Made by a program: the position numbers and the translations under genes. A stretch of DNA of 64,000 bases from Devosia sp. 67-54 (GTDB lineage: Bacteria > Pseudomonadota > Alphaproteobacteria > Rhizobiales > Devosiaceae): NCBI RefSeq assembly GCF_001899075.1, contig NZ_MKVA01000011.1, forward strand, positions 186,001-250,000, read 5' to 3'. Positions 1 to 64,000 of the stretch are shown in pieces. The notes below the pieces were generated by a model. The model was given only the letters and a program-made list of their open reading frames with translations, was not told the DNA's origin and ran no database searches. Numbering within the stretch: position 1 is the first letter of the stretch; the number at the start of each line of letters is the position of its first letter.

Positions 1-2
1 TG

Positions 3-1250
3 GCCCATCTCTGCTGGAGCCACGGCGCTTGGCGCATCGTCACGCTCGCCGCCTTCCTCGCCGCGGCGGAATACGCGCGTGGAACGCTGTTCTCGGGTTT
101 TCCGTTTGACCTGCTCGGCTATGCGCTCACCGCCAACACGGAGATGATGCAGCTGGCCTCGCTGGTCGGCGTCTACGGGCTGACCCTGCTTGCCGCGCTC
201 CTCGCCATGACCCCGGCGCTGATCTGGCCCGCCGACGGCCGCGGCCTTGCCACGCGGCTGGTGCCGTTCTTTCTCGCCATCGCCGTGCTCGCTGCGCAGA
301 TCGGCTATGGCGGCTACCGCCTGCGCAGCACCGCCATTGCCGAGCGCACCGACATGAAGGTGCGCATGGTGCAGCCAGTGGTCACCGAGCATTCCGACTG
401 GGCCGCCGCCAATCCGCCGCAGATCGTCGGCCGGCTGATCGATCTGAGCTCGGCCAGGACCGGCCCGAACGATCCCGGCCTTGCCGACAAGACCCAGCTC
501 ATCTGGCCGGAATCGGTGTTCCCCTTCTTCATGAGCCAGTATCCCGAAGGCCTCGCGCGCATCGCCCGCATGCTGCCCGACACCACCATGCTGCTCACCG
601 GCGCTCCGCGCGAGCCCGAGGCGGTGGGGGCCGATCCGAACGCGCCCAACCCCGGCTACAATTCGCTGCTCGCCATCAACACCGATGGCGAGATCGTCGC
701 CAGCTACGACAAGTCGCACCTCGTGCCGTTCGGCGAATATCTGCCCTTCGCCGACTTCTGGAAGCTGTTCGGCATCCGCCAGTTCGTGCCCGGCACCAAT
801 GGCTGGGCCCCCGGCGACGGCCGGCGGCTGATGAGCCCGCCCGGCATGCCGGCCTTCATCGCGCTGATCTGCTACGAGGCGATCTTTTCGGGCGATCTCG
901 GCGCCGATCCGCAGAAGGCCGAGTTCCTGCTCAACATTTCCAACGACGAATGGTTCGACGGCTCCATCGGCCCGGCCCAGCACGCCCGCCACGCGCTGCT
1001 GCGCGCCATCGAGACCGGCCTGCCGATGCTGCGCGTCACCAATTCCGGCATCACCTTCGCCGCCGATCCGCTCGGCCGCATCACCGATCAATTGCCGCCC
1101 GGCGAGCCCGGCATCCTCGATGTCGTGCCGCGCCAGAAACTGCCCGAGACCATGTTCGACCGCTTCGGCAACTGGCCCTTCCTCGCCGCCGTGCTGCTGG
1201 GCATCCTCGCCGGCCTCGTCACCCGCACCCGCCGGCCACGCCGGATCTGA
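3..1250 (+). CDS. lnt: Apolipoprotein N-acyltransferase Lnt (5' end outside window)
   Basis: Inner-membrane enzyme that adds the third acyl chain to the N-terminal cysteine of lipoproteins. The frame is open from the window edge, so about 415 C-terminal residues are present and the first membrane helices are missing. Typical Lnt text is visible (LLGYALT, EMMQLASLVGVYGLTLL). The CN-hydrolase domain carries the family triad: Glu in LIWPES (about residue 170 of the visible part), Lys in YDKSHLVPFGEYLPF (about 237) and Cys in LICYEAIF (about 290). A last membrane segment (FLAAVLLGILAGLV) closes the protein. It is followed by metK, the usual neighbour in this order. Assignment is firm; only the start is unseen. 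Confidence 0.96.
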   Translation, partial: AHLCWSHGAWRIVTLAAFLAAAEYARGTLFSGFPFDLLGYALTANTEMMQLASLVGVYGLTLLAALLAMTPALIWPADGRGLATRLVPFFLAIAVLAAQIGYGGYRLRSTAIAERTDMKVRMVQPVVTEHSDWAAANPPQIVGRLIDLSSARTGPNDPGLADKTQLIWPESVFPFFMSQYPEGLARIARMLPDTTMLLTGAPREPEAVGADPNAPNPGYNSLLAINTDGEIVASYDKSHLVPFGEYLPFADFWKLFGIRQFVPGTNGWAPGDGRRLMSPPGMPAFIALICYEAIFSGDLGADPQKAEFLLNISNDEWFDGSIGPAQHARHALLRAIETGLPMLRVTNSGITFAADPLGRITDQLPPGEPGILDVVPRQKLPETMFDRFGNWPFLAAVLLGILAGLVTRTRRPRRI

Positions 1251-1312
1251 CCGACGGGTCCGGCTCGGCTCCCGCGCCCCCGCATGGATTTTCCGCCACA
1301 TGGCGCCGGGAC

Positions 1313-1332
1313 ATATCAAGCTTTCTTTATAT
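1313..1332. promoter_or_regulatory. Imperfect palindrome upstream of metK, candidate SahR-type operator
   Basis: ATATCAAG, four bases, then CTTTATAT forms an 8-4-8 inverted repeat with one mismatch, in an AT-rich island 90 nt before the metK start. From memory, the ArsR-family regulator SahR binds ATATCAA-type inverted repeats before methionine-cycle genes in proteobacteria. The location and symmetry fit; the regulator itself is not in the window. Confidence 0.5.
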
Positions 1333-1422
1333 CCCCATTGACCGCACCCCGCCGCGGTGACAGAAGACCAGCCGAACCACGCGATTTTTCGCGTTTTTGG
1401 CCATCTTTTCGGGGTTTCAGCC

Positions 1423-2682
1423 TTGCGGTCTTCTTATCTCTTCACCTCCGAATCCGTCTCCGAGGGTCATCCGGACAAGGTCTGCGATCGCATCTCCGAC
1501 GAGATCGTCGACCTCGTCTTCAAGGAGGCCAAGAAGACCGGCATGGACCCCAGCCAGGTCCGCATCGCCTGCGAGACGCTGGCCACCACCAACCGCGTGA
1601 TCATCGCCGGCGAGGTGCGCGTGCCCGAAACGCTGCTCAAGAAGGGCAAGGACGGCAAGGTGCTGCACGACGCCTCGGGCGCTCCGATCGTCAATCCGGC
1701 CAAGTTCAAGTCGACGGCGCGCAAGGCCATCAAGGCCATCGGCTACGAGCAGGACGGCTTCCACTGGAAGAAGGCGCGCATCGACGTGCTGCTGCACGGC
1801 CAGTCGGCCGACATCGCCCAGGGCGTCGACGAAAAGGGCAACAAGGATGTCGGCGCCGGCGACCAGGGCATCATGTTCGGCTATGCCAGCCGCGAGACCC
1901 CGGAGCTGCTGCCGGCCCCCATCTACTACGCCCACAAGATCCTCGAAGTGCTCGCCGAGGCCCGCAAGGCCGGCGAGGGCAATGCCAAAAAGCTCGGTCC
2001 CGACGCCAAGTCGCAGGTCACGGTGAAGTACGAGAACGGCCAGCCGGTCGGCGTCACCCAGATCGTGGTCTCGACCCAGCACGTCGATGCCTCGCTGAGC
2101 TCGGACGACGTGCGCCGGATCATCGAGCCCTATGTGCGCCAGGCCCTGCCCGAAGGCTGGATCGGCAAGGACACCGTCTGGCACGTCAACCCCACCGGTA
2201 AATTCGTGGTCGGCGGTCCCGACGGCGATGCCGGCTTGACCGGCCGCAAGATCATCGTCGACACCTATGGCGGCGCTGCCCCGCATGGCGGCGGCGCCTT
2301 TTCGGGCAAGGACCCCACCAAGGTCGACCGCTCGGCCGCCTATGCCGCCCGCTATCTCGCCAAGAACGTCGTCGCTGCCGGCCTCGCCGACCGCGCCACC
2401 ATCCAGCTCAGCTACGCCATCGGCGTCGCCAAGCCGCTGTCGATCTATGTCGACCTGCACGGCACCGGCAAGGTCGAGGAGGACAAGCTCGAGGCGGTGC
2501 TTGGCAACGTCTTCGACCTCTCGCCGCGCGGCATCCGCAACCATCTGCAGCTCAACAAGCCGATCTACGCCAAGACCTCGGCCTACGGCCATTTCGGCCG
2601 CAAGCCCGGCCGCGACGGCAGCTTCAGCTGGGAAAAGACCGACCTCGTCCCCGCGCTCAAGGCGGCGGTGAAGGCGGCGTGA
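1423..2682 (+). CDS. metK: S-adenosylmethionine synthetase MetK
   Basis: Makes S-adenosylmethionine from methionine and ATP in the cytoplasm. The protein is 419 residues from the TTG start chosen here. This start gives the usual N-terminus ([18 protein letters not shown]) and has a GGGG run upstream. A GTG at 1357 would add 22 residues that do not look like the family. GHPDK lies at residues 15-19, [12 protein letters not shown] near 144-155 and the [19 protein letters not shown] stretch near 290. Length is somewhat above the E. coli enzyme, as in other alphaproteobacteria. Transcription is probably controlled through the palindrome 90 nt upstream. Confidence 0.96.
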
Positions 2683-2756
2683 ACACGCTCTCTTAGCGGC
2701 CGCGTCCGACTTGCAACCTTCTGCGCGCGGCCATATGTCGGGCGCAGGAGGCTGGA

Positions 2757-2996
2757 ATGAATGAGATCGATCTGGGTGATCGTATCGCCGCCGCCGAGGG
2801 TGTGTGTGGCGGCCGCGCTCGCATCCGCGGTACGCGCATCCGGGTTTGCGATATTCTGGCGGCCTTGGGCGCGGGGGATACGATCGATGAACTCGTGGCC
2901 GACTTTCCATACTTGTCCCGTGAGGACATTTCCGCCGCGCTCAACTATGCCGCCCAATGCATGGAAACCCCTGTAGTCGCCAGAGCAGCGGACTAG
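2757..2996 (+). CDS. Orphan DUF433 (VapB-type antitoxin-like) protein
   Basis: Small 79-residue protein with the DUF433 pattern: GGRARIRGTRIRVCDILAAL, then DELVADFPYLSREDISAALNYA. In this family the module is a small winged-helix-like fold, usually the antitoxin next to a PIN-like DUF5615 toxin. No toxin gene is present on either side: metK ends 74 nt upstream and trmB begins 5 nt downstream. It has an AGGAGG-like ribosome site (gcaggaggctgga before the ATG). It may be a solitary remnant or a regulator with another role. Family assignment is good, function unknown. Confidence 0.8.
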   Translation: MNEIDLGDRIAAAEGVCGGRARIRGTRIRVCDILAALGAGDTIDELVADFPYLSREDISAALNYAAQCMETPVVARAAD

Positions 2997-3001
2997 GCCG
3001 C

Positions 3002-3715
3002 GTGACCACCAATCCCCACCATCCCCTCACCGTCGCCGGCGAGCCGCGGGCGTTCTTCGGCCGCCGCTCCGGCAAGCGCCTGCACAAGGGGCAGGACCGG
3101 CTGTTTCGCGAGAAGCTGCCGGCGATCGAAATCGAGCTGCCCCAGGGCGGGCTCGATCCTGGAGCGCTGTTCCACACGGCACCGCGGCGGGTCGAGCTCG
3201 AGATCGGCTATGGCGGCGGCGAGCATCTGGCGCGGCTGGCGGCGGCACATCCCGACACCGGCTTCATCGGCTGCGAGGTGTTTTCGGGCGGCATCGCCAA
3301 GCTGCTCGAAGCCGTCGACGTGGCCGGCCTCGACAACGTCCGGCTGTTCACCGACGACGCGCTGAAGCTCCTGCTCGAGCTGCCGGATGCGAGCCTCGAT
3401 GCCGCCTACCTGCTCTATCCCGATCCCTGGCCGAAGACGCGCCATCACAAGCGCCGCTTCGTCTCGCCCACGACGCTGGGCGAGCTGGCCCGCGTGCTGA
3501 AGCCCGGCGCCGTCTTCCGCTTTGCCACCGACATCGAGGACTATGCCGACTGGACGCTGGCCCACATCCTGCGCGCCCCGGCCTTCCGCTTCGCGCCGGC
3601 GCGGCCCGGCCAATGGCACGAGCCCTATCCCGGCTGGCAGCCGACGCGCTACGAGGAGAAGGCCCGCGCCGCAGGCCGCTCCGTCTCGTTCTATTTCGAA
3701 TTCATCCGCCGCTAG
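3002..3715 (+). CDS. trmB: tRNA (guanine-N7-)-methyltransferase TrmB
   Basis: Methylates N7 of G46 in the variable loop of tRNAs using S-adenosylmethionine. The 237-residue protein has the SAM-binding motif VELEIGYGGGEHLARL near residue 62, a FIGCEVF strand, and the signature LYPDPWPKTRHHKRRF near 138. The GTG at 3002, just after the DUF433 stop codon, gives a family-like N-terminus. An ATG at 2957 would overlap the upstream gene by 40 nt and adds 15 atypical residues. It is the last member of the lnt-metK-trmB run. Confidence 0.94.
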   Translation: MTTNPHHPLTVAGEPRAFFGRRSGKRLHKGQDRLFREKLPAIEIELPQGGLDPGALFHTAPRRVELEIGYGGGEHLARLAAAHPDTGFIGCEVFSGGIAKLLEAVDVAGLDNVRLFTDDALKLLLELPDASLDAAYLLYPDPWPKTRHHKRRFVSPTTLGELARVLKPGAVFRFATDIEDYADWTLAHILRAPAFRFAPARPGQWHEPYPGWQPTRYEEKARAAGRSVSFYFEFIRR

Positions 3716-3868
3716 GGCGCCGGCGAATCGGCGATCTGCGGCCGGTCGAGCGGATTTATCTCGCATCGCGCCGATCGCCGCCTCTGGACATCCGGCCTGC
3801 CGCTTCCAACATGAGCCGTCGCGAGGGAAACCCGCGTGGCGAGGGGCCGCGCCTGCCGGAGTCTATAC

Positions 3869-4273
3869 ATGGGGCCCAACCGCCAGCCGCTCGACGGCGC
3901 CATTCTCGAAGACCTGCTCACCGCCCGCCACAGCAAGTGGAACCTCACGGTGGTGCTGCATCTGCGGCGCGACACCAAGCGCTTCTCCGAGCTGCAGCGC
4001 GAGATCGGCAGCATTTCGCAGAAGGCGCTGACCGCCAGCCTCAGGGCGCTCGAGCGCGACGGCTTCATCTCGCGCACCAGCTACGCCACCATTCCGCCGC
4101 GCGTCGACTACGCGCTGACCGCGCTCGGGGCCGAGGCCCTCAAAGTGTTCGAGGCGTTCGAGGCCTTTGCCGCCACGCACTGGCAGAGCGTCGTCGAGGC
4201 GCGCCGCCTGTTCGATGCCCGCTCCACCGGGCCGCTGCCGGCCTTTGCCGCCCAGTCCGGCCCCGGCGCCTGA
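3869..4273 (+). CDS. HxlR-family winged-helix transcriptional regulator
   Basis: DNA-binding regulator of 134 residues. The HxlR pattern is clear: SKWNLTVVLHLRRDTKRFSEL, GSISQKALTASLRALERDGFI and PPRVDYALTALG. The common N-terminal Cys-Pro-(I/V) segment is replaced by RQPLDGAILEDLL, so it is not a typical cysteine-redox sensor of the family. The ATG at 3869 has a GGAG eight bases upstream, so it is preferred over the GTG at 3836. Target genes are unknown. It converges with the small secreted-protein gene, with a shared terminator between them. Confidence 0.88.
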   Translation: MGPNRQPLDGAILEDLLTARHSKWNLTVVLHLRRDTKRFSELQREIGSISQKALTASLRALERDGFISRTSYATIPPRVDYALTALGAEALKVFEAFEAFAATHWQSVVEARRLFDARSTGPLPAFAAQSGPGA

Positions 4274-4287
4274 CGCCGGACGCAAAA

Positions 4288-4320
4288 GAGCCGGCAGGAT
4301 GGTCCGCCGGCTCCTTTGTG
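4288..4320. terminator. Bidirectional intrinsic terminator between convergent genes
   Basis: GAGCCGGC (4288-4295) pairs perfectly with GCCGGCTC (4306-4313). It is preceded by AAAA on the left and followed by CTTTGTGT on the right, so it can stop transcripts from the HxlR gene and from the opposing small gene. Confidence 0.75.
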
Positions 4321-4333
4321 TAGTCCCGTCGGC

Positions 4334-4591
4334 TCAGCGCTTCAGCAGCCGCAGCGAGTCCTTGTCGAACAGCTCGAACAGGGTGTGCCCGTTCGGGCCG
4401 ACCACTGTCGCCTGGAAGGTGTCGCCGGTGACTTCGTTGACCGCGATCGCGTTCACTCCGTCATAGCGCAGCTGCTGCAGGTAGTAGGCGCCGTCGAACT
4501 CGGGCGAGCCATCGTTCGCGAGGGCCGGCGCGGCCGCGCCCAGCGCGACGGCGGCAGTGAGGGCGAGGGCGGAAAGCTTGGTGATGGTCAT
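4334..4591 (-). CDS. Small secreted hypothetical protein
   Basis: 85 residues, starting with a clear signal peptide (MTITKLSALALTAAVALGAAAPALA, probable cleavage after ALA). The mature part is about 60 residues: it begins NDGSPEFDGAYYLQQLRYDG and contains TGDTFQATVVGPNGHTLFEL. The second half resembles the short beta-rich module of PepSY-like periplasmic proteins, but this is only by eye. An AAAGGGA ribosome site lies before the ATG. No function is assigned. Confidence 0.75.
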   Translation of the reverse strand: MTITKLSALALTAAVALGAAAPALANDGSPEFDGAYYLQQLRYDGVNAIAVNEVTGDTFQATVVGPNGHTLFELFDKDSLRLLKR

Positions 4592-4870
4592 TTTGGTGTC
4601 CCTTTCTGAAAATGCTTGGACCAGCCTCAGATGCGTGCCCCGCCCGGCCGCGCCAAGCCCGCATAGCTGCCCTGCACGCTCTTGAAATAGCTGAATGAAT
4701 AGAGAGTGTTACGGGGAAGGGAGCGAGGTGCCGCGCGGCACCTCACGTGCCGCGAAGCGCCTCGGTTTCCATTGCGAAACCATCGGCGGTCCAGGCGGAA
4801 ATGCCGCTGTTTCGCCGCGGCCGCCGGGATGATTTCGCGCTAGGGTGTGTTGCATCTCCGGAGGCCCCGC
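4592..4870. other. Divergent intergenic region
   Basis: 279 nt between the leftward small-protein gene and the rightward oxidoreductase gene. It must hold promoters for both. CTTGAA at 4681 resembles an alphaproteobacterial -35 element but no convincing -10 follows at 17 nt. Nothing else stands out. Confidence 0.4.
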
Positions 4871-5542
4871 ATGGAACACAGCGTCGAGATTCTCGGCATC
4901 GAGGACGTCACCCACAATGTCCGCAGCTACCGGCTGCAGCGCCCGGCCGGTTACGGCTTCACGCCCGGCCAGGCGACGGAGATGTCGCTGGACGAGGACG
5001 GCTGGCGCGACAACAAGCACCCCTTCACCTTCACCGCGCTCACCGACGACCCTGAGCTCGAATTCACCATCAAGAGCTATTTCGACACCGGCGGCGCCGG
5101 CGTCACCGAGCGCCTCTACGGCTACCGGCCGGGCCAGCGGCTGCTCATCCGCGACGTCTGGGGCACCATCACCTACAAGGGGCCGGGCGTGTTCATCGCC
5201 GGCGGCGCGGGGGTGACGCCGTTCATCGCCATCCTGCGCGATTTGCATCACCGCCGGCAGCTCGACGGCCACACCCTCATCGTCTCCAACCGCACCGAGG
5301 CCGACATCATCCTGCGCGAGGAATTCGAGGCCATGCGCGGCCTCGACATCGTCTGGACCGTCACCGACGATCCGCAATCGAGCCTGCCGCACGAGCGGAT
5401 CGACGCCAAATTCCTCAAATCCCGCATCAGGGACTTCGCCCAGAATTTCTACCTCTGCGGCCCCGACCCCATGGTCAAGCAGTTGCGCGGCACCCTCAAG
5501 GACCTCGGCGCCGACGTCGAAAACGTGACGTGGGAGAAGTAG
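4871..5542 (+). CDS. Ferredoxin-NADP reductase-like flavin oxidoreductase
   Basis: 223-residue protein with the two-domain FNR fold. An N-terminal FAD-binding barrel contains KHPFTFTAL and the pyrophosphate-loop region FTPGQATEM. A NAD(P)-binding domain contains GVFIAGGAGVTPFIAIL and the C-terminal NFYLCGPDPMVKQL. There is no 2Fe-2S domain, so it must pass electrons to a separate partner, which is not encoded nearby. GGAGG seven bases before the ATG at 4871 supports this start over a GTG 24 nt upstream. The physiological partner is unknown. Confidence 0.88.
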   Translation: MEHSVEILGIEDVTHNVRSYRLQRPAGYGFTPGQATEMSLDEDGWRDNKHPFTFTALTDDPELEFTIKSYFDTGGAGVTERLYGYRPGQRLLIRDVWGTITYKGPGVFIAGGAGVTPFIAILRDLHHRRQLDGHTLIVSNRTEADIILREEFEAMRGLDIVWTVTDDPQSSLPHERIDAKFLKSRIRDFAQNFYLCGPDPMVKQLRGTLKDLGADVENVTWEK

Positions 5543-5548
5543 CGCAGT

Positions 5549-5586
5549 CGCGGGGGAGGAGACCACACACGGCGTGGTGGAGGCCC
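5549..5586. repeat. Half-element of the GGGGGAGG...GTGGTGGAGG repeat family
   Basis: A GC-rich palindromic stretch after the oxidoreductase gene. Its CGCGGGGGAGG core and the arms ACCAC...GTGGT closely match the element at 11453-11500, so it is a dispersed repeat. It lies just upstream of the rimP promoter. Confidence 0.6.
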
Positions 5587-5590
5587 CACC

Positions 5591-5619
5591 CTTGCGCCAG
5601 CCCGCCTCCGGCGCTATAT
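5591..5619 (+). promoter_or_regulatory. Promoter of the rimP-nusA-infB operon
   Basis: CTTGCG (5591-5596), 17 nt, CTATAT (5614-5619) is close to the alphaproteobacterial housekeeping consensus CTTGAC-N17-CTATAT. Transcription should begin near 5626, leaving a leader of about 88 nt before rimP. Confidence 0.7.
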
Positions 5620-5636
5620 AGCTCCCAACATCGATG

Positions 5637-5680
5637 CTCTCTTTGGAGAGTGGGTGCCCTGACCGGCCCCCGCTCTTTTT
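5637..5680 (+). terminator. Candidate transcription attenuator in the rimP leader
   Basis: Two hairpins share bases. The first is CTCTC-TTTG-GAGAG (5637-5650). The second pairs AGAGTGGG (5647-5654) with CCCGCTCT (5669-5676) and runs into TTTTT, the form of an intrinsic terminator. AGAG at 5647-5650 is needed by both, so they exclude each other. It could alternatively be the plain terminator of the upstream gene, but a good promoter lies between. Confidence 0.55.
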
Positions 5681-5713
5681 GCATTAGACGCTGTTTTTGC
5701 ACTAAGGGGCCAA

Positions 5714-6340
5714 TTGGCTTTCGACCTGACTGAGAAACGCTACATCCGCGAGACCGGGCTCGAGCAGCGCATCGCGCGCATCGTCGAGCCGGTCGCCAAC
5801 GATCTGGGCTATGCGCTGGTCCGCGTGAAGGTCACGCAGGAGAACGGCTGCACGCTGCAGATCATGGCCGAGGACGCCGATGGCCGCTTCACCATCGCCG
5901 ATTGCGAGCGGCTGAGCAAAGACCTGTCGCCGGTGCTCGACGTCGAGGATCCGATCGACCGCGAATATCACCTCGAGGTCAGCTCGCCCGGCATCGACCG
6001 GCCGCTGGTGCGCGCCCGCGACTACCGGACCTATCTCGGCCACGAAGCCAAGATCGAGCTGGCCGACGCGCTCGAGGGCCGCAAGCGCTTCCGCGGCATC
6101 ATTTCGGCGGTGGGCGACGACACCGTCACCATCCACCTGCCCGATGCACCCAGGGACACCGACCCCGACCACGTGCTGCCGCTGGGCGCCATCGCCGAGG
6201 CCAAGCTGCTGATGACCGACAAGCTCCTGCACATGGCGGAAGCCGATCAGGAAGCGAACCCGATCGATGCCGGCGACGACGTCGAGACGATAGAAGTCGA
6301 TTCTACAGACAATACCGAACTCTCCCAGGAGGTTGAATAA
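5714..6340 (+). CDS. rimP: Ribosome maturation factor RimP
   Basis: Needed for maturation of the 30S subunit. The 208-residue protein has the RimP N-terminal alpha-beta domain (ARIVEPVANDLGYALVRVKV) and the family signature YHLEVSSPGIDRPL near residue 85. An SH3-like C-terminal domain (FRGIISAVGDDTVTIHL) is followed by an acidic tail. The start is TTG; AAGGGG lies just upstream and no ATG or GTG occurs at a plausible place. It is the first gene of the translation-factor operon; its end contains the AGGAGG of nusA, which starts on the next base. Confidence 0.94.
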   Translation: MAFDLTEKRYIRETGLEQRIARIVEPVANDLGYALVRVKVTQENGCTLQIMAEDADGRFTIADCERLSKDLSPVLDVEDPIDREYHLEVSSPGIDRPLVRARDYRTYLGHEAKIELADALEGRKRFRGIISAVGDDTVTIHLPDAPRDTDPDHVLPLGAIAEAKLLMTDKLLHMAEADQEANPIDAGDDVETIEVDSTDNTELSQEVE

Positions 6341-7936
6341 ATGGCCGTTAGTGCGAACCGGCTTGAACTGCTGCAGATTGCCGATGCGGTGGCGCGGGAA
6401 AAGTCGATCGACCGCATGATCGTCATCGCCTCCATGCAGGACGCCATCGAGAAGGCGGCCAAGACGCGCTACGGCGCCGAGACCGAGATCCGCGCCGAGA
6501 TCAATCCCAAGACCGGCGAATTGCGCCTGTGGCGCCTGCTCGAAGTGGTCGAGGCGGTCGAGGATCCGAGCAAGCAGATTTCGCTCGGCGACGCGCAGGG
6601 CCGCAACGCCGCCGCCAAGCTCGGCGATTTCGTCACCGAGCCGCTGCCGCCCATCGAATTCGGCCGCATCGCCGCGCAATCGGCCAAGCAGGTCATCGTG
6701 CAGAAGGTGCGCGACGCCGAGCGCGAGCGCATGTACGACGAGTACATCAATCGCGTCGGCGAGATCGTCAACGGCACCGTCAAGCGCGTCGAATACGGCA
6801 ACGTCATCGTCGATCTCGGCCGCGGCGAGGCCATCATCCGCCGCGACGAGCTGATCCCGCGCGAAATGTACCGCTATGGCGACCGCGTCCGCGCCTACAT
6901 CTACGACGTGCGCCGCGAGCAGCGCGGCCCGCAGATCTTCCTGAGCCGCACCCATCCGCAGTTCATGGCCAAGCTGTTCATGCAGGAAGTGCCCGAGATC
7001 TACGACGGCATCATCACCATCCGCTCCATTGCCCGTGACCCCGGCAGCCGCGCCAAGATCGCGGTGACCAGCAACGATTCGTCCATCGATCCGGTCGGCG
7101 CCTGCGTCGGCATGCGCGGCAGCCGCGTGCAGGCGGTGGTCGGCGAATTGCAGGGCGAAAAGATCGACATCATCCCCTGGACCGAGAACATCGCCGACCT
7201 CGTGGTTTCGGCGCTGCAGCCGGCCGATGTCGCCAAGGTGGTGCTCGACGAGCAGGCCGAAAAGATCGAAGTCGTGGTGCCCGACGAGCAGCTCTCGCTC
7301 GCCATCGGCCGCCGCGGCCAGAACGTCCGCCTCGCCAGCCAGCTCATCGGCTGGGACATCGACATCCTGACCGAGCAGGAAGAAAGCGAGCGCCGGCAGA
7401 AGGAATTCACCGAGCGGTCGGCTTTGTTCATGCAGGCCCTTGATGTCGACGAGATGGTGGCCCAGCTCTTGGCGTCCGAAGGCTTCTCCTCGGTCGAGCA
7501 GCTCGCCTATATCGACGTCGGCGAGATCGCCTCGATCCAGGGCTTCGACGAGGAAACGGCGGCGGAAATCCAGAACCGCGCCACCGAATATCTCGCCGAG
7601 ATCGAGCGCCAGAACGACGAGGAGCGCATCGCGCTCGGCGTCGACGACGCGCTCTACGACATTCCCGGCCTCAATGCCGCCATGCTCGTGGCCCTCGGCA
7701 AGGACGGCATCAAGACCGTCGAGGATTTTGCCGGCAACGCCGCCGACGACCTCGTCGGCTGGACCGAGCGCAAGGACGGCGAGGTGAAGCGCTTCGACGG
7801 CACCTTCAAGGACTTCCCGGTGTCGCGCGAGGAGGCCGAGGACATGATCCTCAATGCCCGCCTCAAGGCCGGCTGGATCACCGAGGCCGACCTGGCCCCG
7901 CCGGCCGAAGAGCTCGAGGAAGGAGCGCCCGCGTAA
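6341..7936 (+). CDS. nusA: Transcription termination/antitermination factor NusA
   Basis: Binds RNA polymerase and modulates pausing, termination and antitermination. The 531-residue protein has an N-terminal polymerase-binding domain, then S1 ([18 protein letters not shown], about residue 140). Two KH domains follow ([20 protein letters not shown] and [20 protein letters not shown]), then two C-terminal helix-hairpin-helix repeats, a layout typical of alphaproteobacteria. The ATG abuts the rimP stop codon, indicating coupled translation. In E. coli NusA represses its own operon; the leader hairpins here may serve a similar purpose. Confidence 0.97.
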
Positions 7937-7956
7937 ATGCGGGCGACCACCGCCCG

Positions 7957-8574
7957 GTGCCCGGCAAGGACGAGATCGAACGGCGCTGCGCGCTCACCCA
8001 TGCGGTGAAGCCGGCGGCGGAGCTCATCCGCTTCGTCGTCGGTCCGGACGATGTGCTGGTGCCCGATACCGACGCCAGGGCCGAGGGCCGCGGCGTCTGG
8101 ATCAGCCTGGGCGAAAAGGCCGTGGCCGAGGCGGTGCGCAGGAAGGCCTTCGCCAGGAGCCTCAAGGGCGCCGTCGCGGTGCCCGAGGATTTGCCGGCGC
8201 TCACCCGCCGCCGGCTGGAGCAGCGTTTCGTGTCGGCGCTGCAGATGGCGCGCAAGGCCGGCCAGCTGCTGACCGGCGCCACCAAGGTGAAGGCGGCGCT
8301 CGAAACCGGCGAGGCGATCGCGCTGCTGACCGCCACCGACGCCGCCGAGGATGGCCGCAGGAAGCTCCTGGCGACCCTCACCGCCGCCGACAGGGCCGCG
8401 GCGGAGCAGGGGTTTGACCGCCCCCGGCGGCCGCATTTCGAATTGCTCGATTCCGCGCAATTGGGTTTGGCGCTCGGGATCGAAAATGTGATACATGCTG
8501 CGCCGACCCAAGGGGCAGCAGGTGAAGCAGCGGTGAAACGGGCCGAGAAATTGGCACGTTACATCGCCAACTGA
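7957..8574 (+). CDS. YlxR/L7Ae-like RNA-binding fusion protein
   Basis: 205 residues. The N-terminal part is a DUF448 (YlxR) domain (RRCALTHAVKPAAELIRFVVGP...ARAEGRGVWISLG). The middle to C-terminal part matches an L7Ae-like fold (VSALQMARKAGQLLTGATKVKAAL...IALLTATDAA). Such fusions lie between nusA and infB in many alphaproteobacteria and probably bind RNA or ribosomes. The GTG start is 20 nt after the nusA stop codon and lacks a strong ribosome site, suggesting coupling to nusA. Family assignment is firm, cellular role inferred. Confidence 0.88.
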   Translation: MPGKDEIERRCALTHAVKPAAELIRFVVGPDDVLVPDTDARAEGRGVWISLGEKAVAEAVRRKAFARSLKGAVAVPEDLPALTRRRLEQRFVSALQMARKAGQLLTGATKVKAALETGEAIALLTATDAAEDGRRKLLATLTAADRAAAEQGFDRPRRPHFELLDSAQLGLALGIENVIHAAPTQGAAGEAAVKRAEKLARYIAN

Positions 8575-8596
8575 CCTTTGAAAGAGACGAGTTTTT

Positions 8597-11362
<2,766 letters not shown>

Positions 11363-11395
11363 GCCAGCGGTTGGCCGCACGACAGGGCATGGCAA

Positions 11396-11425
11396 AAGGG
11401 CGCGGCGTGATCCGCGCCCTTCGCA
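11396..11425 (+). terminator. Intrinsic terminator after infB
   Basis: AAGGGCGCGG (11396-11405) pairs perfectly with CCGCGCCCTT (11412-11421) around a six-base loop, followed by CGCATTTT. It would end the rimP-nusA-ylxR-infB transcript, with rbfA-truB started separately or by readthrough. Confidence 0.75.
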
Positions 11426-11440
11426 TTTTGCAGTCGGCGC

Positions 11441-11572
11441 TCCTCTCCCGCTCGCGGGGGAGGGGGGACCACGCGATAGCGTGGTGGAGGGGGCGGCCCC
11501 ATGCTCGGTGCTAGTGGCCGCCCCCTTCCGTCACGCTGCGCGTGCCACCTTCCCTCGCAAGCGGGAAAAGGG
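11441..11572. repeat. Back-to-back GC-rich palindromic repeats
   Basis: Two copies of a repeat in opposite orientation. CTCGCGGGGGAGGGG with ACCACGCGATAGCGTGGT is followed, after a spacer, by GGCCGCCCCCTTCCG with its own arms and CTCGCAAGCGGG. Related units occur at 5549, 12631, 19259, 22975, 58154 and 60018. It carries no gene. Confidence 0.65.
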
Positions 11573-11625
11573 TCGCGACTGCACCATCGTCGCCGATAGT
11601 CACGCCGCCGTGCTACACTTCCCCC

Positions 11626-12192
11626 ATGCCCGACGAGCCGCTGCATATCGCGACCTTCACCCTCACCCGCGCCGACTCGCTGGCCTATGAGCAGGCGGCC
11701 GGCCGGCTGAGTCCGCTCGGGGTGATCGCGCTCATCTGCTGGCTCGGCCTCTGCGGCGCGGCGGCGCTGCTCGTCCCCGACGACTGGGCCGGCCCGCGCC
11801 TCTCGATGACCTCGTCGCTGCTCGTCCTCGTCGCCGTCGCGGTCGGCTACGTCGTGGCGCTGCTGCTCATCGCGCTGCGCCAATGGTGGCGCGCCCGCCG
11901 CCGCTTCCGCCGCCCCAGCGAAGTGACCGTCAGCGACTGGCCCGACCGGCTCGACCTCGTCGGCACCGGCAAGCTCGATGCCGTACGCTTCGCCGACGTG
12001 CGCCGCTCCATCCTCACCCGCACCCACCTCTTCCTCGAAACCGACGAGGACGTGATCATCCTGCCGCGCCGCGCCTTCCCCGAGGAGGGCACCATCGAGG
12101 ACATGGCCGCCCGCATCGAGGGCCGGCCCGCGGCGCCGGCGGCGGTCGCAGCGACGCCGCCCCCCGTTGACCCCGGCCCGCCAAGCGCCTAG
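11626..12192 (+). CDS. YcxB-like membrane protein
   Basis: 188 residues with two predicted membrane helices (GVIALICWLGLCGAAALLV and a following segment rich in Val and Leu, VLVAVAVGYVVALLLIAL). A cytoplasmic domain ends in FADVRRSILTRTHLFLETD and DVIILPRRAFP. The latter matches the YcxB-like C-terminal pattern, a PH-like fold of unknown function. The ATG at 11626 gives the natural N-terminus. It sits 9 nt before rbfA inside the translation cluster but has no evident link with translation. Confidence 0.75.
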   Translation: MPDEPLHIATFTLTRADSLAYEQAAGRLSPLGVIALICWLGLCGAAALLVPDDWAGPRLSMTSSLLVLVAVAVGYVVALLLIALRQWWRARRRFRRPSEVTVSDWPDRLDLVGTGKLDAVRFADVRRSILTRTHLFLETDEDVIILPRRAFPEEGTIEDMAARIEGRPAAPAAVAATPPPVDPGPPSA

Positions 12193-12201
12193 GTCGGGGC
12201 G

Positions 12202-12624
12202 ATGAAACACGACCGCCACAAATCCACCGGCCCGAGCCAGCGCATGCTGCGCGTCGGCGAGCTGGTGCGCCACGCGCTGGCCGGCCTGTTCGCCCGCGGC
12301 GAAATCGAGGACCCCGAGCTCGCCGGCGCCGTCATCACCGTGCCCGAAGTGCGCATGTCGCCCGACCTCAAGCTCGCCAGCGCCTACGTCATGCCGCTCG
12401 GCGGCGAGCGCGCGGCCGAGATCGTCGCCGCCCTCAACCGCCACCAGCGCTTCATCCGCGGCCGTGTCGCCCCCGAGATCGACCTCAAATACGCCCCCGA
12501 AATCCGCTTCTTCGTCGACCAGACCTTCGAGGAATTCGGCAAGATCGACGCTTTGCTCAAATCCGACCGCGTGCAGCGCGACCTCAATCACCACGACGAT
12601 GACGACAACGCGTCAAAGGGCTAG
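12202..12624 (+). CDS. rbfA: Ribosome-binding factor A
   Basis: Cold-shock and 16S rRNA processing factor that binds the 30S subunit. The 140-residue protein has the RbfA KH-like fold with [40 protein letters not shown] and [21 protein letters not shown]. It ends in a short Asp-rich tail (HHDDDDNA). It lies directly between a YcxB-like gene and truB, the standard place in this cluster. Confidence 0.95.
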
Positions 12625-12630
12625 CAGTCA

Positions 12631-12750
12631 GGCCCCCTCCCCCCCTGCGGGGGAGGGTTGGGGAGGGGGGCAGCGCGCTCCGGCCGTGCATATGGCCCCC
12701 GCCCCCGGCCCCTTCCCGCAAGGGGGAGGGGGGCGCTGCCCCACGGCCGG
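12631..12750. repeat. Inverted GC-rich repeat pair between rbfA and truB
   Basis: The stretch holds GGGGGAGGGTTGGGGAGG, a spacer with CTCCGGCCGTG, and then the opposite-strand version (CCCCTTCCCGCAAGGGGGAGG, CACGGCCGG). It belongs to the same dispersed family as 11441-11572. It ends three bases before the truB start, so it probably replaces any native leader. Confidence 0.6.
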
Positions 12751-12753
12751 CGC

Positions 12754-13644
12754 ATGACCAAGGCAGGCAAGCGTCCCATCTCCGGCTGGATCCTCCTCGA
12801 CAAGCCCTACGGCATGACCTCCACCCAGGCGGTCGGCAAGCTGCGCTGGCTGTACGCCGCCGAAAAGGCTGGCCACGCCGGCACGCTCGATCCGCTGGCC
12901 ACCGGCCTGTTGCCCATCGCCCTGGGCGAGGCGACCAAGACCGTGCCCTACGTGCAGGCGGGCGGCAAACGCTATCGCTTCGATCTGGAATGGGGTTCCG
13001 AAACCACCACCGACGATGCCGAGGGCGAGGTGGTGGCCACTGCCGATCTGCGTCCCGCCGAGGACGCGGTGCGCGCCGCGCTGCCCGCCTTCATCGGCAC
13101 CATCCTGCAGCGCCCGCCGGCCTTCTCCGCCATCAGGGTCGCTGGCGAGCGCGCCTACGATCTGGCGCGCGCCGGCGCCGCGGTCGAGCTCGAGGCCCGC
13201 CCGGTGACCGTCACCGCCCTGACGCTGCTCGACCATGGGCCCGACCGCTCGCGCTTCGAGATGGCGTGCGAGAAGGGCACCTATGTCCGCTCGCTCGCGC
13301 GCGACCTGGCGCGGGCGCTCGGCACCCGCGGCCACGTCGTCATGCTGCGCCGCACCGCCGTCGGCGGCTTTGCCGAAGCCGACATGGTCGAGCTCGCCGC
13401 CATCGAGGCCGCCCCGGACCGCGACGCCCTGCTCAGGCCCACCGCCATCGCGCTGCGGCACGTGCCCGAATTGCGCATGAGCCCCGACGAGGCGGCGCTG
13501 CTGCGTCATGGCGGCCAGGTGCTGCTGCGCGGCGCCAATGCCCCCATCGCGCTCGACGAGGCCTGGGCCAGTTGCAACGGCACGGTGGTGGCGGTCGGCG
13601 CCGTGGTCGCCGGCCATTTCCGCCCGGCGCGCGTGCTGCGCTAG
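12754..13644 (+). CDS. truB: tRNA pseudouridine(55) synthase TruB
   Basis: Makes pseudouridine-55 in the T loop of tRNAs. The 296-residue protein begins with SGWILLDKPYGMTSTQAV. The catalytic Asp is in KAGHAGTLDPLATGLLP (Asp46). Further motifs are RPPAFSAIRVAGERAYDLAR and GTYVRSLARDLA. A short PUA-like C-terminal segment follows. The ATG at 12754 immediately follows a dispersed repeat; the frame stays open further upstream only because the repeat lacks stop codons in that phase. Confidence 0.95.
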   Translation: MTKAGKRPISGWILLDKPYGMTSTQAVGKLRWLYAAEKAGHAGTLDPLATGLLPIALGEATKTVPYVQAGGKRYRFDLEWGSETTTDDAEGEVVATADLRPAEDAVRAALPAFIGTILQRPPAFSAIRVAGERAYDLARAGAAVELEARPVTVTALTLLDHGPDRSRFEMACEKGTYVRSLARDLARALGTRGHVVMLRRTAVGGFAEADMVELAAIEAAPDRDALLRPTAIALRHVPELRMSPDEAALLRHGGQVLLRGANAPIALDEAWASCNGTVVAVGAVVAGHFRPARVLR

Positions 13645-13786
13645 GGCGCCTGCGCACAATTTCATCGCCCGGCGGAACCAATGGCCGGCCTCGCGCATAC
13701 TAGGTCGCGGGGGCGAATGCGGCCAGAATCGACGCGTCGGCTTGCCTCGACTATGGTTCCTGCCTGCGTTCGGAGTCGCATCTTTC

Positions 13787-15499
13787 GTGGCCACAGTCCC
13801 GCCCAGTCCCGCCGACCCGGCTCGCAAGGCCGCGGCTCTGAGCCGGCCGCGCTCGATTGCGGTCTATCTGTTCGTGCTGGCGCTGGTGGCGCTGGTCCCC
13901 GCCTTCGCCTTTTCCGCCATCCTGCTGCAGCGCAACAACGAGGCGCAGGAGCGCGTGGTCGAAACCCTGATCACCGGGTCCACCCGCTCGATCAGCCAGG
14001 CCGCCGATCGCGAGATCAACGCCAACATCTCGACCCTCAAGGTGCTCGCCACCACCGACACCTTGCAGGCCGGCGAATACGAGGCTTTCTACGACCAGGT
14101 GAAGGCCGCCCTCGCCGGCACCAGCACCTATGTCTACGTGCTCGACAAGGCCCTCGACGTCGTCGTCTCGACCCGCAGCGCGCATGGCGCCCCACCCGTC
14201 CGCAGCTCCGACCCGGTGAGCGCCCGGAAGGCGCTCGACAGCAAGGACCCCGTGGTCTCCGGCCTCGTCATCGGCAGCATTTCGCGCATCCCCGTGGTCA
14301 ACGTCATGCTGCCCGTCTTCACCGGCCGCGACGCGCCGCTCGTCCTCGGCATCTCGCGCGACGCCAGCTCGCTCGAAACCTCGCTGCTCTCCGACAAGCT
14401 GCCCACCGGCTGGAAGGTGGCCATGCTCGACGACAAGGGCACCATCATCGCCTCCTCCGAAGGGCCCGGCGACAGCGGGCGGCCCTTCACCCTCGCCAGC
14501 GTCGCCGACCTCCACACCACCGCCGGGCTCATCACCATCCGCTCCGACAATCTCACCTACCGCGCCGCCATCCGGCAGTCGCCGCTGACCGGCTGGACGC
14601 TGATCGCCTGGGCCCCCGCCGCGGTGATCTCGCAGCCGCTGATGGATGCGGTGTGGTCGCTGGCGGTCGGCGGCCTGCTGCTTGCCGCCATCGTGGTGCT
14701 GGTGGTGTACTGGGTGACGCTGCAGATCGGCCGCTCGGTGCGCGGCCTCGAAAGCGACGCCAAGCGCATGGGCGCCGGCCAGCCGGTGCTGGCGCGCGAT
14801 TATCCCATTTCCGAGATCGCCACCGTCTCCTCGGCGCTCGAAGAGGCGAGCCGCCGCCGCCAGCAGGCCGAGGTCGAGGTGCGCTTCCTGATGCGCGAGC
14901 TGGCGCACCGCAGCAAGAACCAGATGACGGTGATCGCCGCCATGGCCAAGCAGACCGCCCGCGGCGCCGAATCCGTGCCCGAATTCGTGCAGAGCTTCGA
15001 GCGCCGCATCTTCGGGCTGGCCCGCTCCACCGATCTGCTGCTCGCCAACGGCGTGGTCGGCGTCGATCTGCGCGAGCTGCTGACCGGCCAGCTCGATCCG
15101 TTCCGCCCCGAGGACGAAAGCCGCATGACGCTCGAGGGCCCGCCGGTCCGCCTCAACATCCAGGCGGCGCAGATCCTCGGCATGGCCGCGCACGAGCTCG
15201 CCACCAACGCCGTCAAATACGGCGCCTTCCAGAAGGATGGCGGCAGCCTTGCGGTGGTCTGGTCGCGCACCGCCGAAACCCTCGATCTCGACTGGCGCGA
15301 GCACGTCCGGGTGTTCACTCCCCCCAGCGAACGCCGCGGCTTCGGCACCACCGTGCTCGAAAACATGGTCGGCCGTTCCCTCGGCGCCACCGTCGAGCGC
15401 ACCATCCACGACGACGGCCTCGAATGGCGCTTCGCCATCCCCCTCACCGCCATCGACCCCGCCAAAGGCCCCGAAGACGCCGAAAAGCCTGGCGCTTGA
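13787..15499 (+). CDS. HWE-family sensor histidine kinase
   Basis: About 570 residues from the GTG chosen here; a TTG at 13742 is possible. A membrane helix (about 23-45) and a second helix (about 287-312) enclose a periplasmic Cache-like sensor (STYVYVLDKALDVVVSTR...). The cytoplasmic part has a HAMP-like linker and the HWE kinase core: phospho-acceptor ELAHRSKNQM (His374), N-box HELATNAVKYGAF (His469), the WRE motif in LDLDWREHVRVF, and the G motif RRGFGTTVLENM. Such kinases often feed the general stress response. No response regulator lies nearby, and its place between truB and rpsO is unusual. Confidence 0.9.
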   Translation: MATVPPSPADPARKAAALSRPRSIAVYLFVLALVALVPAFAFSAILLQRNNEAQERVVETLITGSTRSISQAADREINANISTLKVLATTDTLQAGEYEAFYDQVKAALAGTSTYVYVLDKALDVVVSTRSAHGAPPVRSSDPVSARKALDSKDPVVSGLVIGSISRIPVVNVMLPVFTGRDAPLVLGISRDASSLETSLLSDKLPTGWKVAMLDDKGTIIASSEGPGDSGRPFTLASVADLHTTAGLITIRSDNLTYRAAIRQSPLTGWTLIAWAPAAVISQPLMDAVWSLAVGGLLLAAIVVLVVYWVTLQIGRSVRGLESDAKRMGAGQPVLARDYPISEIATVSSALEEASRRRQQAEVEVRFLMRELAHRSKNQMTVIAAMAKQTARGAESVPEFVQSFERRIFGLARSTDLLLANGVVGVDLRELLTGQLDPFRPEDESRMTLEGPPVRLNIQAAQILGMAAHELATNAVKYGAFQKDGGSLAVVWSRTAETLDLDWREHVRVFTPPSERRGFGTTVLENMVGRSLGATVERTIHDDGLEWRFAIPLTAIDPAKGPEDAEKPGA

Positions 15500-15639
15500 A
15501 GCGTGCCCCGGCGCTTTGATTGACGCTTGGGGCAAACAGTCTTACATGACATGCACTGATATCCGGCCCCGTTCATTCGTCCTTGATGGAAAGCACGAAA
15601 GTGCTACGAGTGGACGGGGTCAGTTTTTTTGAGCATTTG

Positions 15640-16258
15640 ATGAAGCCGAGTTACGCCATTCTTGTTGATGGCGGGTTCATGCGGGTTCGCCTGCAGGTCA
15701 AGAACAGGCATTTCCCGACCGTCGCGGAAGTTTCGGCCGAAATCGACCGGATAAAGTCTATTGCCGAACTGCAGGAGCACGAACTGCTTCGCGTCTATTA
15801 TTATGACGCCCCGCCCGCGATCGGCACCCTGACCAACCCGATCGACCAGACCCGGCTCGACCTGTCGCAACACCCGCAATATGCGCAGAATTTCGGGCTG
15901 CAGCAGGCCTTGGAGATGCTGCCGGACTTTGCGCTCCGCTCCGGCGAAATGTCGGTGGATGGCTGGGCGTTGGGGAGCGCCGCGCTTCACAATCTCACCG
16001 CCGGTGGCCCGCGCGTGATTACCGCAAGGGACCTCGTGCCCAACATCAGCCCAGAAGGGCGTGGATCTGCGCATTGGCCTCGACATCGCAAGGTTGTCGC
16101 TCCGCCAACTGGTCCGCGTCCTCGTCGTGGTCACCGGCGACAGCGACATGATCCCGGCCTTCAAGTTCGCACGGCGCGAAGGGGTGCGCGTCTATCTTGA
16201 CCACATGGGACACGGCGTTAAACGCGATCTGAAAGCGCACACCGACCTTGTCCTCTAG
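15640..16258 (+). pseudogene. NYN-domain (LabA/DUF88-like) protein, frameshifted
   Basis: Frame 1 from the ATG at 15640 encodes MKPSYAILVDGGFMRVRLQ through ARDLVPNIS. Homology then continues in the next frame with QKGVDLRIGLDIARLSLRQL, VVVTGDSDMIPAFKFARR and GHGVKRDLKAHTDLVL, ending at 16258. Removing one C from the run CCC at 16050-16052 restores a single frame with NISQKGVDLRIG, which is the family text. The acidic residues of the NYN nuclease fold (Asp in ILVDGG, Asp-Ser-Asp in TGDSD) are intact. It is either a real one-base lesion or a sequencing error. If intact, the protein would be a small RNase-like enzyme of about 205 residues. Confidence 0.75.
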
Positions 16259-16299
16259 GCGGATCACCGCCATCGCGCGGACGCCTTGCAGGAAAAACG

Positions 16300-16328
16300 C
16301 TGGCATTCGTGCCACATTTCCCCTATAT
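16300..16328 (+). promoter_or_regulatory. Promoter of rpsO
   Basis: CTGGCA (16300-16305), 17 nt, CTATAT (16323-16328) matches the alphaproteobacterial consensus well. Start would be near 16335, giving a leader of about 95 nt, in which S15 autoregulation could act as in other bacteria. Confidence 0.65.
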
Positions 16329-16429
16329 GCGCGCCCAATCCGTGGTTTCGGCCCGGATTTTCGTGGCCCGCCCTGGACGACATCCCGGGGCTGGGTGTCC
16401 CAAATCCTCCGTTTTGAAAGGATCACCCG

Positions 16430-16699
16430 ATGTCGATCACGGCCGAGCGCAAGACCGCGCTCATCACCGAATATGCCACCAAGAAGGGCGACACCGGTTC
16501 GCCCGAGGTCCAGGTTGCGATCCTCAGCGAGCGCATCAACAACCTCACCGAGCATTTCAAGACCCACGGCAAGGATCACCATTCGCGCCGCGGCCTGCTC
16601 AAGCTGGTGCAGACCCGCCGCAGCCTGCTCGACTACGTCAAGCGCGTCGACGAGCCGCGGTACAAGAAACTGATCGAAAGCCTCGGCATCCGCCGCTGA
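16430..16699 (+). CDS. rpsO: 30S ribosomal protein S15
   Basis: Primary 16S rRNA-binding protein of the central domain. It is 89 residues, the standard length, with the family text [40 protein letters not shown] and [20 protein letters not shown]-type ribosome site precedes the ATG. It is followed by a hairpin terminator and then pnp, the conserved pair. Confidence 0.98.
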
Positions 16700-16713
16700 T
16701 TTCGATCCGGCGT

Positions 16714-16735
16714 GGGGAGCTGCGGCTCCCCTTGT
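16714..16735 (+). terminator. Hairpin terminator after rpsO
   Basis: GGGGAGC (16714-16720) pairs perfectly with GCTCCCC (16725-16731) around TGCG, followed by TTGTC. The weak U-run suggests partial termination, which would allow some readthrough into pnp. Confidence 0.6.
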
Positions 16736-17037
16736 CACATCTGGCGCCGCCCTGGTGGCGCCGGACCAAGCGTAGGCTGATGCAACCATGCGGAGCATGG
16801 CGAGATCATCGGCGGCTCAGGGCTGTTGCGGCCACCCGGCGACCACCCGCAAACTGAACCGCTCATCGTCTTGTCCATGTTCCGCCCCCCTCCGACAAAG
16901 GGGTCGTCAGCGCGGAAACCGTGCCGATTTTGGGCCGCTCCTGCACATGGGGTGCGAGGGGCGAGCTGGCACACCGGATGAGTTCGCGGGGTGGCTACGC
17001 CCCCGCGTTCCCGCTCAGCCCGGCAGAATGGAAAGAC
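16736..17037 (+). other. Leader region of pnp
   Basis: About 300 nt without a convincing gene. It begins with a strong GC hairpin (CTGGCGCC with GGCGCCGG, 16741-16764). The frame of pnp is open through the second half, but the predicted extension ([15 protein letters not shown]) is not PNPase-like. In E. coli the pnp leader folds into an RNase III-cleaved autoregulatory structure; a comparable role here is only a possibility. Confidence 0.4.
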
Positions 17038-19194
<2,157 letters not shown>

Positions 19195-19213
19195 GCTTGT
19201 AGCAGCGTTCTAC

Positions 19214-19243
19214 AAAAGGCCCGGGAGCACTCCCGGGCCTTTT
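19214..19243. terminator. Strong bidirectional terminator after pnp
   Basis: AAAAGGCCCGGGAG (19214-19227) pairs perfectly with CTCCCGGGCCTTTT (19230-19243), giving U-runs on both strands. It separates pnp from the opposing sigma-factor gene. Confidence 0.9.
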
Positions 19244-19258
19244 GCTTTGCAAGGCCGC

Positions 19259-19314
19259 CTCTCCCCTCGCCCCTCCGGGGATAGGGTGCCTCGCACAGCG
19301 AGGCGGGTGAGGGG
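19259..19314. repeat. Single copy of the CCCCTCGCCCC...GGTGAGGGG repeat
   Basis: CCCCTCGCCCCTCCGGGG, a GGTGCCTCGCACAGCGAGGC stem, then GGGTGAGGGG. This is the same unit, in the same orientation, as the repeat just upstream of the DUF559 genes at 58258-58306 and 60102-60148, but here it stands alone. Confidence 0.7.
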
Positions 19315-19344
19315 CCGTCAGCATCTCTCCCCCTCCACATCGTC

Positions 19345-19364
19345 ATTCCCGCGAAAGCGGGAAT
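19345..19364. repeat. ATTCCCGC-GAAA-GCGGGAAT hairpin repeat
   Basis: Perfect eight-base arms around GAAA, in the context GTC before and CCAG after. This short hairpin is widespread between genes in many proteobacteria. It lies in the convergent gap between pnp and the sigma-factor gene. Confidence 0.7.
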
Positions 19365-19420
19365 CCAGACCGGGCTCGCGGAGGAGCGGAAACGACACCG
19401 GCGAGCCGTCCCCGTTCCCC

Positions 19421-20644
19421 CTACTCCAGCTCCGCCAGCCGCCGCTCCAGGAACGCCCGCTCGGCCTGCTGCTCGCTCAGCTCCAGTGCCCGCCGATAGG
19501 CCGCTGCCGCCGCATCGTTCCGTCCCAGCCGCCGCAGCAGATCCGCCTCGGCCGCATGCGCGAAGCGGTAGCGCGCCAGCGGCCCGGCCGCCAGCGGCGC
19601 GATCAGCGCCAGGCCGGCCGCCGGCCCGTCGCGCATGGCGATGGCGACGGCGCGGTTGAGCTCGACCACCGGCGACGGCTCGGCCCGCAGCAGCACATCG
19701 TAGAGCGCCGCGATGCGCCGCCAGTCGGTGGCCGCCGCGTCGGGCGCCCGTGCATGCGTTGCCGCGATCATCGCCTGGATGGTGTAGCTGGCGACCGGCG
19801 GCTGTGCGAAGGCGGCCTCCGCCAGCGCCGTGCCTTCGGCGATCAGCGCCCGGTCCCATCGCGTGCGGTCCTGCGCCTCGAGCAGCACCAGCCCGCCGTC
19901 GGGTCCGGTGCGCGCCGCCGCGCGCGACTGGTGCAGCAGCAGCAGCGCCAGCAGCCCGTCGATATCGGCGGCCGGGTGCAGCTCCCGCAGCAGCCGCGCC
20001 AGCCGGATCGCCTCCTGGCACAACTCCCGCCGCAGCAGCGCCGCGCCCGACGAGGCATCGTAGCCCTCGTTGAAGATCAGGTAGATCGTGTGCAGCACCG
20101 CATCGAGCCGGTCCGGCCACTCCGCCGGCGCCGGCACCTCATAGGGCAGGCGCTCGTCGCGGATGCGCGCCTTGGCCCGCACGATGCGCTGCGCCACCGT
20201 CGCCGGCTTGCTGAGATAGGCCGCCGCGATCTCCTCGGTGGTCAGCCCGCACACCTCGCGCAGCGTCAGCGCCACCTGCGCGTCGAGCGGCAGCGCCGGG
20301 TGGCAGCAGGTGAAGATCAGCCGCAGCGTGTCGTCGGCGATGGTTTCGCGTTCGGCCGGCATCTCGGCCTCCTCGTCTTCGAGCTGCCGGCTGATCTCCG
20401 GCGCGATGGCCTTGAAGCGGCCGCTCCTTCTGAGCTTGTCGATGGCCTTGAAGCGGCCCGCCGACACCAGCCAGGTGCGCGGATTGGCCGGCACGCCGTC
20501 GCGCGGCCATTGCTGCGCCGCCGCGAGGAACGCGTCGGCCAGCGCCTCCTCGGCCAGCTCGAACCCGCCCAGCAGCCGGATCAGGCTGGCCAGCACGCGG
20601 CCGCGCTCGGCCCGATAGATCCCCTCGAGGTCGAACCCGGTCAC
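19421..20644 (-). CDS. ECF sigma factor with C-terminal TPR-like extension (ECF42-like)
   Basis: 407 residues. Sigma region 2 (IYRAERGRVLASLIRLLGGFELAEEALADAF...WLVSAGRFKAIDKLRR) and region 4 (VALTLREVCGLTTEEIAAAYL, VAQRIVRAKARIRD) are followed by a long helical extension. This includes HTIYLIFNEGYDASSG and a last TPR-like repeat (YRRALELSEQQAERAFLERR). The layout matches the ECF42 group, in which the extension replaces an anti-sigma factor. The GTG start overlaps the stop codon of the upstream YCII gene (GTGA), so the two are translationally coupled. Targets are unknown. Confidence 0.88.
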   Translation of the reverse strand: MTGFDLEGIYRAERGRVLASLIRLLGGFELAEEALADAFLAAAQQWPRDGVPANPRTWLVSAGRFKAIDKLRRSGRFKAIAPEISRQLEDEEAEMPAERETIADDTLRLIFTCCHPALPLDAQVALTLREVCGLTTEEIAAAYLSKPATVAQRIVRAKARIRDERLPYEVPAPAEWPDRLDAVLHTIYLIFNEGYDASSGAALLRRELCQEAIRLARLLRELHPAADIDGLLALLLLHQSRAAARTGPDGGLVLLEAQDRTRWDRALIAEGTALAEAAFAQPPVASYTIQAMIAATHARAPDAAATDWRRIAALYDVLLRAEPSPVVELNRAVAIAMRDGPAAGLALIAPLAAGPLARYRFAHAAEADLLRRLGRNDAAAAAYRRALELSEQQAERAFLERRLAELE

Positions 20645-21009
20645 GTCAGCGGCGGCGGTGTCGGGATTTCGTACACCGGCCGCACCTCGATGGTGCCGAG
20701 CGCGGCAATCGGAATGCCGGCGGCCAGCCGCACCGCCTCGTTCATGTCGCGCGCCTCGATCAGAATGAAGCCGGCCATCTGTTCCTTGCTCTCCATATAG
20801 GGCCCGTCGGTGGTCGACATCCGCCCGTCGCGCACCCTGACCAGCACGGCGCTGTCGCCACCCTCGATCGCCGCCGAGGCGAGATAGTGGCCCGCGGCCC
20901 GCAGCGTGTCGTCATAGGCCAGCGAGCGGCGGTCGAGGTCCTGCCGCGCGCTCCGGCTGGCCGTGTCCATCACGCTCGTGTCGAAATGCACGAGGCACAT
21001 ATAGCGCAT
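20641..21009 (-). CDS. YCII/DGPF-domain protein partner of the ECF sigma factor
   Basis: 122 residues with the DGPF pattern: MRYMCLVHFDTS at the start, VRVRDGRMSTTDGPYMESKEQMAGFILIEARDMNEAVRLA in the middle, GTIEVRP at the end. These ferredoxin-like dimeric proteins are the regular neighbours of ECF42 sigma factors and may regulate or be regulated by them. GGAGG seven bases before the ATG at 21009 fixes the start. The last codon overlaps the sigma-factor start. Confidence 0.88.
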   Translation of the reverse strand: MRYMCLVHFDTSVMDTASRSARQDLDRRSLAYDDTLRAAGHYLASAAIEGGDSAVLVRVRDGRMSTTDGPYMESKEQMAGFILIEARDMNEAVRLAAGIPIAALGTIEVRPVYEIPTPPPLT

Positions 21010-21170
21010 CGCAACGCCTCCATGGTTCTGCTGCCTATGGTCGACCGCCCCTTGGCCAATTCGACATCGCCGTTGCAATTTGCCTGAAATTGTCGCCGCC
21101 GGGGAAGCCTTCGCGCAAACCCCGGCAGGCATCATCGGCAGACCTTGGAGGCAATGCGGGGCCCGTCAGC

Positions 21171-22868
21171 ATGTCCGTCGTCAGCGACCACCCGCCTGCC
21201 GCCGACCCGGTGCCCCGGCCGCGCAGCGAGGTGCTGCTGCCGCCGGCCATCATCCTGCTGGTCTTCGCCATGGTGGTCATCGCCATCGGCGGCTTCGCCT
21301 ATGTCAGCAGCCAGCAGCAGGCGCTGAGCGCGGTGCGCCACCAGGCCGACGATCTGCGCGCCGCGGTCAACACCCTGCAGCTGGTCGATGGCGATGCGGC
21401 GCACGTGCTGAACGGCGAACGCGGCGCGCTGGCCAGCTATTTCCGCGATCTCGAGCTGCTCAAGACCCAGCGCGGCGGCACCCTCGATGCTCTGGCCGAC
21501 GTGCCGGCCGCCCTCGACCGGCTGGTGCAGGACTGGACCGAGGCGGTCAATCTGAGCGCCGACGGCCATGCCGACGACGCGCGGGCGCTGTTCACCGAGC
21601 GGCAGACCGCCGCCACCGTCGCCGCCATCACCAACACGGCGCAGGCGGCGTTGCAGGGGGCGCAGGTGACGCTCGGCCAGCACGACGAGTCGAGCCGCCT
21701 CGGCACCCTCGCGGTGCTGGTGCTGCAGGTGCTGTCGGGCACGCTGGCGATGAGCGGCATGTTCTTCGCCTTCCGCTCCAGCGCCCGCGAGGCCTTCGGC
21801 CGCTCGGCGGCGCTCAGGTCCGCCGACACCTCGCGCGAGCAGGTGGCGCGGCTGTTCGAAATGGCCGACGTGCTGCAGAGCGCCACCGATTATGGCGATG
21901 CCAACCAGGTGCTCAAGGCCACCGCCACCGAGCTCTTGCCCGGCTATTCCGGCGCCCTCTACGTCTTCAACAATTCGCGCGACCGGCTGGTGCTGTCGAC
22001 CAGCTGGGGCCGGCCCGACGACGGGGCGCCGCCCGAGGCCATCGCCGCCGACCAGTGCTGGGCGCTGAAGCGCGGCAAGCCGCACCTCAACCGCGTCGAT
22101 GGCAGCAAGCTGTGCTGCGAGCATCACCATGGCGACGACACCGTGCTCGAAATCCCCATGATCGCGCGCGGCGAGATCATGGGCCTGTTCCAGTTGTTTG
22201 CCGCCGGGCCCCGCGCCGAACAGCGGCTCGAGGCGATCACCGGCCTCGGCTCGGCGCTCGCCGACGGCATGAGCCTCGCCCTCGCCAATATGGGCCTTAG
22301 GGAAAAGCTCAGGAACCAGGCGCTGCGCGATCCGCTCACCGGCCTCTACAACCGCCGCTACATGGAGGATTGCCTGCAGCGCTTCGTCCGCCTCGCCGAC
22401 CGCGAGAACCGCGAGGTGAGCGTGGTCATGGTCGACCTCGACCACTTCAAGGCGCTCAACGACAAGCACGGCCATGCCTTCGGCGACAGCGTGCTGCGCG
22501 ACACCGCCATGACCATCGTCGGCGCCCTGCGCGAAACCGACATCGTCTGCCGCTACGGCGGCGAGGAGCTGGTGGTGATCCTGCCCGACTGCAACCTCGA
22601 CCGCGCCGCCGACAAGGCCGAGCTGCTGCGCGTGCGCATCGCCGCGCTCGGCGAGACGCACGCCGCCGAGATTTCCGCCTCCTTCGGCGTCGCTTCGGTG
22701 CCTTACACGTCGAGCGGCGTCATGGATCTGCTGGCCGCCGCCGACAGCGCCCTCTACCGCGCCAAGCAGGCCGGCCGCAACCGCGTCGCCACCGCCCCCA
22801 CCCGCCCGTTCCAGCTCGACCGCCTCGAAGACGGCCTCCCCGCTCCGGCCCTCCAGGCCGCCGAATAG
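21171..22868 (+). CDS. Membrane-bound GAF-GGDEF diguanylate cyclase
   Basis: 565 residues from the ATG at 21171; a weak GGGG lies upstream and the exact start is uncertain. Two membrane helices (PPAIILLVFAMVVIAIGGF, about 22-45, and VLVLQVLSGTLAMSGMFFAF, about 183-203) enclose a periplasmic helical sensor. A GAF domain follows (VLQSATDYGDANQVLKATA to FQLFAAG). The C-terminal GGDEF domain has DPLTGLYNRRYMED and the active site RYGGEELVVILPD near 460. RETD five residues before GGEEL is an intact inhibitory I-site. It should synthesise cyclic di-GMP with product inhibition. Confidence 0.92.
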   Translation: MSVVSDHPPAADPVPRPRSEVLLPPAIILLVFAMVVIAIGGFAYVSSQQQALSAVRHQADDLRAAVNTLQLVDGDAAHVLNGERGALASYFRDLELLKTQRGGTLDALADVPAALDRLVQDWTEAVNLSADGHADDARALFTERQTAATVAAITNTAQAALQGAQVTLGQHDESSRLGTLAVLVLQVLSGTLAMSGMFFAFRSSAREAFGRSAALRSADTSREQVARLFEMADVLQSATDYGDANQVLKATATELLPGYSGALYVFNNSRDRLVLSTSWGRPDDGAPPEAIAADQCWALKRGKPHLNRVDGSKLCCEHHHGDDTVLEIPMIARGEIMGLFQLFAAGPRAEQRLEAITGLGSALADGMSLALANMGLREKLRNQALRDPLTGLYNRRYMEDCLQRFVRLADRENREVSVVMVDLDHFKALNDKHGHAFGDSVLRDTAMTIVGALRETDIVCRYGGEELVVILPDCNLDRAADKAELLRVRIAALGETHAAEISASFGVASVPYTSSGVMDLLAAADSALYRAKQAGRNRVATAPTRPFQLDRLEDGLPAPALQAAE

Positions 22869-22974
22869 GCTGGCGTTCTGGGGTGCTTGCCTGCAAGCGG
22901 ACCCTGTTGCTGCATCCCTTCGCTCGATGATTGCGCCGCCAGCGAATGCGGCTCTATCGCCCCCCTCCCCCTTG

Positions 22975-23125
22975 CGGGGAGGGGCCGGGGGTGGGGGCCG
23001 CAACCACCAGGCTACATAGTATCGTCCTAATGCAGCGCCATCCGCGCCGCCGGGGAGGGGCCGGGGGTGGGGGCCGCAACCACCAGCGCTACAATATCGT
23101 TCTAATGCAGCGCCGTCTGCGCCGC
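22975..23125. repeat. 76-bp tandem duplication covering the end of the epimerase-like gene
   Basis: 22975-23050 and 23051-23125 are near-identical and start with CGGGGAGGGGCCGGGGG. Each includes the final leftward codons and stop signal of the gene that ends at 23102, so the first copy is a spare 3' end. It lies in the convergent gap after the diguanylate cyclase gene, and its GC-rich half belongs to the dispersed repeat family. Confidence 0.8.
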
Positions 23126-24082
23126 GATGATACGATCGGTCAGCGCCTCGAGCTCGGTGCTGTACGGCGCCTTGTCGGCGATCCGCTGCTTCAAATACTT
23201 GATCGGCTGTTCGAGGATCTTGTCGAGGTTGGTCTCGCAGCGGAAGTCGCCGGCGATGCGCTTGACCTTGGAGTTGTCGAACAGCGCCGTCCAGCTCTTG
23301 TCGCCGCGCAGCGGGCCCGTCCACTCCGGCCGGTAGGCGCACAGCGTGTCCGTCGGCACATGCACCAGCTTCGGCGTGACCCCGAGCCCGCGCCCGATCG
23401 CGGTATAGATCGCGTCCCAGGTGAAGCCCTTGTCGCCGGTGATGTGGAAATCCTCGTAGAGCGCGTGCGGGTTGCCGAACAGATTGACGAACGGGACGGC
23501 GAAATCCTCCGAGCGCGTCAGCGTCCACGGCGCATTGCCGTCGCCGGCGACGATCACCGGTTTGCCGGTCAGCATGCGGTTGGCCACCGCGTCGCCGTCG
23601 TTCAGCATCGTCGGCAGCCCGGTGCGCACCGTGTGCGAGGGCCGCACATTGGTCCAGGGCAGCCCCTTGGCCGCCTTCATCAGCGTCTCGCAGGCGATCT
23701 TGGCCTGGCTGTAGGCCCAGTACGGATTGATCGCCGGCGTCTGTTCGGTGATCACATAGCTGTCGATGCTCTTCTGGTACACCGACGCCGACGAGATGAA
23801 GATGTACTGCCCGGTCTTGCCGGCAAAGGTGGCGATGTCGCGCTGCATCTGCTCGGGCGTGAACACCATGAACTGCGCCACCACGTCCCAATTCTGCCCG
23901 CCGAGCTGTGCGTACCCTGACGCATCCGCCATGTCGCCGGTGATCGACGCGACATTTCCTGGGAGTCTGTCACGGCGCTGCCCGCGGTTGAACACCGAGA
24001 CCGCGTGTCCCTTCTGGACCGCAAGTTCCACGCAGGGCAGCGAAATCTGCCCCGTACCACCAATGAACAGGACCTTCGCCAT
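23102..24082 (-). CDS. NAD-dependent epimerase/dehydratase-like (SDR) protein
   Basis: 326 residues with an atypical short-chain dehydrogenase fold. The nucleotide site is KVLFIGGTGQISLPCVELA. SSASVYQKS and the YWAYSQAK catalytic Tyr-Lys pair are both present. Substrate-domain text includes SEDFAVPFVNLFGNPHALYE. The closest resemblance by eye is to Csp41-like and related epimerases whose substrates are mostly unknown. GGAGG five bases before the ATG at 24082 supports this start over one 51 nt upstream. It is a single gene with no pathway neighbour. Confidence 0.85.
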   Translation of the reverse strand: MAKVLFIGGTGQISLPCVELAVQKGHAVSVFNRGQRRDRLPGNVASITGDMADASGYAQLGGQNWDVVAQFMVFTPEQMQRDIATFAGKTGQYIFISSASVYQKSIDSYVITEQTPAINPYWAYSQAKIACETLMKAAKGLPWTNVRPSHTVRTGLPTMLNDGDAVANRMLTGKPVIVAGDGNAPWTLTRSEDFAVPFVNLFGNPHALYEDFHITGDKGFTWDAIYTAIGRGLGVTPKLVHVPTDTLCAYRPEWTGPLRGDKSWTALFDNSKVKRIAGDFRCETNLDKILEQPIKYLKQRIADKAPYSTELEALTDRIIAAQTALH

Positions 24083-24136
24083 TGCCGCCTCCAAAACTCC
24101 ACGAACTGTGGCGGATCGGCCTGGACCTGGCAAGCG

Positions 24137-24421
24137 TCAGAACGGCGGCAGGCTCACCGCCGGTGGCTGCGCCGCGGCATAGGTCTGCTGCATCCTGAGC
24201 TGCTGCTCGAAGCTGCGCGCCTGCGCCTCAAGGTCCGCCTGCACCTGCAATTGCTGGGCTTTGAGCGCCGTGGCGTCGCTCAGCTCCTGCACCCGGCACA
24301 GCGTCAAAGCCCTTGCATTTGCAAGGTTTTCCGCCCTGTTGTCGCCCGGCGGTACCGGCACGCACATCGCCTGCGCGGCGCTCGGCACAAGCATGATTGC
24401 AGCTATCAGCAGCGTTCGCAT
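24137..24421 (-). CDS. Small secreted hypothetical protein
   Basis: 94 residues with a signal peptide (MRTLLIAAIMLVPSAAQA). The mature part has two Cys (AMCVPVP, LCRVQEL) and a long helical, Gln- and Ala-rich segment (ALKAQQLQVQADLEAQARSF) likely to form a coiled coil. It ends in a proline-rich tail. No family is recognised. Confidence 0.65.
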   Translation of the reverse strand: MRTLLIAAIMLVPSAAQAMCVPVPPGDNRAENLANARALTLCRVQELSDATALKAQQLQVQADLEAQARSFEQQLRMQQTYAAAQPPAVSLPPF

Positions 24422-24496
24422 ACGCCATAAATAGGCCCGCCCCGAAACGGTTGCGAGCCGCCGCCGATCACGCTTTCGCGCCTTGCGCCCGGGGCG

Positions 24497-25477
24497 CTAC
24501 GCCCGCGCCCGCGTCTCCGGCAGCACCCGGTGCGGCGGCTGGTGGCCGTCGACGAACGCCCGGATGTTGACGATCACCGTGTCGCCCATCTCCAGCCGCG
24601 CCTCGAGCGTCGCCGACGCCATGTGCGGGGTCAGCACCACCTTGTGCGCCCGCGCCAGCTCCAGCAGCCCGGGGTTGATGCCGGCGCTCGATTCGAACAC
24701 GTCGAGCGCCGCGCCCGACAGCCGGCCCGCCGCCAGCGCGTCGACCAGCGCCGCCTCGTCGATCAGCTCCGGCCGGCTGACGTTCACCACCGCCGCGTCG
24801 GGCCGCATCGTCAGCAGCCGCGCCCGGCTGAGGATGTGGTGGGTGTCGCGCGTCAGCGGCGTGTGCAGCGACAGGATGTCGACCGCCGGCAGCATGGCGT
24901 CGAGGCTGTCGTGATAGGTCGCGCCCAGCCTGTCCTCGAGTTGCGGCGGCCGCCGGTTGCGCGAGAAATAGTGGATGTTGAGCCCGAAATTGCGGGCCCG
25001 GCTCGCCACCGCGCTGCCGATCCGGCCCATGCCGACGATGCCCAGCGTCTTGCCGCGCAGCCGCCGCCCCAGCATCCAGGTCGGCGACCAGCCCGGCCAG
25101 GTGCCCTCGCGCGGCAGCACCTCGGCGCCCTCGACCAGCCGCCGCGGCAGCGCCAGCATCAGCAGCATCGCCATGTCGGCGGTGTCCTCGGTCAGCACCG
25201 AAGGCGTGTTGGTGACGGTCAGTCCCGCCGCATAGGCCGCCTCGATGTCGATGTTGTCGAAGCCGTTGCCGAACTGCGCGATCAGCCTCAGGCCGCGCGG
25301 CAGCCGCGCGATCAGCTCGGCATCGAGCCGGTCGGTGATCGAGCTGACCAGCACGTCGGCGCCGGCGAGCTCGGCCACCAGCCGGTCGGCGCTGTAGGGC
25401 GCGTCGGCCGGGTTGAAGCGCGCGTCGAACAGCGTCGCCATGCGCTGCTCCACCGGCTCGGGCAGCCGCCGCGTCAC
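24497..25477 (-). CDS. D-isomer 2-hydroxyacid dehydrogenase (glyoxylate reductase-like)
   Basis: 326 residues from the GTG at 25477. The NAD-binding motif is TLGIVGMGRIGSAVASRARNFG. The catalytic residues are Arg in NVSRPELIDEAAL, Glu in LDVFESSAGINP and His in LTPHMASAT. The Gly after the catalytic Arg is replaced by Pro. The text continues naturally upstream as ANRPKIL, so the GTG would cut into the first strand. No canonical start exists in that stretch, but a CTG at 25504 has AAAGG eight bases upstream and may be the true start. Substrate is probably glyoxylate or a related 2-oxoacid. Confidence 0.88.
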   Translation of the reverse strand: MTRRLPEPVEQRMATLFDARFNPADAPYSADRLVAELAGADVLVSSITDRLDAELIARLPRGLRLIAQFGNGFDNIDIEAAYAAGLTVTNTPSVLTEDTADMAMLLMLALPRRLVEGAEVLPREGTWPGWSPTWMLGRRLRGKTLGIVGMGRIGSAVASRARNFGLNIHYFSRNRRPPQLEDRLGATYHDSLDAMLPAVDILSLHTPLTRDTHHILSRARLLTMRPDAAVVNVSRPELIDEAALVDALAAGRLSGAALDVFESSAGINPGLLELARAHKVVLTPHMASATLEARLEMGDTVIVNIRAFVDGHQPPHRVLPETRARA

Positions 25478-25551
25478 CAGGATCTTGGGGCGATTTGCCG
25501 TCAGCTCGCGTGCCTTTCAAGGACCATTAAGGTCTATCGCCTAACGATAGA

Positions 25552-25595
25552 GCATCGCGCGCAGAAGTGGGAACCGGTTTTGCGTCACGCGATGC
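25552..25595. repeat. Rhizobiales-type GCATCGCG...CGCGATGC palindromic repeat
   Basis: Arms GCATCGCG (25552-25559) and CGCGATGC (25588-25595) enclose AAGTGGGAACCGGTTTTGCG. From memory this unit is widespread between genes in Rhizobiales. It overlaps an ATG at 25592, which argues against that ATG as the start of the next gene. Confidence 0.7.
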
Positions 25596-25651
25596 ATCCA
25601 TCGACTGAAAAGCGCGACTTCCGGGCCAAGCTGCCCAAGATCAAACTGCCT

Positions 25652-26191
25652 ATGAGGCGTCCTGCCGTGTTGCTGCGTGCCCTCGCTCTTATATCCCTCG
25701 TCCTGTTGCCCAGTCTCGCCGAAGCGGCCGCCACCAATCCGAGCGGCCTGCCGCTGCCGCGCTTCGTGACCGTCAAGGCCAAGGAATCCAACGTCCGCGT
25801 CGGTCCCGGCTACCAGTACGACATCGCCTGGCAATACCAGGTGGCGGGCGTTCCGGTCGAAATCATCCAGGAATTCGACGTCTGGCGGAAGATCCGCGAT
25901 GTCGACGGCTCCACCGGCTGGGTGCATCAGAACATGCTATCGGGCAACCGCGCCGGCTATGTCACCCAGGCCGCCGGCGACAAGGTCGGCCTGCATGCCG
26001 GCGCCTCCGACGAATCCGGCGTCGTTGCCTGGGTCGGGCCCGGCTTTCCGGTCAAGATCAACAGCTGCGAAAAGGGCTGGTGCGCCGTCGTCGCCACCGA
26101 CCATCCCGCCAGCGGCGCGCCGTCGAACTACTCCGGCTATCTGCCCGAAGCCGATCTCTGGGGCGTCTACCAGGGCGAAAATTTCGACTGA
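25652..26191 (+). CDS. SH3-domain exported protein
   Basis: 179 residues with a signal peptide (MRRPAVLLRALALISLVLLPSLAEAA). Two bacterial SH3-like repeats follow. The first is FVTVKAKESNVRVGPGYQYDIAWQY...DVDGSTGWVHQNML. The second is weaker, KVGLHAGASDESGVVAWVGPGFPVKINSCEKGWCAVV. Such proteins act in the periplasm, often near peptidoglycan. An ATG 60 nt upstream lies inside a dispersed repeat and is not preferred. The gene is followed by three tandem hairpin repeats. Confidence 0.85.
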   Translation: MRRPAVLLRALALISLVLLPSLAEAAATNPSGLPLPRFVTVKAKESNVRVGPGYQYDIAWQYQVAGVPVEIIQEFDVWRKIRDVDGSTGWVHQNMLSGNRAGYVTQAAGDKVGLHAGASDESGVVAWVGPGFPVKINSCEKGWCAVVATDHPASGAPSNYSGYLPEADLWGVYQGENFD

Positions 26192-26371
26192 CAGCGGTTG
26201 GCCGATCAAGCCCGATAGGGCTCGATCGGCCAGAGCGAAAAAGGACTCTTCTCCCAGCGGTTGGTCGATCAAGCCTTCCCGGGCTTGATCGGGCCAGAGC
26301 GAAAAGGACCCCAGCGGTTGGTCGATCGAGCCTTCCGGGCTTGACCGGCCAGAGCAAAAGGACTCTCCGCC
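26192..26371. repeat. Three tandem copies of an AGCGGTTGG hairpin repeat
   Basis: Copies start at 26192, 26255 and 26312 and are 57-63 bp each. Each has AGCGGTTGG(T/C)CGATC, a variable loop, a matching right arm ending GGCCA, then GAGC(A/G)AAAAGGAC. Arm sequences differ between copies but mostly keep pairing. A fourth copy follows mutM at 35417. They fill the convergent gap between the SH3 gene and irr and could act as terminators. Confidence 0.85.
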
Positions 26372-26397
26372 CTTGCGGCGCTGCGTCCGCGCGTCGG

Positions 26398-26856
26398 CTA
26401 GACCTGTTCGGGCACCGGGCCCTTTTTCACCCGCACCACCACGTCCACATGGGTGATGGTCATGCCGTCCGGCGGCGCCGGCAGGTTCTGGATCACGATC
26501 GCCGAGGCCGGGATGTCGGTCACCCGCTGCTCGTCCTCGAGATAGAAATGGTGGTGGTCCGAGGTGTCGGTGTCGAAATAGCTGCGCGAGGCATCCACCG
26601 CCACTTCGCGCAGCAGCCCCGCCGACCGGAACTGGTGCAGCGTGTTGTAGATCGTCGCCAGCGAGACGTTGACCTTGGCGGCTTGCGCCTCGGCCAGCAA
26701 TTGTTCGGCGCTCACATGCCGGTGCTCGCCGCCGAACAGGATCTCGGCCAGCGCCACGCGCTGCCGCGTCGGCCGCAATCCCGCCATGCGCAGCACCGCC
26801 GTGAGGCACGGGCGTCGCGACGGCACGTTGCGGCTGAAGATGTGGCGGTCGTGCAT
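26398..26856 (-). CDS. irr: Iron response regulator Irr (Fur superfamily)
   Basis: Haem-sensitive repressor/activator of iron genes in Rhizobiales. The 152-residue protein has a Fur-type winged helix (MAGLRPTRQRVALAEILF, VSLATIYNTLHQFRSAGLL). The dimer domain has the triple-His motif SDHHHFYLEDEQRV. The N-terminal haem regulatory Cys-Pro motif of Bradyrhizobium Irr is absent, as in many other Irr proteins. Its divergent position next to fabA-fabB is the conserved rhizobial arrangement and supports Irr over other Fur relatives. It has its own good promoter. Confidence 0.9.
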   Translation of the reverse strand: MHDRHIFSRNVPSRRPCLTAVLRMAGLRPTRQRVALAEILFGGEHRHVSAEQLLAEAQAAKVNVSLATIYNTLHQFRSAGLLREVAVDASRSYFDTDTSDHHHFYLEDEQRVTDIPASAIVIQNLPAPPDGMTITHVDVVVRVKKGPVPEQV

Positions 26857-26889
26857 GGATCCCCGAAAAACTCGACTTTTGCGGCAAAC

Positions 26890-26918
26890 TTATAGCTTTG
26901 CGGGGTTTTCCGCACAAG
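26890..26918 (-). promoter_or_regulatory. Promoter of irr
   Basis: Reading leftward, CTTGTG (26918-26913), 17 nt, CTATAA (26895-26890). Just downstream, TTTGCGGCAAA (26879-26889) is a perfect 11-bp palindrome over the likely start point and could be an autoregulatory site. Confidence 0.6.
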
Positions 26919-26942
26919 CGTTGCGGTGTCGCGGCGGCTCGC

Positions 26943-26971
26943 CTTGACCCCTTCCGGTCCCCCCAATACAC
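26943..26971 (+). promoter_or_regulatory. Candidate promoter of fabA-fabB
   Basis: CTTGAC (26943-26948) is a perfect alphaproteobacterial -35. AATACA/ATACAC follows after 16-17 nt as a weaker -10. Start would be about 27 nt before the fabA ATG. Confidence 0.45.
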
Positions 26972-27003
26972 ACGGGTCACGTTAACCAGTGGAACCGAGC
27001 CTG

Positions 27004-27525
27004 ATGGCGGAGCGCAAGAACGCCTATGCCTATGACGAGCTGATCGCCTGCGGGCGCGGTGAGCTCTTCGGCCCCGGCAATGCCCAATTGCCGCTCCCCC
27101 CCATGCTGATGTTCGACCGCATCACGCAGATCGACGACACCGGCGGTTCGCACCATCGCGGCCAGGTCCGCGCCGAGCTCGATGTCCGCCCCGATTTGTG
27201 GTTCTTCAAATGCCACTTCATGGGCGATCCGGTGATGCCCGGCTGCCTCGGCCTCGACGCGCTGTGGCAGATGACCGGATTCTTTCTCGGCTGGGGCGGC
27301 TCGCCCGGCCGCGGCCGCGCCCTCGGCGGCGGCGACATCAAGTTCACCGGCCAGGTGACCGACGATGTCAAGCTGATCGAATATGGCATCGACATCAAGC
27401 GCGTCGTCCGCTCCAAGGTGGCGCTGGGCATTGCCGAAGGCTTCGTGAAGGCCGACGGCAACCTTATCTACGAGGCCAGGGATCTGCGCGTCGGGCTGTT
27501 CCCGGCTGTGGCGGCCGCATCCTAG
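27004..27525 (+). CDS. fabA: 3-hydroxydecanoyl-ACP dehydratase/isomerase FabA
   Basis: Introduces the cis double bond in anaerobic-type unsaturated fatty acid synthesis. The 173-residue protein has the hotdog fold with [12 protein letters not shown]. The active-site region is [23 protein letters not shown], with the catalytic His and Asp, followed by [13 protein letters not shown]. The ATG at 27004 gives the standard [23 protein letters not shown] start. It is transcribed with fabB, 18 nt downstream. Confidence 0.97.
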
Positions 27526-27543
27526 CGGCGGGAGGAGCAGGGC

Positions 27544-28770
27544 ATGAGACGCGTCGTCGTTACCGGCATGGGGATCGTCTCCTCGATCGGCAACAACACC
27601 TCCGAGGTGGTGGAGAGCCTGCGCGCCGCCCGCCCGGGCATCGTCTTCGCGCCGGAATACGAAAAGCTCGGCTTCCGCTGCCAGGTGCATGGCGCCCCCA
27701 GGCTCGACCCGTTCGAGGTGCTCGACCGCCGCACCACCCGCTTCATGGGGCGCGGCGCCGCCTGGAACTACATCGCCATGCAGCAGGCGATCGAAAGCTC
27801 CGGGCTCGAGCCGCACGACATCCAGAATCCGCGCACCGGCCTCGTCATGGGCTCCGGCGGCCCCTCCACCCACACCGTGGTCGAAGCCGCCGACATCACG
27901 CGCGAAAAGGGCCCCAAGCGCATCGGCCCGCTGGCCGTGCCCAAGGCCATGAGCTCCACCGCTTCGGCGACGCTCGCCACGCCCTTCGGCATCAAGGGCA
28001 TCAACTATTCCATCACCTCGGCCTGCGCCACCTCCAAGCATTGCATCGGCAATGGCTACGAGCAGATCCAGATGGGCAAGCAGGACATCGTCTTCGCCGG
28101 CGGCCACGAGGATCTCGACTGGACCATGTCGAATCTGTTCGACGCCATGGGCGCCATGTCGACCGATTTCAACGCCACCCCGGAAAAGGCCTCGCGCGCC
28201 TATGATGCGAAGCGCGACGGCTTCGTCATCGCCGGCGGCGCCGGCGTGCTGGTGCTGGAGGAGCTCGAACATGCCCGGGCCCGCGGCGCCACCATCCTCG
28301 CCGAGATCGTCGGCTACGGCGCCACCTCCGACGGCTACGACATGGTCGCTCCGTCGGGCGAGGGCGCCACGCGCTGCATGAAGATGGCGCTCGAGACCGT
28401 CCGCGAGAAGGTCGACTACATCAACCCGCACGCCACCTCGACCCCGATCGGCGACGCCAAGGAGATGGAGGCGCTGCGCCAGGTGTTCGGCACCGGCGAG
28501 GCTTGCCCGCCGATCTCGGCCACCAAATCGCTCACCGGCCACTCGCTCGGCGCCACCGGCGTGCAGGAATCGATCTACTGCATCCTGATGATGCAGCACC
28601 GCTTCCTGTGCGAGAGCGCCAACATCGACGAGCTCGATCCGGCCTTCGCCGACATGCCGATCCTGCGCGCCCGCCGCGACGGCGTCGACATCGGCGTCGC
28701 GCTATCCAACAGCTTCGGCTTCGGCGGCACCAACGCCACGCTGGTGTTCCGCCACCCGGATCTGCTCTGA
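27544..28770 (+). CDS. fabB: Beta-ketoacyl-ACP synthase I FabB
   Basis: Condensing enzyme required for elongating unsaturated acyl chains. The 408-residue protein has the thiolase-fold nucleophile in [13 protein letters not shown] (Cys161), the His residues in [12 protein letters not shown] and [13 protein letters not shown], and the C-terminal [20 protein letters not shown] precedes the ATG. In related genomes fabI usually follows; here a toxin-antitoxin pair follows instead. Confidence 0.97.
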
Positions 28771-28776
28771 CGCGGC

Positions 28777-29163
28777 TTGCAGATATACCCGAAAGGGTAT
28801 ATCTGGAGGATAGCCAGCGAAAAGCCCGTTCACTGGATCGGCTCGTCCAAGCGCGACTATATGGCGTTTCCCGGCCCCGTGCAGGACGAGATGGGCTTCG
28901 CCCTCGGCGTCGCGCAACTGGGCGGCAAACACCCCAGGGCCAAGCCGTGGAAGGGCGAAGGGCCGGGTGTGTTCGAGTTGGTCGAAAGCTTCGACGGCAA
29001 CGCTTATCGGGCGATCTATACCGTGCGCTATGGCGAGGCGATCTACGTGCTGCACGCGTTTCAGAAAAAGAGCCCGAGCGGCATACGCACCGCCGCGACG
29101 GATGTGGAGCTGGTTGCGGCGCGGCTCAGGCTGGCGCGCGCCGACTACGAGGCACGAAAATGA
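28777..29163 (+). CDS. RelE/HigB-type toxin (phage Gp49-like)
   Basis: Likely mRNA interferase of the RelE superfamily. Characteristic text: KPVHWIGSSKRDYMAFP, DEMGFALGVAQLGGKHPRAKP, FELVESFDGNAYRAIYTV and AIYVLHAFQKKSPSGI. The family N-terminus should lie at about ASEKPVHW, but no ATG, GTG or TTG lies there. The only standard start is TTG 28777, only 6 nt after fabB and upstream of a palindrome, giving 128 residues. An ATA at 28810 sits directly after GGAGG. The gene overlaps its antitoxin by ATGA. Confidence 0.82.
   Translation: MQIYPKGYIWRIASEKPVHWIGSSKRDYMAFPGPVQDEMGFALGVAQLGGKHPRAKPWKGEGPGVFELVESFDGNAYRAIYTVRYGEAIYVLHAFQKKSPSGIRTAATDVELVAARLRLARADYEARK
28782..28803. promoter_or_regulatory. 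Perfect palindrome at the start of the toxin gene
   Basis: GATATACCC and GGGTATATC, nine-base perfect arms around GAAA. Its place before a toxin-antitoxin pair suggests an autoregulatory operator for the antitoxin; as RNA it would be a stable tetraloop hairpin. Confidence 0.6.
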
Positions 29164-29483
29164 GCGACAAGATCACACGCGGCACCGCCAACGTCTTTGC
29201 CGATCTCGGCTATGCCGATGCCGGGGAGCGGCAGACCAAGACGCGGCTGGCGCTCGAGATCAACGGATTGATCAAAGCCCGCCGGCTGAAGCAAGCCGAA
29301 GCGGGCGAAATCCTCGGTGTGCCGCAGCCGAAAATCTCGGCGCTCGCCAACTATCGGCTCGATGGCTTTTCGGTCGAGCGGCTGATGGCGTTCCTGACCG
29401 CACTCAACCAGGATGTCGAGATCATCATCCGTCCCCGCCGCGACCGGCAGGCCGGCCGGGTGCTGGTCAGCGCTGTTCGCTAG
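29160..29483 (+). CDS. XRE-family antitoxin (HigA-like)
   Basis: 107 residues with a helix-turn-helix: TRLALEINGLIKARRLKQAEAGEILGVPQPKISALANYRLDGFSVERLMAFLTALNQDVEIII. This is the XRE-type antitoxin that partners Gp49-like toxins in toxin-first order. The ATG overlaps the toxin stop codon (ATGA). It probably neutralises the toxin and represses the pair through the nearby palindrome. It converges with the thiF-like gene with one base between stop codons. Confidence 0.88.
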   Translation: MSDKITRGTANVFADLGYADAGERQTKTRLALEINGLIKARRLKQAEAGEILGVPQPKISALANYRLDGFSVERLMAFLTALNQDVEIIIRPRRDRQAGRVLVSAVR

Positions 29484-29484
29484 A

Positions 29485-30198
29485 TCAATAGTCCAGTTCG
29501 GTGAACCGGGCGCTGCGGCCGTCATAGAGCAGCAGCCGGCCGGCGAGCGGCGTGCCGGTGCCGGTGATCAGCTTGATGGCTTCCATCGCCATCAGCGTGC
29601 CGACGACGCCGGTGACCGGGCCGAGCACGCCGACCACCTCGCAGCTCGGCAGATCCTCGGGTGCGGGCGCGATCGGATAGAGGTCGGCGAAGCGCCGGCC
29701 GCCGGGCAGGAACACGGTGAGCTGCCCGTCCCACATCGACACCGCCCCTGACACCAGCGGCTTTGCCGCGCGCTCGCAAGCCTCGGCGACGATGCGGCGC
29801 GTCTCGAAATTGTCGGTGCCGTCGAGCACCAGATCGTAGCCGGCGACGACGCCGTCGGCATTGCCGGCGTCGAGCCGCATCCGGTGGATGACAATTTGCA
29901 CCTGCGGGTTGAGCGCTGAGACGAAGGCGCCGGCGCTCGCCACCTTAGCGGCGCCCACATCGGCCGTGCGGTGGATGATCTGCCGCTGCAGATTGGAGAG
30001 CCCCACCACATCGTCGTCGACGATGCCCAGCGTGCCCACGCCGGCCGCAGCGAGATAGGCGATGGCCGGGCTGCCGAGCCCGCCCGCGCCCACCACCAGC
30101 ACGCGTGCCGCCCTGAGTTTCTGCTGCCCGGCGCCGCCGACATCCTTCAGCACCAGATGCCGCGCATAGCGCCGGGTCTCGTCGGGCGACAGGCTCAT
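29485..30198 (-). CDS. ThiF/MoeB/HesA-family adenylyltransferase
   Basis: E1-like enzyme that adenylates the C-terminus of a small ubiquitin-like sulfur carrier. The 237-residue protein starts with DETRRYARHLVLKDVGGAGQ. The nucleotide loop is VLVVGAGGLGSPAIAYLAAAG, followed by IVDDDVVGLSNLQRQI and the adenylation loop text DGTDNFETR. The Cys-X-X-Cys zinc pairs of MoeB are not seen, and no ThiS or MoaD gene is adjacent, so the partner is open. The ATG overlaps the end of the upstream DUF2259 gene by four bases. Confidence 0.88.
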   Translation of the reverse strand: MSLSPDETRRYARHLVLKDVGGAGQQKLRAARVLVVGAGGLGSPAIAYLAAAGVGTLGIVDDDVVGLSNLQRQIIHRTADVGAAKVASAGAFVSALNPQVQIVIHRMRLDAGNADGVVAGYDLVLDGTDNFETRRIVAEACERAAKPLVSGAVSMWDGQLTVFLPGGRRFADLYPIAPAPEDLPSCEVVGVLGPVTGVVGTLMAMEAIKLITGTGTPLAGRLLLYDGRSARFTELDY

Positions 30199-30962
30199 CG
30201 GTCGAGCGGCACCGCGAGGAAGCGGCGGTCTGGGCCCTCGAAGCCGAAGGGGGAACTGGCGACGATGGCGATGCGGCTGCCGCCGGTCGCCGCCGCGCCG
30301 ACGATGGCGTAGATCGCATAATCCAGCGTGCAGCCGCGTGATTTCGGCAGCGTGTCGCCGTCGGCATGCACGATCCGCGCCCCCTCGGGCGTGGTGAAGT
30401 TGAGCGTGTAGCCGACGATCGGAATATCGTCGCCGGCAATGCCGGCGCACATCTCGGGCAGCCTGGCGACCGGTGCGGTGGTCAGCGTCACGGTCAGCCT
30501 GTCGTCCGCGGTCGTGGCCGGGCCGCAGCAAATGGGTGTCGAAAACACCACGGATTTCGTGTCGCCGTGCTCGCCATCGCCGTTGAGCGCCAGGATCTGC
30601 ACCGGCCAGCCGATGCCCAATTGCTCGAGCGTGGCGTCGGCCCTGGCACGCGCGTCGCGCCGCACCTGGTTCAGCGGCCTTGCCTCCGGGTCGGCGTCGC
30701 GCGTCGCATCGACCGTGAACGGCGCGCCATGCACCCACGTGTCGGTCGCGACATCGACCACATAGATGTTCGAAAACGCCGCGCCCGAGCCGTCGTGGAT
30801 GCCGTATTCCTCGAAGGCGAAATAGCTGCCGCGCTCGTCGTAGCCGAGAAAGCCGATCTCGGCGCGGTCGGCGGCGCAGGCCGGACCGGCCGCCGCCAGC
30901 GCCAGCCCGGCAAGGCTAGCGGCCAGTCGAGCCGAAGCCGCCAGAACCACGTTCTGTCGCAT
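30195..30962 (-). CDS. DUF2259 family exported protein
   Basis: 255 residues with an N-terminal export signal ([22 protein letters not shown]). The mature text [36 protein letters not shown] is typical of the DUF2259 family of predicted secreted proteins. The C-terminal half has Cys in [13 protein letters not shown] and SRGCTLDY that could form disulfides. The start overlaps dut by 47 nt; no later start preserves the signal peptide. Function unknown. Confidence 0.82.
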
Positions 30963-31374
30963 CGAGCCTCTCCTTTTCGGTGAAGCCGACCGCGCTCACC
31001 GGCGCCACCACCATCTGCGCGATGCGGTCGCCGCGCTGCACCACGAACGGCGCCTCGCCCAGATTGATCAGGATCACCTTCACCTCGCCGCGATAATCCG
31101 CGTCGATCGTGCCCGGCGTGTTGAGCACCGTGACGCCGTACCGGGCGGCGAGGCCCGAGCGCGGCCGCACCTGCGCCTCGTAGCCCGCGGGCAGCGCCAT
31201 GGCGAAGCCGCAGGCAATGGTGGCGCGCTGGCCCGGCGCCAGCGTCAGCGGCGCGTCGGAGGCGAGCGCGGCGAGGAGATCGACTCCCGCCGCGCCCGCG
31301 CTTTGCTGTCTGGGCAGCTCCAGCCCGCGGCCGTGATCGAGCCAGGTGAGCGCTATGTCGATCCGGCCGGGCAT
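30916..31374 (-). CDS. dut: Deoxyuridine 5'-triphosphate nucleotidohydrolase
   Basis: Hydrolyses dUTP to dUMP, keeping uracil out of DNA. The 152-residue trimeric dUTPase shows all motifs: [48 protein letters not shown] and the C-terminal [12 protein letters not shown] lid. It lies between a lipoprotein gene and a DUF2259 gene on the same strand. In related genomes dut often follows coaBC, which is missing here. Confidence 0.96.
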
Positions 31375-31382
31375 GCTGGTCC

Positions 31383-31982
31383 TTACCTGGTCTGCACCAC
31401 CGCATAGAGCTCGTCGGGGAGCTTGGCGGTGCCGTTGATCAGGTCGAGGAACGCGATCTTGATTTCGGCCGCGGTCCTGTCGCCATTGATCGTCATGTTG
31501 GAGTCGGTGATCTGCCGGCCGGTGACGCGCAGCGTCACATAATGGCCGTCGAACATCTGCTTCATCATCGCTGCGGTCTGCGGATCGCTGTCCTTGCCCA
31601 GATCGCCCGCCATGTCCTTGGTCGGGAACGCCACGCGCACCACGCCCGGCGACACCTGGGTGAAGGTCGGCTTGCTGTCGCCCTCGTCGAATTTGAGCTG
31701 GTCGAACGTGCCTTCGCTGATCGCAACGCAGGTGGCGCTGCCGTCGGCATTTTCGGTCAGCGTCTCGCCCTGCTTGCCGCAGAACTTGTCCTCGGCCTTG
31801 TCGTTGGAGGCGTCGGCGCTCTTCACCATGGTATAGACGTCGGCGCCCATCTGCATGGTCATGGTCGCCTTGGCGGTGGTGTCGGAGGTGACGGCGAGTT
31901 CTTCGGTCATGTCGACGCAGGCGGCCAGGCCCATGGTCAGCGCCAGCACGCCGGCGATGCGGCCGATGGTTGCAAATTTCAT
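31383..31982 (-). CDS. Predicted lipoprotein
   Basis: 199 residues with a lipobox ([19 protein letters not shown], Cys about residue 22). The mature part begins as a beta-rich domain ([23 protein letters not shown]). It then has a Cys pair ([19 protein letters not shown]) and the segment [15 protein letters not shown]. It resembles bacterial LppM-like lipoproteins only loosely. It lies between ubiB and dut on the same strand and is probably co-transcribed. Function unknown. Confidence 0.78.
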
Positions 31983-32087
31983 CTCATTGCCCTCTTTTTT
32001 CCGCGCCCCGCCGGAAGTGGCGCCAATCTATGGGCGGGTCCGAGCCACCGCAAGCGCAGCGGATCGGTAGGGTGGCACGGCTGAATG

Positions 32088-33623
32088 CTACCTGAACAGG
32101 CTGGCGATCAGCGCGATGGCGATCACCACCAGCACCCAGAACGCGGCGACCATCAGCCGCCGCGTGCCGTGCCGCTGCGGCGAGCGCTTTTCCGCGTCGT
32201 AATCGTCGAGCGCCGCCTCGGCCCGCCTGATCAGCCCCGGCAGCCTGCCCACCGTGTCCGCGGCCACGGCGAGATTGTCCCGCAAATCCTCGATCCGGCC
32301 CAGCGGCCCCGCCTCGCGCCGCACGAAATCGCCCACCACCGGCTCGGCCACCGTCCAGATGTTGAGCTCGGGGTCGAGCCCGCGGCTCACGCCCTCGACC
32401 AGCACCATGGATTTTTGCAGCAGTACCAGCTCGGGCCGCGTCTGCATCTCGAACAGCTCGGTGGTGGCGAACAGCTGCCCCAGCACCTTGGCCATCGAGA
32501 TGTCGGTGGCGCTGCGCCCGTGCAGCGGCTCGCCGATCGAGCGCAGCGCCAGCGCGAAATCGTCGACCGATTGGTGCCTGGGCACATAGCCGATCTCGAA
32601 ATGCCGCTGGGCGATCATCCGGTAGTCACGGGTGATGAAGCCGTAGAGGATGTCGGCGAGGAAGCGCCGCTCCTTGCGCGAGATACGCCCCATGATGCCG
32701 AAATCGACGGCGATGATGTCGCCGGTCCTCGGATCGGCGAACAGATTGCCCGGATGCATGTCGGCATGGAAGAAGCCGTCGCGGATGGCATGCTTCAGGA
32801 ACGACTGGAGCAGTATTCTGCTGAGTGCCCTGCGGTCGAGCCCGGCAGCGTCGAGCGCCGCATGGTCGCGGATCGGGATGCCGTCGACCCAGCTCGTCGT
32901 CAGCACCGTCTCGGCGGTGTGGTCCCAGCTCACCTCCGGGATGACGAAGCCCTCGTCGTCCTTGATGTTCTCGGCCATCTCCGAGATCGACGCCGCCTCG
33001 AGCCGAAGGTCGAGCTCGAGCCGCGCCGAGCGGTCGAGCGTCGACACCACGTCGGTCGGCCTGAGCCGCCGCAGCGAGGGCATGAAGCGCTCGGCCAGCG
33101 CCGCGCCGGCATATTGCGCCTCGAGGTCGGCGCGGAAGCGCTCCTTGATCCCCGGCCTGAGGATCTTCACCGCCACCCGGCCGCTGGTGCCGTTGCGATG
33201 CAGCGTCGCCTGGTGCACCTGCGCGATCGAGGCCGCCGCGATCGGCGGCGAGATGTCGGTGAGGTCCGCCGCCCGCTCGAGCAGCGCCTGCTTCAGCAGC
33301 ACCGGCACCAGCGCCGGGTCGAACGGCTCCATCTTGTCCTGCAGCTGCGCCAGGTCCGCCGCCACCTCCAGCCCGACGATGTCGGGGCGCGTCGCCAGCG
33401 TCTGCCCGATCTTCACATAGGTCGGCCCGAGCCGGTCGAGCGCCGCCCGCAGATTCTCCTGCGGCCCGCGCCGCTTCACCGAGCCGCGCTCGAGCAGCCG
33501 GCCGATCCGCACCCCGGTGCGCATCACCGGCGGCAGCGCCGCAATGTCCACGATCGAGAACGCGCCCTCGCGCGCCAGCACGAATCCGGCATGCATCAGG
33601 CGGAAGGTGGCGGCAATGCCCAT
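32088..33623 (-). CDS. ubiB: Ubiquinone biosynthesis kinase-like protein UbiB
   Basis: Atypical ABC1/ADCK kinase-like protein needed for ubiquinone synthesis. The 511-residue protein has the KxGQ motif (GPTYVKIGQTLATRPDI) and AAASIAQVHQATL with the Ala-rich loop. VAVKILRPGI holds the ATP-binding Lys, and GFFHADMHPGNLF and VDFGIMG are the catalytic loops. Two C-terminal membrane helices are expected; the last is FWVLVVIAIALIASLF. The ATG is three bases after the ubiE stop codon, so the two genes form one unit. Confidence 0.95.
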   Translation of the reverse strand: MGIAATFRLMHAGFVLAREGAFSIVDIAALPPVMRTGVRIGRLLERGSVKRRGPQENLRAALDRLGPTYVKIGQTLATRPDIVGLEVAADLAQLQDKMEPFDPALVPVLLKQALLERAADLTDISPPIAAASIAQVHQATLHRNGTSGRVAVKILRPGIKERFRADLEAQYAGAALAERFMPSLRRLRPTDVVSTLDRSARLELDLRLEAASISEMAENIKDDEGFVIPEVSWDHTAETVLTTSWVDGIPIRDHAALDAAGLDRRALSRILLQSFLKHAIRDGFFHADMHPGNLFADPRTGDIIAVDFGIMGRISRKERRFLADILYGFITRDYRMIAQRHFEIGYVPRHQSVDDFALALRSIGEPLHGRSATDISMAKVLGQLFATTELFEMQTRPELVLLQKSMVLVEGVSRGLDPELNIWTVAEPVVGDFVRREAGPLGRIEDLRDNLAVAADTVGRLPGLIRRAEAALDDYDAEKRSPQRHGTRRLMVAAFWVLVVIAIALIASLFR

Positions 33624-33626
33624 ACG

Positions 33627-34382
33627 CTAGAGCTTCCACGCCGCGTGCAGCGCCGCGATATTGCCCGACATCGCCGTATGCGTGACGCGCTTGAATCCGG
33701 CGCGCTCGATCATCGCCGTGAAGCGCCCGGGCGGGGGGAATTTGCGGATGGATTCGACCAGATATTGATACGGTTCGCCGTCGCCGGTCACCGCCTTGCC
33801 GATCGGCGGAATGGCGCGGTCGCTCCACGCCTTGTACAGCCGGTCGAAGCCGGGCACGTCCACCGCCGAAAATTCGAGGCAGAGGAAGCGTCCGCCGCGC
33901 TTCAGCACGCGGTACGCTTCGCCCAGCGCCACCTCGATCCGCGGCACGTTGCGGATGCCGAAGGCGATCGTATAGGCGTCGAAGCTTTCGTCGGCGAACG
34001 GCAGCGCCTCGGCGTTCGCCTCAACGAACCTCGCCTGGCTGCCGAAGCGCCAGTGCCTGGCGCGCTCCTCGCCCACCCGCAGCATGTCGGTGTTGATGTC
34101 GCCCACCGTCACTTCGGCATAGCCCACCGAGGCATTGAGGATGCGCTCGGCGATGTCGCCGGTGCCGCCGGCCATGTCGAGCACGCGATAGGGCAGGGTG
34201 CCGGTCTTGGGCGGCGCCAGCCGGCTCACCAGCGCGTCCTTCCACAGCCGGTGCACGCCGCCCGACATCAGGTCGTTCATCAGGTCGTAGCGGTCGGCGA
34301 CGGCATGGAACACTTCGTTGACCAGCCCCTGCTTGGCCTCGAGCGGCACCGTGCGTTCGCCGAAATGCGTGGTTTCAGCCAT
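33627..34382 (-). CDS. ubiE: Ubiquinone/menaquinone C-methyltransferase UbiE
   Basis: SAM-dependent C-methylation of the quinone ring. The 251-residue protein begins [21 protein letters not shown] and has [20 protein letters not shown]. The SAM site is [17 protein letters not shown]. Family motifs [14 protein letters not shown] and LEFSAVD follow. It is the first gene of the leftward ubiE-ubiB-lipoprotein-dut-DUF2259-thiF run and is divergent from mutM. Confidence 0.96.
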
Positions 34383-34451
34383 TGTTGTCAGCCTTTCGCG
34401 TGCTGGCCGTGTCTATATAGAAGGAGTGCGCCGCTTGGAATTGGCCATAGA

Positions 34452-34494
34452 GCGTTTCCAGCAAAGGTGCATGCGGCTTCCGGTTCGGAAACGC
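34452..34494. repeat. GCGTTTCC...GGAAACGC palindromic repeat
   Basis: Perfect eight-base arms at 34452-34459 and 34487-34494 around a CAGCAAAGGTGC...TTCCGG centre. It resembles a second Rhizobiales intergenic repeat type. It lies in the divergent gap between ubiE and mutM. Confidence 0.6.
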
Positions 34495-34528
34495 CACAAC
34501 AAGAGCCGGCAGCCTTGAGAGTCCGCGA

Positions 34529-35413
34529 GTGCCAGAACTCCCCGAAGTCGAAACCGTCCGCCGCGGCCTTGCGCCCTATCTCGAAGGCGCCCGCATCGAC
34601 AAGGTCACCCTCAACCGCAAGGATCTGCGCTTTCCGTTTCCGCGCGGCTTCGCTGCCGCGCTCGAGGGCCAGACCATCACCTCCGTCGGCCGCCGCGCCA
34701 AATATCTGCTGGTCCATCTGAGCTCGGGCAAGACCTGGCTCAGCCATCTGGGCATGACCGGCGCCTATCGCTTCGCCGAGGGCAAGTTCAAGGAGCCGTC
34801 GCGCTACTACGAGCCGGGCGAGGACGTCAAACACGACCACGTGGTGGTCCATCTCACCCATCCGGGCCGCGGCAAGCTGACGCTGATCTATGCCGACGCC
34901 CGCCGCTTCGGCTTCATGGATCTGTTCGAGCACGAGGAGGACTCGCCCTATCTCAGCGGCCTCGGGCCCGAGCCGCTGGGCAACGCCTTCAACGCCGAGG
35001 AGATGGCCCAGCGCTTCAAGGGCAAGGCGGCGCCGATCAAGGCGGCCCTGCTCGACCAGCGGGTGGTCGCCGGCATCGGCAACATCTACGCCAGCGAGGC
35101 CCTGCACCGCGCCCATATCCGCCCCACCGCCCCGGCCGGCAAGCTGGTGCTGAAATCGGGCAAACCCTCCGCCCGGCTCGACCTCCTGGCCGACGGCGTC
35201 CGCACCGTGCTCACCGAGGCCATCGATGCGGGCGGCTCGACCCTTCGTGATTTCCGCGCCGCCGATGGCGGCTCCGGCTATTTCCAGCACCGTTTCGCCG
35301 TCTACGACCGCGAGGGCGAGCCGTGCCCCACCCCCGGCTGCACCGGCACCATCGCGCGCATCGTGCAGTCCGGCCGCTCCACCTTCTTCTGCCCGGTGTG
35401 CCAGAAGCTTTGA
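34529..35413 (+). CDS. mutM: Formamidopyrimidine-DNA glycosylase MutM
   Basis: Base-excision repair enzyme that removes 8-oxoguanine and nicks the abasic site. The 294-residue protein starts (GTG) with PELPEVETVRRGL, so Pro2 and Glu3 of the active site are present. The helix-two-turn-helix has QRVVAGIGNIYASEALHRAHI. The C-terminal zinc finger has four Cys in EPCPTPGCTG and STFFCPVCQK. It is divergent from ubiE, a conserved arrangement, and is followed by a hairpin repeat. Confidence 0.97.
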   Translation: MPELPEVETVRRGLAPYLEGARIDKVTLNRKDLRFPFPRGFAAALEGQTITSVGRRAKYLLVHLSSGKTWLSHLGMTGAYRFAEGKFKEPSRYYEPGEDVKHDHVVVHLTHPGRGKLTLIYADARRFGFMDLFEHEEDSPYLSGLGPEPLGNAFNAEEMAQRFKGKAAPIKAALLDQRVVAGIGNIYASEALHRAHIRPTAPAGKLVLKSGKPSARLDLLADGVRTVLTEAIDAGGSTLRDFRAADGGSGYFQHRFAVYDREGEPCPTPGCTGTIARIVQSGRSTFFCPVCQKL

Positions 35414-35416
35414 CCC

Positions 35417-35471
35417 AAGCGGTTGGTCGATCGATCCCGTTTCGGGATCGATCGGCCAGAGCAATGCAAAG
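35417..35471. repeat. Fourth copy of the AGCGGTTGG hairpin repeat
   Basis: AAGCGGTTGGTCGATCGATC, a TTT loop, then the complementary GATCGATCGGCCAGAGCAA. The stem is about 16 bp with one wobble position. It matches the tandem trio at 26192-26371 in flanks but has different inner arms. It could terminate mutM. Confidence 0.8.
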
Positions 35472-35491
35472 ACCTGTCGCTCCAGACTCCG

Positions 35492-35520
35492 ATTGACGGT
35501 TGGAAATTTTCCAACTATAG
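35492..35520 (+). promoter_or_regulatory. Promoter of rpsT with a palindrome in the spacer
   Basis: ATTGAC (35492-35497), 17 nt, CTATAG (35515-35520). The spacer is almost entirely an 8-1-8 palindrome, GTTGGAAA-T-TTTCCAAC (35499-35515), whose last base enters the -10. This arrangement is suited to a repressor or a MerR-type spacer-binding activator. Confidence 0.65.
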
Positions 35521-35612
35521 ACCCGCCAGCTTAGGCGGCCCGGTGCCGCCGATTTCATTTCATCTCCGGGGGTTTCGCGCGGCGTTCCGCGCGCCGGACA
35601 AAGAGGACGACG

Positions 35613-35879
35613 ATGGCAAATACCGCCTCGGCCAAGAAAGCCGCCCGCAAGATCGCCGCGCGCACCGAGATCAACAAGTCGCGCCGCTCGCGCATGCGCA
35701 CCTTCATCCGCAAGGTCGAGGAAGCGATTGCCGGTGGCAAGCACGACGACGCGGTGGCGGCCCTCAAGGCGGCCGAGCCGGAGATCGCGCGCTCGGCGCA
35801 GAAGGGCATCGTCCACGCCAATGTCGCGGCCCGCAAGGTGAGCCGTCTGAACTCGCGCGTGAAGGCCCTCAAGGCCTGA
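35613..35879 (+). CDS. rpsT: 30S ribosomal protein S20
   Basis: 88 residues, standard length and text: [61 protein letters not shown]. It binds the 5' domain of 16S rRNA. It has its own promoter, about 90 nt of leader and a terminator, so it is a single-gene unit. It lies upstream of dnaA as in many alphaproteobacteria. Confidence 0.98.
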
Positions 35880-35909
35880 TCCGGCGCTCTCGCCGCGAGC
35901 TCGAAACGA

Positions 35910-35932
35910 GGCCCCCGTCGCGGGGCCTTTTT
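35910..35932 (+). terminator. Intrinsic terminator of rpsT
   Basis: GGCCCC (35910-35915) pairs with GGGGCC (35922-35927), followed by TTTTTCTTT. It cleanly ends the rpsT transcript before the dnaA leader. Confidence 0.85.
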
Positions 35933-35945
35933 CTTTGCCCGTGAC

Positions 35946-36456
35946 GACTCGATGTCATCGGTGTGGCACTTCTGCGACAGTCGTCGGCTTTCACGAAACC
36001 CCTTGATTTCCAAGGCTCTCCGCCTGCATCGCGGATGAATCTTTCCGAATCCCGCCCTTGCCGGAAATCTAGAACGCGACTCCGGACAAACTCGGATTCA
36101 GCGATTCATCATTGAGTCACAGACGCTTGGTTTGAGGCACGTTAACGCGCCTTGGAAGAACCATTTTCCTCCCTTGTTTCGGCCCGAACCTGTCAACCCC
36201 GCTTTTGCGAAAAGAGTCGGTTGCAGGCAAAAATCTGCGCCTCTAAGATGCCTTCCGTTGGATGAGGAACGGCGGTCCTCCTGCCGGTTTTTCAGATGAC
36301 AAATATCAGTTGCGTAGACGAATGCCTCTGCCGCGGAGTCAACTATCGCGGATGGAAGTATCGTGGTGTCCATCTGTGTTGCGGTTTGTTGGGGCGTTAA
36401 CAATTATCGTCTTGCGTTTGCGTGAGAGATAATGGCGAGCCGGGGCGTCTCGACTC
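35946..36456. promoter_or_regulatory. GANTC cluster in the dnaA upstream region
   Basis: The 717-nt gap between rpsT and dnaA is visibly less GC-rich than its surroundings and holds no convincing gene. It contains ten GANTC sites: 35946, 36037, 36047, 36078, 36095, 36103, 36114, 36214, 36336 and 36452. Six fall within 82 nt. GANTC is the target of the cell-cycle methylase CcrM. No clear TTATCCACA DnaA box is seen, so this is more likely a dnaA control region than a proven origin. Confidence 0.6.
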
Positions 36457-36596
36457 CGGCGTCAAAGTAAAAACGAGTACGGCCAGGCCGCAAGTCTTTG
36501 CGGCGGGTGAAGGATTTTGTCTGTCGGCGGACAGGCAGGGCGGCAAATTTGAGGGCTCGAAAACGGGCTCCTATCGGCGAGGCGGGGCAGATAGAC

Positions 36597-38108
36597 ATGG
36601 CGTTGGGTGCGAGCGGTGCGCGCAATGAATTCGGCAAACCTGAAACCGGTCATGGAGCGGCGCCGGCCCGCCCCGCGGCACCGGCAGCGTCGGGGGAGAT
36701 GCGCACCGAGAGCGAGCTGTTCCAGCGCGTCAGGGTCCGGCTCCGGACCGCGGTGGGCGAGGACGTGTTCAACTCCTGGTTCGCCCGCCTCGAGCTCGAG
36801 GAGATCATCGACGACAAGGCGCATCTGAGCGTCCCGACGCGCTTCCTCTGCTCTTGGATCCAGTCCAACTACGCCGAAAAGATTCTCGATATCTTCAAGG
36901 CCGAAACGCCGGAGATCACCCGGCTGCACTTCACCGTGCGCGTCAACGGCCAGGCCCGGCCGCGGCTCAGCGCCCCGGTCGAGGCGCCGGCGGAGGTCGA
37001 GGCCGAGCCCGCCGCTCCGGCGCTGAAGCCGCACCGCGAAATGGTGCCGCCGCGCGGCGATGCGCTGTCGGGGTCGGCGCTCGATCCCAAAATGACGTTC
37101 GACAGCTTCGTGCCCGGCGCCAGCAACGAGATCGCGCTCGGCATCGCCAGGCAGGTGGCCAGCGCCGCCCTCAACGGCACCGTCAGCTTCAACCCGGTCT
37201 ATGTCCATTCGACCGTCGGCCTGGGCAAGTCGCATCTGCTCAACGCCATCGCCTGGGCGGCCGGTGCCGCCGAGCCCGGCCGCAACATCGTCTATCTGAC
37301 GGCCGACCACTTCATGTACCATTTCATCACCGCCGTGCAGCGGCAGTCGGCCATCGCGCTCAAGGACTGGCTGCGGCGGGTCGATCTGCTGCTCATCGAC
37401 GACATGCAGTTCCTGCAGGGCAAGTCAGCCACCGAGTTCGGCCACACGCTGGGCACGCTGCTGACCGGCGCCAAGCAGGTGGTGGTGGCGGGCGACGCCC
37501 CGCCGCGCGATCTCGAAATGCTCGACGAGCGCGTACGCTCGCGCCTTTCCGGCGGCCTCGTGGTGCCGATCGGCGGCTTCGATCTCGAGCTGCGCCGGCA
37601 GATCGTCACCCGCCGCGCCGAGCAGGCGCAGTCTCGCTTCGGCGTGCATTTCCCGGCGCCGGTGATCGACTACATTTCGCGCATCGTGGTCAGCCACGGC
37701 CGCGACCTCGACGGCGCCGTCAACCGGCTCGTCGCCGCCAACCAGCTCACGCACGAGCTGATCAGCGTGCCGCTCGCCGAGCGGACCCTTGCCGACCTCG
37801 TCCGTGCCCGCGAGGCGCGCCGCGTCCGCATCGAGGACATTTTGCGCATCGTGTCGCGCCACTACAAGGTGCCGCGCAACGAGCTGCTGTCGTCCCGCCG
37901 CTCGCGCGACGTGGTGCGGCCGCGCCAGATCGCCATGTATCTCGCCAAATCGCTGACCTCGCGCTCGCTGCCCGAGATCGGGCGCCGCTTCGGCGGCCGC
38001 GACCACACCACCGTGCTGCACAGCGTCCGCAAGGTCGAGCAGATGATGAAGGACGATGGCGACCTGTGCCAGGAGATCGAGCTCCTCAAGCGCATGCTTG
38101 AGGAGTGA
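36597..38108 (+). CDS. dnaA: Chromosomal replication initiator protein DnaA
   Basis: 503 residues from the ATG at 36597. Domain I ([31 protein letters not shown]) is followed by a Pro/Ala-rich linker and the AAA+ domain. The AAA+ domain begins [16 protein letters not shown], then Walker [16 protein letters not shown] (about 204-218) and Walker [13 protein letters not shown]. Domain IV binds DnaA boxes through [27 protein letters not shown] (about 455-480). The first Gly of the classical GxxGxGKT is Ser. It is the first gene of the dnaA-dnaN-recF-gyrB region. Confidence 0.97.
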
Positions 38109-38171
38109 GTTGAGTTTGCGGCCCTTGCGGCGGGCCGCCAGGTATTTGTTGCGTTGCGTAGGAGCCAGTCA

Positions 38172-38372
38172 GTGCTGCCGCGTTTGGTGTTGCGTGTGCG
38201 TAGGGCCGTCCGCCGCCTGAAGGTGGGGGAGCCCCAACAGACCGATCTGTCCGGCGTCGACAATCGCGAGCGCTGGCAGGCGATGCTGTCCGAAATCGAC
38301 GAGCGCGGCCGCGCCGCCGAGCGCCGCCTGGCCGAGGCCGAGCAGGCGCTCAACCGCCTCGGCCTCAACTAG
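38172..38372 (+). CDS. Small basic hypothetical protein between dnaA and dnaN
   Basis: 66 residues from the GTG at 38172, which has GGAG seven bases upstream. The N-terminus is strongly basic ([19 protein letters not shown]). The second half is a predicted helix or coiled coil ([30 protein letters not shown]). No family is recognised. Its position inside the replication block and its good ribosome site favour a real gene. Confidence 0.55.
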
Positions 38373-38525
38373 CCCCCGCACCGCGACCGCGAGGTGTGGA
38401 CGGGAACCTCCGCGACACCTCTTGCGCTTGCCTTTTGCTCCCCGTCTTGCCAAGGTCGCGGCCCGGTTTTGTGGGGGTTTTGACCCATCCGGCAGGATGC
38501 CGGACGTGGTCGGGGATGGCGTGCA

Positions 38526-39644
38526 ATGAAAGTTACTCTCGAGCGCAATGCGCTGCTGAAATCGCTGGGCCACGTCCACCGCGTGGTGGAGCGGCGCAAC
38601 ACCTATCCCATCCTTGCCAACGTGCTGATGAAGGCTGCCAATGGCAGCCTCGACCTGCGCGCCACCGACCTCGACATCGAGGTGACCGAGGCCGTGCCGG
38701 CGATGGTGGCGACCGCCGGCACCACCACGGTGCCGGCGCACACCCTCTACGAGATCGTGCGCAAGCTCGCCGACGGCGCCGAAGTCCGGCTCGAGACCGA
38801 CGGCGCCGAGCAGATGCTGCTCACCTCCGGCCGCTCGCGCTTCCATCTGGCGTGCCTCAGCCCCGACAGCTTCCCCGACCTCAAATCCGGCGCCTTCAGC
38901 CACCAGTTCACGCTGCCCGCCGCGACCCTGCGCGAGCTCATCGAGCGCACCCAGTTCGCCATCTCGAATGAAGAGACGCGCTACTACCTCAACGGCATCT
39001 ACGTGCACACGCTCGAGGTCGACAAGCAGCCGGTGCTGCGCGCCGTCGCCACCGATGGCCACCGCATGGCCCGCGCCGAAACCGAGGCGCCCGAGGGCTC
39101 GCGCGGCATGCCCGGCATCATCATCCCGAAAAAGACCGTGGGCGAGGTGCAGAAGCTGCTCGATGGCGCCGAGGGCGATGTCGGCATCGAGATCTCCGAC
39201 ACCAAGATCCGCTTCACGCTGGGCGGCGTGGTGCTGCTGTCGAAGCTGATCGAGGGCACCTTCCCCGATTACGATCGCGTCACCCCCAAGAATAACGACA
39301 AGCAGCTCACCGTCGATCGCGGCTCCTTCGCCACCGCCGTCGACCGCGTCTCCACCATCGCTTCCGATCGCGGCGGCAAGGCGGTGAAGCTCGCCGTCAA
39401 GGACGGCAACCTCGAATTGTCCGTCACTAACCCCGACCACGGCACCGCCACCGAGGAGGTCGCCGTCGAGTTCGAGCCCGAAAGCTTCGAGATCGGCTTC
39501 AACGCCCGCTATCTGCTCGACATCATCGGCCAGATCAAATCCGACAACGCCATCTTCCTGTTCAACGACGCCGGCTCCCCGACGCTGGTCAAGGAAGACG
39601 GCGACGCCCGCGCCCTCTACGTGCTGATGCCGATGCGGGTGTAG
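38526..39644 (+). CDS. dnaN: DNA polymerase III sliding clamp (beta subunit)
   Basis: 372 residues, the standard size for three clamp folds. The N-terminus is MKVTLERNALLKSLGHVHRVVERRNTYPILANVLM. Further motifs are FHLACLSPDSFPDL, RYYLNGIYVHT, ATDGHRMARAET, FPDYDRVTPKNNDKQ, FNARYLLDIIGQI and the C-terminal ALYVLMPMRV. It follows dnaA after a short hypothetical gene and is followed by recF. Confidence 0.98.
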   Translation: MKVTLERNALLKSLGHVHRVVERRNTYPILANVLMKAANGSLDLRATDLDIEVTEAVPAMVATAGTTTVPAHTLYEIVRKLADGAEVRLETDGAEQMLLTSGRSRFHLACLSPDSFPDLKSGAFSHQFTLPAATLRELIERTQFAISNEETRYYLNGIYVHTLEVDKQPVLRAVATDGHRMARAETEAPEGSRGMPGIIIPKKTVGEVQKLLDGAEGDVGIEISDTKIRFTLGGVVLLSKLIEGTFPDYDRVTPKNNDKQLTVDRGSFATAVDRVSTIASDRGGKAVKLAVKDGNLELSVTNPDHGTATEEVAVEFEPESFEIGFNARYLLDIIGQIKSDNAIFLFNDAGSPTLVKEDGDARALYVLMPMRV

Positions 39645-39735
39645 CCCCCCGCGACTGGCCGCCATCGAGGCGAGGCGCGCCGCGCCGGGGGGAGGAGGGC
39701 GGTGCCCTCCTTCGCCCATTGTGCTACCCACGCTC

Positions 39736-40848
39736 ATGCCCGACCGTCACCTCTCCCGCCTGCGCCTCAGCGCCTTCCGCAACTACGCTTCCGCCGCGCT
39801 CGATCTCGACGGGCGACATCTGGTGCTGACCGGGCCGAACGGTGCCGGCAAGACCAATCTGCTCGAGGCGGTGTCGCTGCTCAGCCCCGGCCGCGGCCTG
39901 CGCCGCGCCGCATTCGACACGCTGGGCAACCATGCCTCCGACCAGCCCTGGGCCGTCGCCGCCACCATCGAGACGCCGGACGGGCCGGCCGATATCGGCA
40001 CCGGCGCCGCCGACGATGGCGGCCGCCGCGTTCGCATCAACGGCGCCAACGCCCGCACCATCGAGCAGCTGAGCGACTATCTGCGCCTGCTCTGGCTCAC
40101 CCCGGCGATGGATGGCCTGTTCACCGGCCCGGCAAGCGAGCGCCGCCGCTTCCTCGACCGGCTGGTGACGACGCTGATCCCGTCGCATTCGAGCGCGGTG
40201 GCCGACTACGACAAGGCCATGCGCCAGCGCAACCGCCTGCTCGAGGAGGACGCCGATCCGCTCTGGCTCAACGCGCTCGAGGCCGAGATGGCGGCGCACG
40301 CCGCCGCGCTGCATTTCGCCCGCGCCGATGCGGTCGCGCACCTGCAGCACCGCATCGGCGAAAGCCTCGACGATGCCGCCTTCCCCGCCGCGCATCTGTC
40401 GCTGACGCCGCTGTTCGACGACCGGCCCGAACCCGCCGCCTCGCCCGATCTCGAGACCGAGCTCAAAGCCATCTGGGCCGCCTCGCGCGCTCTCGACCGC
40501 GCCGCCGGCCGCACCATCGCCGGGCCGCACCGCGTCGATCTCGAGGTGCTCTACGCGCAAAAGCAGATGCCCGCCGCGCTCGGCTCCACCGGCGAGCAGA
40601 AGGCGCTGCTGGTCGGGCTGGTGCTGGCGCAGGCCCGGCTGGTCAAGGCGCAGACCGGCATCGTGCCGTTCCTGCTGCTCGACGAGATCGCCGCCCATCT
40701 CGATCCCGACCGCCGCGCCGCGCTGTTCGCCGCGCTCGACGCGCTCGCCACCCAGTGCCTGATGACCGGCACCGACCCCATGCTGTTCGACGCCCTCGGC
40801 CCCCGGGCCCAGCGCGTCACCGTGCGCGACGGCCGCCTCGATGCCTAG
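39736..40848 (+). CDS. recF: DNA replication and repair protein RecF
   Basis: SMC-like ATPase that loads RecA at gaps. The 370-residue protein has Walker A HLVLTGPNGAGKTNLLEAVS (about 30-48). TGPASERRRFLDRLV follows, then the signature-like region GSTGEQKALLVGLVLAQA and Walker B FLLLDEIAAHLDPDRR. The ATG at 39736 gives the natural start. Its end overlaps the next small gene by eight bases. Confidence 0.96.
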   Translation: MPDRHLSRLRLSAFRNYASAALDLDGRHLVLTGPNGAGKTNLLEAVSLLSPGRGLRRAAFDTLGNHASDQPWAVAATIETPDGPADIGTGAADDGGRRVRINGANARTIEQLSDYLRLLWLTPAMDGLFTGPASERRRFLDRLVTTLIPSHSSAVADYDKAMRQRNRLLEEDADPLWLNALEAEMAAHAAALHFARADAVAHLQHRIGESLDDAAFPAAHLSLTPLFDDRPEPAASPDLETELKAIWAASRALDRAAGRTIAGPHRVDLEVLYAQKQMPAALGSTGEQKALLVGLVLAQARLVKAQTGIVPFLLLDEIAAHLDPDRRAALFAALDALATQCLMTGTDPMLFDALGPRAQRVTVRDGRLDA

Positions 40849-41185
40849 CGCCACCTACGAGCTGTTCCTTGCCGCCATGCGCGGCCGCCGGCAGATCGTC
40901 TGCCTCTACCAGGGCCATCGCCGCGAGCTCTGCCCGATCCTGCTCGGCCGCACCGGGCTTGAGGAAAAGTGCCTTGCCTACCAGTTCGGCGGCGACACTT
41001 CGGCCGGCCGCCTTCCCGCTGCCGGCGAGTGGAAATGCCTGAAGCTCAGGGATGTTCGCGACGCCGTCCTGCGCGATGGTCCGTGGCGCAGCGGCGCCGC
41101 TCATTCCACTGCCCAGACCTGCATGAAAATGGTCGAATACGACGTCAATCCCGCCAGTCCGTACCACCCGGTCTTCAGGCTCTAG
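40841..41185 (+). CDS. Conserved hypothetical protein overlapping recF
   Basis: 114 residues. The text RRQIVCLYQGHRRELCPILLGRTG, LAYQFGGDTSAGRLP, EWKCLKLRDVRDAVLRDGPWRSG and AQTCMKMVEYDVN suggests a compact beta-rich domain with five Cys. I recall similar uncharacterised proteins in Rhizobiales but no named function. The ATG overlaps the recF stop region by eight bases, so it is translationally coupled and probably co-transcribed. Confidence 0.75.
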   Translation: MPSATYELFLAAMRGRRQIVCLYQGHRRELCPILLGRTGLEEKCLAYQFGGDTSAGRLPAAGEWKCLKLRDVRDAVLRDGPWRSGAAHSTAQTCMKMVEYDVNPASPYHPVFRL

Positions 41186-41283
41186 CCGCACGCCGCGCCG
41201 GAACGCCGCCGAATCGGCCCAAATCCCTTGAAATCTGGCCAAAAAACGCCATTTCTCTTGGGTATCCCTCCCCAATGATCTAG

Positions 41284-41303
41284 ACCGCTCGAAAGCGGTT
41301 TTC
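41284..41303 (+). terminator. Short hairpin with U-run before gyrB
   Basis: ACCGCT-CGAA-AGCGGT (41284-41299) followed by TTTTC. Six-base stem; it may end the dnaN-recF transcript or act in the gyrB leader, as it is 21 nt before the gyrB start. Confidence 0.5.
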
Positions 41304-41323
41304 GAGCCTGATTCGGAGCCTGA

Positions 41324-43788
<2,465 letters not shown>

Positions 43789-43789
<1 letters not shown>

Positions 43790-44055
43790 TGCTGCGCAAC
43801 AGCCGCGATATCATCAAGCGGCTGGAGCAGGATGGTTTCGTGTTGGTGCACATTGTGGGATCGCACCATAAGTTCCGACATGCCGACGGTCGCGTCGTAA
43901 GCGTACAGCACCCGCGCCGCGACATCCCGCTTGGCACGGTGTTTTCGATCTACAAGCAGGCACAATGGCCGAAGGGGAAGCGCAATGAGCGACCGGTTCT
44001 ATATCGGCCTCGTCCACAAGGACCCCGATTCCAGTTACGGCATCTCGTTTCCTGA
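43789..44055 (+). CDS. hicA: HicA-type mRNA interferase toxin with extended C-terminus
   Basis: The core matches HicA: MLRNSRDIIKRLEQDGFVLV, GSHHKFRHADGRVVSVQHPR with the catalytic His, and IPLGTVFSIYKQAQWPK. HicA is normally about 60 residues and would end here, but this frame continues for about 24 residues (RNERPVLYRPRPQGPRF...). It runs 71 nt into hicB, giving 88 residues. The tail is just hicB read out of frame. The ATG overlaps the gyrB stop codon (TGATG), so toxin translation may be coupled to gyrB. Confidence 0.85.
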
Positions 44056-44272
44056 CGTGCCAGGCGTCATCTCGGCCGAAGATACGTTCGAGGCCGTATT
44101 GCGCGAAGGCGCCGTTGCGCTAGATTTTGCCCTGGAGGATTGGCCCGGCGGCCCGCCCGCGCCGCGGACCATCGAGCAGTTGCGGCAGGACCCGGAGTTC
44201 CGGGAATGGGCCGAGGGCGCCATCATCGTCGCCGTCCGGCCCAATGCCTTCGTCTATCAGGCCGCCCAATAG
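43985..44272 (+). CDS. hicB: HicB-type antitoxin
   Basis: 95 residues with the partial RNase H-like HicB fold: FYIGLVHKDPDSSYGISFPDVPGVISAEDTFEAVLREG...LEDW. The C-terminal part lacks an obvious ribbon-helix-helix or HTH domain. GGGGAAG five bases before the ATG is a good ribosome site, so the antitoxin can be made independently of the toxin. It pairs with the hicA immediately upstream. Confidence 0.88.
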   Translation: MSDRFYIGLVHKDPDSSYGISFPDVPGVISAEDTFEAVLREGAVALDFALEDWPGGPPAPRTIEQLRQDPEFREWAEGAIIVAVRPNAFVYQAAQ

Positions 44273-44489
44273 CGCCGTCCGGCTGTCGATAGCCGCCCCA
44301 AACCGGCCGCCGCCCCTTGTTGCCCGGCAAGCACAGGGCTAAGCAGGCTGGTCGGGTTCACATAAACCGGCCACATTTGACTCCAAGAACGGTGGGGTTG
44401 GTCGGCTGCCCGGCCGGTGCGGATTCGCGGCCGGTCGTTCCCCGCGTATTCGGGGCAACCGTGACCTACGGACAATCGGGGCTCTGTTC

Positions 44490-46727
44490 ATGGATTTCGA
44501 GATTTCGCCCGAGGATCGCATCGGCGGCGCGCAGCGTGGCCGCAAGGCGAAGGCGAAACCGGCGGCAAAGCCCCGCAAGCCCAGGAAGGGCGAACGGGTC
44601 GAACCGGGATTTGGCGGCGGCTTCTTCACCGCCGCCGATGCCTATGACGACGACGAGCCGCCGCGCCGCGGCCGCGCCCCCAAGCCGCAGAAGAAGCAGC
44701 CCCGCGGCCGCAAGCAGCGCAAATCCTTCAGCCTGTGGCGGCTGTTCGGCCGGCTGATCTACTGGGTGGCCACCCTCGGCATCGTCGGCGCCCTGTGCGT
44801 TGCCGGCGTGGTCTACTACTACTGGATGCAGATGCCGGCGGTGAGCACCTGGGCGGTGCCCGAGCGCCCGGCCAACATCCGCATCGTCGCCGCCGACGGC
44901 CAGATGATGTCGAACCGCGGCAAGATGGGCGGCGAGGCCGTCGCCCTGGCCGATCTGCCCGATTACGTGCCCGAGGCCTTCATCGCCATCGAGGACAAGC
45001 GCTTCTACCAGCATTTCGGCATCGACGTGTGGGGGCTGGGCGCCGTGGCGGTCGAAAGCCTCAAGGCCCGCCACGTCACCCGCGGCGCCTCGACCATCAC
45101 CCAGCAGCTCGCCAAGAATCTGTTCCTCACCCCCGACCAGACCCTCGGCCGCAAGGTGCAGGAGGCGCTGCTCGCCCTCTGGCTCGAGCACAATTACACC
45201 AAGGACCAGATCCTCGACCTGTATCTGAACCGGGTGTTTTTCGGCAACAACGCCACCGGCATCGAGGCCGCCTCGCAGACCTATTTCGGCAAATCCGCCA
45301 AGAATCTGTCGCTGGGCGAAGCAGCCATCCTCGCCGGCTCCATGCAGGCGCCGTCGCGCCTCAACCCCAAGGGCGACCCCAAGCTGGTCGAGGCGCGCCA
45401 GAAGCTGGTGCTGCAGGCCATGGCCGACCAGGGCTATATCAGCCAGAAGGAGGCCGACGCCGCCACCGTCGATCCGGGCCAGGACATCCGCACCAAGGTC
45501 GCGGGCTCGGAATCCTATGTCGCCGACTGGGTCGAGCAGATCGTCCAGTCCTATATCGGCGACGTCAAGGAAGACATCGTCGTCTACACCACCATCAACT
45601 GGGACCTGCAGAAGGAAGCCGAATTCCTGGTCAAGGAGGCGGTGGCCGAGCAGGGCCCGAAATACCATTTCACCCAGGGCGCGCTGGTGGCGGTCGATAC
45701 CTCGGGCGCGGTGCGCGCCGTGGTCGGCGGCGCCGACTACCAGAAGAGCCAGTACAACCGCGCCGTCACCTCGCGCCGGCAGCCGGGCTCCACCTTCAAG
45801 CCCTTCGTCTACATGGCGGCGATGGAGAAGGGCTACACGCCAGACACCATGTCGCAGGACGCGCCGATCAACATCAATGGCTGGTCGCCCAACGACGCCG
45901 ACAACAAATTCATGGGCCCGATCACGCTGCGCGACGCGCTGGCCTATTCGCGCAACACCGTCGCCGCCCAGCTCGCCTGGATTGTCGGCCCCGACAAGGT
46001 GGTCGAGGTGGCGCAGCGTCTCGGCATCTCCTCGCCGCTGCAGCCGGTGCCCTCGATCGCGCTCGGTACCCAGGAGGTGTCGCTGCTCGAGCTCACCTCG
46101 GCCTATGTGCCCTTCGCCAATGGCGGCAATGGCGTCATCGCCAATGTCGTCACCCGCATCGAAACCGCCAGCGGCAAGGTGCTGTACGAGGCCTCGCCGG
46201 CCGGCCCCGGCCAGGTCATCTCGCCCACCGTGGTCGGCGAGATGAACGACATGCTCTCGACCGCCCTCGACATCGGCACCGGCAAGCACGCCAAGCTCGC
46301 CGGCTGGCAGATCGGCGGCAAGACCGGCACCAGCCAGAAGGCGCGCGACGCGGTGTTCGTCGGTTTCACCTCGCGCATGGTCACCGGCGTCTGGCTCGGC
46401 AACGACGACGACACCCCCACCACCCTGGCCGGCGGCTCGGTGCCAACGCAGATCTGGTCCGACTTCATGGCCAAGGCGCATCAGGGCCTGACCCCGCAGA
46501 ACCTGCCTGACGCGTCCTCCGCCGCCGTGCCCGCCTCCGAGCTGCAGCCCAACGATCCGATCGGGGCGCTGGCCGCCGGCGACGGCCAGCCGGGCGGCAC
46601 CGGCGCGCTGCCCGACGGCCAGCCCGCCCCCACCGACCTGACCGGCGCCCAGCCGGCGCAACCCGCCAAACGCTCGCCCAAGACCATCGGCGACATGCTC
46701 AAGGGCCTGTTCGGCGGCGGCAACTGA
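44490..46727 (+). CDS. Class A penicillin-binding protein (PBP1A-like)
   Basis: Bifunctional peptidoglycan glycosyltransferase/transpeptidase, 745 residues. A long basic cytoplasmic N-terminus (about 1-80) precedes one membrane helix (about 90-112). The GT51 domain has FIAIEDKRFYQHFGID with the catalytic Glu, GASTITQQLAKNLFL and EAAILAGSMQAPSRLNP. The transpeptidase domain has SRRQPGSTFKPFVY (SxxK), YSRNTVAAQ (SxN) and GGKTGTSQKARD (KTG). A Pro/Gly-rich tail follows. It stands alone after hicAB, convergent with the LacI-type gene. Confidence 0.94.
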   Translation: MDFEISPEDRIGGAQRGRKAKAKPAAKPRKPRKGERVEPGFGGGFFTAADAYDDDEPPRRGRAPKPQKKQPRGRKQRKSFSLWRLFGRLIYWVATLGIVGALCVAGVVYYYWMQMPAVSTWAVPERPANIRIVAADGQMMSNRGKMGGEAVALADLPDYVPEAFIAIEDKRFYQHFGIDVWGLGAVAVESLKARHVTRGASTITQQLAKNLFLTPDQTLGRKVQEALLALWLEHNYTKDQILDLYLNRVFFGNNATGIEAASQTYFGKSAKNLSLGEAAILAGSMQAPSRLNPKGDPKLVEARQKLVLQAMADQGYISQKEADAATVDPGQDIRTKVAGSESYVADWVEQIVQSYIGDVKEDIVVYTTINWDLQKEAEFLVKEAVAEQGPKYHFTQGALVAVDTSGAVRAVVGGADYQKSQYNRAVTSRRQPGSTFKPFVYMAAMEKGYTPDTMSQDAPININGWSPNDADNKFMGPITLRDALAYSRNTVAAQLAWIVGPDKVVEVAQRLGISSPLQPVPSIALGTQEVSLLELTSAYVPFANGGNGVIANVVTRIETASGKVLYEASPAGPGQVISPTVVGEMNDMLSTALDIGTGKHAKLAGWQIGGKTGTSQKARDAVFVGFTSRMVTGVWLGNDDDTPTTLAGGSVPTQIWSDFMAKAHQGLTPQNLPDASSAAVPASELQPNDPIGALAAGDGQPGGTGALPDGQPAPTDLTGAQPAQPAKRSPKTIGDMLKGLFGGGN

Positions 46728-46766
46728 CGTCGTCCGCACCGCCCGCTCGCCACCGCGGCCGCGCCC

Positions 46767-47789
46767 TCAGGCGGCGCGTACGGTGCTGCCGCGCGCCTTG
46801 ATGGAGAAGCCGACGTCGATCTGCGGCTGCCTGGGGCGGCGGCCGGAGCCGCGGATGATGTCGAGGATCGCCTGCGCCGCCCAGGTGCCCATCTGCTGGC
46901 GCTCGGTCGACACCGAGGTCAGCGGCGGCACCGCCGCGACGCAGTAATCGAGGTCGTTGAAGCCGATGATGGCCAGCTCGTCGGGCACGCGCATGCCGCG
47001 GCGCTGACACTCGAACAGCGTGCCGAGCGCCAGATCGTCATTGCAGGTGAAGACCGCCGTCACCTCCGGCACCGCGGCGACGATACGGGCGAACAGCTCG
47101 CCGCCCATGGCGACGTCGGAGGGGCGCGGCGAGGCGCCGACGAGGCCTTTGGTGGACAGGCCGAGCTCGTCCATGGCCCGCTGGTAGCCGGCGTGGCGCC
47201 GGCGGGCGCGCGGGTCGGCGCGGGCGGTGAGGTGGGCGATGCGCCGATGCCCCAGATCGTAGAGGTAGCGCACCGCGGCGGCGCCGGCCGCGGCGTGATC
47301 GAGGCCGATATTGAGGTCGATCGGGGTGTCGGTGACGTCCATGGTCTGCACCACCGGTACGCCGGCGTTCCGGAGCATCTGGCGCGAGCGCTCGGTCTGG
47401 TCGACCCCCGCGAGGATCATCGCCTCGGGGTGGTAGCCGAGCAGCGTCTGGATGGCGCGCTCTTCCTCGATCTCGGAATAGCGCACGTTCGACACCAGCA
47501 CCTGGATGCCGGCCGGGTTGAGCACGTCCTGGATGGCGCCGAGATAGTCGTCGAACACGCCATTGGTGAGCGACGGCACGACGACGCCGACGATGTGGGT
47601 GCGGGTGGAGGCGAGCGCGCTCGCCAGGTGGTTGGGGATGTAGTTGAGCGTATGCACCGCCGCGTCGATGCGGGCCCGCAGGGCGTCCGACACCATCTCG
47701 GGATGGCGGATGGCGCGCGACACCGTGACCGGGCTGACGCCGGCCCGCGCGGCGACGTCCGCCAAGGTCGCGCGGCTCCTGTTGCTCAA
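46767..47789 (-). CDS. LacI-family transcriptional regulator
   Basis: 340 residues. The HTH with hinge is TLADVAARAGVSPVTVSRAI...NYIPNHLASALASTRTHIVGVVVP. The periplasmic-binding-like sensor has VFDDYLGAIQDVLN, AGYQRAMDELG, FTCNDDLALGTLFECQRRG and IIGFNDLDYC. It resembles sugar-acid (gluconate) regulators, but the ligand is not certain. The TTG start has GGGGA seven bases upstream. No sugar genes are adjacent. A 12-bp palindrome (47837-47848) upstream may be its operator. Confidence 0.88.
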   Translation of the reverse strand: MSNRSRATLADVAARAGVSPVTVSRAIRHPEMVSDALRARIDAAVHTLNYIPNHLASALASTRTHIVGVVVPSLTNGVFDDYLGAIQDVLNPAGIQVLVSNVRYSEIEEERAIQTLLGYHPEAMILAGVDQTERSRQMLRNAGVPVVQTMDVTDTPIDLNIGLDHAAAGAAAVRYLYDLGHRRIAHLTARADPRARRRHAGYQRAMDELGLSTKGLVGASPRPSDVAMGGELFARIVAAVPEVTAVFTCNDDLALGTLFECQRRGMRVPDELAIIGFNDLDYCVAAVPPLTSVSTERQQMGTWAAQAILDIIRGSGRRPRQPQIDVGFSIKARGSTVRAA

Positions 47790-47836
47790 GACATGTCCCC
47801 GAGCCCCCAGCGGCCCCGCCTCTTCTTAGTTGAACG

Positions 47837-47848
47837 GCAGGCGCCTGC
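47837..47848. promoter_or_regulatory. Perfect palindrome upstream of the LacI-type gene
   Basis: GCAGGCGCCTGC is perfectly symmetric with a central CG-containing core, as in many LacI-family operators. It lies 48 nt before the start codon, suited to autoregulation. Confidence 0.4.
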
Positions 47849-47882
47849 AAATGCTCGGGACGCGTCGCCGGCGCCGGGAAAA

Positions 47883-47912
47883 GGGCGCCCCGGCAACCGG
47901 GACGCCCGTTTT
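47883..47912. terminator. Terminator between the RlpA-like and LacI-type genes
   Basis: An 11-bp stem with one mismatch (GGGCGCCCCGG with CCGGGACGCCC, 47883-47907). AAAA lies on the left and GTTTT on the right, so it works on both strands. It mainly stops leftward RlpA transcripts. Confidence 0.75.
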
Positions 47913-47931
47913 GTCTGCTGCGAAACTGGAG

Positions 47932-48291
47932 CTAGACGCGGGTGATGCACACCTTGCCGGTGCCGGCGGGGATGATCCCCAATTGCCGCCCCGCGGCCTT
48001 GCTCAGGTCGATGATGCGGCCCCTGACATAGGGACCGCGGTCGTTGATGGTCACCTTGATGACCTTGCCGGTCTGCTGGTTCTCCACCCGTACGACCGAG
48101 CCCAGCGGCAAAGTCTTGTGGGCTGCGGTCATGGCGTTGGGGTTCATCCGTTCCCCACTCGCGGTTTTCTGTCCGGGCAAGGAATACCAGGACGCGCCAC
48201 CGCATTGATTGCTGCCGGCGAAACTGTCCCCAGTCACGAACGAACAACACCCCGTGACGAGGGCGGCGGCAACAACGATGTGCTTAATCAA
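47932..48291 (-). CDS. RlpA-like double-psi beta-barrel protein
   Basis: 119 residues. The signal sequence contains ALVTGCCSF, a possible lipobox. A single RlpA/DPBB domain follows: GGASWYSLPGQKTASGERMNP, TAAHKTLPLGSVVRVENQQTG, VTINDRGPYVRGRIIDLSKAA. It lacks a SPOR domain. Relatives act on peptidoglycan in the cell envelope; the Asp of NDRGPY is conserved. The start is TTG with a weak ribosome site. Confidence 0.88.
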   Translation of the reverse strand: MIKHIVVAAALVTGCCSFVTGDSFAGSNQCGGASWYSLPGQKTASGERMNPNAMTAAHKTLPLGSVVRVENQQTGKVIKVTINDRGPYVRGRIIDLSKAAGRQLGIIPAGTGKVCITRV

Positions 48292-48590
48292 ACGCTTTAC
48301 TCACGCTAGTTAACGACCCGTGAGCGTTAAATGTCGGGCCGTGGCGAGATTGTGGGCGAATCCGGGCAGGAGCAAATCCATCCCGGAACTGTTGCGCATG
48401 AAACACAGGACAATCGGTCGCGATTTCGACTCGATTGTGCTGGCGAAACAATGTGTTTCGGCAGCTCTTTGAAGACGCGTCCAGCGCCCGGCGCGTGGCG
48501 ATTTTTCCGCTCGAGCCCGTCGCAGCGTCGGAACAGGACACGATCTGGCGCCCTGACGGCCCGCCGCCCCGGCCCGCTCGGCGCCAATAT

Positions 48591-48606
48591 TTGACCAATT
48601 GATAAA
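48591..48606. promoter_or_regulatory. RutR-box-like operator upstream of preT
   Basis: TTGACCAATTGATAAA matches the E. coli RutR consensus TTGACCA-NN-TGGTCAA at all but two of its fixed positions; the left half is perfect. A RutR homologue is encoded at 54439-55074. Uracil or thymine would release it and induce preTA. Confidence 0.65.
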
Positions 48607-48633
48607 ATTTCCGGCTGTGCTAGCGTTGCCAGT

Positions 48634-48648
48634 CTGGAACGGTTCCAG
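48634..48648. promoter_or_regulatory. Perfect 15-bp palindrome upstream of preT
   Basis: CTGGAAC-G-GTTCCAG, 47 nt before the preT ATG. It is distinct from the RutR-like box and suggests a second regulator. GGAAC also begins the inverted repeat before mmsA. Confidence 0.55.
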
Positions 48649-48695
48649 CAACCGTTCTTGACCTGTTCGATGTTTGCGCTCTGGAGGAGAGGCGG

Positions 48696-50033
48696 ATGGG
48701 CGAGGGGATCCTCAAGGACGGCATTGCGGCGGGGCGGCTGGCCGAGAACCAGTACGTCTCCAATTTCGCCGATCTGCATCCGCCGTTCGTCGAGCACGAG
48801 GCCTTCGTCGAGGCCGACCGCTGCTATTTCTGCTACGACGCGCCGTGCCAGACGGCGTGCCCGACGTCGATCGACATCCCGCTCTTCATCCGCGAGATCC
48901 TGACCGACAATCCGCTGGGCGCCGCCAGGACCATCTTCGAGCAGAACATCCTGGGCGGCATGTGCGCCCGCGTCTGCCCCACCGAGCAATTGTGCGAAGA
49001 GGCCTGCGTGCGCGAGGAGGCCGAGGGCAAGCCGGTCAAGATCGGCATGCTGCAGCGCTACGCCACCGATGTCGCCATGGCCGAGGGCGCGCAGTTCTTC
49101 AGCCGCGGCGCCGAGACCGGCAGGCACGTCGCCATCGTCGGCGCCGGTCCGGCGGGCCTCGCCTGCGCGCACCGGCTCAGCATGCACGGCCATACCGTCA
49201 CCATCTTCGATGCGCGCCCCAAGCCGGGCGGCCTCAACGAATACGGAATTGCGTTCTACAAGACCATCGACGGCTTTGCCCAGCGCGAGGTGGACTACGT
49301 CACCGCCATCGGCGGCATCACCATCGAGACCGGCAAGGCGCTGGGCCAGGACTTCAGCCTGGCCGAGCTCGCCGGCAGATACGATGCGGTGTTCCTCGGC
49401 ATCGGGCTGGGCGGCGTCAACGCGCTGCGCGCCGAGGGCGAGGACGCCGAAGGCGTCGACAATGCCGTCGATTTCATCGCCACGCTGCGCCAGGCCTCCG
49501 ACCTCGGTGCGCTGCCCATCGGCCGCCGCGTGGTGGTGATCGGCGGCGGCATGACCGCGATCGATGCCGCGGTGCAGTCGAAGCTCCTGGGCGCCGAGGA
49601 AGTGACCATGGTCTATCGCCGCGGTCGCGAGCAGATGGGCGCCTCCGGCTTCGAGCAGGATCTGGCGGCGGCCAAGGGCGTCAACATCCGCAACTGGCTG
49701 GCGCCGCGCCGCGTGCTGACCGCCGGCGGCAAGGTCAGCGGCATCGAGCTCGGCTACATGCGCGTGGACGGCGACAGGCTGGTTGCCACCGGCGAGACCG
49801 CCACCATCGCCTGCGACCAGGTGTTCAAGGCCATCGGCCAGATGCTCGCCACCGACGGCGAGGGCGTCACCCTCATCGGCGGCAAGATCGAGGTCGACGC
49901 CGAGGGCCGCACCTCGATGCCCAAGGTCTGGGCCGGCGGCGATTGCGCCACCGGCGGCGACGACCTCACCGTCACCGCCGTCGCCGAAGGCCGCGACGCC
50001 GCCGAAAGCATCAACCGCTATTTGATGGGCTGA
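48696..50033 (+). CDS. preT: NAD-dependent dihydropyrimidine dehydrogenase subunit PreT
   Basis: Electron-input subunit of the enzyme that reduces uracil and thymine to their 5,6-dihydro forms. The 445-residue protein has two N-terminal iron-sulfur Cys groups (CYFCYDAPCQTACP and CARVCPTEQLCEEACV). FAD-binding HVAIVGAGPAGLACAHRL and the pyridine-nucleotide site VVVIGGGMTAIDAAVQ follow, with the closing FAD motif MPKVWAGGDCATGGDDLTV. It resembles the GltD-like half of mammalian DPYD. GGAGGAGAGG precedes the ATG. Its partner preA lies downstream, separated by an antisense hicBA pair. Confidence 0.94.
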   Translation: MGEGILKDGIAAGRLAENQYVSNFADLHPPFVEHEAFVEADRCYFCYDAPCQTACPTSIDIPLFIREILTDNPLGAARTIFEQNILGGMCARVCPTEQLCEEACVREEAEGKPVKIGMLQRYATDVAMAEGAQFFSRGAETGRHVAIVGAGPAGLACAHRLSMHGHTVTIFDARPKPGGLNEYGIAFYKTIDGFAQREVDYVTAIGGITIETGKALGQDFSLAELAGRYDAVFLGIGLGGVNALRAEGEDAEGVDNAVDFIATLRQASDLGALPIGRRVVVIGGGMTAIDAAVQSKLLGAEEVTMVYRRGREQMGASGFEQDLAAAKGVNIRNWLAPRRVLTAGGKVSGIELGYMRVDGDRLVATGETATIACDQVFKAIGQMLATDGEGVTLIGGKIEVDAEGRTSMPKVWAGGDCATGGDDLTVTAVAEGRDAAESINRYLMG

Positions 50034-50060
50034 GCGGTGAGAACGACAGCTCGTCCGTCC

Positions 50061-50297
50061 TCAAAGCAAGGCAACGAATTCGTCGATCGTGAAACCGGCC
50101 TCGTCCAGGATGCCCAACAGTGTGCCCGCTGGAAGCGACCTGTTCGCGTGTACCGGGACAGAGACCATTCTGCCCGGAGGGCCGGGGTGGATCATGACGT
50201 GGTGACTGCCACGTATGTGGCGCAGCGTAAATCCACCGCGCTGCAAGGCTTTGACGGCAGCCTTGCCACTGACGGCCGGAAGCCTTCGGGCATTCAC
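50061..50297 (-). CDS. hicA: HicA-type toxin, antisense within the preT-preA gap
   Basis: 78 residues, GTG start. HicA text: GKAAVKALQRGGFTLRHIRGSHHVMIHPGPPGRMVSVPVHANRSLPAGTLLGILDEAGFTIDEF, with the catalytic His in GSHH. It is translated three bases after hicB and on the strand opposite to preT/preA. Likely an mRNA interferase held by HicB. Confidence 0.88.
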   Translation of the reverse strand: MNARRLPAVSGKAAVKALQRGGFTLRHIRGSHHVMIHPGPPGRMVSVPVHANRSLPAGTLLGILDEAGFTIDEFVALL

Positions 50298-50300
50298 GGC

Positions 50301-50531
50301 TCAGGCCGCGATCGTCAGCTTGTCGATGCGTGTCTCAATGTCCGGCGGGATTTCGATCCCTTCTTCCCGGTACACGTCAAGGATGGCCTCAATCGCCTCG
50401 CGGGCATTCGCCATGGCCTCCTCGTATGTCTCTCCATAAGTCACCACCGGGGGCAGAGCCGGCACGCGGACGGTAAAGCCACCCTCCGGTTCAGGAAGAA
50501 GATGAATGGTGTAGCTGTGTTCGGCGCTCAT
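50301..50531 (-). CDS. hicB: HicB-type antitoxin, antisense within the preT-preA gap
   Basis: 76 residues: YTIHLLPEPEGGFTVRVPALPPVVTYGETYEEAMANAREAIEAILDVYREEGIEIP is the short HicB domain without a separate DNA-binding tail. Order is antitoxin first, toxin second, the reverse of the pair after gyrB. The two HicB proteins are not close relatives by eye, so the pairs were acquired separately. Confidence 0.88.
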   Translation of the reverse strand: MSAEHSYTIHLLPEPEGGFTVRVPALPPVVTYGETYEEAMANAREAIEAILDVYREEGIEIPPDIETRIDKLTIAA

Positions 50532-50609
50532 TCTTTCTGGCTCCGCCCGCTTTCAACGACGTCAAACATAGTCCGAACTGCGCGCAACTCCAACTACTAG
50601 GAGGATCAC

Positions 50610-51932
50610 ATGGCAGACCTTCGCAACGACTTCGTCGGCATCAGATCGCCCAATCCGTTCTGGCTCGCGTCGGCGCCGCCGACCGACAAGGAATACAATG
50701 TCGAGCGTGCCTTCCGCGCCGGCTGGGGCGGCGTGGTGTGGAAGACGCTGGGCGAAGCCGGCCCGCCGGTGGTCAACGTCAACGGCCCGCGTTACGGCGC
50801 CATCTGGGCCGGCGACCGCCGGTTGATGGGCTTCAACAACATCGAGCTCATCACCGATCGCGACCTGCAGAAAAACCTGCGCGAGATCAAGGCCATCAAG
50901 ATGCGCTGGCCCGACCGCGCCGTGATCGCCTCGATCATGGTGCCGTGCGAGGAAGAGAGCTGGAAGGCGATTCTACCGCTGGTCGAGGAGACCGGCGCCG
51001 ACGGCATCGAGCTCAATTTCGGCTGCCCGCACGGCATGAGCGAGCGCGGCATGGGCGCTGCCGTCGGCCAGGTGCCCGAATATGTCGAGATGGTCGTGCG
51101 CTGGTGCAAGCAGTATAGCCGCATGCCGGTGATCACCAAGCTCACCCCCAACGTCACCGACATCCGCCGTCCGGCGCGCGCGGCGAAAAGCGGCGGCACC
51201 GACGCGGTCAGCCTCATCAACACCATCAACTCGATCACCGCCGTCGACCTCGACGACATGGCGCCGATGCCCACCATCGACGGCAAGGGCACGCATGGCG
51301 GCTATTGCGGCCCGGCGGCCAAGCCGATCGCGCTGCACATGGTGGCCGAGATCGCCCGCGACCGCGACACGCTGGGCCTGCCCATCTCGGGCATCGGCGG
51401 CATCACCACCTGGCGCGACGCCGCCGAATTCATGGCGCTGGGCGCCGGCAACGTGCAGGTCTGCACCGCGGCCATGGTCTATGGCTTCAAGATCGTCGAG
51501 GAGATGATCTCGGGGCTATCCAACTGGATGGACGAGAAAGGCTACAAAACGCTCGACGATTTCGTCGGCAAGGCGTCGCGCAACGTCACCGACTGGCAGT
51601 ACCTCAACCTCGAATACATCACCAAGGCGCGTATCGATCAGGACCTCTGCATCAAATGCGGGCGCTGCCACATCGCCTGCGAGGACACCTCGCACCAGGC
51701 GATCATGAAGGAAAAGGACGGCCGCCGGCATTTCGAGGTGATGGACAATGAGTGCGTGGGCTGCAACCTCTGCGTCAACGTCTGCCCGGTCGAGGACTGC
51801 ATCACCATGGTCGAATTGCAGCCCGGCATGATCGACGAGCGCACCGGCCGCGTCGTCACCGGCAAATATGCCAACTGGACCACGCATCCTAACAACCCCA
51901 TGCGCAAGGACGCGATGGAACCGGCCGAATAG
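50610..51932 (+). CDS. preA: NAD-dependent dihydropyrimidine dehydrogenase subunit PreA
   Basis: Catalytic FMN subunit, 440 residues. The TIM barrel resembles dihydroorotate dehydrogenase: NPFWLASAPPTDKEYN, GGVVWKTLGEAGPPV, GIELNFGCPHGMSERGMG with the active-site Cys, and ISGIGGITTWRDAAEFMALG. The C-terminus is a two-cluster ferredoxin domain (CIKCGRCHIACEDTSHQ and CVGCNLCVNVCPVEDC). AGGAGG lies before the ATG. With PreT it performs the first, reductive step of pyrimidine breakdown. Confidence 0.96.
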   Translation: MADLRNDFVGIRSPNPFWLASAPPTDKEYNVERAFRAGWGGVVWKTLGEAGPPVVNVNGPRYGAIWAGDRRLMGFNNIELITDRDLQKNLREIKAIKMRWPDRAVIASIMVPCEEESWKAILPLVEETGADGIELNFGCPHGMSERGMGAAVGQVPEYVEMVVRWCKQYSRMPVITKLTPNVTDIRRPARAAKSGGTDAVSLINTINSITAVDLDDMAPMPTIDGKGTHGGYCGPAAKPIALHMVAEIARDRDTLGLPISGIGGITTWRDAAEFMALGAGNVQVCTAAMVYGFKIVEEMISGLSNWMDEKGYKTLDDFVGKASRNVTDWQYLNLEYITKARIDQDLCIKCGRCHIACEDTSHQAIMKEKDGRRHFEVMDNECVGCNLCVNVCPVEDCITMVELQPGMIDERTGRVVTGKYANWTTHPNNPMRKDAMEPAE

Positions 51933-52035
51933 GCCGGTAACGCGTCGTTCACCATAGGCGCTGCGGCGCCCGCCGCGTAAACCGCCGACTAAGGGGTCGT
52001 CCCTAAGCATTCCCCCCGGGAATGCGAGTGGGACC

Positions 52036-53046
52036 ATGGACACTCTGGACTTGCGGGCGGCCGTGCCGCCCGAAGACAGCAACCGGCAGGTGCTCCGGCG
52101 CCTGACGCTGATCCTGCTCGCCGGCCTCGGCTGCACCATCCTGATCGTGCTGCTGCTGATCGTGGCGGCGCTGCGGGCGGTCGACGTCATCGACGCCAAT
52201 TCCATCGCGCATGAGCGGCTGCAGGTCGAGCGCACCGTTGCCGCCTATGGCGGCGACCTCGATTATGTGACGCTCGACGCGCTGCGCAGCACGCTCGACC
52301 TCGACGCACCGCGCCTGACCACGCGCGACGCGCTGCGGCGGGACGAGCTGGCGGTGGCGCTCGGCGGCGACCGCGTCGTCGCCTGGACGCCGCATCTGTT
52401 CGGCAGCGACGCCTTCCGCCATCTGGCGCCAACCCGCATTGGGCTCGGCTTCGGTTTCGCGCTGATCGTGGGGCTGGTCGCGCTCTACATCCGTCGTCTC
52501 GGCCGGCAGCTCGAGCAGCGCCGGCGGGAAGCGGCGCATCTGGCGCTGACCGACAGCCTCACCGGGCTCGGCAACCGGCTGGCTTTCGAGGCAGCGCTGG
52601 CGCAGCGCCTCGCCACGGGCGAAGGCTTCGCGCTGATCCTCGCCGATCTCGACCGCTTCAAGGCCATCAACGACGCGCTCGGCCATGCCGCCGGCGACCT
52701 GGTGCTGCAGCACGTGGCGGCCACCCTCCGGCCGGCGGCGCCGGCGGCCGGCGCCATCGATGCGGCGCGGCTGGGCGGCGACGAATTCGCCGTGCTGTGC
52801 GCCGTTTCCGCCCTCGAGGACTACCTGGCCGAGCTGCACCGCCGGCTGGCGCAGCCGCTGTCGCTCGAGGGCCACAGCGTCGATATCGGCATCAGCTTCG
52901 GCGTCGCCCGGCGCAGCGATTTCGAGGCCTCGCCCGATGCGCTGATGCGTGCCGCCGATGCCGCGCTCTATCGCGCCAAGCGCCGCGGTGGCAACGCCAC
53001 CGAGCTCGCCGTTCCGGCCCTGCCGCCGCGCCGCTACGCCGCCTGA
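52036..53046 (+). CDS. Membrane-anchored GGDEF diguanylate cyclase
   Basis: 336 residues. Two membrane helices (LTLILLAGLGCTILIVLLLIV, about 23-43, and IGLGFGFALIVGLVALYI, about 134-151) flank a short periplasmic loop domain. A short coiled coil (RRLGRQLEQRRREAAHLAL) leads into the GGDEF domain: DSLTGLGNRLAFE, LADLDRFKAINDALGH and the active site RLGGDEFAVL. An inhibitory RxxD is not present at the expected spacing (AIDAARLGGDEF). It separates preA from the other pathway genes and may be unrelated to them. Confidence 0.9.
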   Translation: MDTLDLRAAVPPEDSNRQVLRRLTLILLAGLGCTILIVLLLIVAALRAVDVIDANSIAHERLQVERTVAAYGGDLDYVTLDALRSTLDLDAPRLTTRDALRRDELAVALGGDRVVAWTPHLFGSDAFRHLAPTRIGLGFGFALIVGLVALYIRRLGRQLEQRRREAAHLALTDSLTGLGNRLAFEAALAQRLATGEGFALILADLDRFKAINDALGHAAGDLVLQHVAATLRPAAPAAGAIDAARLGGDEFAVLCAVSALEDYLAELHRRLAQPLSLEGHSVDIGISFGVARRSDFEASPDALMRAADAALYRAKRRGGNATELAVPALPPRRYAA

Positions 53047-53139
53047 CGCGCGATTATCCTGCGCTCCGGCCGCCTCGGCGGCTTGACCCGGCGGGCCGCA
53101 TCGGCCATCGATGCGGGCGTTTTTCGGGGGAAACACCAC

Positions 53140-53508
53140 ATGAGTCTCGGCGCCGTCCTGGTCATCGTCGGCCGCCTGCTGCTCGGCGGCTATTTCGTGC
53201 AGGCCGGCGTGCGCAATGCGCTGAAGTTCGAGCTGCACACCGGCATCCTCGACAAGAAGGGCGTTCCAGCGCCGCGCCTGTCGCTGGCGGTAGCGCTGGC
53301 CGTGCAGGTGCTGGGCGGCCTGTCGGTGGCGCTCGGCATCTTCCCCGCCATCGGCGCCATCGGGCTGATCGCCTTCACCATCGCCGCCAATTATCTCTAC
53401 CACAACTTCACCCGGTTCACCGGCGCCGAGCGGCAGGGCCATCTGAGCTCGGTGCTGACCAATGCCGCCATCGTCGGCGGCTTCCTGCTCGTGATCGCCA
53501 TCTCGTGA
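53140..53508 (+). CDS. DoxX-family membrane protein
   Basis: 122 residues with four hydrophobic segments. The DoxX pattern is GRLLLGGYFVQAGVRNALKF, VALAVQVLGGLSVALGIFPAIGAIGLIAFTIAAN and NAAIVGGFLLV. GGGGG lies nine bases before the ATG. Members are poorly characterised membrane proteins, some linked to redox or thiol stress. It overlaps the next gene (GTGA). Confidence 0.85.
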   Translation: MSLGAVLVIVGRLLLGGYFVQAGVRNALKFELHTGILDKKGVPAPRLSLAVALAVQVLGGLSVALGIFPAIGAIGLIAFTIAANYLYHNFTRFTGAERQGHLSSVLTNAAIVGGFLLVIAIS

Positions 53509-54404
53509 GCCCGCCGGTCGCGCCGCGCGAGCGCTGGCTCGCGCATGCGGCGATGCTGGCGTTCTCGGCGCTGATCGCCGGCTCGTTCACCTCGGGCGCG
53601 CTGGCGGTGCCCTACATCCACCCGATCCCGCTCAACGCCATCCGTTTCCTGCTCGCCTCGGCGCTGATGGGCGTGGTGGCGTTCGGCGTCGCGCGCAACC
53701 GCTTCGTCGTTCCCGCGGCACCCTGGCGCTTCGGCGTCATGGGCGTGCTGATGGCGGCCTATTTCGTCACCCAGTTCATCGCCCTCGGCATGACGCTGCC
53801 GGTCGCCACCAGCGCCGTCTATACGCTGGTGCCGCTGATGACGGCGGTGACCGCCTGGCTCATCGTGCGCCAGCGCTCCGGCCTGGTGGTGCTGCTGAGC
53901 CTCGTCATCGCCGCCGCCGGCGCCGTCTGGGTGATCTTTCACGGCGACCTCGCGGCGCTCCTGCGCTTCGATGTCGGCCGCGGCGAGCTGATCTATTTCG
54001 TCGGCTGCGTCGCCTACGCGATCTACACGCCGCTGCTGCGCCGCTACAGCCGCGGCGAGCCGTCGCTGGTGCTGAGCTTCTGGACGCTGCTCGCCAGCGC
54101 CGTGTGCATCGCCCTCGGCGGCATTCCCGACATCCTCGCCACCGACTGGCTGCATCTGCCGGCGGTGGTGTGGTGGGTGATCCTCTATCTCGCCATCGGC
54201 TCCACCGCGATCTGCTTCTTCCTCATCCAGTTCGCCTCGCTGCGCCTGCCCGCCCCCAAGGTCATCGCCTATGGCTATTTGACCCCGGCCTTCGTCATCC
54301 TGTTCGAAGCCATCGCCGGCCACGGCCTGCCCAGCCTCAGCATCATCGCCGGTGCCGCCGTGACGGTGCTGGGACTGATCGTCCTGGCGGTGGTCAAGGA
54401 CTGA
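53505..54404 (+). CDS. EamA/DMT-superfamily transporter
   Basis: 299 residues with about ten membrane helices in two EamA repeats (HAAMLAFSALIAGSFTSGALA to VIAAAGAVWVIFHG, then ELIYFVGCVAYAIYTPLLRR to VTVLGLIVLAVVKD). The conserved YLTPAFVILFEAIAG is present. The GTG start overlaps the DoxX stop codon. Such permeases export small metabolites. The location inside the pyrimidine locus hints at, but does not prove, a role with its products. Confidence 0.88.
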   Translation: MSPPVAPRERWLAHAAMLAFSALIAGSFTSGALAVPYIHPIPLNAIRFLLASALMGVVAFGVARNRFVVPAAPWRFGVMGVLMAAYFVTQFIALGMTLPVATSAVYTLVPLMTAVTAWLIVRQRSGLVVLLSLVIAAAGAVWVIFHGDLAALLRFDVGRGELIYFVGCVAYAIYTPLLRRYSRGEPSLVLSFWTLLASAVCIALGGIPDILATDWLHLPAVVWWVILYLAIGSTAICFFLIQFASLRLPAPKVIAYGYLTPAFVILFEAIAGHGLPSLSIIAGAAVTVLGLIVLAVVKD

Positions 54405-54438
54405 GGGGGCCTTTCCGCTGGGCTGCAGGCGTCGTGCC

Positions 54439-55074
54439 TTATCCCTTCGGCACCAGCCCGTGCATGAACAGGTTTTCGAGATAGCGCGCCGCATCTTCGA
54501 AGCGGCCTTCGCCGCCGCGCGCGGGGCCGAGCACGGCCCGCACCTGCACGTCGAAATCGGCATAATGCTGCGTCGTCGCCCAGATCGAAAAGATCAGATG
54601 GTAGGGGTCGGTGCGGGTGATCTTGCCCTCGCGCATCCAGCTTTCGATCACCCCGGCCTTGTCGTCGACCAGCGCCTTGAGCTCGCCCGCGAGCACGTCG
54701 ATGGCGTGCGGCGCGCCCTGCAGCATCTCGTTGGCGAACAGCCGGCTCTCGCGCGGGAAGTCGCGCGCCATTTCGAGCTTGCGCCTTATGTAGCTGCGCA
54801 GCTCCGACACCGGGTCGCCCGCGGCGTCGAATTCGCGCAGCGGGTCGAGCCACAGATCGAGCATGTCCTCGAGCAGGCGGCGATGGATCTCTTCCTTGCT
54901 CGAGAAATAGTACAGCAGGTTCGGCTTGCTCATCCCCGCCGCCTCGGCGATCTGGTCGATCGTGGCGCCGCGGAAGCCGTGCAGCGAGAACACGTCGAGC
55001 GCGGCGTTGAGGATCACATCCTGCTTTTCGCGCTGGATGCGCGTCCGCGGCCGCACCTTGCTCGGCGGGGCCAT
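54439..55074 (-). CDS. rutR: RutR-like TetR-family pyrimidine repressor
   Basis: 211 residues that align by eye along most of their length with E. coli RutR: KQDVILNAALDVFSLHGFRGATIDQIAEAAGMSKPNLLYYFSSKEE, LDLWLDPLREF, YIRRKLEMARDFPRESRLFANEMLQGAPH, LKALVDDKAGVI and HLIFSIWATTQHYADFDVQV. RutR binds uracil and thymine and dissociates from TTGACCA-NN-TGGTCAA sites. Such sites lie before preT and in the divergent gap next to this gene, so it probably controls the locus and itself. Confidence 0.9.
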   Translation of the reverse strand: MAPPSKVRPRTRIQREKQDVILNAALDVFSLHGFRGATIDQIAEAAGMSKPNLLYYFSSKEEIHRRLLEDMLDLWLDPLREFDAAGDPVSELRSYIRRKLEMARDFPRESRLFANEMLQGAPHAIDVLAGELKALVDDKAGVIESWMREGKITRTDPYHLIFSIWATTQHYADFDVQVRAVLGPARGGEGRFEDAARYLENLFMHGLVPKG

Positions 55075-55145
55075 CAGCGGCAGTCCATCGGGCGTCGTTC
55101 GGGGAGCATTTTCACCTTGATCGGCAGCCGCTAAGTGCTAACACT

Positions 55146-55161
55146 TTTTCCAACTGGTCAA
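55146..55161. promoter_or_regulatory. RutR-box-like operator between rutR and the aminotransferase gene
   Basis: TTTTCCAACTGGTCAA matches the RutR consensus at all but two fixed positions, with a perfect right half. It lies 72 nt from the rutR start and 82 nt before the aminotransferase start, so it can serve both. Confidence 0.65.
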
Positions 55162-55200
55162 AAATTCCCGTAGCACATCGCCGCGTCAAGCGCCAACAAA

Positions 55201-55227
55201 CTTGACTGTATTGCTCAGGAAATAATC
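55201..55227 (+). promoter_or_regulatory. Candidate promoter of the aminotransferase-mmsA segment
   Basis: CTTGAC (55201-55206) is a perfect -35. ATAATC (55222-55227) follows after 15 nt, shorter than ideal. Start would be close to the GAGGGAG ribosome site, giving a very short leader. Confidence 0.45.
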
Positions 55228-55242
55228 GCGAGGGAGTTGCGC

Positions 55243-56577
55243 GTGTCCAATCGTCAAAATGTTGCGCCGAACGATCTGAGCGCCTTCTGGATGCCGTTCA
55301 CCGCCAACCGGCAGTTCAAGAAGGCGCCGCGCATGTTCGTGGGCGCCAGGGACATGTTCTACACCACCTCCGACGGCCGCCAGGTGCTCGACGGCACGGC
55401 GGGCCTGTGGTGCGTCAATGCCGGCCATTGCCGCCCCAAGATCGTGCAGGCCATCTCCGAGCAGGCGGCCGAGATGGATTATGCGCCGGCCTTCCAGATG
55501 GGCCACCCCAAGGCCTTCGAGCTGGCCAACGCCATCGTCAGCATCGCGCCGGAAGGGCTCAACCACGTCCTCTACACCAATTCCGGCTCGGAATCGGTCG
55601 AGACCGCGCTCAAGGTGGCGCTCGCCTATCACCGGGTGAAGGGCGATGGCAGCCGCTTCCGCCTGATCGGCCGCGAGCGCGGCTATCACGGCGTCAATTT
55701 CGGCGGCATCTCGGTGGGCGGCATCGTCAGCAACCGCAAGATGTTCGGCACGCTGCTCACCGGCGTCGATCACCTGCCGCACACCCACACGCCAGGAAAG
55801 CACCAGTTCACCCGCGGCGAGCGCGAGGAGGGCGGCGAGGCGCTGGCCAACGAGCTCGAGCGCATCGTCACGCTGCACGACGCCTCGACCATCGCCGCGG
55901 TGATCGTCGAGCCCGTCGCCGGCTCCACCGGCGTGCTGATCCCGCCCAAGGGCTACCTCAAGAAGCTGCGCGAGATCACCAAAAAGCACGGCATCCTCTT
56001 GATCTTCGACGAGGTCATCACCGGCTTCGGCCGCCTCGGCACCCCGTTCGCCGCCGATTATTTCGACGTGCTGCCCGACATGATCGTGTGCGCCAAGGGC
56101 CTCACCAACGGCACCATCCCGATGGGCGCCGTGCTCGTGACCTCCGAGATCCACGACGCCTTCATGCAGGGTCCCGAGCACATGATCGAGTTCTTCCACG
56201 GCTACACCTATTCGGGCAATCCGGTGGCCGCGGCGGCGGGGCTGGGCACGCTCGAGACCTACAAGGACGAAGGGCTGCTGACGCGCGGCTCCGGCGAGCT
56301 GGGCAAATATTGGGAAGACGCGCTGCACTCGCTCAAGGGCCTGCCGCACGTCATCGACATCCGCAATCTCGGCCTCGTCGGCGCCGTCGAGCTCGAGCCG
56401 ATCGCCGGGGCGCCCACCAAGCGGGCCTTCTCGGCCTTCGTGAAGGCCTTCGAAAGCGGCATCCTGATCCGAACCACCGGCGACATCATCGCGCTGTCGC
56501 CGCCGCTGATCGTTGAAAAGACCCACATCGACACGCTGATCGGCAAGCTGGCGGAGATCCTCAAGACGCTTGAATAG
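55243..56577 (+). CDS. Omega-amino acid:pyruvate aminotransferase (beta-alanine transaminase)
   Basis: Class III PLP aminotransferase, 444 residues. FWMPFTANRQFKKAPRMFV, DGTAGLWCVNAGHCRP, YTNSGSESVETALKVAL, GRERGYHGVNFGGISVGG, LLIFDEVITGFGRLG and CAKGLTNGTIPMGAV (PLP Lys) are typical of beta-alanine/omega-amino acid enzymes. GAGGGAG six bases upstream selects the GTG at 55243. Here it should convert beta-alanine or beta-aminoisobutyrate to the semialdehydes used by MmsA, encoded next. Confidence 0.93.
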   Translation: MSNRQNVAPNDLSAFWMPFTANRQFKKAPRMFVGARDMFYTTSDGRQVLDGTAGLWCVNAGHCRPKIVQAISEQAAEMDYAPAFQMGHPKAFELANAIVSIAPEGLNHVLYTNSGSESVETALKVALAYHRVKGDGSRFRLIGRERGYHGVNFGGISVGGIVSNRKMFGTLLTGVDHLPHTHTPGKHQFTRGEREEGGEALANELERIVTLHDASTIAAVIVEPVAGSTGVLIPPKGYLKKLREITKKHGILLIFDEVITGFGRLGTPFAADYFDVLPDMIVCAKGLTNGTIPMGAVLVTSEIHDAFMQGPEHMIEFFHGYTYSGNPVAAAAGLGTLETYKDEGLLTRGSGELGKYWEDALHSLKGLPHVIDIRNLGLVGAVELEPIAGAPTKRAFSAFVKAFESGILIRTTGDIIALSPPLIVEKTHIDTLIGKLAEILKTLE

Positions 56578-56580
56578 CAT

Positions 56581-56622
56581 GGAACGAATGTTCTATTCCG
56601 ATCCAGATAGAACAATCATTCC
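56581..56622. promoter_or_regulatory. Large imperfect inverted repeat upstream of mmsA
   Basis: GGAACGAATGTTCTA (56581-56595) and TAGAACAATCATTCC (56608-56622) are complementary at 13 of 15 positions around 12 nt. It fills most of the 66-nt gap after the aminotransferase gene and could be an operator or an mRNA hairpin. Confidence 0.55.
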
Positions 56623-56643
56623 AACAAGAGCGGAACCCCATCG

Positions 56644-58140
<1,497 letters not shown>

Positions 58141-58153
58141 CGATGGCGCACGG

Positions 58154-58306
58154 CCCCTCACCTGCCTCGCTGCCGCTCGGCACCCTCTCCCCAAAGGGGC
58201 GAGGGGACCTGGCTGCAGCGTCAATGGGTGGGGTCAACGGGGCTCTCGGCTCCAGCCTCCCCTCGCCCCTTTGGGGAGAGGGTGGCGCGCAGCGCCGGGT
58301 GAGGGG
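58154..58306. repeat. Head-to-head repeat pair, left end of DUF559 cassette 1
   Basis: Forward unit 58154-58207 (CCCCTCACC..., CACCCTCTCCCC, GGGGCGAGGGGA) and inverted unit 58258-58306 (TCCCCTCGCCCC, GGGGAGAGGGTGG, GGGTGAGGGG), separated by 50 nt. The end of the inverted unit supplies the likely GTG start of the nuclease-like gene. Confidence 0.8.
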
Positions 58307-58745
58307 CCGTAAGGTCACTGCCGCCGGCGTTGCCAAGGCACGCGCCCTGCGCCAGGTCCCCACCGAGGCCGAAAAGCGCCTGTGGAATCTGTTGCGCAAT
58401 CGCAGCGTCGCCGGGCTCAAATTCGTACGGCAGGTGCCGATCGATCCGTTCGTCGCCGATTTCGTATGCCGCGAGCGCATGCTTGTCATCGAAGTCGATG
58501 GCAGCCAGCATGTCGACGATGAGGCATACGACCGCCGCCGCACGGCCTTCCTCAACGCGCGTGGGTATAGCGTTCTGCGGTTCTGGAACAGCGAGGTCCT
58601 CAGGGAACTGGCTGGCGTTCACGAGCTGATCGGCCGCGTCGCCGCGGGCGAGTCTCCAGGGCTCTCACCCGACTGGCGATTCTCGCCAGCCACCCTCTCC
58701 CCGGAGGATCGAGGAGATCTGACTGCGACTGCAAGGAAACGATGA
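58299..58745 (+). CDS. DUF559 endonuclease-like protein, cassette 1
   Basis: 148 residues from the GTG at 58299; an ATG at 58143 would add 52 residues of translated repeat. Core: PTEAEKRLWNLLRNRSVAGLKFVRQVPIDPFVADFVCRERMLVIEVDGSQHVDDEAYDRRRTAFLNARGYSVLRFWNSEVLREL. This is the DUF559 fold, related to Vsr and other PD-(D/E)XK enzymes, with Asp (VADF) and Glu-X-Asp (IEVDGSQH). The last about 25 residues are translated repeat. The stop codon overlaps the next gene by four bases. Its sister lies at 60156. Confidence 0.85.
   Translation: MRGRKVTAAGVAKARALRQVPTEAEKRLWNLLRNRSVAGLKFVRQVPIDPFVADFVCRERMLVIEVDGSQHVDDEAYDRRRTAFLNARGYSVLRFWNSEVLRELAGVHELIGRVAAGESPGLSPDWRFSPATLSPEDRGDLTATARKR
58662..58717. 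repeat. Forward repeat, right end of DUF559 cassette 1
   Basis: CTCTCACCCG, a GGCGATTCTCGCC stem, CACCCTCTCCCC, then GAGGATCGAGGAGA. It is in the same orientation as 58154-58207, and the C-terminal codons of the DUF559 gene run through it. Confidence 0.75.
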
Positions 58746-59995
58746 TGACCTCTCCCGGTGAAAACCTCCGCATTAATCCCGACCGGCTGTGGAATTCCAT
58801 TCACGAGCTGGCCGAGATCGGGCCGGGGGTGGCCGGGGGCAGCAATCGGCAGACGCTGACCGACGACGACGCCAGGGGCAGAACGCTGTTCAAATCGTGG
58901 TGCGAGGGCGCCGGGCTCGGCATGGGCCTCGACCAGATGGGCACCATGTTCGCGCGCCGCGAAGGCACCGACCCGAGCCTCGATCCGGTCTATATCGGCA
59001 GCCATCTCGACACGCAGCCGACCGGCGGCCGCTATGACGGCGTGCTCGGCGTGCTGAGCGGCCTCGAAGTCATCCGCACCCTCAACGACCTCGGCATCCG
59101 GACGCGCCGGCCGATCGTCGTGGTCAACTGGACCAACGAGGAAGGCGCCCGCTTCGCCCCCGCCATGCTGGCCTCGGGCGTCTTCGCCGGCGTCCACACG
59201 CTCGACTACGCCTATGGCCGCAAGGACGGCGAGGGCAAGAGCTTCGGCGACGAGCTCAGGCGCATCGGCTGGGTCGGCGACGAGCCGGTCGGCGCCCGCA
59301 GGATGCACGCCTATTTCGAATACCACATCGAGCAGGGGCCCATCCTCGAGGCCGAGCACAAGCAGATCGGCGTGGTCACGCACGGCCAGGGCCTGTGGTG
59401 GCTCGAATTCACCCTCACCGGCAAGGAGGCGCATACCGGCTCGACGCCGATGCGCATGCGCGTCAACGCCGGCCTCGCCATGGCCCGCATCCTCGAAATG
59501 GTGCAGGAGGTGGCGATGAGCGAGCAGCCCGGCGCCGTCGGCGGCGTCGGCCAGATGCGCTTCTCGCCCAATTCGCGCAACGTGCTGCCCGGCACCGTGG
59601 TGTTCACCGTCGACATCCGTTCGCCCGAGCAGAAAAAGCTCGACCGCATGCGGGCGAGGATCGAGGCCGAGGCGCCAAAGATCTGCGCCGCGCTGGGCGT
59701 CGGCTGCGCCGTGGAGGCGGTCGGCCATTTCGATCCGGTGACGTTCGACCCGACGCTCGTCGCCCGCGTCCGCGCCGCCGCCGAAAAGCTCGGCTACAGC
59801 CACATGGACATCATCTCCGGCGCCGGCCACGATGCCTGCTGGACCAACAAGGTGGCGCCCTCGACCATGATCATGTGCCCCTGCGTCGATGGGCTCAGCC
59901 ACAACGAAGCCGAAGACATCTCCAAGGACTGGGCCGCCGCCGGCGCCGACGTCCTGTTCCACGCCGTGGTGGAAACGGCGGAGATCGTGGAGTGA
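58742..59995 (+). CDS. M20-family Zn-dependent hydrolase (beta-ureidopropionase)
   Basis: Hydrolyses N-carbamoyl-beta-alanine, and the methyl analogue from thymine, to the beta-amino acid, CO2 and ammonia. The 417-residue protein has the M20/hydantoinase-carbamoylase pattern: YIGSHLDTQPTGGRYDGVLG, WTNEEGARFAPAMLASGVF, YFEYHIEQGPILE, GKEAHTGSTPM and SGAGHDACW. AAGGA lies before the tandem ATGs at 58742/58745. The gene order (dehydrogenase, hydrolase, HydA, transporter) is a reductive pyrimidine pathway. It is flanked on both sides by DUF559 cassettes. Confidence 0.92.
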   Translation: MMTSPGENLRINPDRLWNSIHELAEIGPGVAGGSNRQTLTDDDARGRTLFKSWCEGAGLGMGLDQMGTMFARREGTDPSLDPVYIGSHLDTQPTGGRYDGVLGVLSGLEVIRTLNDLGIRTRRPIVVVNWTNEEGARFAPAMLASGVFAGVHTLDYAYGRKDGEGKSFGDELRRIGWVGDEPVGARRMHAYFEYHIEQGPILEAEHKQIGVVTHGQGLWWLEFTLTGKEAHTGSTPMRMRVNAGLAMARILEMVQEVAMSEQPGAVGGVGQMRFSPNSRNVLPGTVVFTVDIRSPEQKKLDRMRARIEAEAPKICAALGVGCAVEAVGHFDPVTFDPTLVARVRAAAEKLGYSHMDIISGAGHDACWTNKVAPSTMIMCPCVDGLSHNEAEDISKDWAAAGADVLFHAVVETAEIVE

Positions 59996-60017
59996 TGGGT
60001 GGCGGGATCGCAAAGGT

Positions 60018-60148
60018 CCCCTCACCCGGACTTCGCCTTGCGAAGTCTGACCTCTCCCCCAAGGGAGAGGTCAGGGTGCGGCACGATCTTGCCCACGCAC
60101 CACCTCTCCCTGGGGGGAGAGGTCGCCGCGCAGCGGCGGGTGAGGGGG
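60018..60148. repeat. Head-to-head repeat pair, left end of DUF559 cassette 2
   Basis: Forward unit 60018-60071 (CCCCTCACCCGGACTTCGC, ACCTCTCCCCCAAGGGAGAGGT) and inverted unit 60102-60148 (ACCTCTCCC, GGGAGAGGTCGCCGCG, GGGTGAGGGGG). The forward unit is repeated at 60512-60565 with two differences in 54 bases. Confidence 0.85.
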
Positions 60149-60155
60149 CCTTTCT

Positions 60156-60593
60156 GTGAGCATCCTCAAGACCAAATTTGCGGCCGGAGCGGCCAAGCGG
60201 TTGCGCGCCAATTCGACCGATGCCGAGCGCAAGCTCTGGTCGCGCCTGCGTGACCGCCGCCTGCTCGGTTTCAAGTTCGTCCGCCAGCAGCCGGTCGGCC
60301 CGTTCATTGCCGATTTTGCCTGCCGAGAGGCCGATCTCGTCATCGAGCTGGATGGCAGCCAGCATGCCGAGGACGACGCCGTGCGCTACGATTTGCGTCG
60401 CACCGCGGTGCTTGCCGAGCACGGCTACGAAGTGCTTCGCTTCTGGAATACCGACGCCCTTATCCACACCGACGGCGTCCTCGAGGTGATTGTGGCCCAT
60501 TTGCAGAAGGCCCCCTCACCCGGACTTCGCTTTGCGAAGTCCGACCTCTCCCCCAAGGGAGAGGTGGGGGCGGCGGCGCAGCAGGAGGCATAG
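60156..60593 (+). CDS. DUF559 endonuclease-like protein, cassette 2
   Basis: 145 residues, GTG start eight bases after the inverted repeat. Core: STDAERKLWSRLRDRRLLGFKFVRQQPVGPFIADFACREADLVIELDGSQHAEDD...LRRTAVLAEHGYEVLRFWNTDAL. By eye about half of the core residues match the cassette 1 protein. Catalytic-type Asp (IADF) and Glu-X-Asp (IELDGSQH) are kept. The C-terminal tail (APSPGLRFAKSDLSPKGEV) is translated repeat. The ribosome site of hydA (GGAGG) lies in its last codons. A nuclease activity is inferred from the fold only. Confidence 0.88.
   Translation: MSILKTKFAAGAAKRLRANSTDAERKLWSRLRDRRLLGFKFVRQQPVGPFIADFACREADLVIELDGSQHAEDDAVRYDLRRTAVLAEHGYEVLRFWNTDALIHTDGVLEVIVAHLQKAPSPGLRFAKSDLSPKGEVGAAAQQEA
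60512..60565. repeat. Forward repeat, right end of DUF559 cassette 2
   Basis: 54-bp copy of 60018-60071 with two substitutions, in the same orientation, starting 494 nt downstream of it. The coding frame of the DUF559 gene passes through it without a stop. Confidence 0.88.
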
Positions 60594-60596
60594 CAA

Positions 60597-62045
60597 ATGA
60601 CCATCATCAAGAACGGCACCATCGTCACCGCCGATCTCACCCACAAGGCCGACATCCGTATCGACAACGGCAAGATTACCGAGATCGGGCCGAATCTTTC
60701 CGGCGGCGACGTGCTCGACGCCACGGGCTGCTACGTCATGCCGGGCGGCATCGATCCGCATACGCATCTCGAAATGCCGTTCATGGGCACGTACTCGACC
60801 GACGACTTCGAGTCCGGCACGCGTGCGGCGCTCTCGGGCGGCACGACCATGGTGGTCGATTTCTGCCTGCCCAACCCCAACCAGTCGCTGCTCGAAGCGC
60901 TGCAGATGTGGGACAACAAGACCAGCAAAGCCTCCTGCGACTACTCGTTCCACATGGCCATCACCTGGTGGGACAAGCAGGTGTGGGAAGAGATGGCGGA
61001 GGTGGTGCAGCGCGGCATCACCTCGTTCAAGCATTTCATGGCCTACAAGGGCTCGCTGATGGTGAACGACGACGAGATGTTCGCCTCGTTCCAGCGCTGC
61101 GCCGAACTCGGCGCGCTGCCGCTGGTGCACGCCGAGAACGGCGACGTCGTCCTCGCCATGACCGAAAAGCTGCTGGCCGAAGGCAACAACGGCCCCGAGG
61201 GCCACGCCTATTCCCGTCCGCCCGAGGTCGAGGGCGAGGCCACCAACCGCGCCATCATGATCGCCGACATGGCTGGAGTGCCGCTCTACGTCGTGCACAC
61301 CTCGTGCGAGCAGAGCCACGAGGCTATCCGCCGCGCCCGGCAGAAGGGCATGCGCGTCTTCGGCGAGCCGCTGATCCAGCATCTGGTGCTCGACGAGACC
61401 GAATATTTCAACAAGGACTGGGACTATGCGGCGCGCCGCGTGATGAGCCCGCCCTTCCGCAACAAGCAGCATCAGGATTCGCTGTGGGCCGGGCTGCAGG
61501 CCGGCTCCCTGCAGGCCGTGGCCACCGACCATTGCGCCTTCACCACCGAGCAGAAGCGCGTCGGCCTCGGCAATTTCGCCAAGATCCCCAACGGCACCGG
61601 CGGCCTCGAAGACCGCATGCCGCTGCTGTGGACCTACGGCGTCAACACCGGCCGGCTGACGCCGAACGAGTTCGTCGCGGTGACCTCGACCAACATCGCC
61701 AAGATCCTCAACCTGTATCCGAAAAAGGGCGCGGTGCTGGTCGGCGCCGATGCAGACCTCGTGGTCTGGGACCCGAACAAGGAAAAGACCATCTCGGCCA
61801 AATCGCAGCAATCGATCATCGACTACAACGTGTTCGAGGGCTTCAAGGTCAAGGGCCTGCCGCGCTACACGCTGACCCGCGGCAAGGTGGCGGTGAACGA
61901 CGGCAAGGTCGAGGCCGAGCAGGGCCACGGCCAGTTCGTCGCCCGCGAGCCCAACAACCCGGTCAACCGCGCGCTCTCCACCTGGAAAGCCATCACCGCT
62001 CCGCACAAGATCGAACGCGCGGGCATCCCGGCGACGGGGGTGTGA
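60597..62045 (+). CDS. hydA: Dihydropyrimidinase
   Basis: Opens 5,6-dihydrouracil or dihydrothymine to the N-carbamoyl beta-amino acid. The 482-residue amidohydrolase has GGIDPHTHLEMPFMGT (metal His pair) and FKHFMAYKGSLMVND with the carboxylated Lys (Lys151). LVHAENGDVV, YVVHTSCEQ and ATDHCAFTTEQK supply the remaining metal ligands. Other motifs are RPPEVEGEATNRAI and GADADLVVWDPN. GGAGG ten bases before the ATG lies inside the end of the DUF559 gene. It precedes the transporter genes. Confidence 0.95.
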   Translation: MTIIKNGTIVTADLTHKADIRIDNGKITEIGPNLSGGDVLDATGCYVMPGGIDPHTHLEMPFMGTYSTDDFESGTRAALSGGTTMVVDFCLPNPNQSLLEALQMWDNKTSKASCDYSFHMAITWWDKQVWEEMAEVVQRGITSFKHFMAYKGSLMVNDDEMFASFQRCAELGALPLVHAENGDVVLAMTEKLLAEGNNGPEGHAYSRPPEVEGEATNRAIMIADMAGVPLYVVHTSCEQSHEAIRRARQKGMRVFGEPLIQHLVLDETEYFNKDWDYAARRVMSPPFRNKQHQDSLWAGLQAGSLQAVATDHCAFTTEQKRVGLGNFAKIPNGTGGLEDRMPLLWTYGVNTGRLTPNEFVAVTSTNIAKILNLYPKKGAVLVGADADLVVWDPNKEKTISAKSQQSIIDYNVFEGFKVKGLPRYTLTRGKVAVNDGKVEAEQGHGQFVAREPNNPVNRALSTWKAITAPHKIERAGIPATGV

Positions 62046-62109
62046 GTTTGACGCTGGGGGGAGCAACACACGCAGCAGCGTTGGCTTGGCGGTGGGAGGG
62101 GCGGCCGCA

Positions 62110-62892
62110 ATGACCGCCGTCGTCTCCGCCAAAAATCTCGGCCTCACATTCCGCACCAATGACGGCGACGTCGTCGCGCTCTCTGACGTCAATCTCGAGG
62201 TGCAGCCGGGCGAGTTCGTCTCCTTCATTGGCCCGTCGGGCTGCGGCAAGACCACGTTCCTGCGCGTCATCGCCGATCTCGAACAGCCGACCTCGGGAAC
62301 CATCAGCGTCAACGGCATGACGCCCGAGGCGGCGCGCAAATCGCGCTCCTATGGCTATGTGTTCCAGGCGCCGGCGCTGTTTCCCTGGCGCACCATCGAA
62401 AAGAACGTCGCTCTGCCGCTCGAGATCATGGGCCACTCCGACGCCGAGCGGAAGGCGCGCATCGCCCGCACGCTCGAGCTCGTGAACCTCACCGGCTTCG
62501 AGCGCAAATTTCCCTGGCAGCTCTCGGGCGGCATGCAGCAACGCGCCTCCATCGCCCGCGCGCTGGCATTCGACGCCGACCTGCTGCTGATGGACGAGCC
62601 GTTCGGCGCCCTCGACGAGATCGTGCGCGACCATCTCAATTCCGAGCTGCTGAAGCTCTTCGCCGCCACCAAAAAGACCATCGCCTTCGTCACCCACTCG
62701 ATCCCCGAGGCGGTGTATCTCTCCACCAAGATCGTGGTGATGAGCCCGCGCCCCGGCCGGGTCACCGACATCATCGACTCGACGCTGCCGGCCGAACGCC
62801 CGCTCGAGATCCGCGAGACCCCGGAATTCCTCGAGATCGCCCACCGCGTGCGCGAAGGCCTGCGCGCCGGACATTCCTACGAGCAGTCGTGA
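62110..62892 (+). CDS. NitT/TauT-type ABC transporter ATP-binding protein
   Basis: 260 residues. Walker A FIGPSGCGKTTFLRVIADLE, Q-loop YVFQAPALFPWRTIEKNVALPLE, signature LSGGMQQRASIARALAFDADLLLMDEPFGALDE and H-loop FVTHSIPEAVYLS are all present. This is the subgroup that energises nitrate, taurine, thiamine-precursor and pyrimidine uptake. Its place after hydA suggests import of pyrimidines or their breakdown intermediates. GGGAGGGG lies before the ATG at 62110. The stop codon overlaps the permease ATG by one base. Confidence 0.93.
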   Translation: MTAVVSAKNLGLTFRTNDGDVVALSDVNLEVQPGEFVSFIGPSGCGKTTFLRVIADLEQPTSGTISVNGMTPEAARKSRSYGYVFQAPALFPWRTIEKNVALPLEIMGHSDAERKARIARTLELVNLTGFERKFPWQLSGGMQQRASIARALAFDADLLLMDEPFGALDEIVRDHLNSELLKLFAATKKTIAFVTHSIPEAVYLSTKIVVMSPRPGRVTDIIDSTLPAERPLEIRETPEFLEIAHRVREGLRAGHSYEQS

Positions 62893-63818
62893 TGACGGCG
62901 ATCAGGGACAGCAAGGTCTTCGCCATTTTCGTGCTGGTGCTCGTCCTGATCGTGGTCTGGTATGTGGGCGCGGTGCTGCTCAATTGGGGCGTGGTCACCG
63001 ATCGCTTCTCGCGCGACGGCGCCACGCATTCGCTCACCGACATCGTCCTCACCACGCTGAGCTACACCCGCCCGGTGCTGCCGGCGCCGCACCAGGTGGC
63101 GGTCGATCTGTGGAACACCACGCTGACGCTGGCGCCCTCCAACAAGCGGAGCCTGCTCTATCACGCCTGGATCACGCTGTCGGCGACGCTGCTCGGCTTC
63201 GTCATGGGCACCGTGCTCGGCGTCGTGCTGGCGCTGTTCATCGTGCTCAACCAGGCCGCCAGCCGCTCGCTGATGCCGTGGATCATTGCCAGCCAGACCG
63301 TGCCGATCCTGGCGGTGGCGCCGGTGATCGTGGTGCTGACCTACAATGTCCTCACCGGGCAGAACGCGGTGGCGCAGCTGCTGCATCTCGATGCCGACGC
63401 GGCGCAGCTCATCAGCAAGGCGGTGATCGCCACCTATCTCAGCTTCTTTCCGGTGGTGGTGGGCATGGTCAAGGGCCTGCGCAGCCCCGAGACCATCCAG
63501 CTCGATCTGATGCGCACCTACAACGCCACCACGACGCAGACCGTGTGGCTGCTGCGCTGGCCCACCGCCGTGCCCTTCCTCTTCGCCTCGATGAAGGTGG
63601 CGGTCGCCGCCAGCCTCGTCGGCGCCATCGTCGCCGAGCTGCCGACCGGCGCCGTCTCGGGCCTCGGCGCCCGGCTGCTGATCGGCTCGTACAACGGCCA
63701 GATGGTGCAGATCTGGTCGGTGCTGCTGCTCTCGGCTATCCTCGCCGGCCTCCTGGTGCTGGCCGTCGGCATCGTCGAGCGCCTGGTGGTCGCCCGCATG
63801 GGAGCGCGTCCCGCATGA
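62892..63818 (+). CDS. ABC transporter permease (pyrimidine locus)
   Basis: 308 residues with about six membrane helices. The first is IFVLVLVLIVVWYVGAVLL. The BPD_transp_1 domain runs from WITLSATLLGFVMGTVLGVV, through MPWIIASQTVPILAVAPVIVV, to the EAA-like loop DLMRTYNATTTQTVWLLRWP and VAASLVGAIVAELPTG. It has a longer periplasmic loop than typical SsuC-like permeases. It pairs with the ATPase before it and the permease after it. Confidence 0.92.
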   Translation: MTAIRDSKVFAIFVLVLVLIVVWYVGAVLLNWGVVTDRFSRDGATHSLTDIVLTTLSYTRPVLPAPHQVAVDLWNTTLTLAPSNKRSLLYHAWITLSATLLGFVMGTVLGVVLALFIVLNQAASRSLMPWIIASQTVPILAVAPVIVVLTYNVLTGQNAVAQLLHLDADAAQLISKAVIATYLSFFPVVVGMVKGLRSPETIQLDLMRTYNATTTQTVWLLRWPTAVPFLFASMKVAVAASLVGAIVAELPTGAVSGLGARLLIGSYNGQMVQIWSVLLLSAILAGLLVLAVGIVERLVVARMGARPA

Positions 63819-64000
63819 GCCGGCTCGAGCGCATCCTCGCCATCGCCGCCGCACTCTTTGCCGTGCTCGCCATCGCGCTGCCGCTCGGCATCCGCGGCGA
63901 TGCCGTGGTGATGAGCTGGACCGGCGTGCTGTCGGTCGCCTGGCCGGTGCTGGTGCTGCTGCTGCTGGCGCTGTTCACGCTGAAGCTGCCGCCGCTCGTC
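63815..64000 (+). CDS. Second ABC transporter permease (3' end outside window)
   Basis: Only 62 codons are visible. The ATG overlaps the previous stop codon (ATGA). The text MSRLERILAIAAALFAVLAI and SVAWPVLVLLLLALFTL gives two membrane helices. Position and coupling indicate the second permease of the same transporter; a substrate-binding protein gene may follow beyond the window. Confidence 0.75.
   Translation, partial: MSRLERILAIAAALFAVLAIALPLGIRGDAVVMSWTGVLSVAWPVLVLLLLALFTLKLPPLV

What the first reader, a model, noticed from the sequence alone, without database searches (positions are those of the whole stretch)
58141..60596. Twin 601-nt cassettes: repeat, inverted repeat, DUF559 gene, repeat
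The gap between mmsA and the hydrolase gene (58141-58741) and the gap between the hydrolase gene and hydA (59996-60596) are both exactly 601 nt. They have the same architecture: a forward repeat (58154; 60018), an inverted repeat (58258; 60102), a DUF559 gene (58299; 60156) and a forward repeat (58662; 60512). Repeat-to-repeat spans are about 564 and 548 bp. The two proteins match at about half of their core residues, so this is not a recent duplication, yet the layout is kept. Both reading frames end inside the right repeat. The repeats also occur without a gene elsewhere in the window. By analogy with REP sequences and their RAYT transposases, DUF559 may be the nuclease that spreads or maintains this repeat family. 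That role is hypothesis; repeats, sizes and motifs are directly seen.
Basis: partly seen in the sequence, partly recalled or inferred. Interest (0 to 1): 0.8.

Follow-up and report, generated by a model that had tools for sequence, protein, structure and literature searches.

The report
Nuclease genes wrapped in triplex repeats
A small DNA-cutting enzyme family of unknown function (DUF559) sits between copies of a short repeat that can fold into triple-stranded DNA, here and in many other bacteria, which makes it a good candidate for the enzyme that spreads or maintains these long-known orphan repeats.

Summary
The layout is real: two 601-nt gaps, each with unit(+), unit(-), a DUF559 gene, unit(+). 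The equal length is coincidence: other twin carriers measure about 567/552, 565/611 and 657/598 nt, and three close relatives have a first gap of 7-10 nt.

The association is general. A pyrimidine-arm hairpin lies within 250 nt of DUF559 in 60 of 66, 75 of 80 and 69 of 80 loci, against 0 of 28 Vsr and 2 of 27 ParE loci. The nearest unit's tag mostly faces the gene. Genomes with DUF559 carry a median of 21 repeats, those without 2 (297 genomes); E. coli shows the same trend for ycjD and BoxC. The window's genome has no Y1/RAYT transposase.

Tag and hairpin arm obey the purine-motif triplex code, like the E. coli BoxC/PIT/TM motif, here often with an extra hairpin in a loop. Published work found no mobility gene around it (PMC4666352, passages). 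I propose a REP/RAYT-like two-part system built on a PD-(D/E)XK nuclease. The association is shown; recognition, cutting and spreading are inferred.

The parts
58152..58207 (+). Unit 1 of cassette 1: tag CCCCTCACC, spacer, arm CCCTCTCCCC / GGGGCGAGGGG
58256..58308 (-). Unit 2 of cassette 1, inverted; tag faces the gene; forms a REPIN-like doublet (151 nt) with unit 1
58299..58745 (+). DUF559 gene D1; likely GTG start inside the tag; stop overlaps the ATG of the next gene
   Evidence: PF04480 E 7.1e-37; conserved residues
58661..58717 (+). Unit 3 of cassette 1, right arm degraded; read through by D1
60018..60072 (+). Unit 1 of cassette 2: tag CCCCTCACCC, hairpin in the second loop, arm ACCTCTCCC / GGGAGAGGT
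60101..60149 (-). Unit 2 of cassette 2, inverted; tag faces the gene; doublet of 128 nt with unit 1
60156..60593 (+). DUF559 gene D2; reads through the right unit
   Evidence: PF04480 E 1.6e-37
60512..60566 (+). Unit 3 of cassette 2, 92% identical to unit 1 over 64 nt
   Evidence: family D2 there
22968..22995 (-). Gene-free unit of the second repeat family (family B), the type beside the genome's third DUF559 gene

Best explanation
DUF559 genes and tagged triplex-hairpin repeats form a two-part system that works like REP/RAYT. A low-copy nuclease gene, mostly inherited in place, sits between inverted units of its own repeat family; gene-free units, often as +/- doublets bounded by the tags, are the multi-copy part. 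Shown here: co-location, tag orientation, likeness of the two flanking units, link of repeat copy number with gene presence, tie between repeat type and protein type, and the triplex code inside the unit. Inferred: the DUF559 protein (PD-(D/E)XK type, related to Vsr and to a homing endonuclease) recognises the folded unit, with the tag lying along the purine arm of the hairpin, when the G-rich strand is single-stranded, for instance during replication, and nicks or cuts at the tag; repair from another copy then places units or doublets elsewhere and keeps copies alike.
For: Hairpin within 250 nt: 60/66 order loci, 75/80 phylum loci, 69/80 named loci; triplex-tagged unit in 55/66, 69/80, 66/80; controls Vsr 0/28 and ParE 2/27, none tagged. 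Tagged units 3.55 per kb near the gene against 0.063 per kb at 800 nt or more. Nearest upstream unit '-' 126, '+' 22, unclear 23; nearest downstream '+' 115, '-' 17, unclear 30 (229 loci). Both flanking units share the first 8 nt of the arm in 90/127 loci, 13.4 expected, maximum 26 in 2000 shuffles. Repeat counts: median 21 with DUF559 (152 genomes), 2 without (145), p 8e-29; 0/2000 within-family permutations. E. coli: median 21 further BoxC-like places with ycjD (37 rows), 6 without (22 rows), p 2e-8. Repeat type on the protein tree: 62 changes, shuffled mean 100, minimum 94 of 200; nearest protein in another genome shares the type in 67/138, same-genome paralogues in 42/154 ordered pairs, chance 0.11. 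The window's genome has two families, 30 and 82 units, beside different DUF559 genes. Ten doublets lose similarity 2-3 nt outside the tags. No Y1_Tnp in this genome. E13, D42, E53, D55, G56, H59 invariant in 20 sequences; the profile matches 3hrl (4e-38) and 3r3p, 'mobile intron protein' (4.5e-5).
Against: No biochemical test. 11 of 145 genomes without DUF559 have 10 or more repeats, and 22 of 129 with a strong DUF559 match have 4 or fewer of this pattern (other repeat families are not counted by it). In E. coli 9 of 22 ycjD-less rows still have 11-23 BoxC-like places, and the comparison follows strain groups, so independent events are few. Variable BoxC sites looked like replaced intergenic stretches, not clean unit insertions. 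No convincing target duplication in 10 doublets (two 4-5 nt matches). Published footprinting found no triplex at BoxC in vivo (PMC4666352, section 20 part 1). 6 of 66, 5 of 80 and 11 of 80 DUF559 loci show no such hairpin. Joint inheritance of gene and flanking units would also give part of the tie between protein and repeat type.
Confidence: 0.6

Rival explanations
1. The repeats are landing sites. They spread by other means (slippage, RecA), and DUF559 is a homing-type parasite that cuts repeats and inserts its own gene between them.
For: Profile match to a homing endonuclease chain. The same gap is occupied by different DUF559 lineages: L082 and L083 have sister proteins in gap 2 but proteins of different clades in gap 1. 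Empty gaps in close relatives.
Against: Does not by itself explain why genomes without the gene have few repeats or why repeat type follows protein type. Same-genome DUF559 proteins are far apart (best of 21 same-type pairs 71% identity; 56 different-type pairs average 45%), unlike a gene that is spreading.
Confidence: 0.2
2. DUF559 is a housekeeping structure-specific or mismatch nuclease (Vsr-like); the units beside it regulate the gene or are its natural substrate that it polices, and no spreading is involved.
For: Caulobacter VsrA contains a DUF559 domain and is tied to cytosine methylation and DNA damage (PMC12907096, passages). Weak profile likeness to Vsr, 1cw0 E 0.6.
Against: Vsr genes proper have no such units nearby, 0/28. 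If it removed repeats, genomes with it should have fewer, not about ten times more.
Confidence: 0.13
3. The repeats are REPs moved by a RAYT/IS200-type Y1 transposase and DUF559 is a bystander.
For: The layout is the one described for RAYT genes (PMC2817692, passages).
Against: No Y1_Tnp in the window's genome, and in only 46/297 genomes. With Y1_Tnp but no DUF559 the median repeat count is 2 (21 genomes), with both 54 (25 genomes).
Confidence: 0.03
4. The hairpins are ordinary terminators or chance GC-rich palindromes that any small gene would have.
For: They lie in intergenic gaps, and some follow genes.
Against: Two control families of small genes lack them; pyrimidine-left arms prevail and purine-left ones are nearly absent; tags face the gene on both sides. 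PIT elements showed no terminator activity (as reported in PMC4666352).
Confidence: 0.02

Closest known systems
BoxC / PIT elements / TMECO intrastrand triplex motif of E. coli and other bacteria (PMC4666352)
   Same: Same core: pyrimidine arm, loop, purine arm and a further purine stretch that fits a purine-motif triplex; scattered in intergenic DNA, some as inverted pairs; variable between strains.
   Different: Arm and tag letters vary widely. No associated gene is reported in the parts read.
REP/REPIN repeats with RAYT (TnpA-REP) transposases
   Same: A gene flanked by inverted repeats, many gene-free repeats often as +/- doublets with tags at the ends, repeat type tied to protein type.
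   Different: The enzyme is DUF559 (PD-(D/E)XK), not an HUH/Y1 transposase; the tag is CCCTCAYCC-like; the unit has triplex symmetry.
DUF559 / YcjD / Vsr-like nucleases, with solved structures 3hrl and 3r3p
   Same: D1 and D2 score far over the PF04480 cut-off; the family profile matches 3hrl and 3r3p.
   Different: In the papers found by my searches (titles, abstracts and some passages) no repeat is tied to DUF559.

Membership tests
DUF559 (PF04480) | Score over the family's cut-off with conserved residues kept | tested here: met
   126.1 and 128.1 bits, cut-off 20.6; the invariant columns of 20 sequences include D1 and D2
BoxC/PIT/TM triplex motif | Hairpin plus a third stretch that obeys the purine-motif code (G.GC, A.AT, T.AT) | tested here: met
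   139 distinct tag/arm pairs: mirror better 80, direct better 14, tie 45; the odd A faces T in 46 of 50. A cruder first test was not significant
BoxC/PIT/TM triplex motif | Published TMECO pattern with a 3-nt second loop | tested here: not met
   Second loop of 14-22 nt in the window's units; pattern from PMC4666352 section 16
BoxC/PIT/TM triplex motif | Folds as a triplex in solution | not testable with these tools
   Reported for the E. coli sequence (PMC4666352, abstract and section 20), not for these units
REP/RAYT | Gene flanked by inverted repeats that also occur without the gene | tested here: met
REP/RAYT | HUH/Y1 tyrosine transposase | tested here: not met
   The gene product is PF04480; no Y1_Tnp in the genome
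REP/RAYT | GTAG or CGTC tag | tested here: not met
   Tag is CCCTCACCC-like; tag names from the title and abstract start of PMC3733652 (search listing)
Homing endonuclease system | Cuts the empty allele and copies its own gene into it | not testable with these tools
   Empty and filled gaps exist; no cleavage data
Vsr mismatch repair nuclease | Belongs to PF03852 (Vsr) | tested here: not met
   Pfam scan of D1 and D2 at E 0.001 lists PF04480 and PF18741 only

The most novel reading that the evidence does not exclude
DUF559 nucleases are the missing drivers of BoxC/PIT/TM triplex repeats: a REPIN-like system spread over Pseudomonadota and several other phyla in which a PD-(D/E)XK nuclease reads a DNA triplex fold (tag along the purine arm of the hairpin) as its recognition signal. 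It would be a nuclease-repeat partnership unrelated to HUH transposases, and a natural protein reader of intrastrand triplex DNA.
Probability: 0.4. Interest if true: 0.92.

Novelty: new variant of a known kind. Interest (0 to 1): 0.82.

Why it matters
BoxC/PIT/TM elements have been known in E. coli since the 1990s, form stable triplexes in vitro and mark variable loci, but no mobility gene was found around them (PMC4666352, passages and sections read). DUF559/YcjD is a nuclease family without a settled substrate. Joining the two makes both questions testable in E. coli K-12 with one gene and one short oligonucleotide, and would add a second, unrelated enzyme class to the REP/RAYT type of repeat system.

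Tried and rejected
A first test of the mirror relation on all units near the gene was weak (mirror better 53, direct 39, tie 63 of 155; p 0.17). It included outer units whose tag lies on the other side. Having seen, I kept the unit nearest the gene and picked the tag without reference to the arm (182 of 225 nearest units had such a tag). Several of the 14 'direct better' pairs look like mis-picked tags. Units of the CCCCCCTTTT kind (L128, L146, L164) fit a direct relation about as well. In one search the direct reading also puts A opposite T in 32 of 44, and 9 of 59 mirror cases have G, not A, as the odd base.

Equal 601-nt gaps as a size constraint: rejected. Recent duplication of one cassette: rejected, 51-53% identity and separate clades. 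RAYT: rejected. Anti-phage role: only weak PADLOC matches to parts of much larger proteins. Rfam: only matches under the gathering score, best by E-value whalefall-1 (28.9 bits, gathering 37). G-quadruplex: considered, not tested.

Clean insertion of a BoxC unit in E. coli: searched at four sites (ypfG-tkt, ytfQ-ytfR, ybcF-purK, tldD-aaeR). The first three vary strongly between strains, and at the two whose alleles I read (ypfG-tkt, ytfQ-ytfR) whole stretches are replaced. The fourth differs only by a few bases in length.

Choices and dropped rows: 6 of 155 DUF559 loci left out of the oriented set (contig ends or motif not found). Loci L034-L063 and L094-L115 were the best-scoring matches of their searches; L116-L215 were taken in listed order, so weak DUF559 matches are hardly sampled. 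The named set kept the best 80 of 567 relatives. In one search the gene end was set to 2806 for most loci, a few bases off for some. In one search I set the arm type of L002 (D1) by hand and put only types seen four or more times on the tree (168 rows). In the permutation, 23 genomes with only weak DUF559 matches counted as lacking it. One plasmid row (H140) of 60 was dropped in the E. coli comparison. Control loci too short to use: 2 Vsr, 3 ParE; control genomes were not chosen for having DUF559. The script measures gaps within a few nt (602 for the true 601) and sees DUF559 only by tblastn with D1 and D2.

Literature: PMC4666352 read in outline, abstract, sections 15, 16, 19, first part of 20, and passages. 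PMC12907096, PMC12817139, PMC1189080, PMC2817692: passages. PMC3733652: search listing. Searches: (open-access PMC; no preprints). In these I saw no paper that ties DUF559 to the repeats; most of the papers listed were judged by title and abstract start.
Full report
OBSERVATION. The two gaps beside the amidohydrolase gene (58742-59995) are 58141-58741 and 59996-60596, both 601 nt (protein families). Each holds unit(+), unit(-), a DUF559 gene and unit(+). D1 (58299-58745) and D2 (60156-60593) match PF04480 with E 7.1e-37 and 1.6e-37 and share 51-53% identity. The ORFs read through the right unit rather than end in it; D1's stop overlaps the next start codon. In the whole genome (4.21 Mb) the unit pattern occurs 30 times and its reversed control never; 20 of the 30 form ten +/- doublets of 124-151 nt, and 5 of the 30 units are in these two cassettes.

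THE UNIT. From the gene outwards a unit is a pyrimidine tag (CCCTCACCC here), a spacer that often forms a small hairpin, a pyrimidine arm, a loop and the purine arm. The tag resembles the mirror image of the arm more than a direct copy. With tags picked independently of the arm, 139 distinct tag/arm pairs gave mirror better 80, direct better 14, tie 45 (p 2e-12, pairs not phylogenetically independent); the mean mirror score is 7.80 against 6.33 (SD 0.10) with partners shuffled. A cruder first test was not significant. An A in the tag faces T of the mirrored arm in 46 of 50 cases, while T makes up 26% of arm letters. On the G-rich strand this is the code of a purine-motif triplex (G.GC, A.AT, T.AT; code from general knowledge). 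Locus L215 has two units whose arm and tag differ in step. I reached this before finding that the same kind of motif is published as BoxC, PIT element or TMECO.

ASSOCIATION WITH DUF559. Of 297 genomes of the order 152 have DUF559; of 299 of the phylum, 108. Of 155 DUF559 loci, 149 could be oriented. Pyrimidine-left hairpins occur at 5.4-7.2 per kb in the 150 nt beside the gene (order and phylum sets) and at 0-0.5 per kb beyond 500 nt; purine-left hairpins are almost absent. With the rule: 60 of 66 order loci and 75 of 80 phylum loci. A further set of 80 named loci gave 69 of 80, 66 of 80 with a triplex-tagged unit; those with one include records named Chloroflexi, Planctomycetota, Candidatus Binatia, Candidatus Rokuibacteriota, Desulfobulbaceae and candidate division FCPU426. 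Controls from the window's order: Vsr 0 of 28, ParE 2 of 27, none tagged. Tags face the gene: upstream 126 to 22 (23 unclear), downstream 115 to 17 (30 unclear) among 229 loci; the two sides share the arm type in 90 of 127 loci against 13.4 expected.

COPY NUMBER. With the pattern CCCTCAYCCN{4,34}TCTCC the median count is 21 in 152 genomes with DUF559 and 2 in 145 without; 104 of 152 against 11 of 145 have at least 10; 0 of 2000 within-family permutations reach the observed value over 23 families. The counts include the units in the cassettes themselves. Y1_Tnp (RAYT/IS200) is in 46 of 297 genomes and not in this one; with Y1_Tnp but without DUF559 the median is 2 (21 genomes), with both 54 (25 genomes). 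In E. coli a DUF559 gene, ycjD, lies between sapF and fabI beside a BoxC. About 3,363 of 5,426 genomes hold it; in the two regions without it that I read, an efflux operon sits there (likewise PMC12817139, passages). In 59 evenly spaced genomes, 37 ycjD carriers have a median of 21 further BoxC-like places and 22 non-carriers 6 (p 2e-8). Nine of the 22 non-carriers keep 11-23, and strain-group structure means few independent events.

SPECIFICITY. The window's genome has a third DUF559 gene (C11:767973) beside another family (CCCACCCCC..CCCCTCCCC), present 82 times, control 0. Over 168 loci the arm type needs 62 changes on the protein tree, 100 on shuffling (minimum 94 of 200); the nearest protein in another genome shares the type in 67 of 138 cases, same-genome paralogues in 42 of 154 ordered pairs; same-genome pairs of one type are somewhat more alike (0.50 against 0.45 identity, p 0.01). 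Joint inheritance of gene and flanking units would also give part of this signal.

HISTORY OF THIS LOCUS. In 30 loci around the amidohydrolase, gap 1 holds DUF559 in 9 of 26 measurable cases, gap 2 in 11 of 28, both in 4. Three relatives with 92-93% identical amidohydrolase have a first gap of 7-10 nt as read from the sequence; in two of them the second gap is about 12 and 65 nt, in the third about 620 nt with other ORFs. The 20 DUF559 proteins cluster by gap (3 changes, 6.9 on shuffling; 0 and 2 of 500 shuffles as low), with different lineages in gap 1 of the near relatives L082 and L083. So the twin cassettes are old or repeatedly refilled, not a recent pair.

MECHANISM. YcjD is listed as a PD-(D/E)XK protein and its profile finds Vsr in published work (PMC1189080, passages). 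The DUF559 profile finds 3hrl (4e-38) and 3r3p, 'mobile intron protein' (4.5e-5); that 3r3p is the homing endonuclease I-Bth0305I is recalled. Ten doublets in this genome lose similarity 2-3 nt outside the tags and show no convincing target duplication. The proposal: the nuclease recognises the folded unit on exposed G-rich strand, cuts at the tag, and repair copies units and doublets. Every step of that sentence is inference. BoxC sites in E. coli vary between strains as replaced intergenic stretches, in line with the instability reported in PMC4666352 (section 19); no clean insertion was caught.

NOVELTY. PMC4666352 says that no transposase or integrase remnants were found around TMECO sites and that the mechanism of the instability is unclear; a word search of its main text finds no 'DUF', 'endonuclease' or 'ycjD'. 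Fourteen open-access papers mention DUF559 and eight ycjD; by titles, abstract starts and the passages read in three of them, none links it to these repeats. Membership in REP/RAYT fails on the enzyme and the tag; the likeness is in the way of working.

Noticed in passing
window 11440-11490: A gene-free unit of another type (on the minus strand a CCCCTCCACC tag, a hairpin and a C-rich arm), like those beside DUF559 in L166-L168.
   Followed up: no
window 19250-19315: A gene-free, slightly degraded unit of the window's own family.
   Followed up: no
G000 contig ends (C4:64, C5:121 and 1216905, C9:59, C11:64): Several contigs of the assembly end at family B units, so these repeats seem to break the assembly.
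   Followed up: no
L065, gap between the amidohydrolase gene and hydA (about 620 nt): A close relative has other small ORFs in place of the DUF559 cassette; the gap may be a hot spot for small genes.
   Followed up: no
E. coli ypfG-tktB (L318, L323-L326): Strains carry either a BoxC or a REP-like stretch between the same flanks.
   Followed up: partly
window 60512-60567 and 60018-60073, minus strand: Rfam matches to whalefall-1 RNA under the gathering score (28.9 and 27.7 bits, gathering 37): that family may itself be one of these DNA repeats.
   Followed up: no
PLSDB records NZ_OL790696.1, NZ_CP141089.1, NZ_CP119142.1: Chromosome-sized records filed as plasmids.
   Followed up: no
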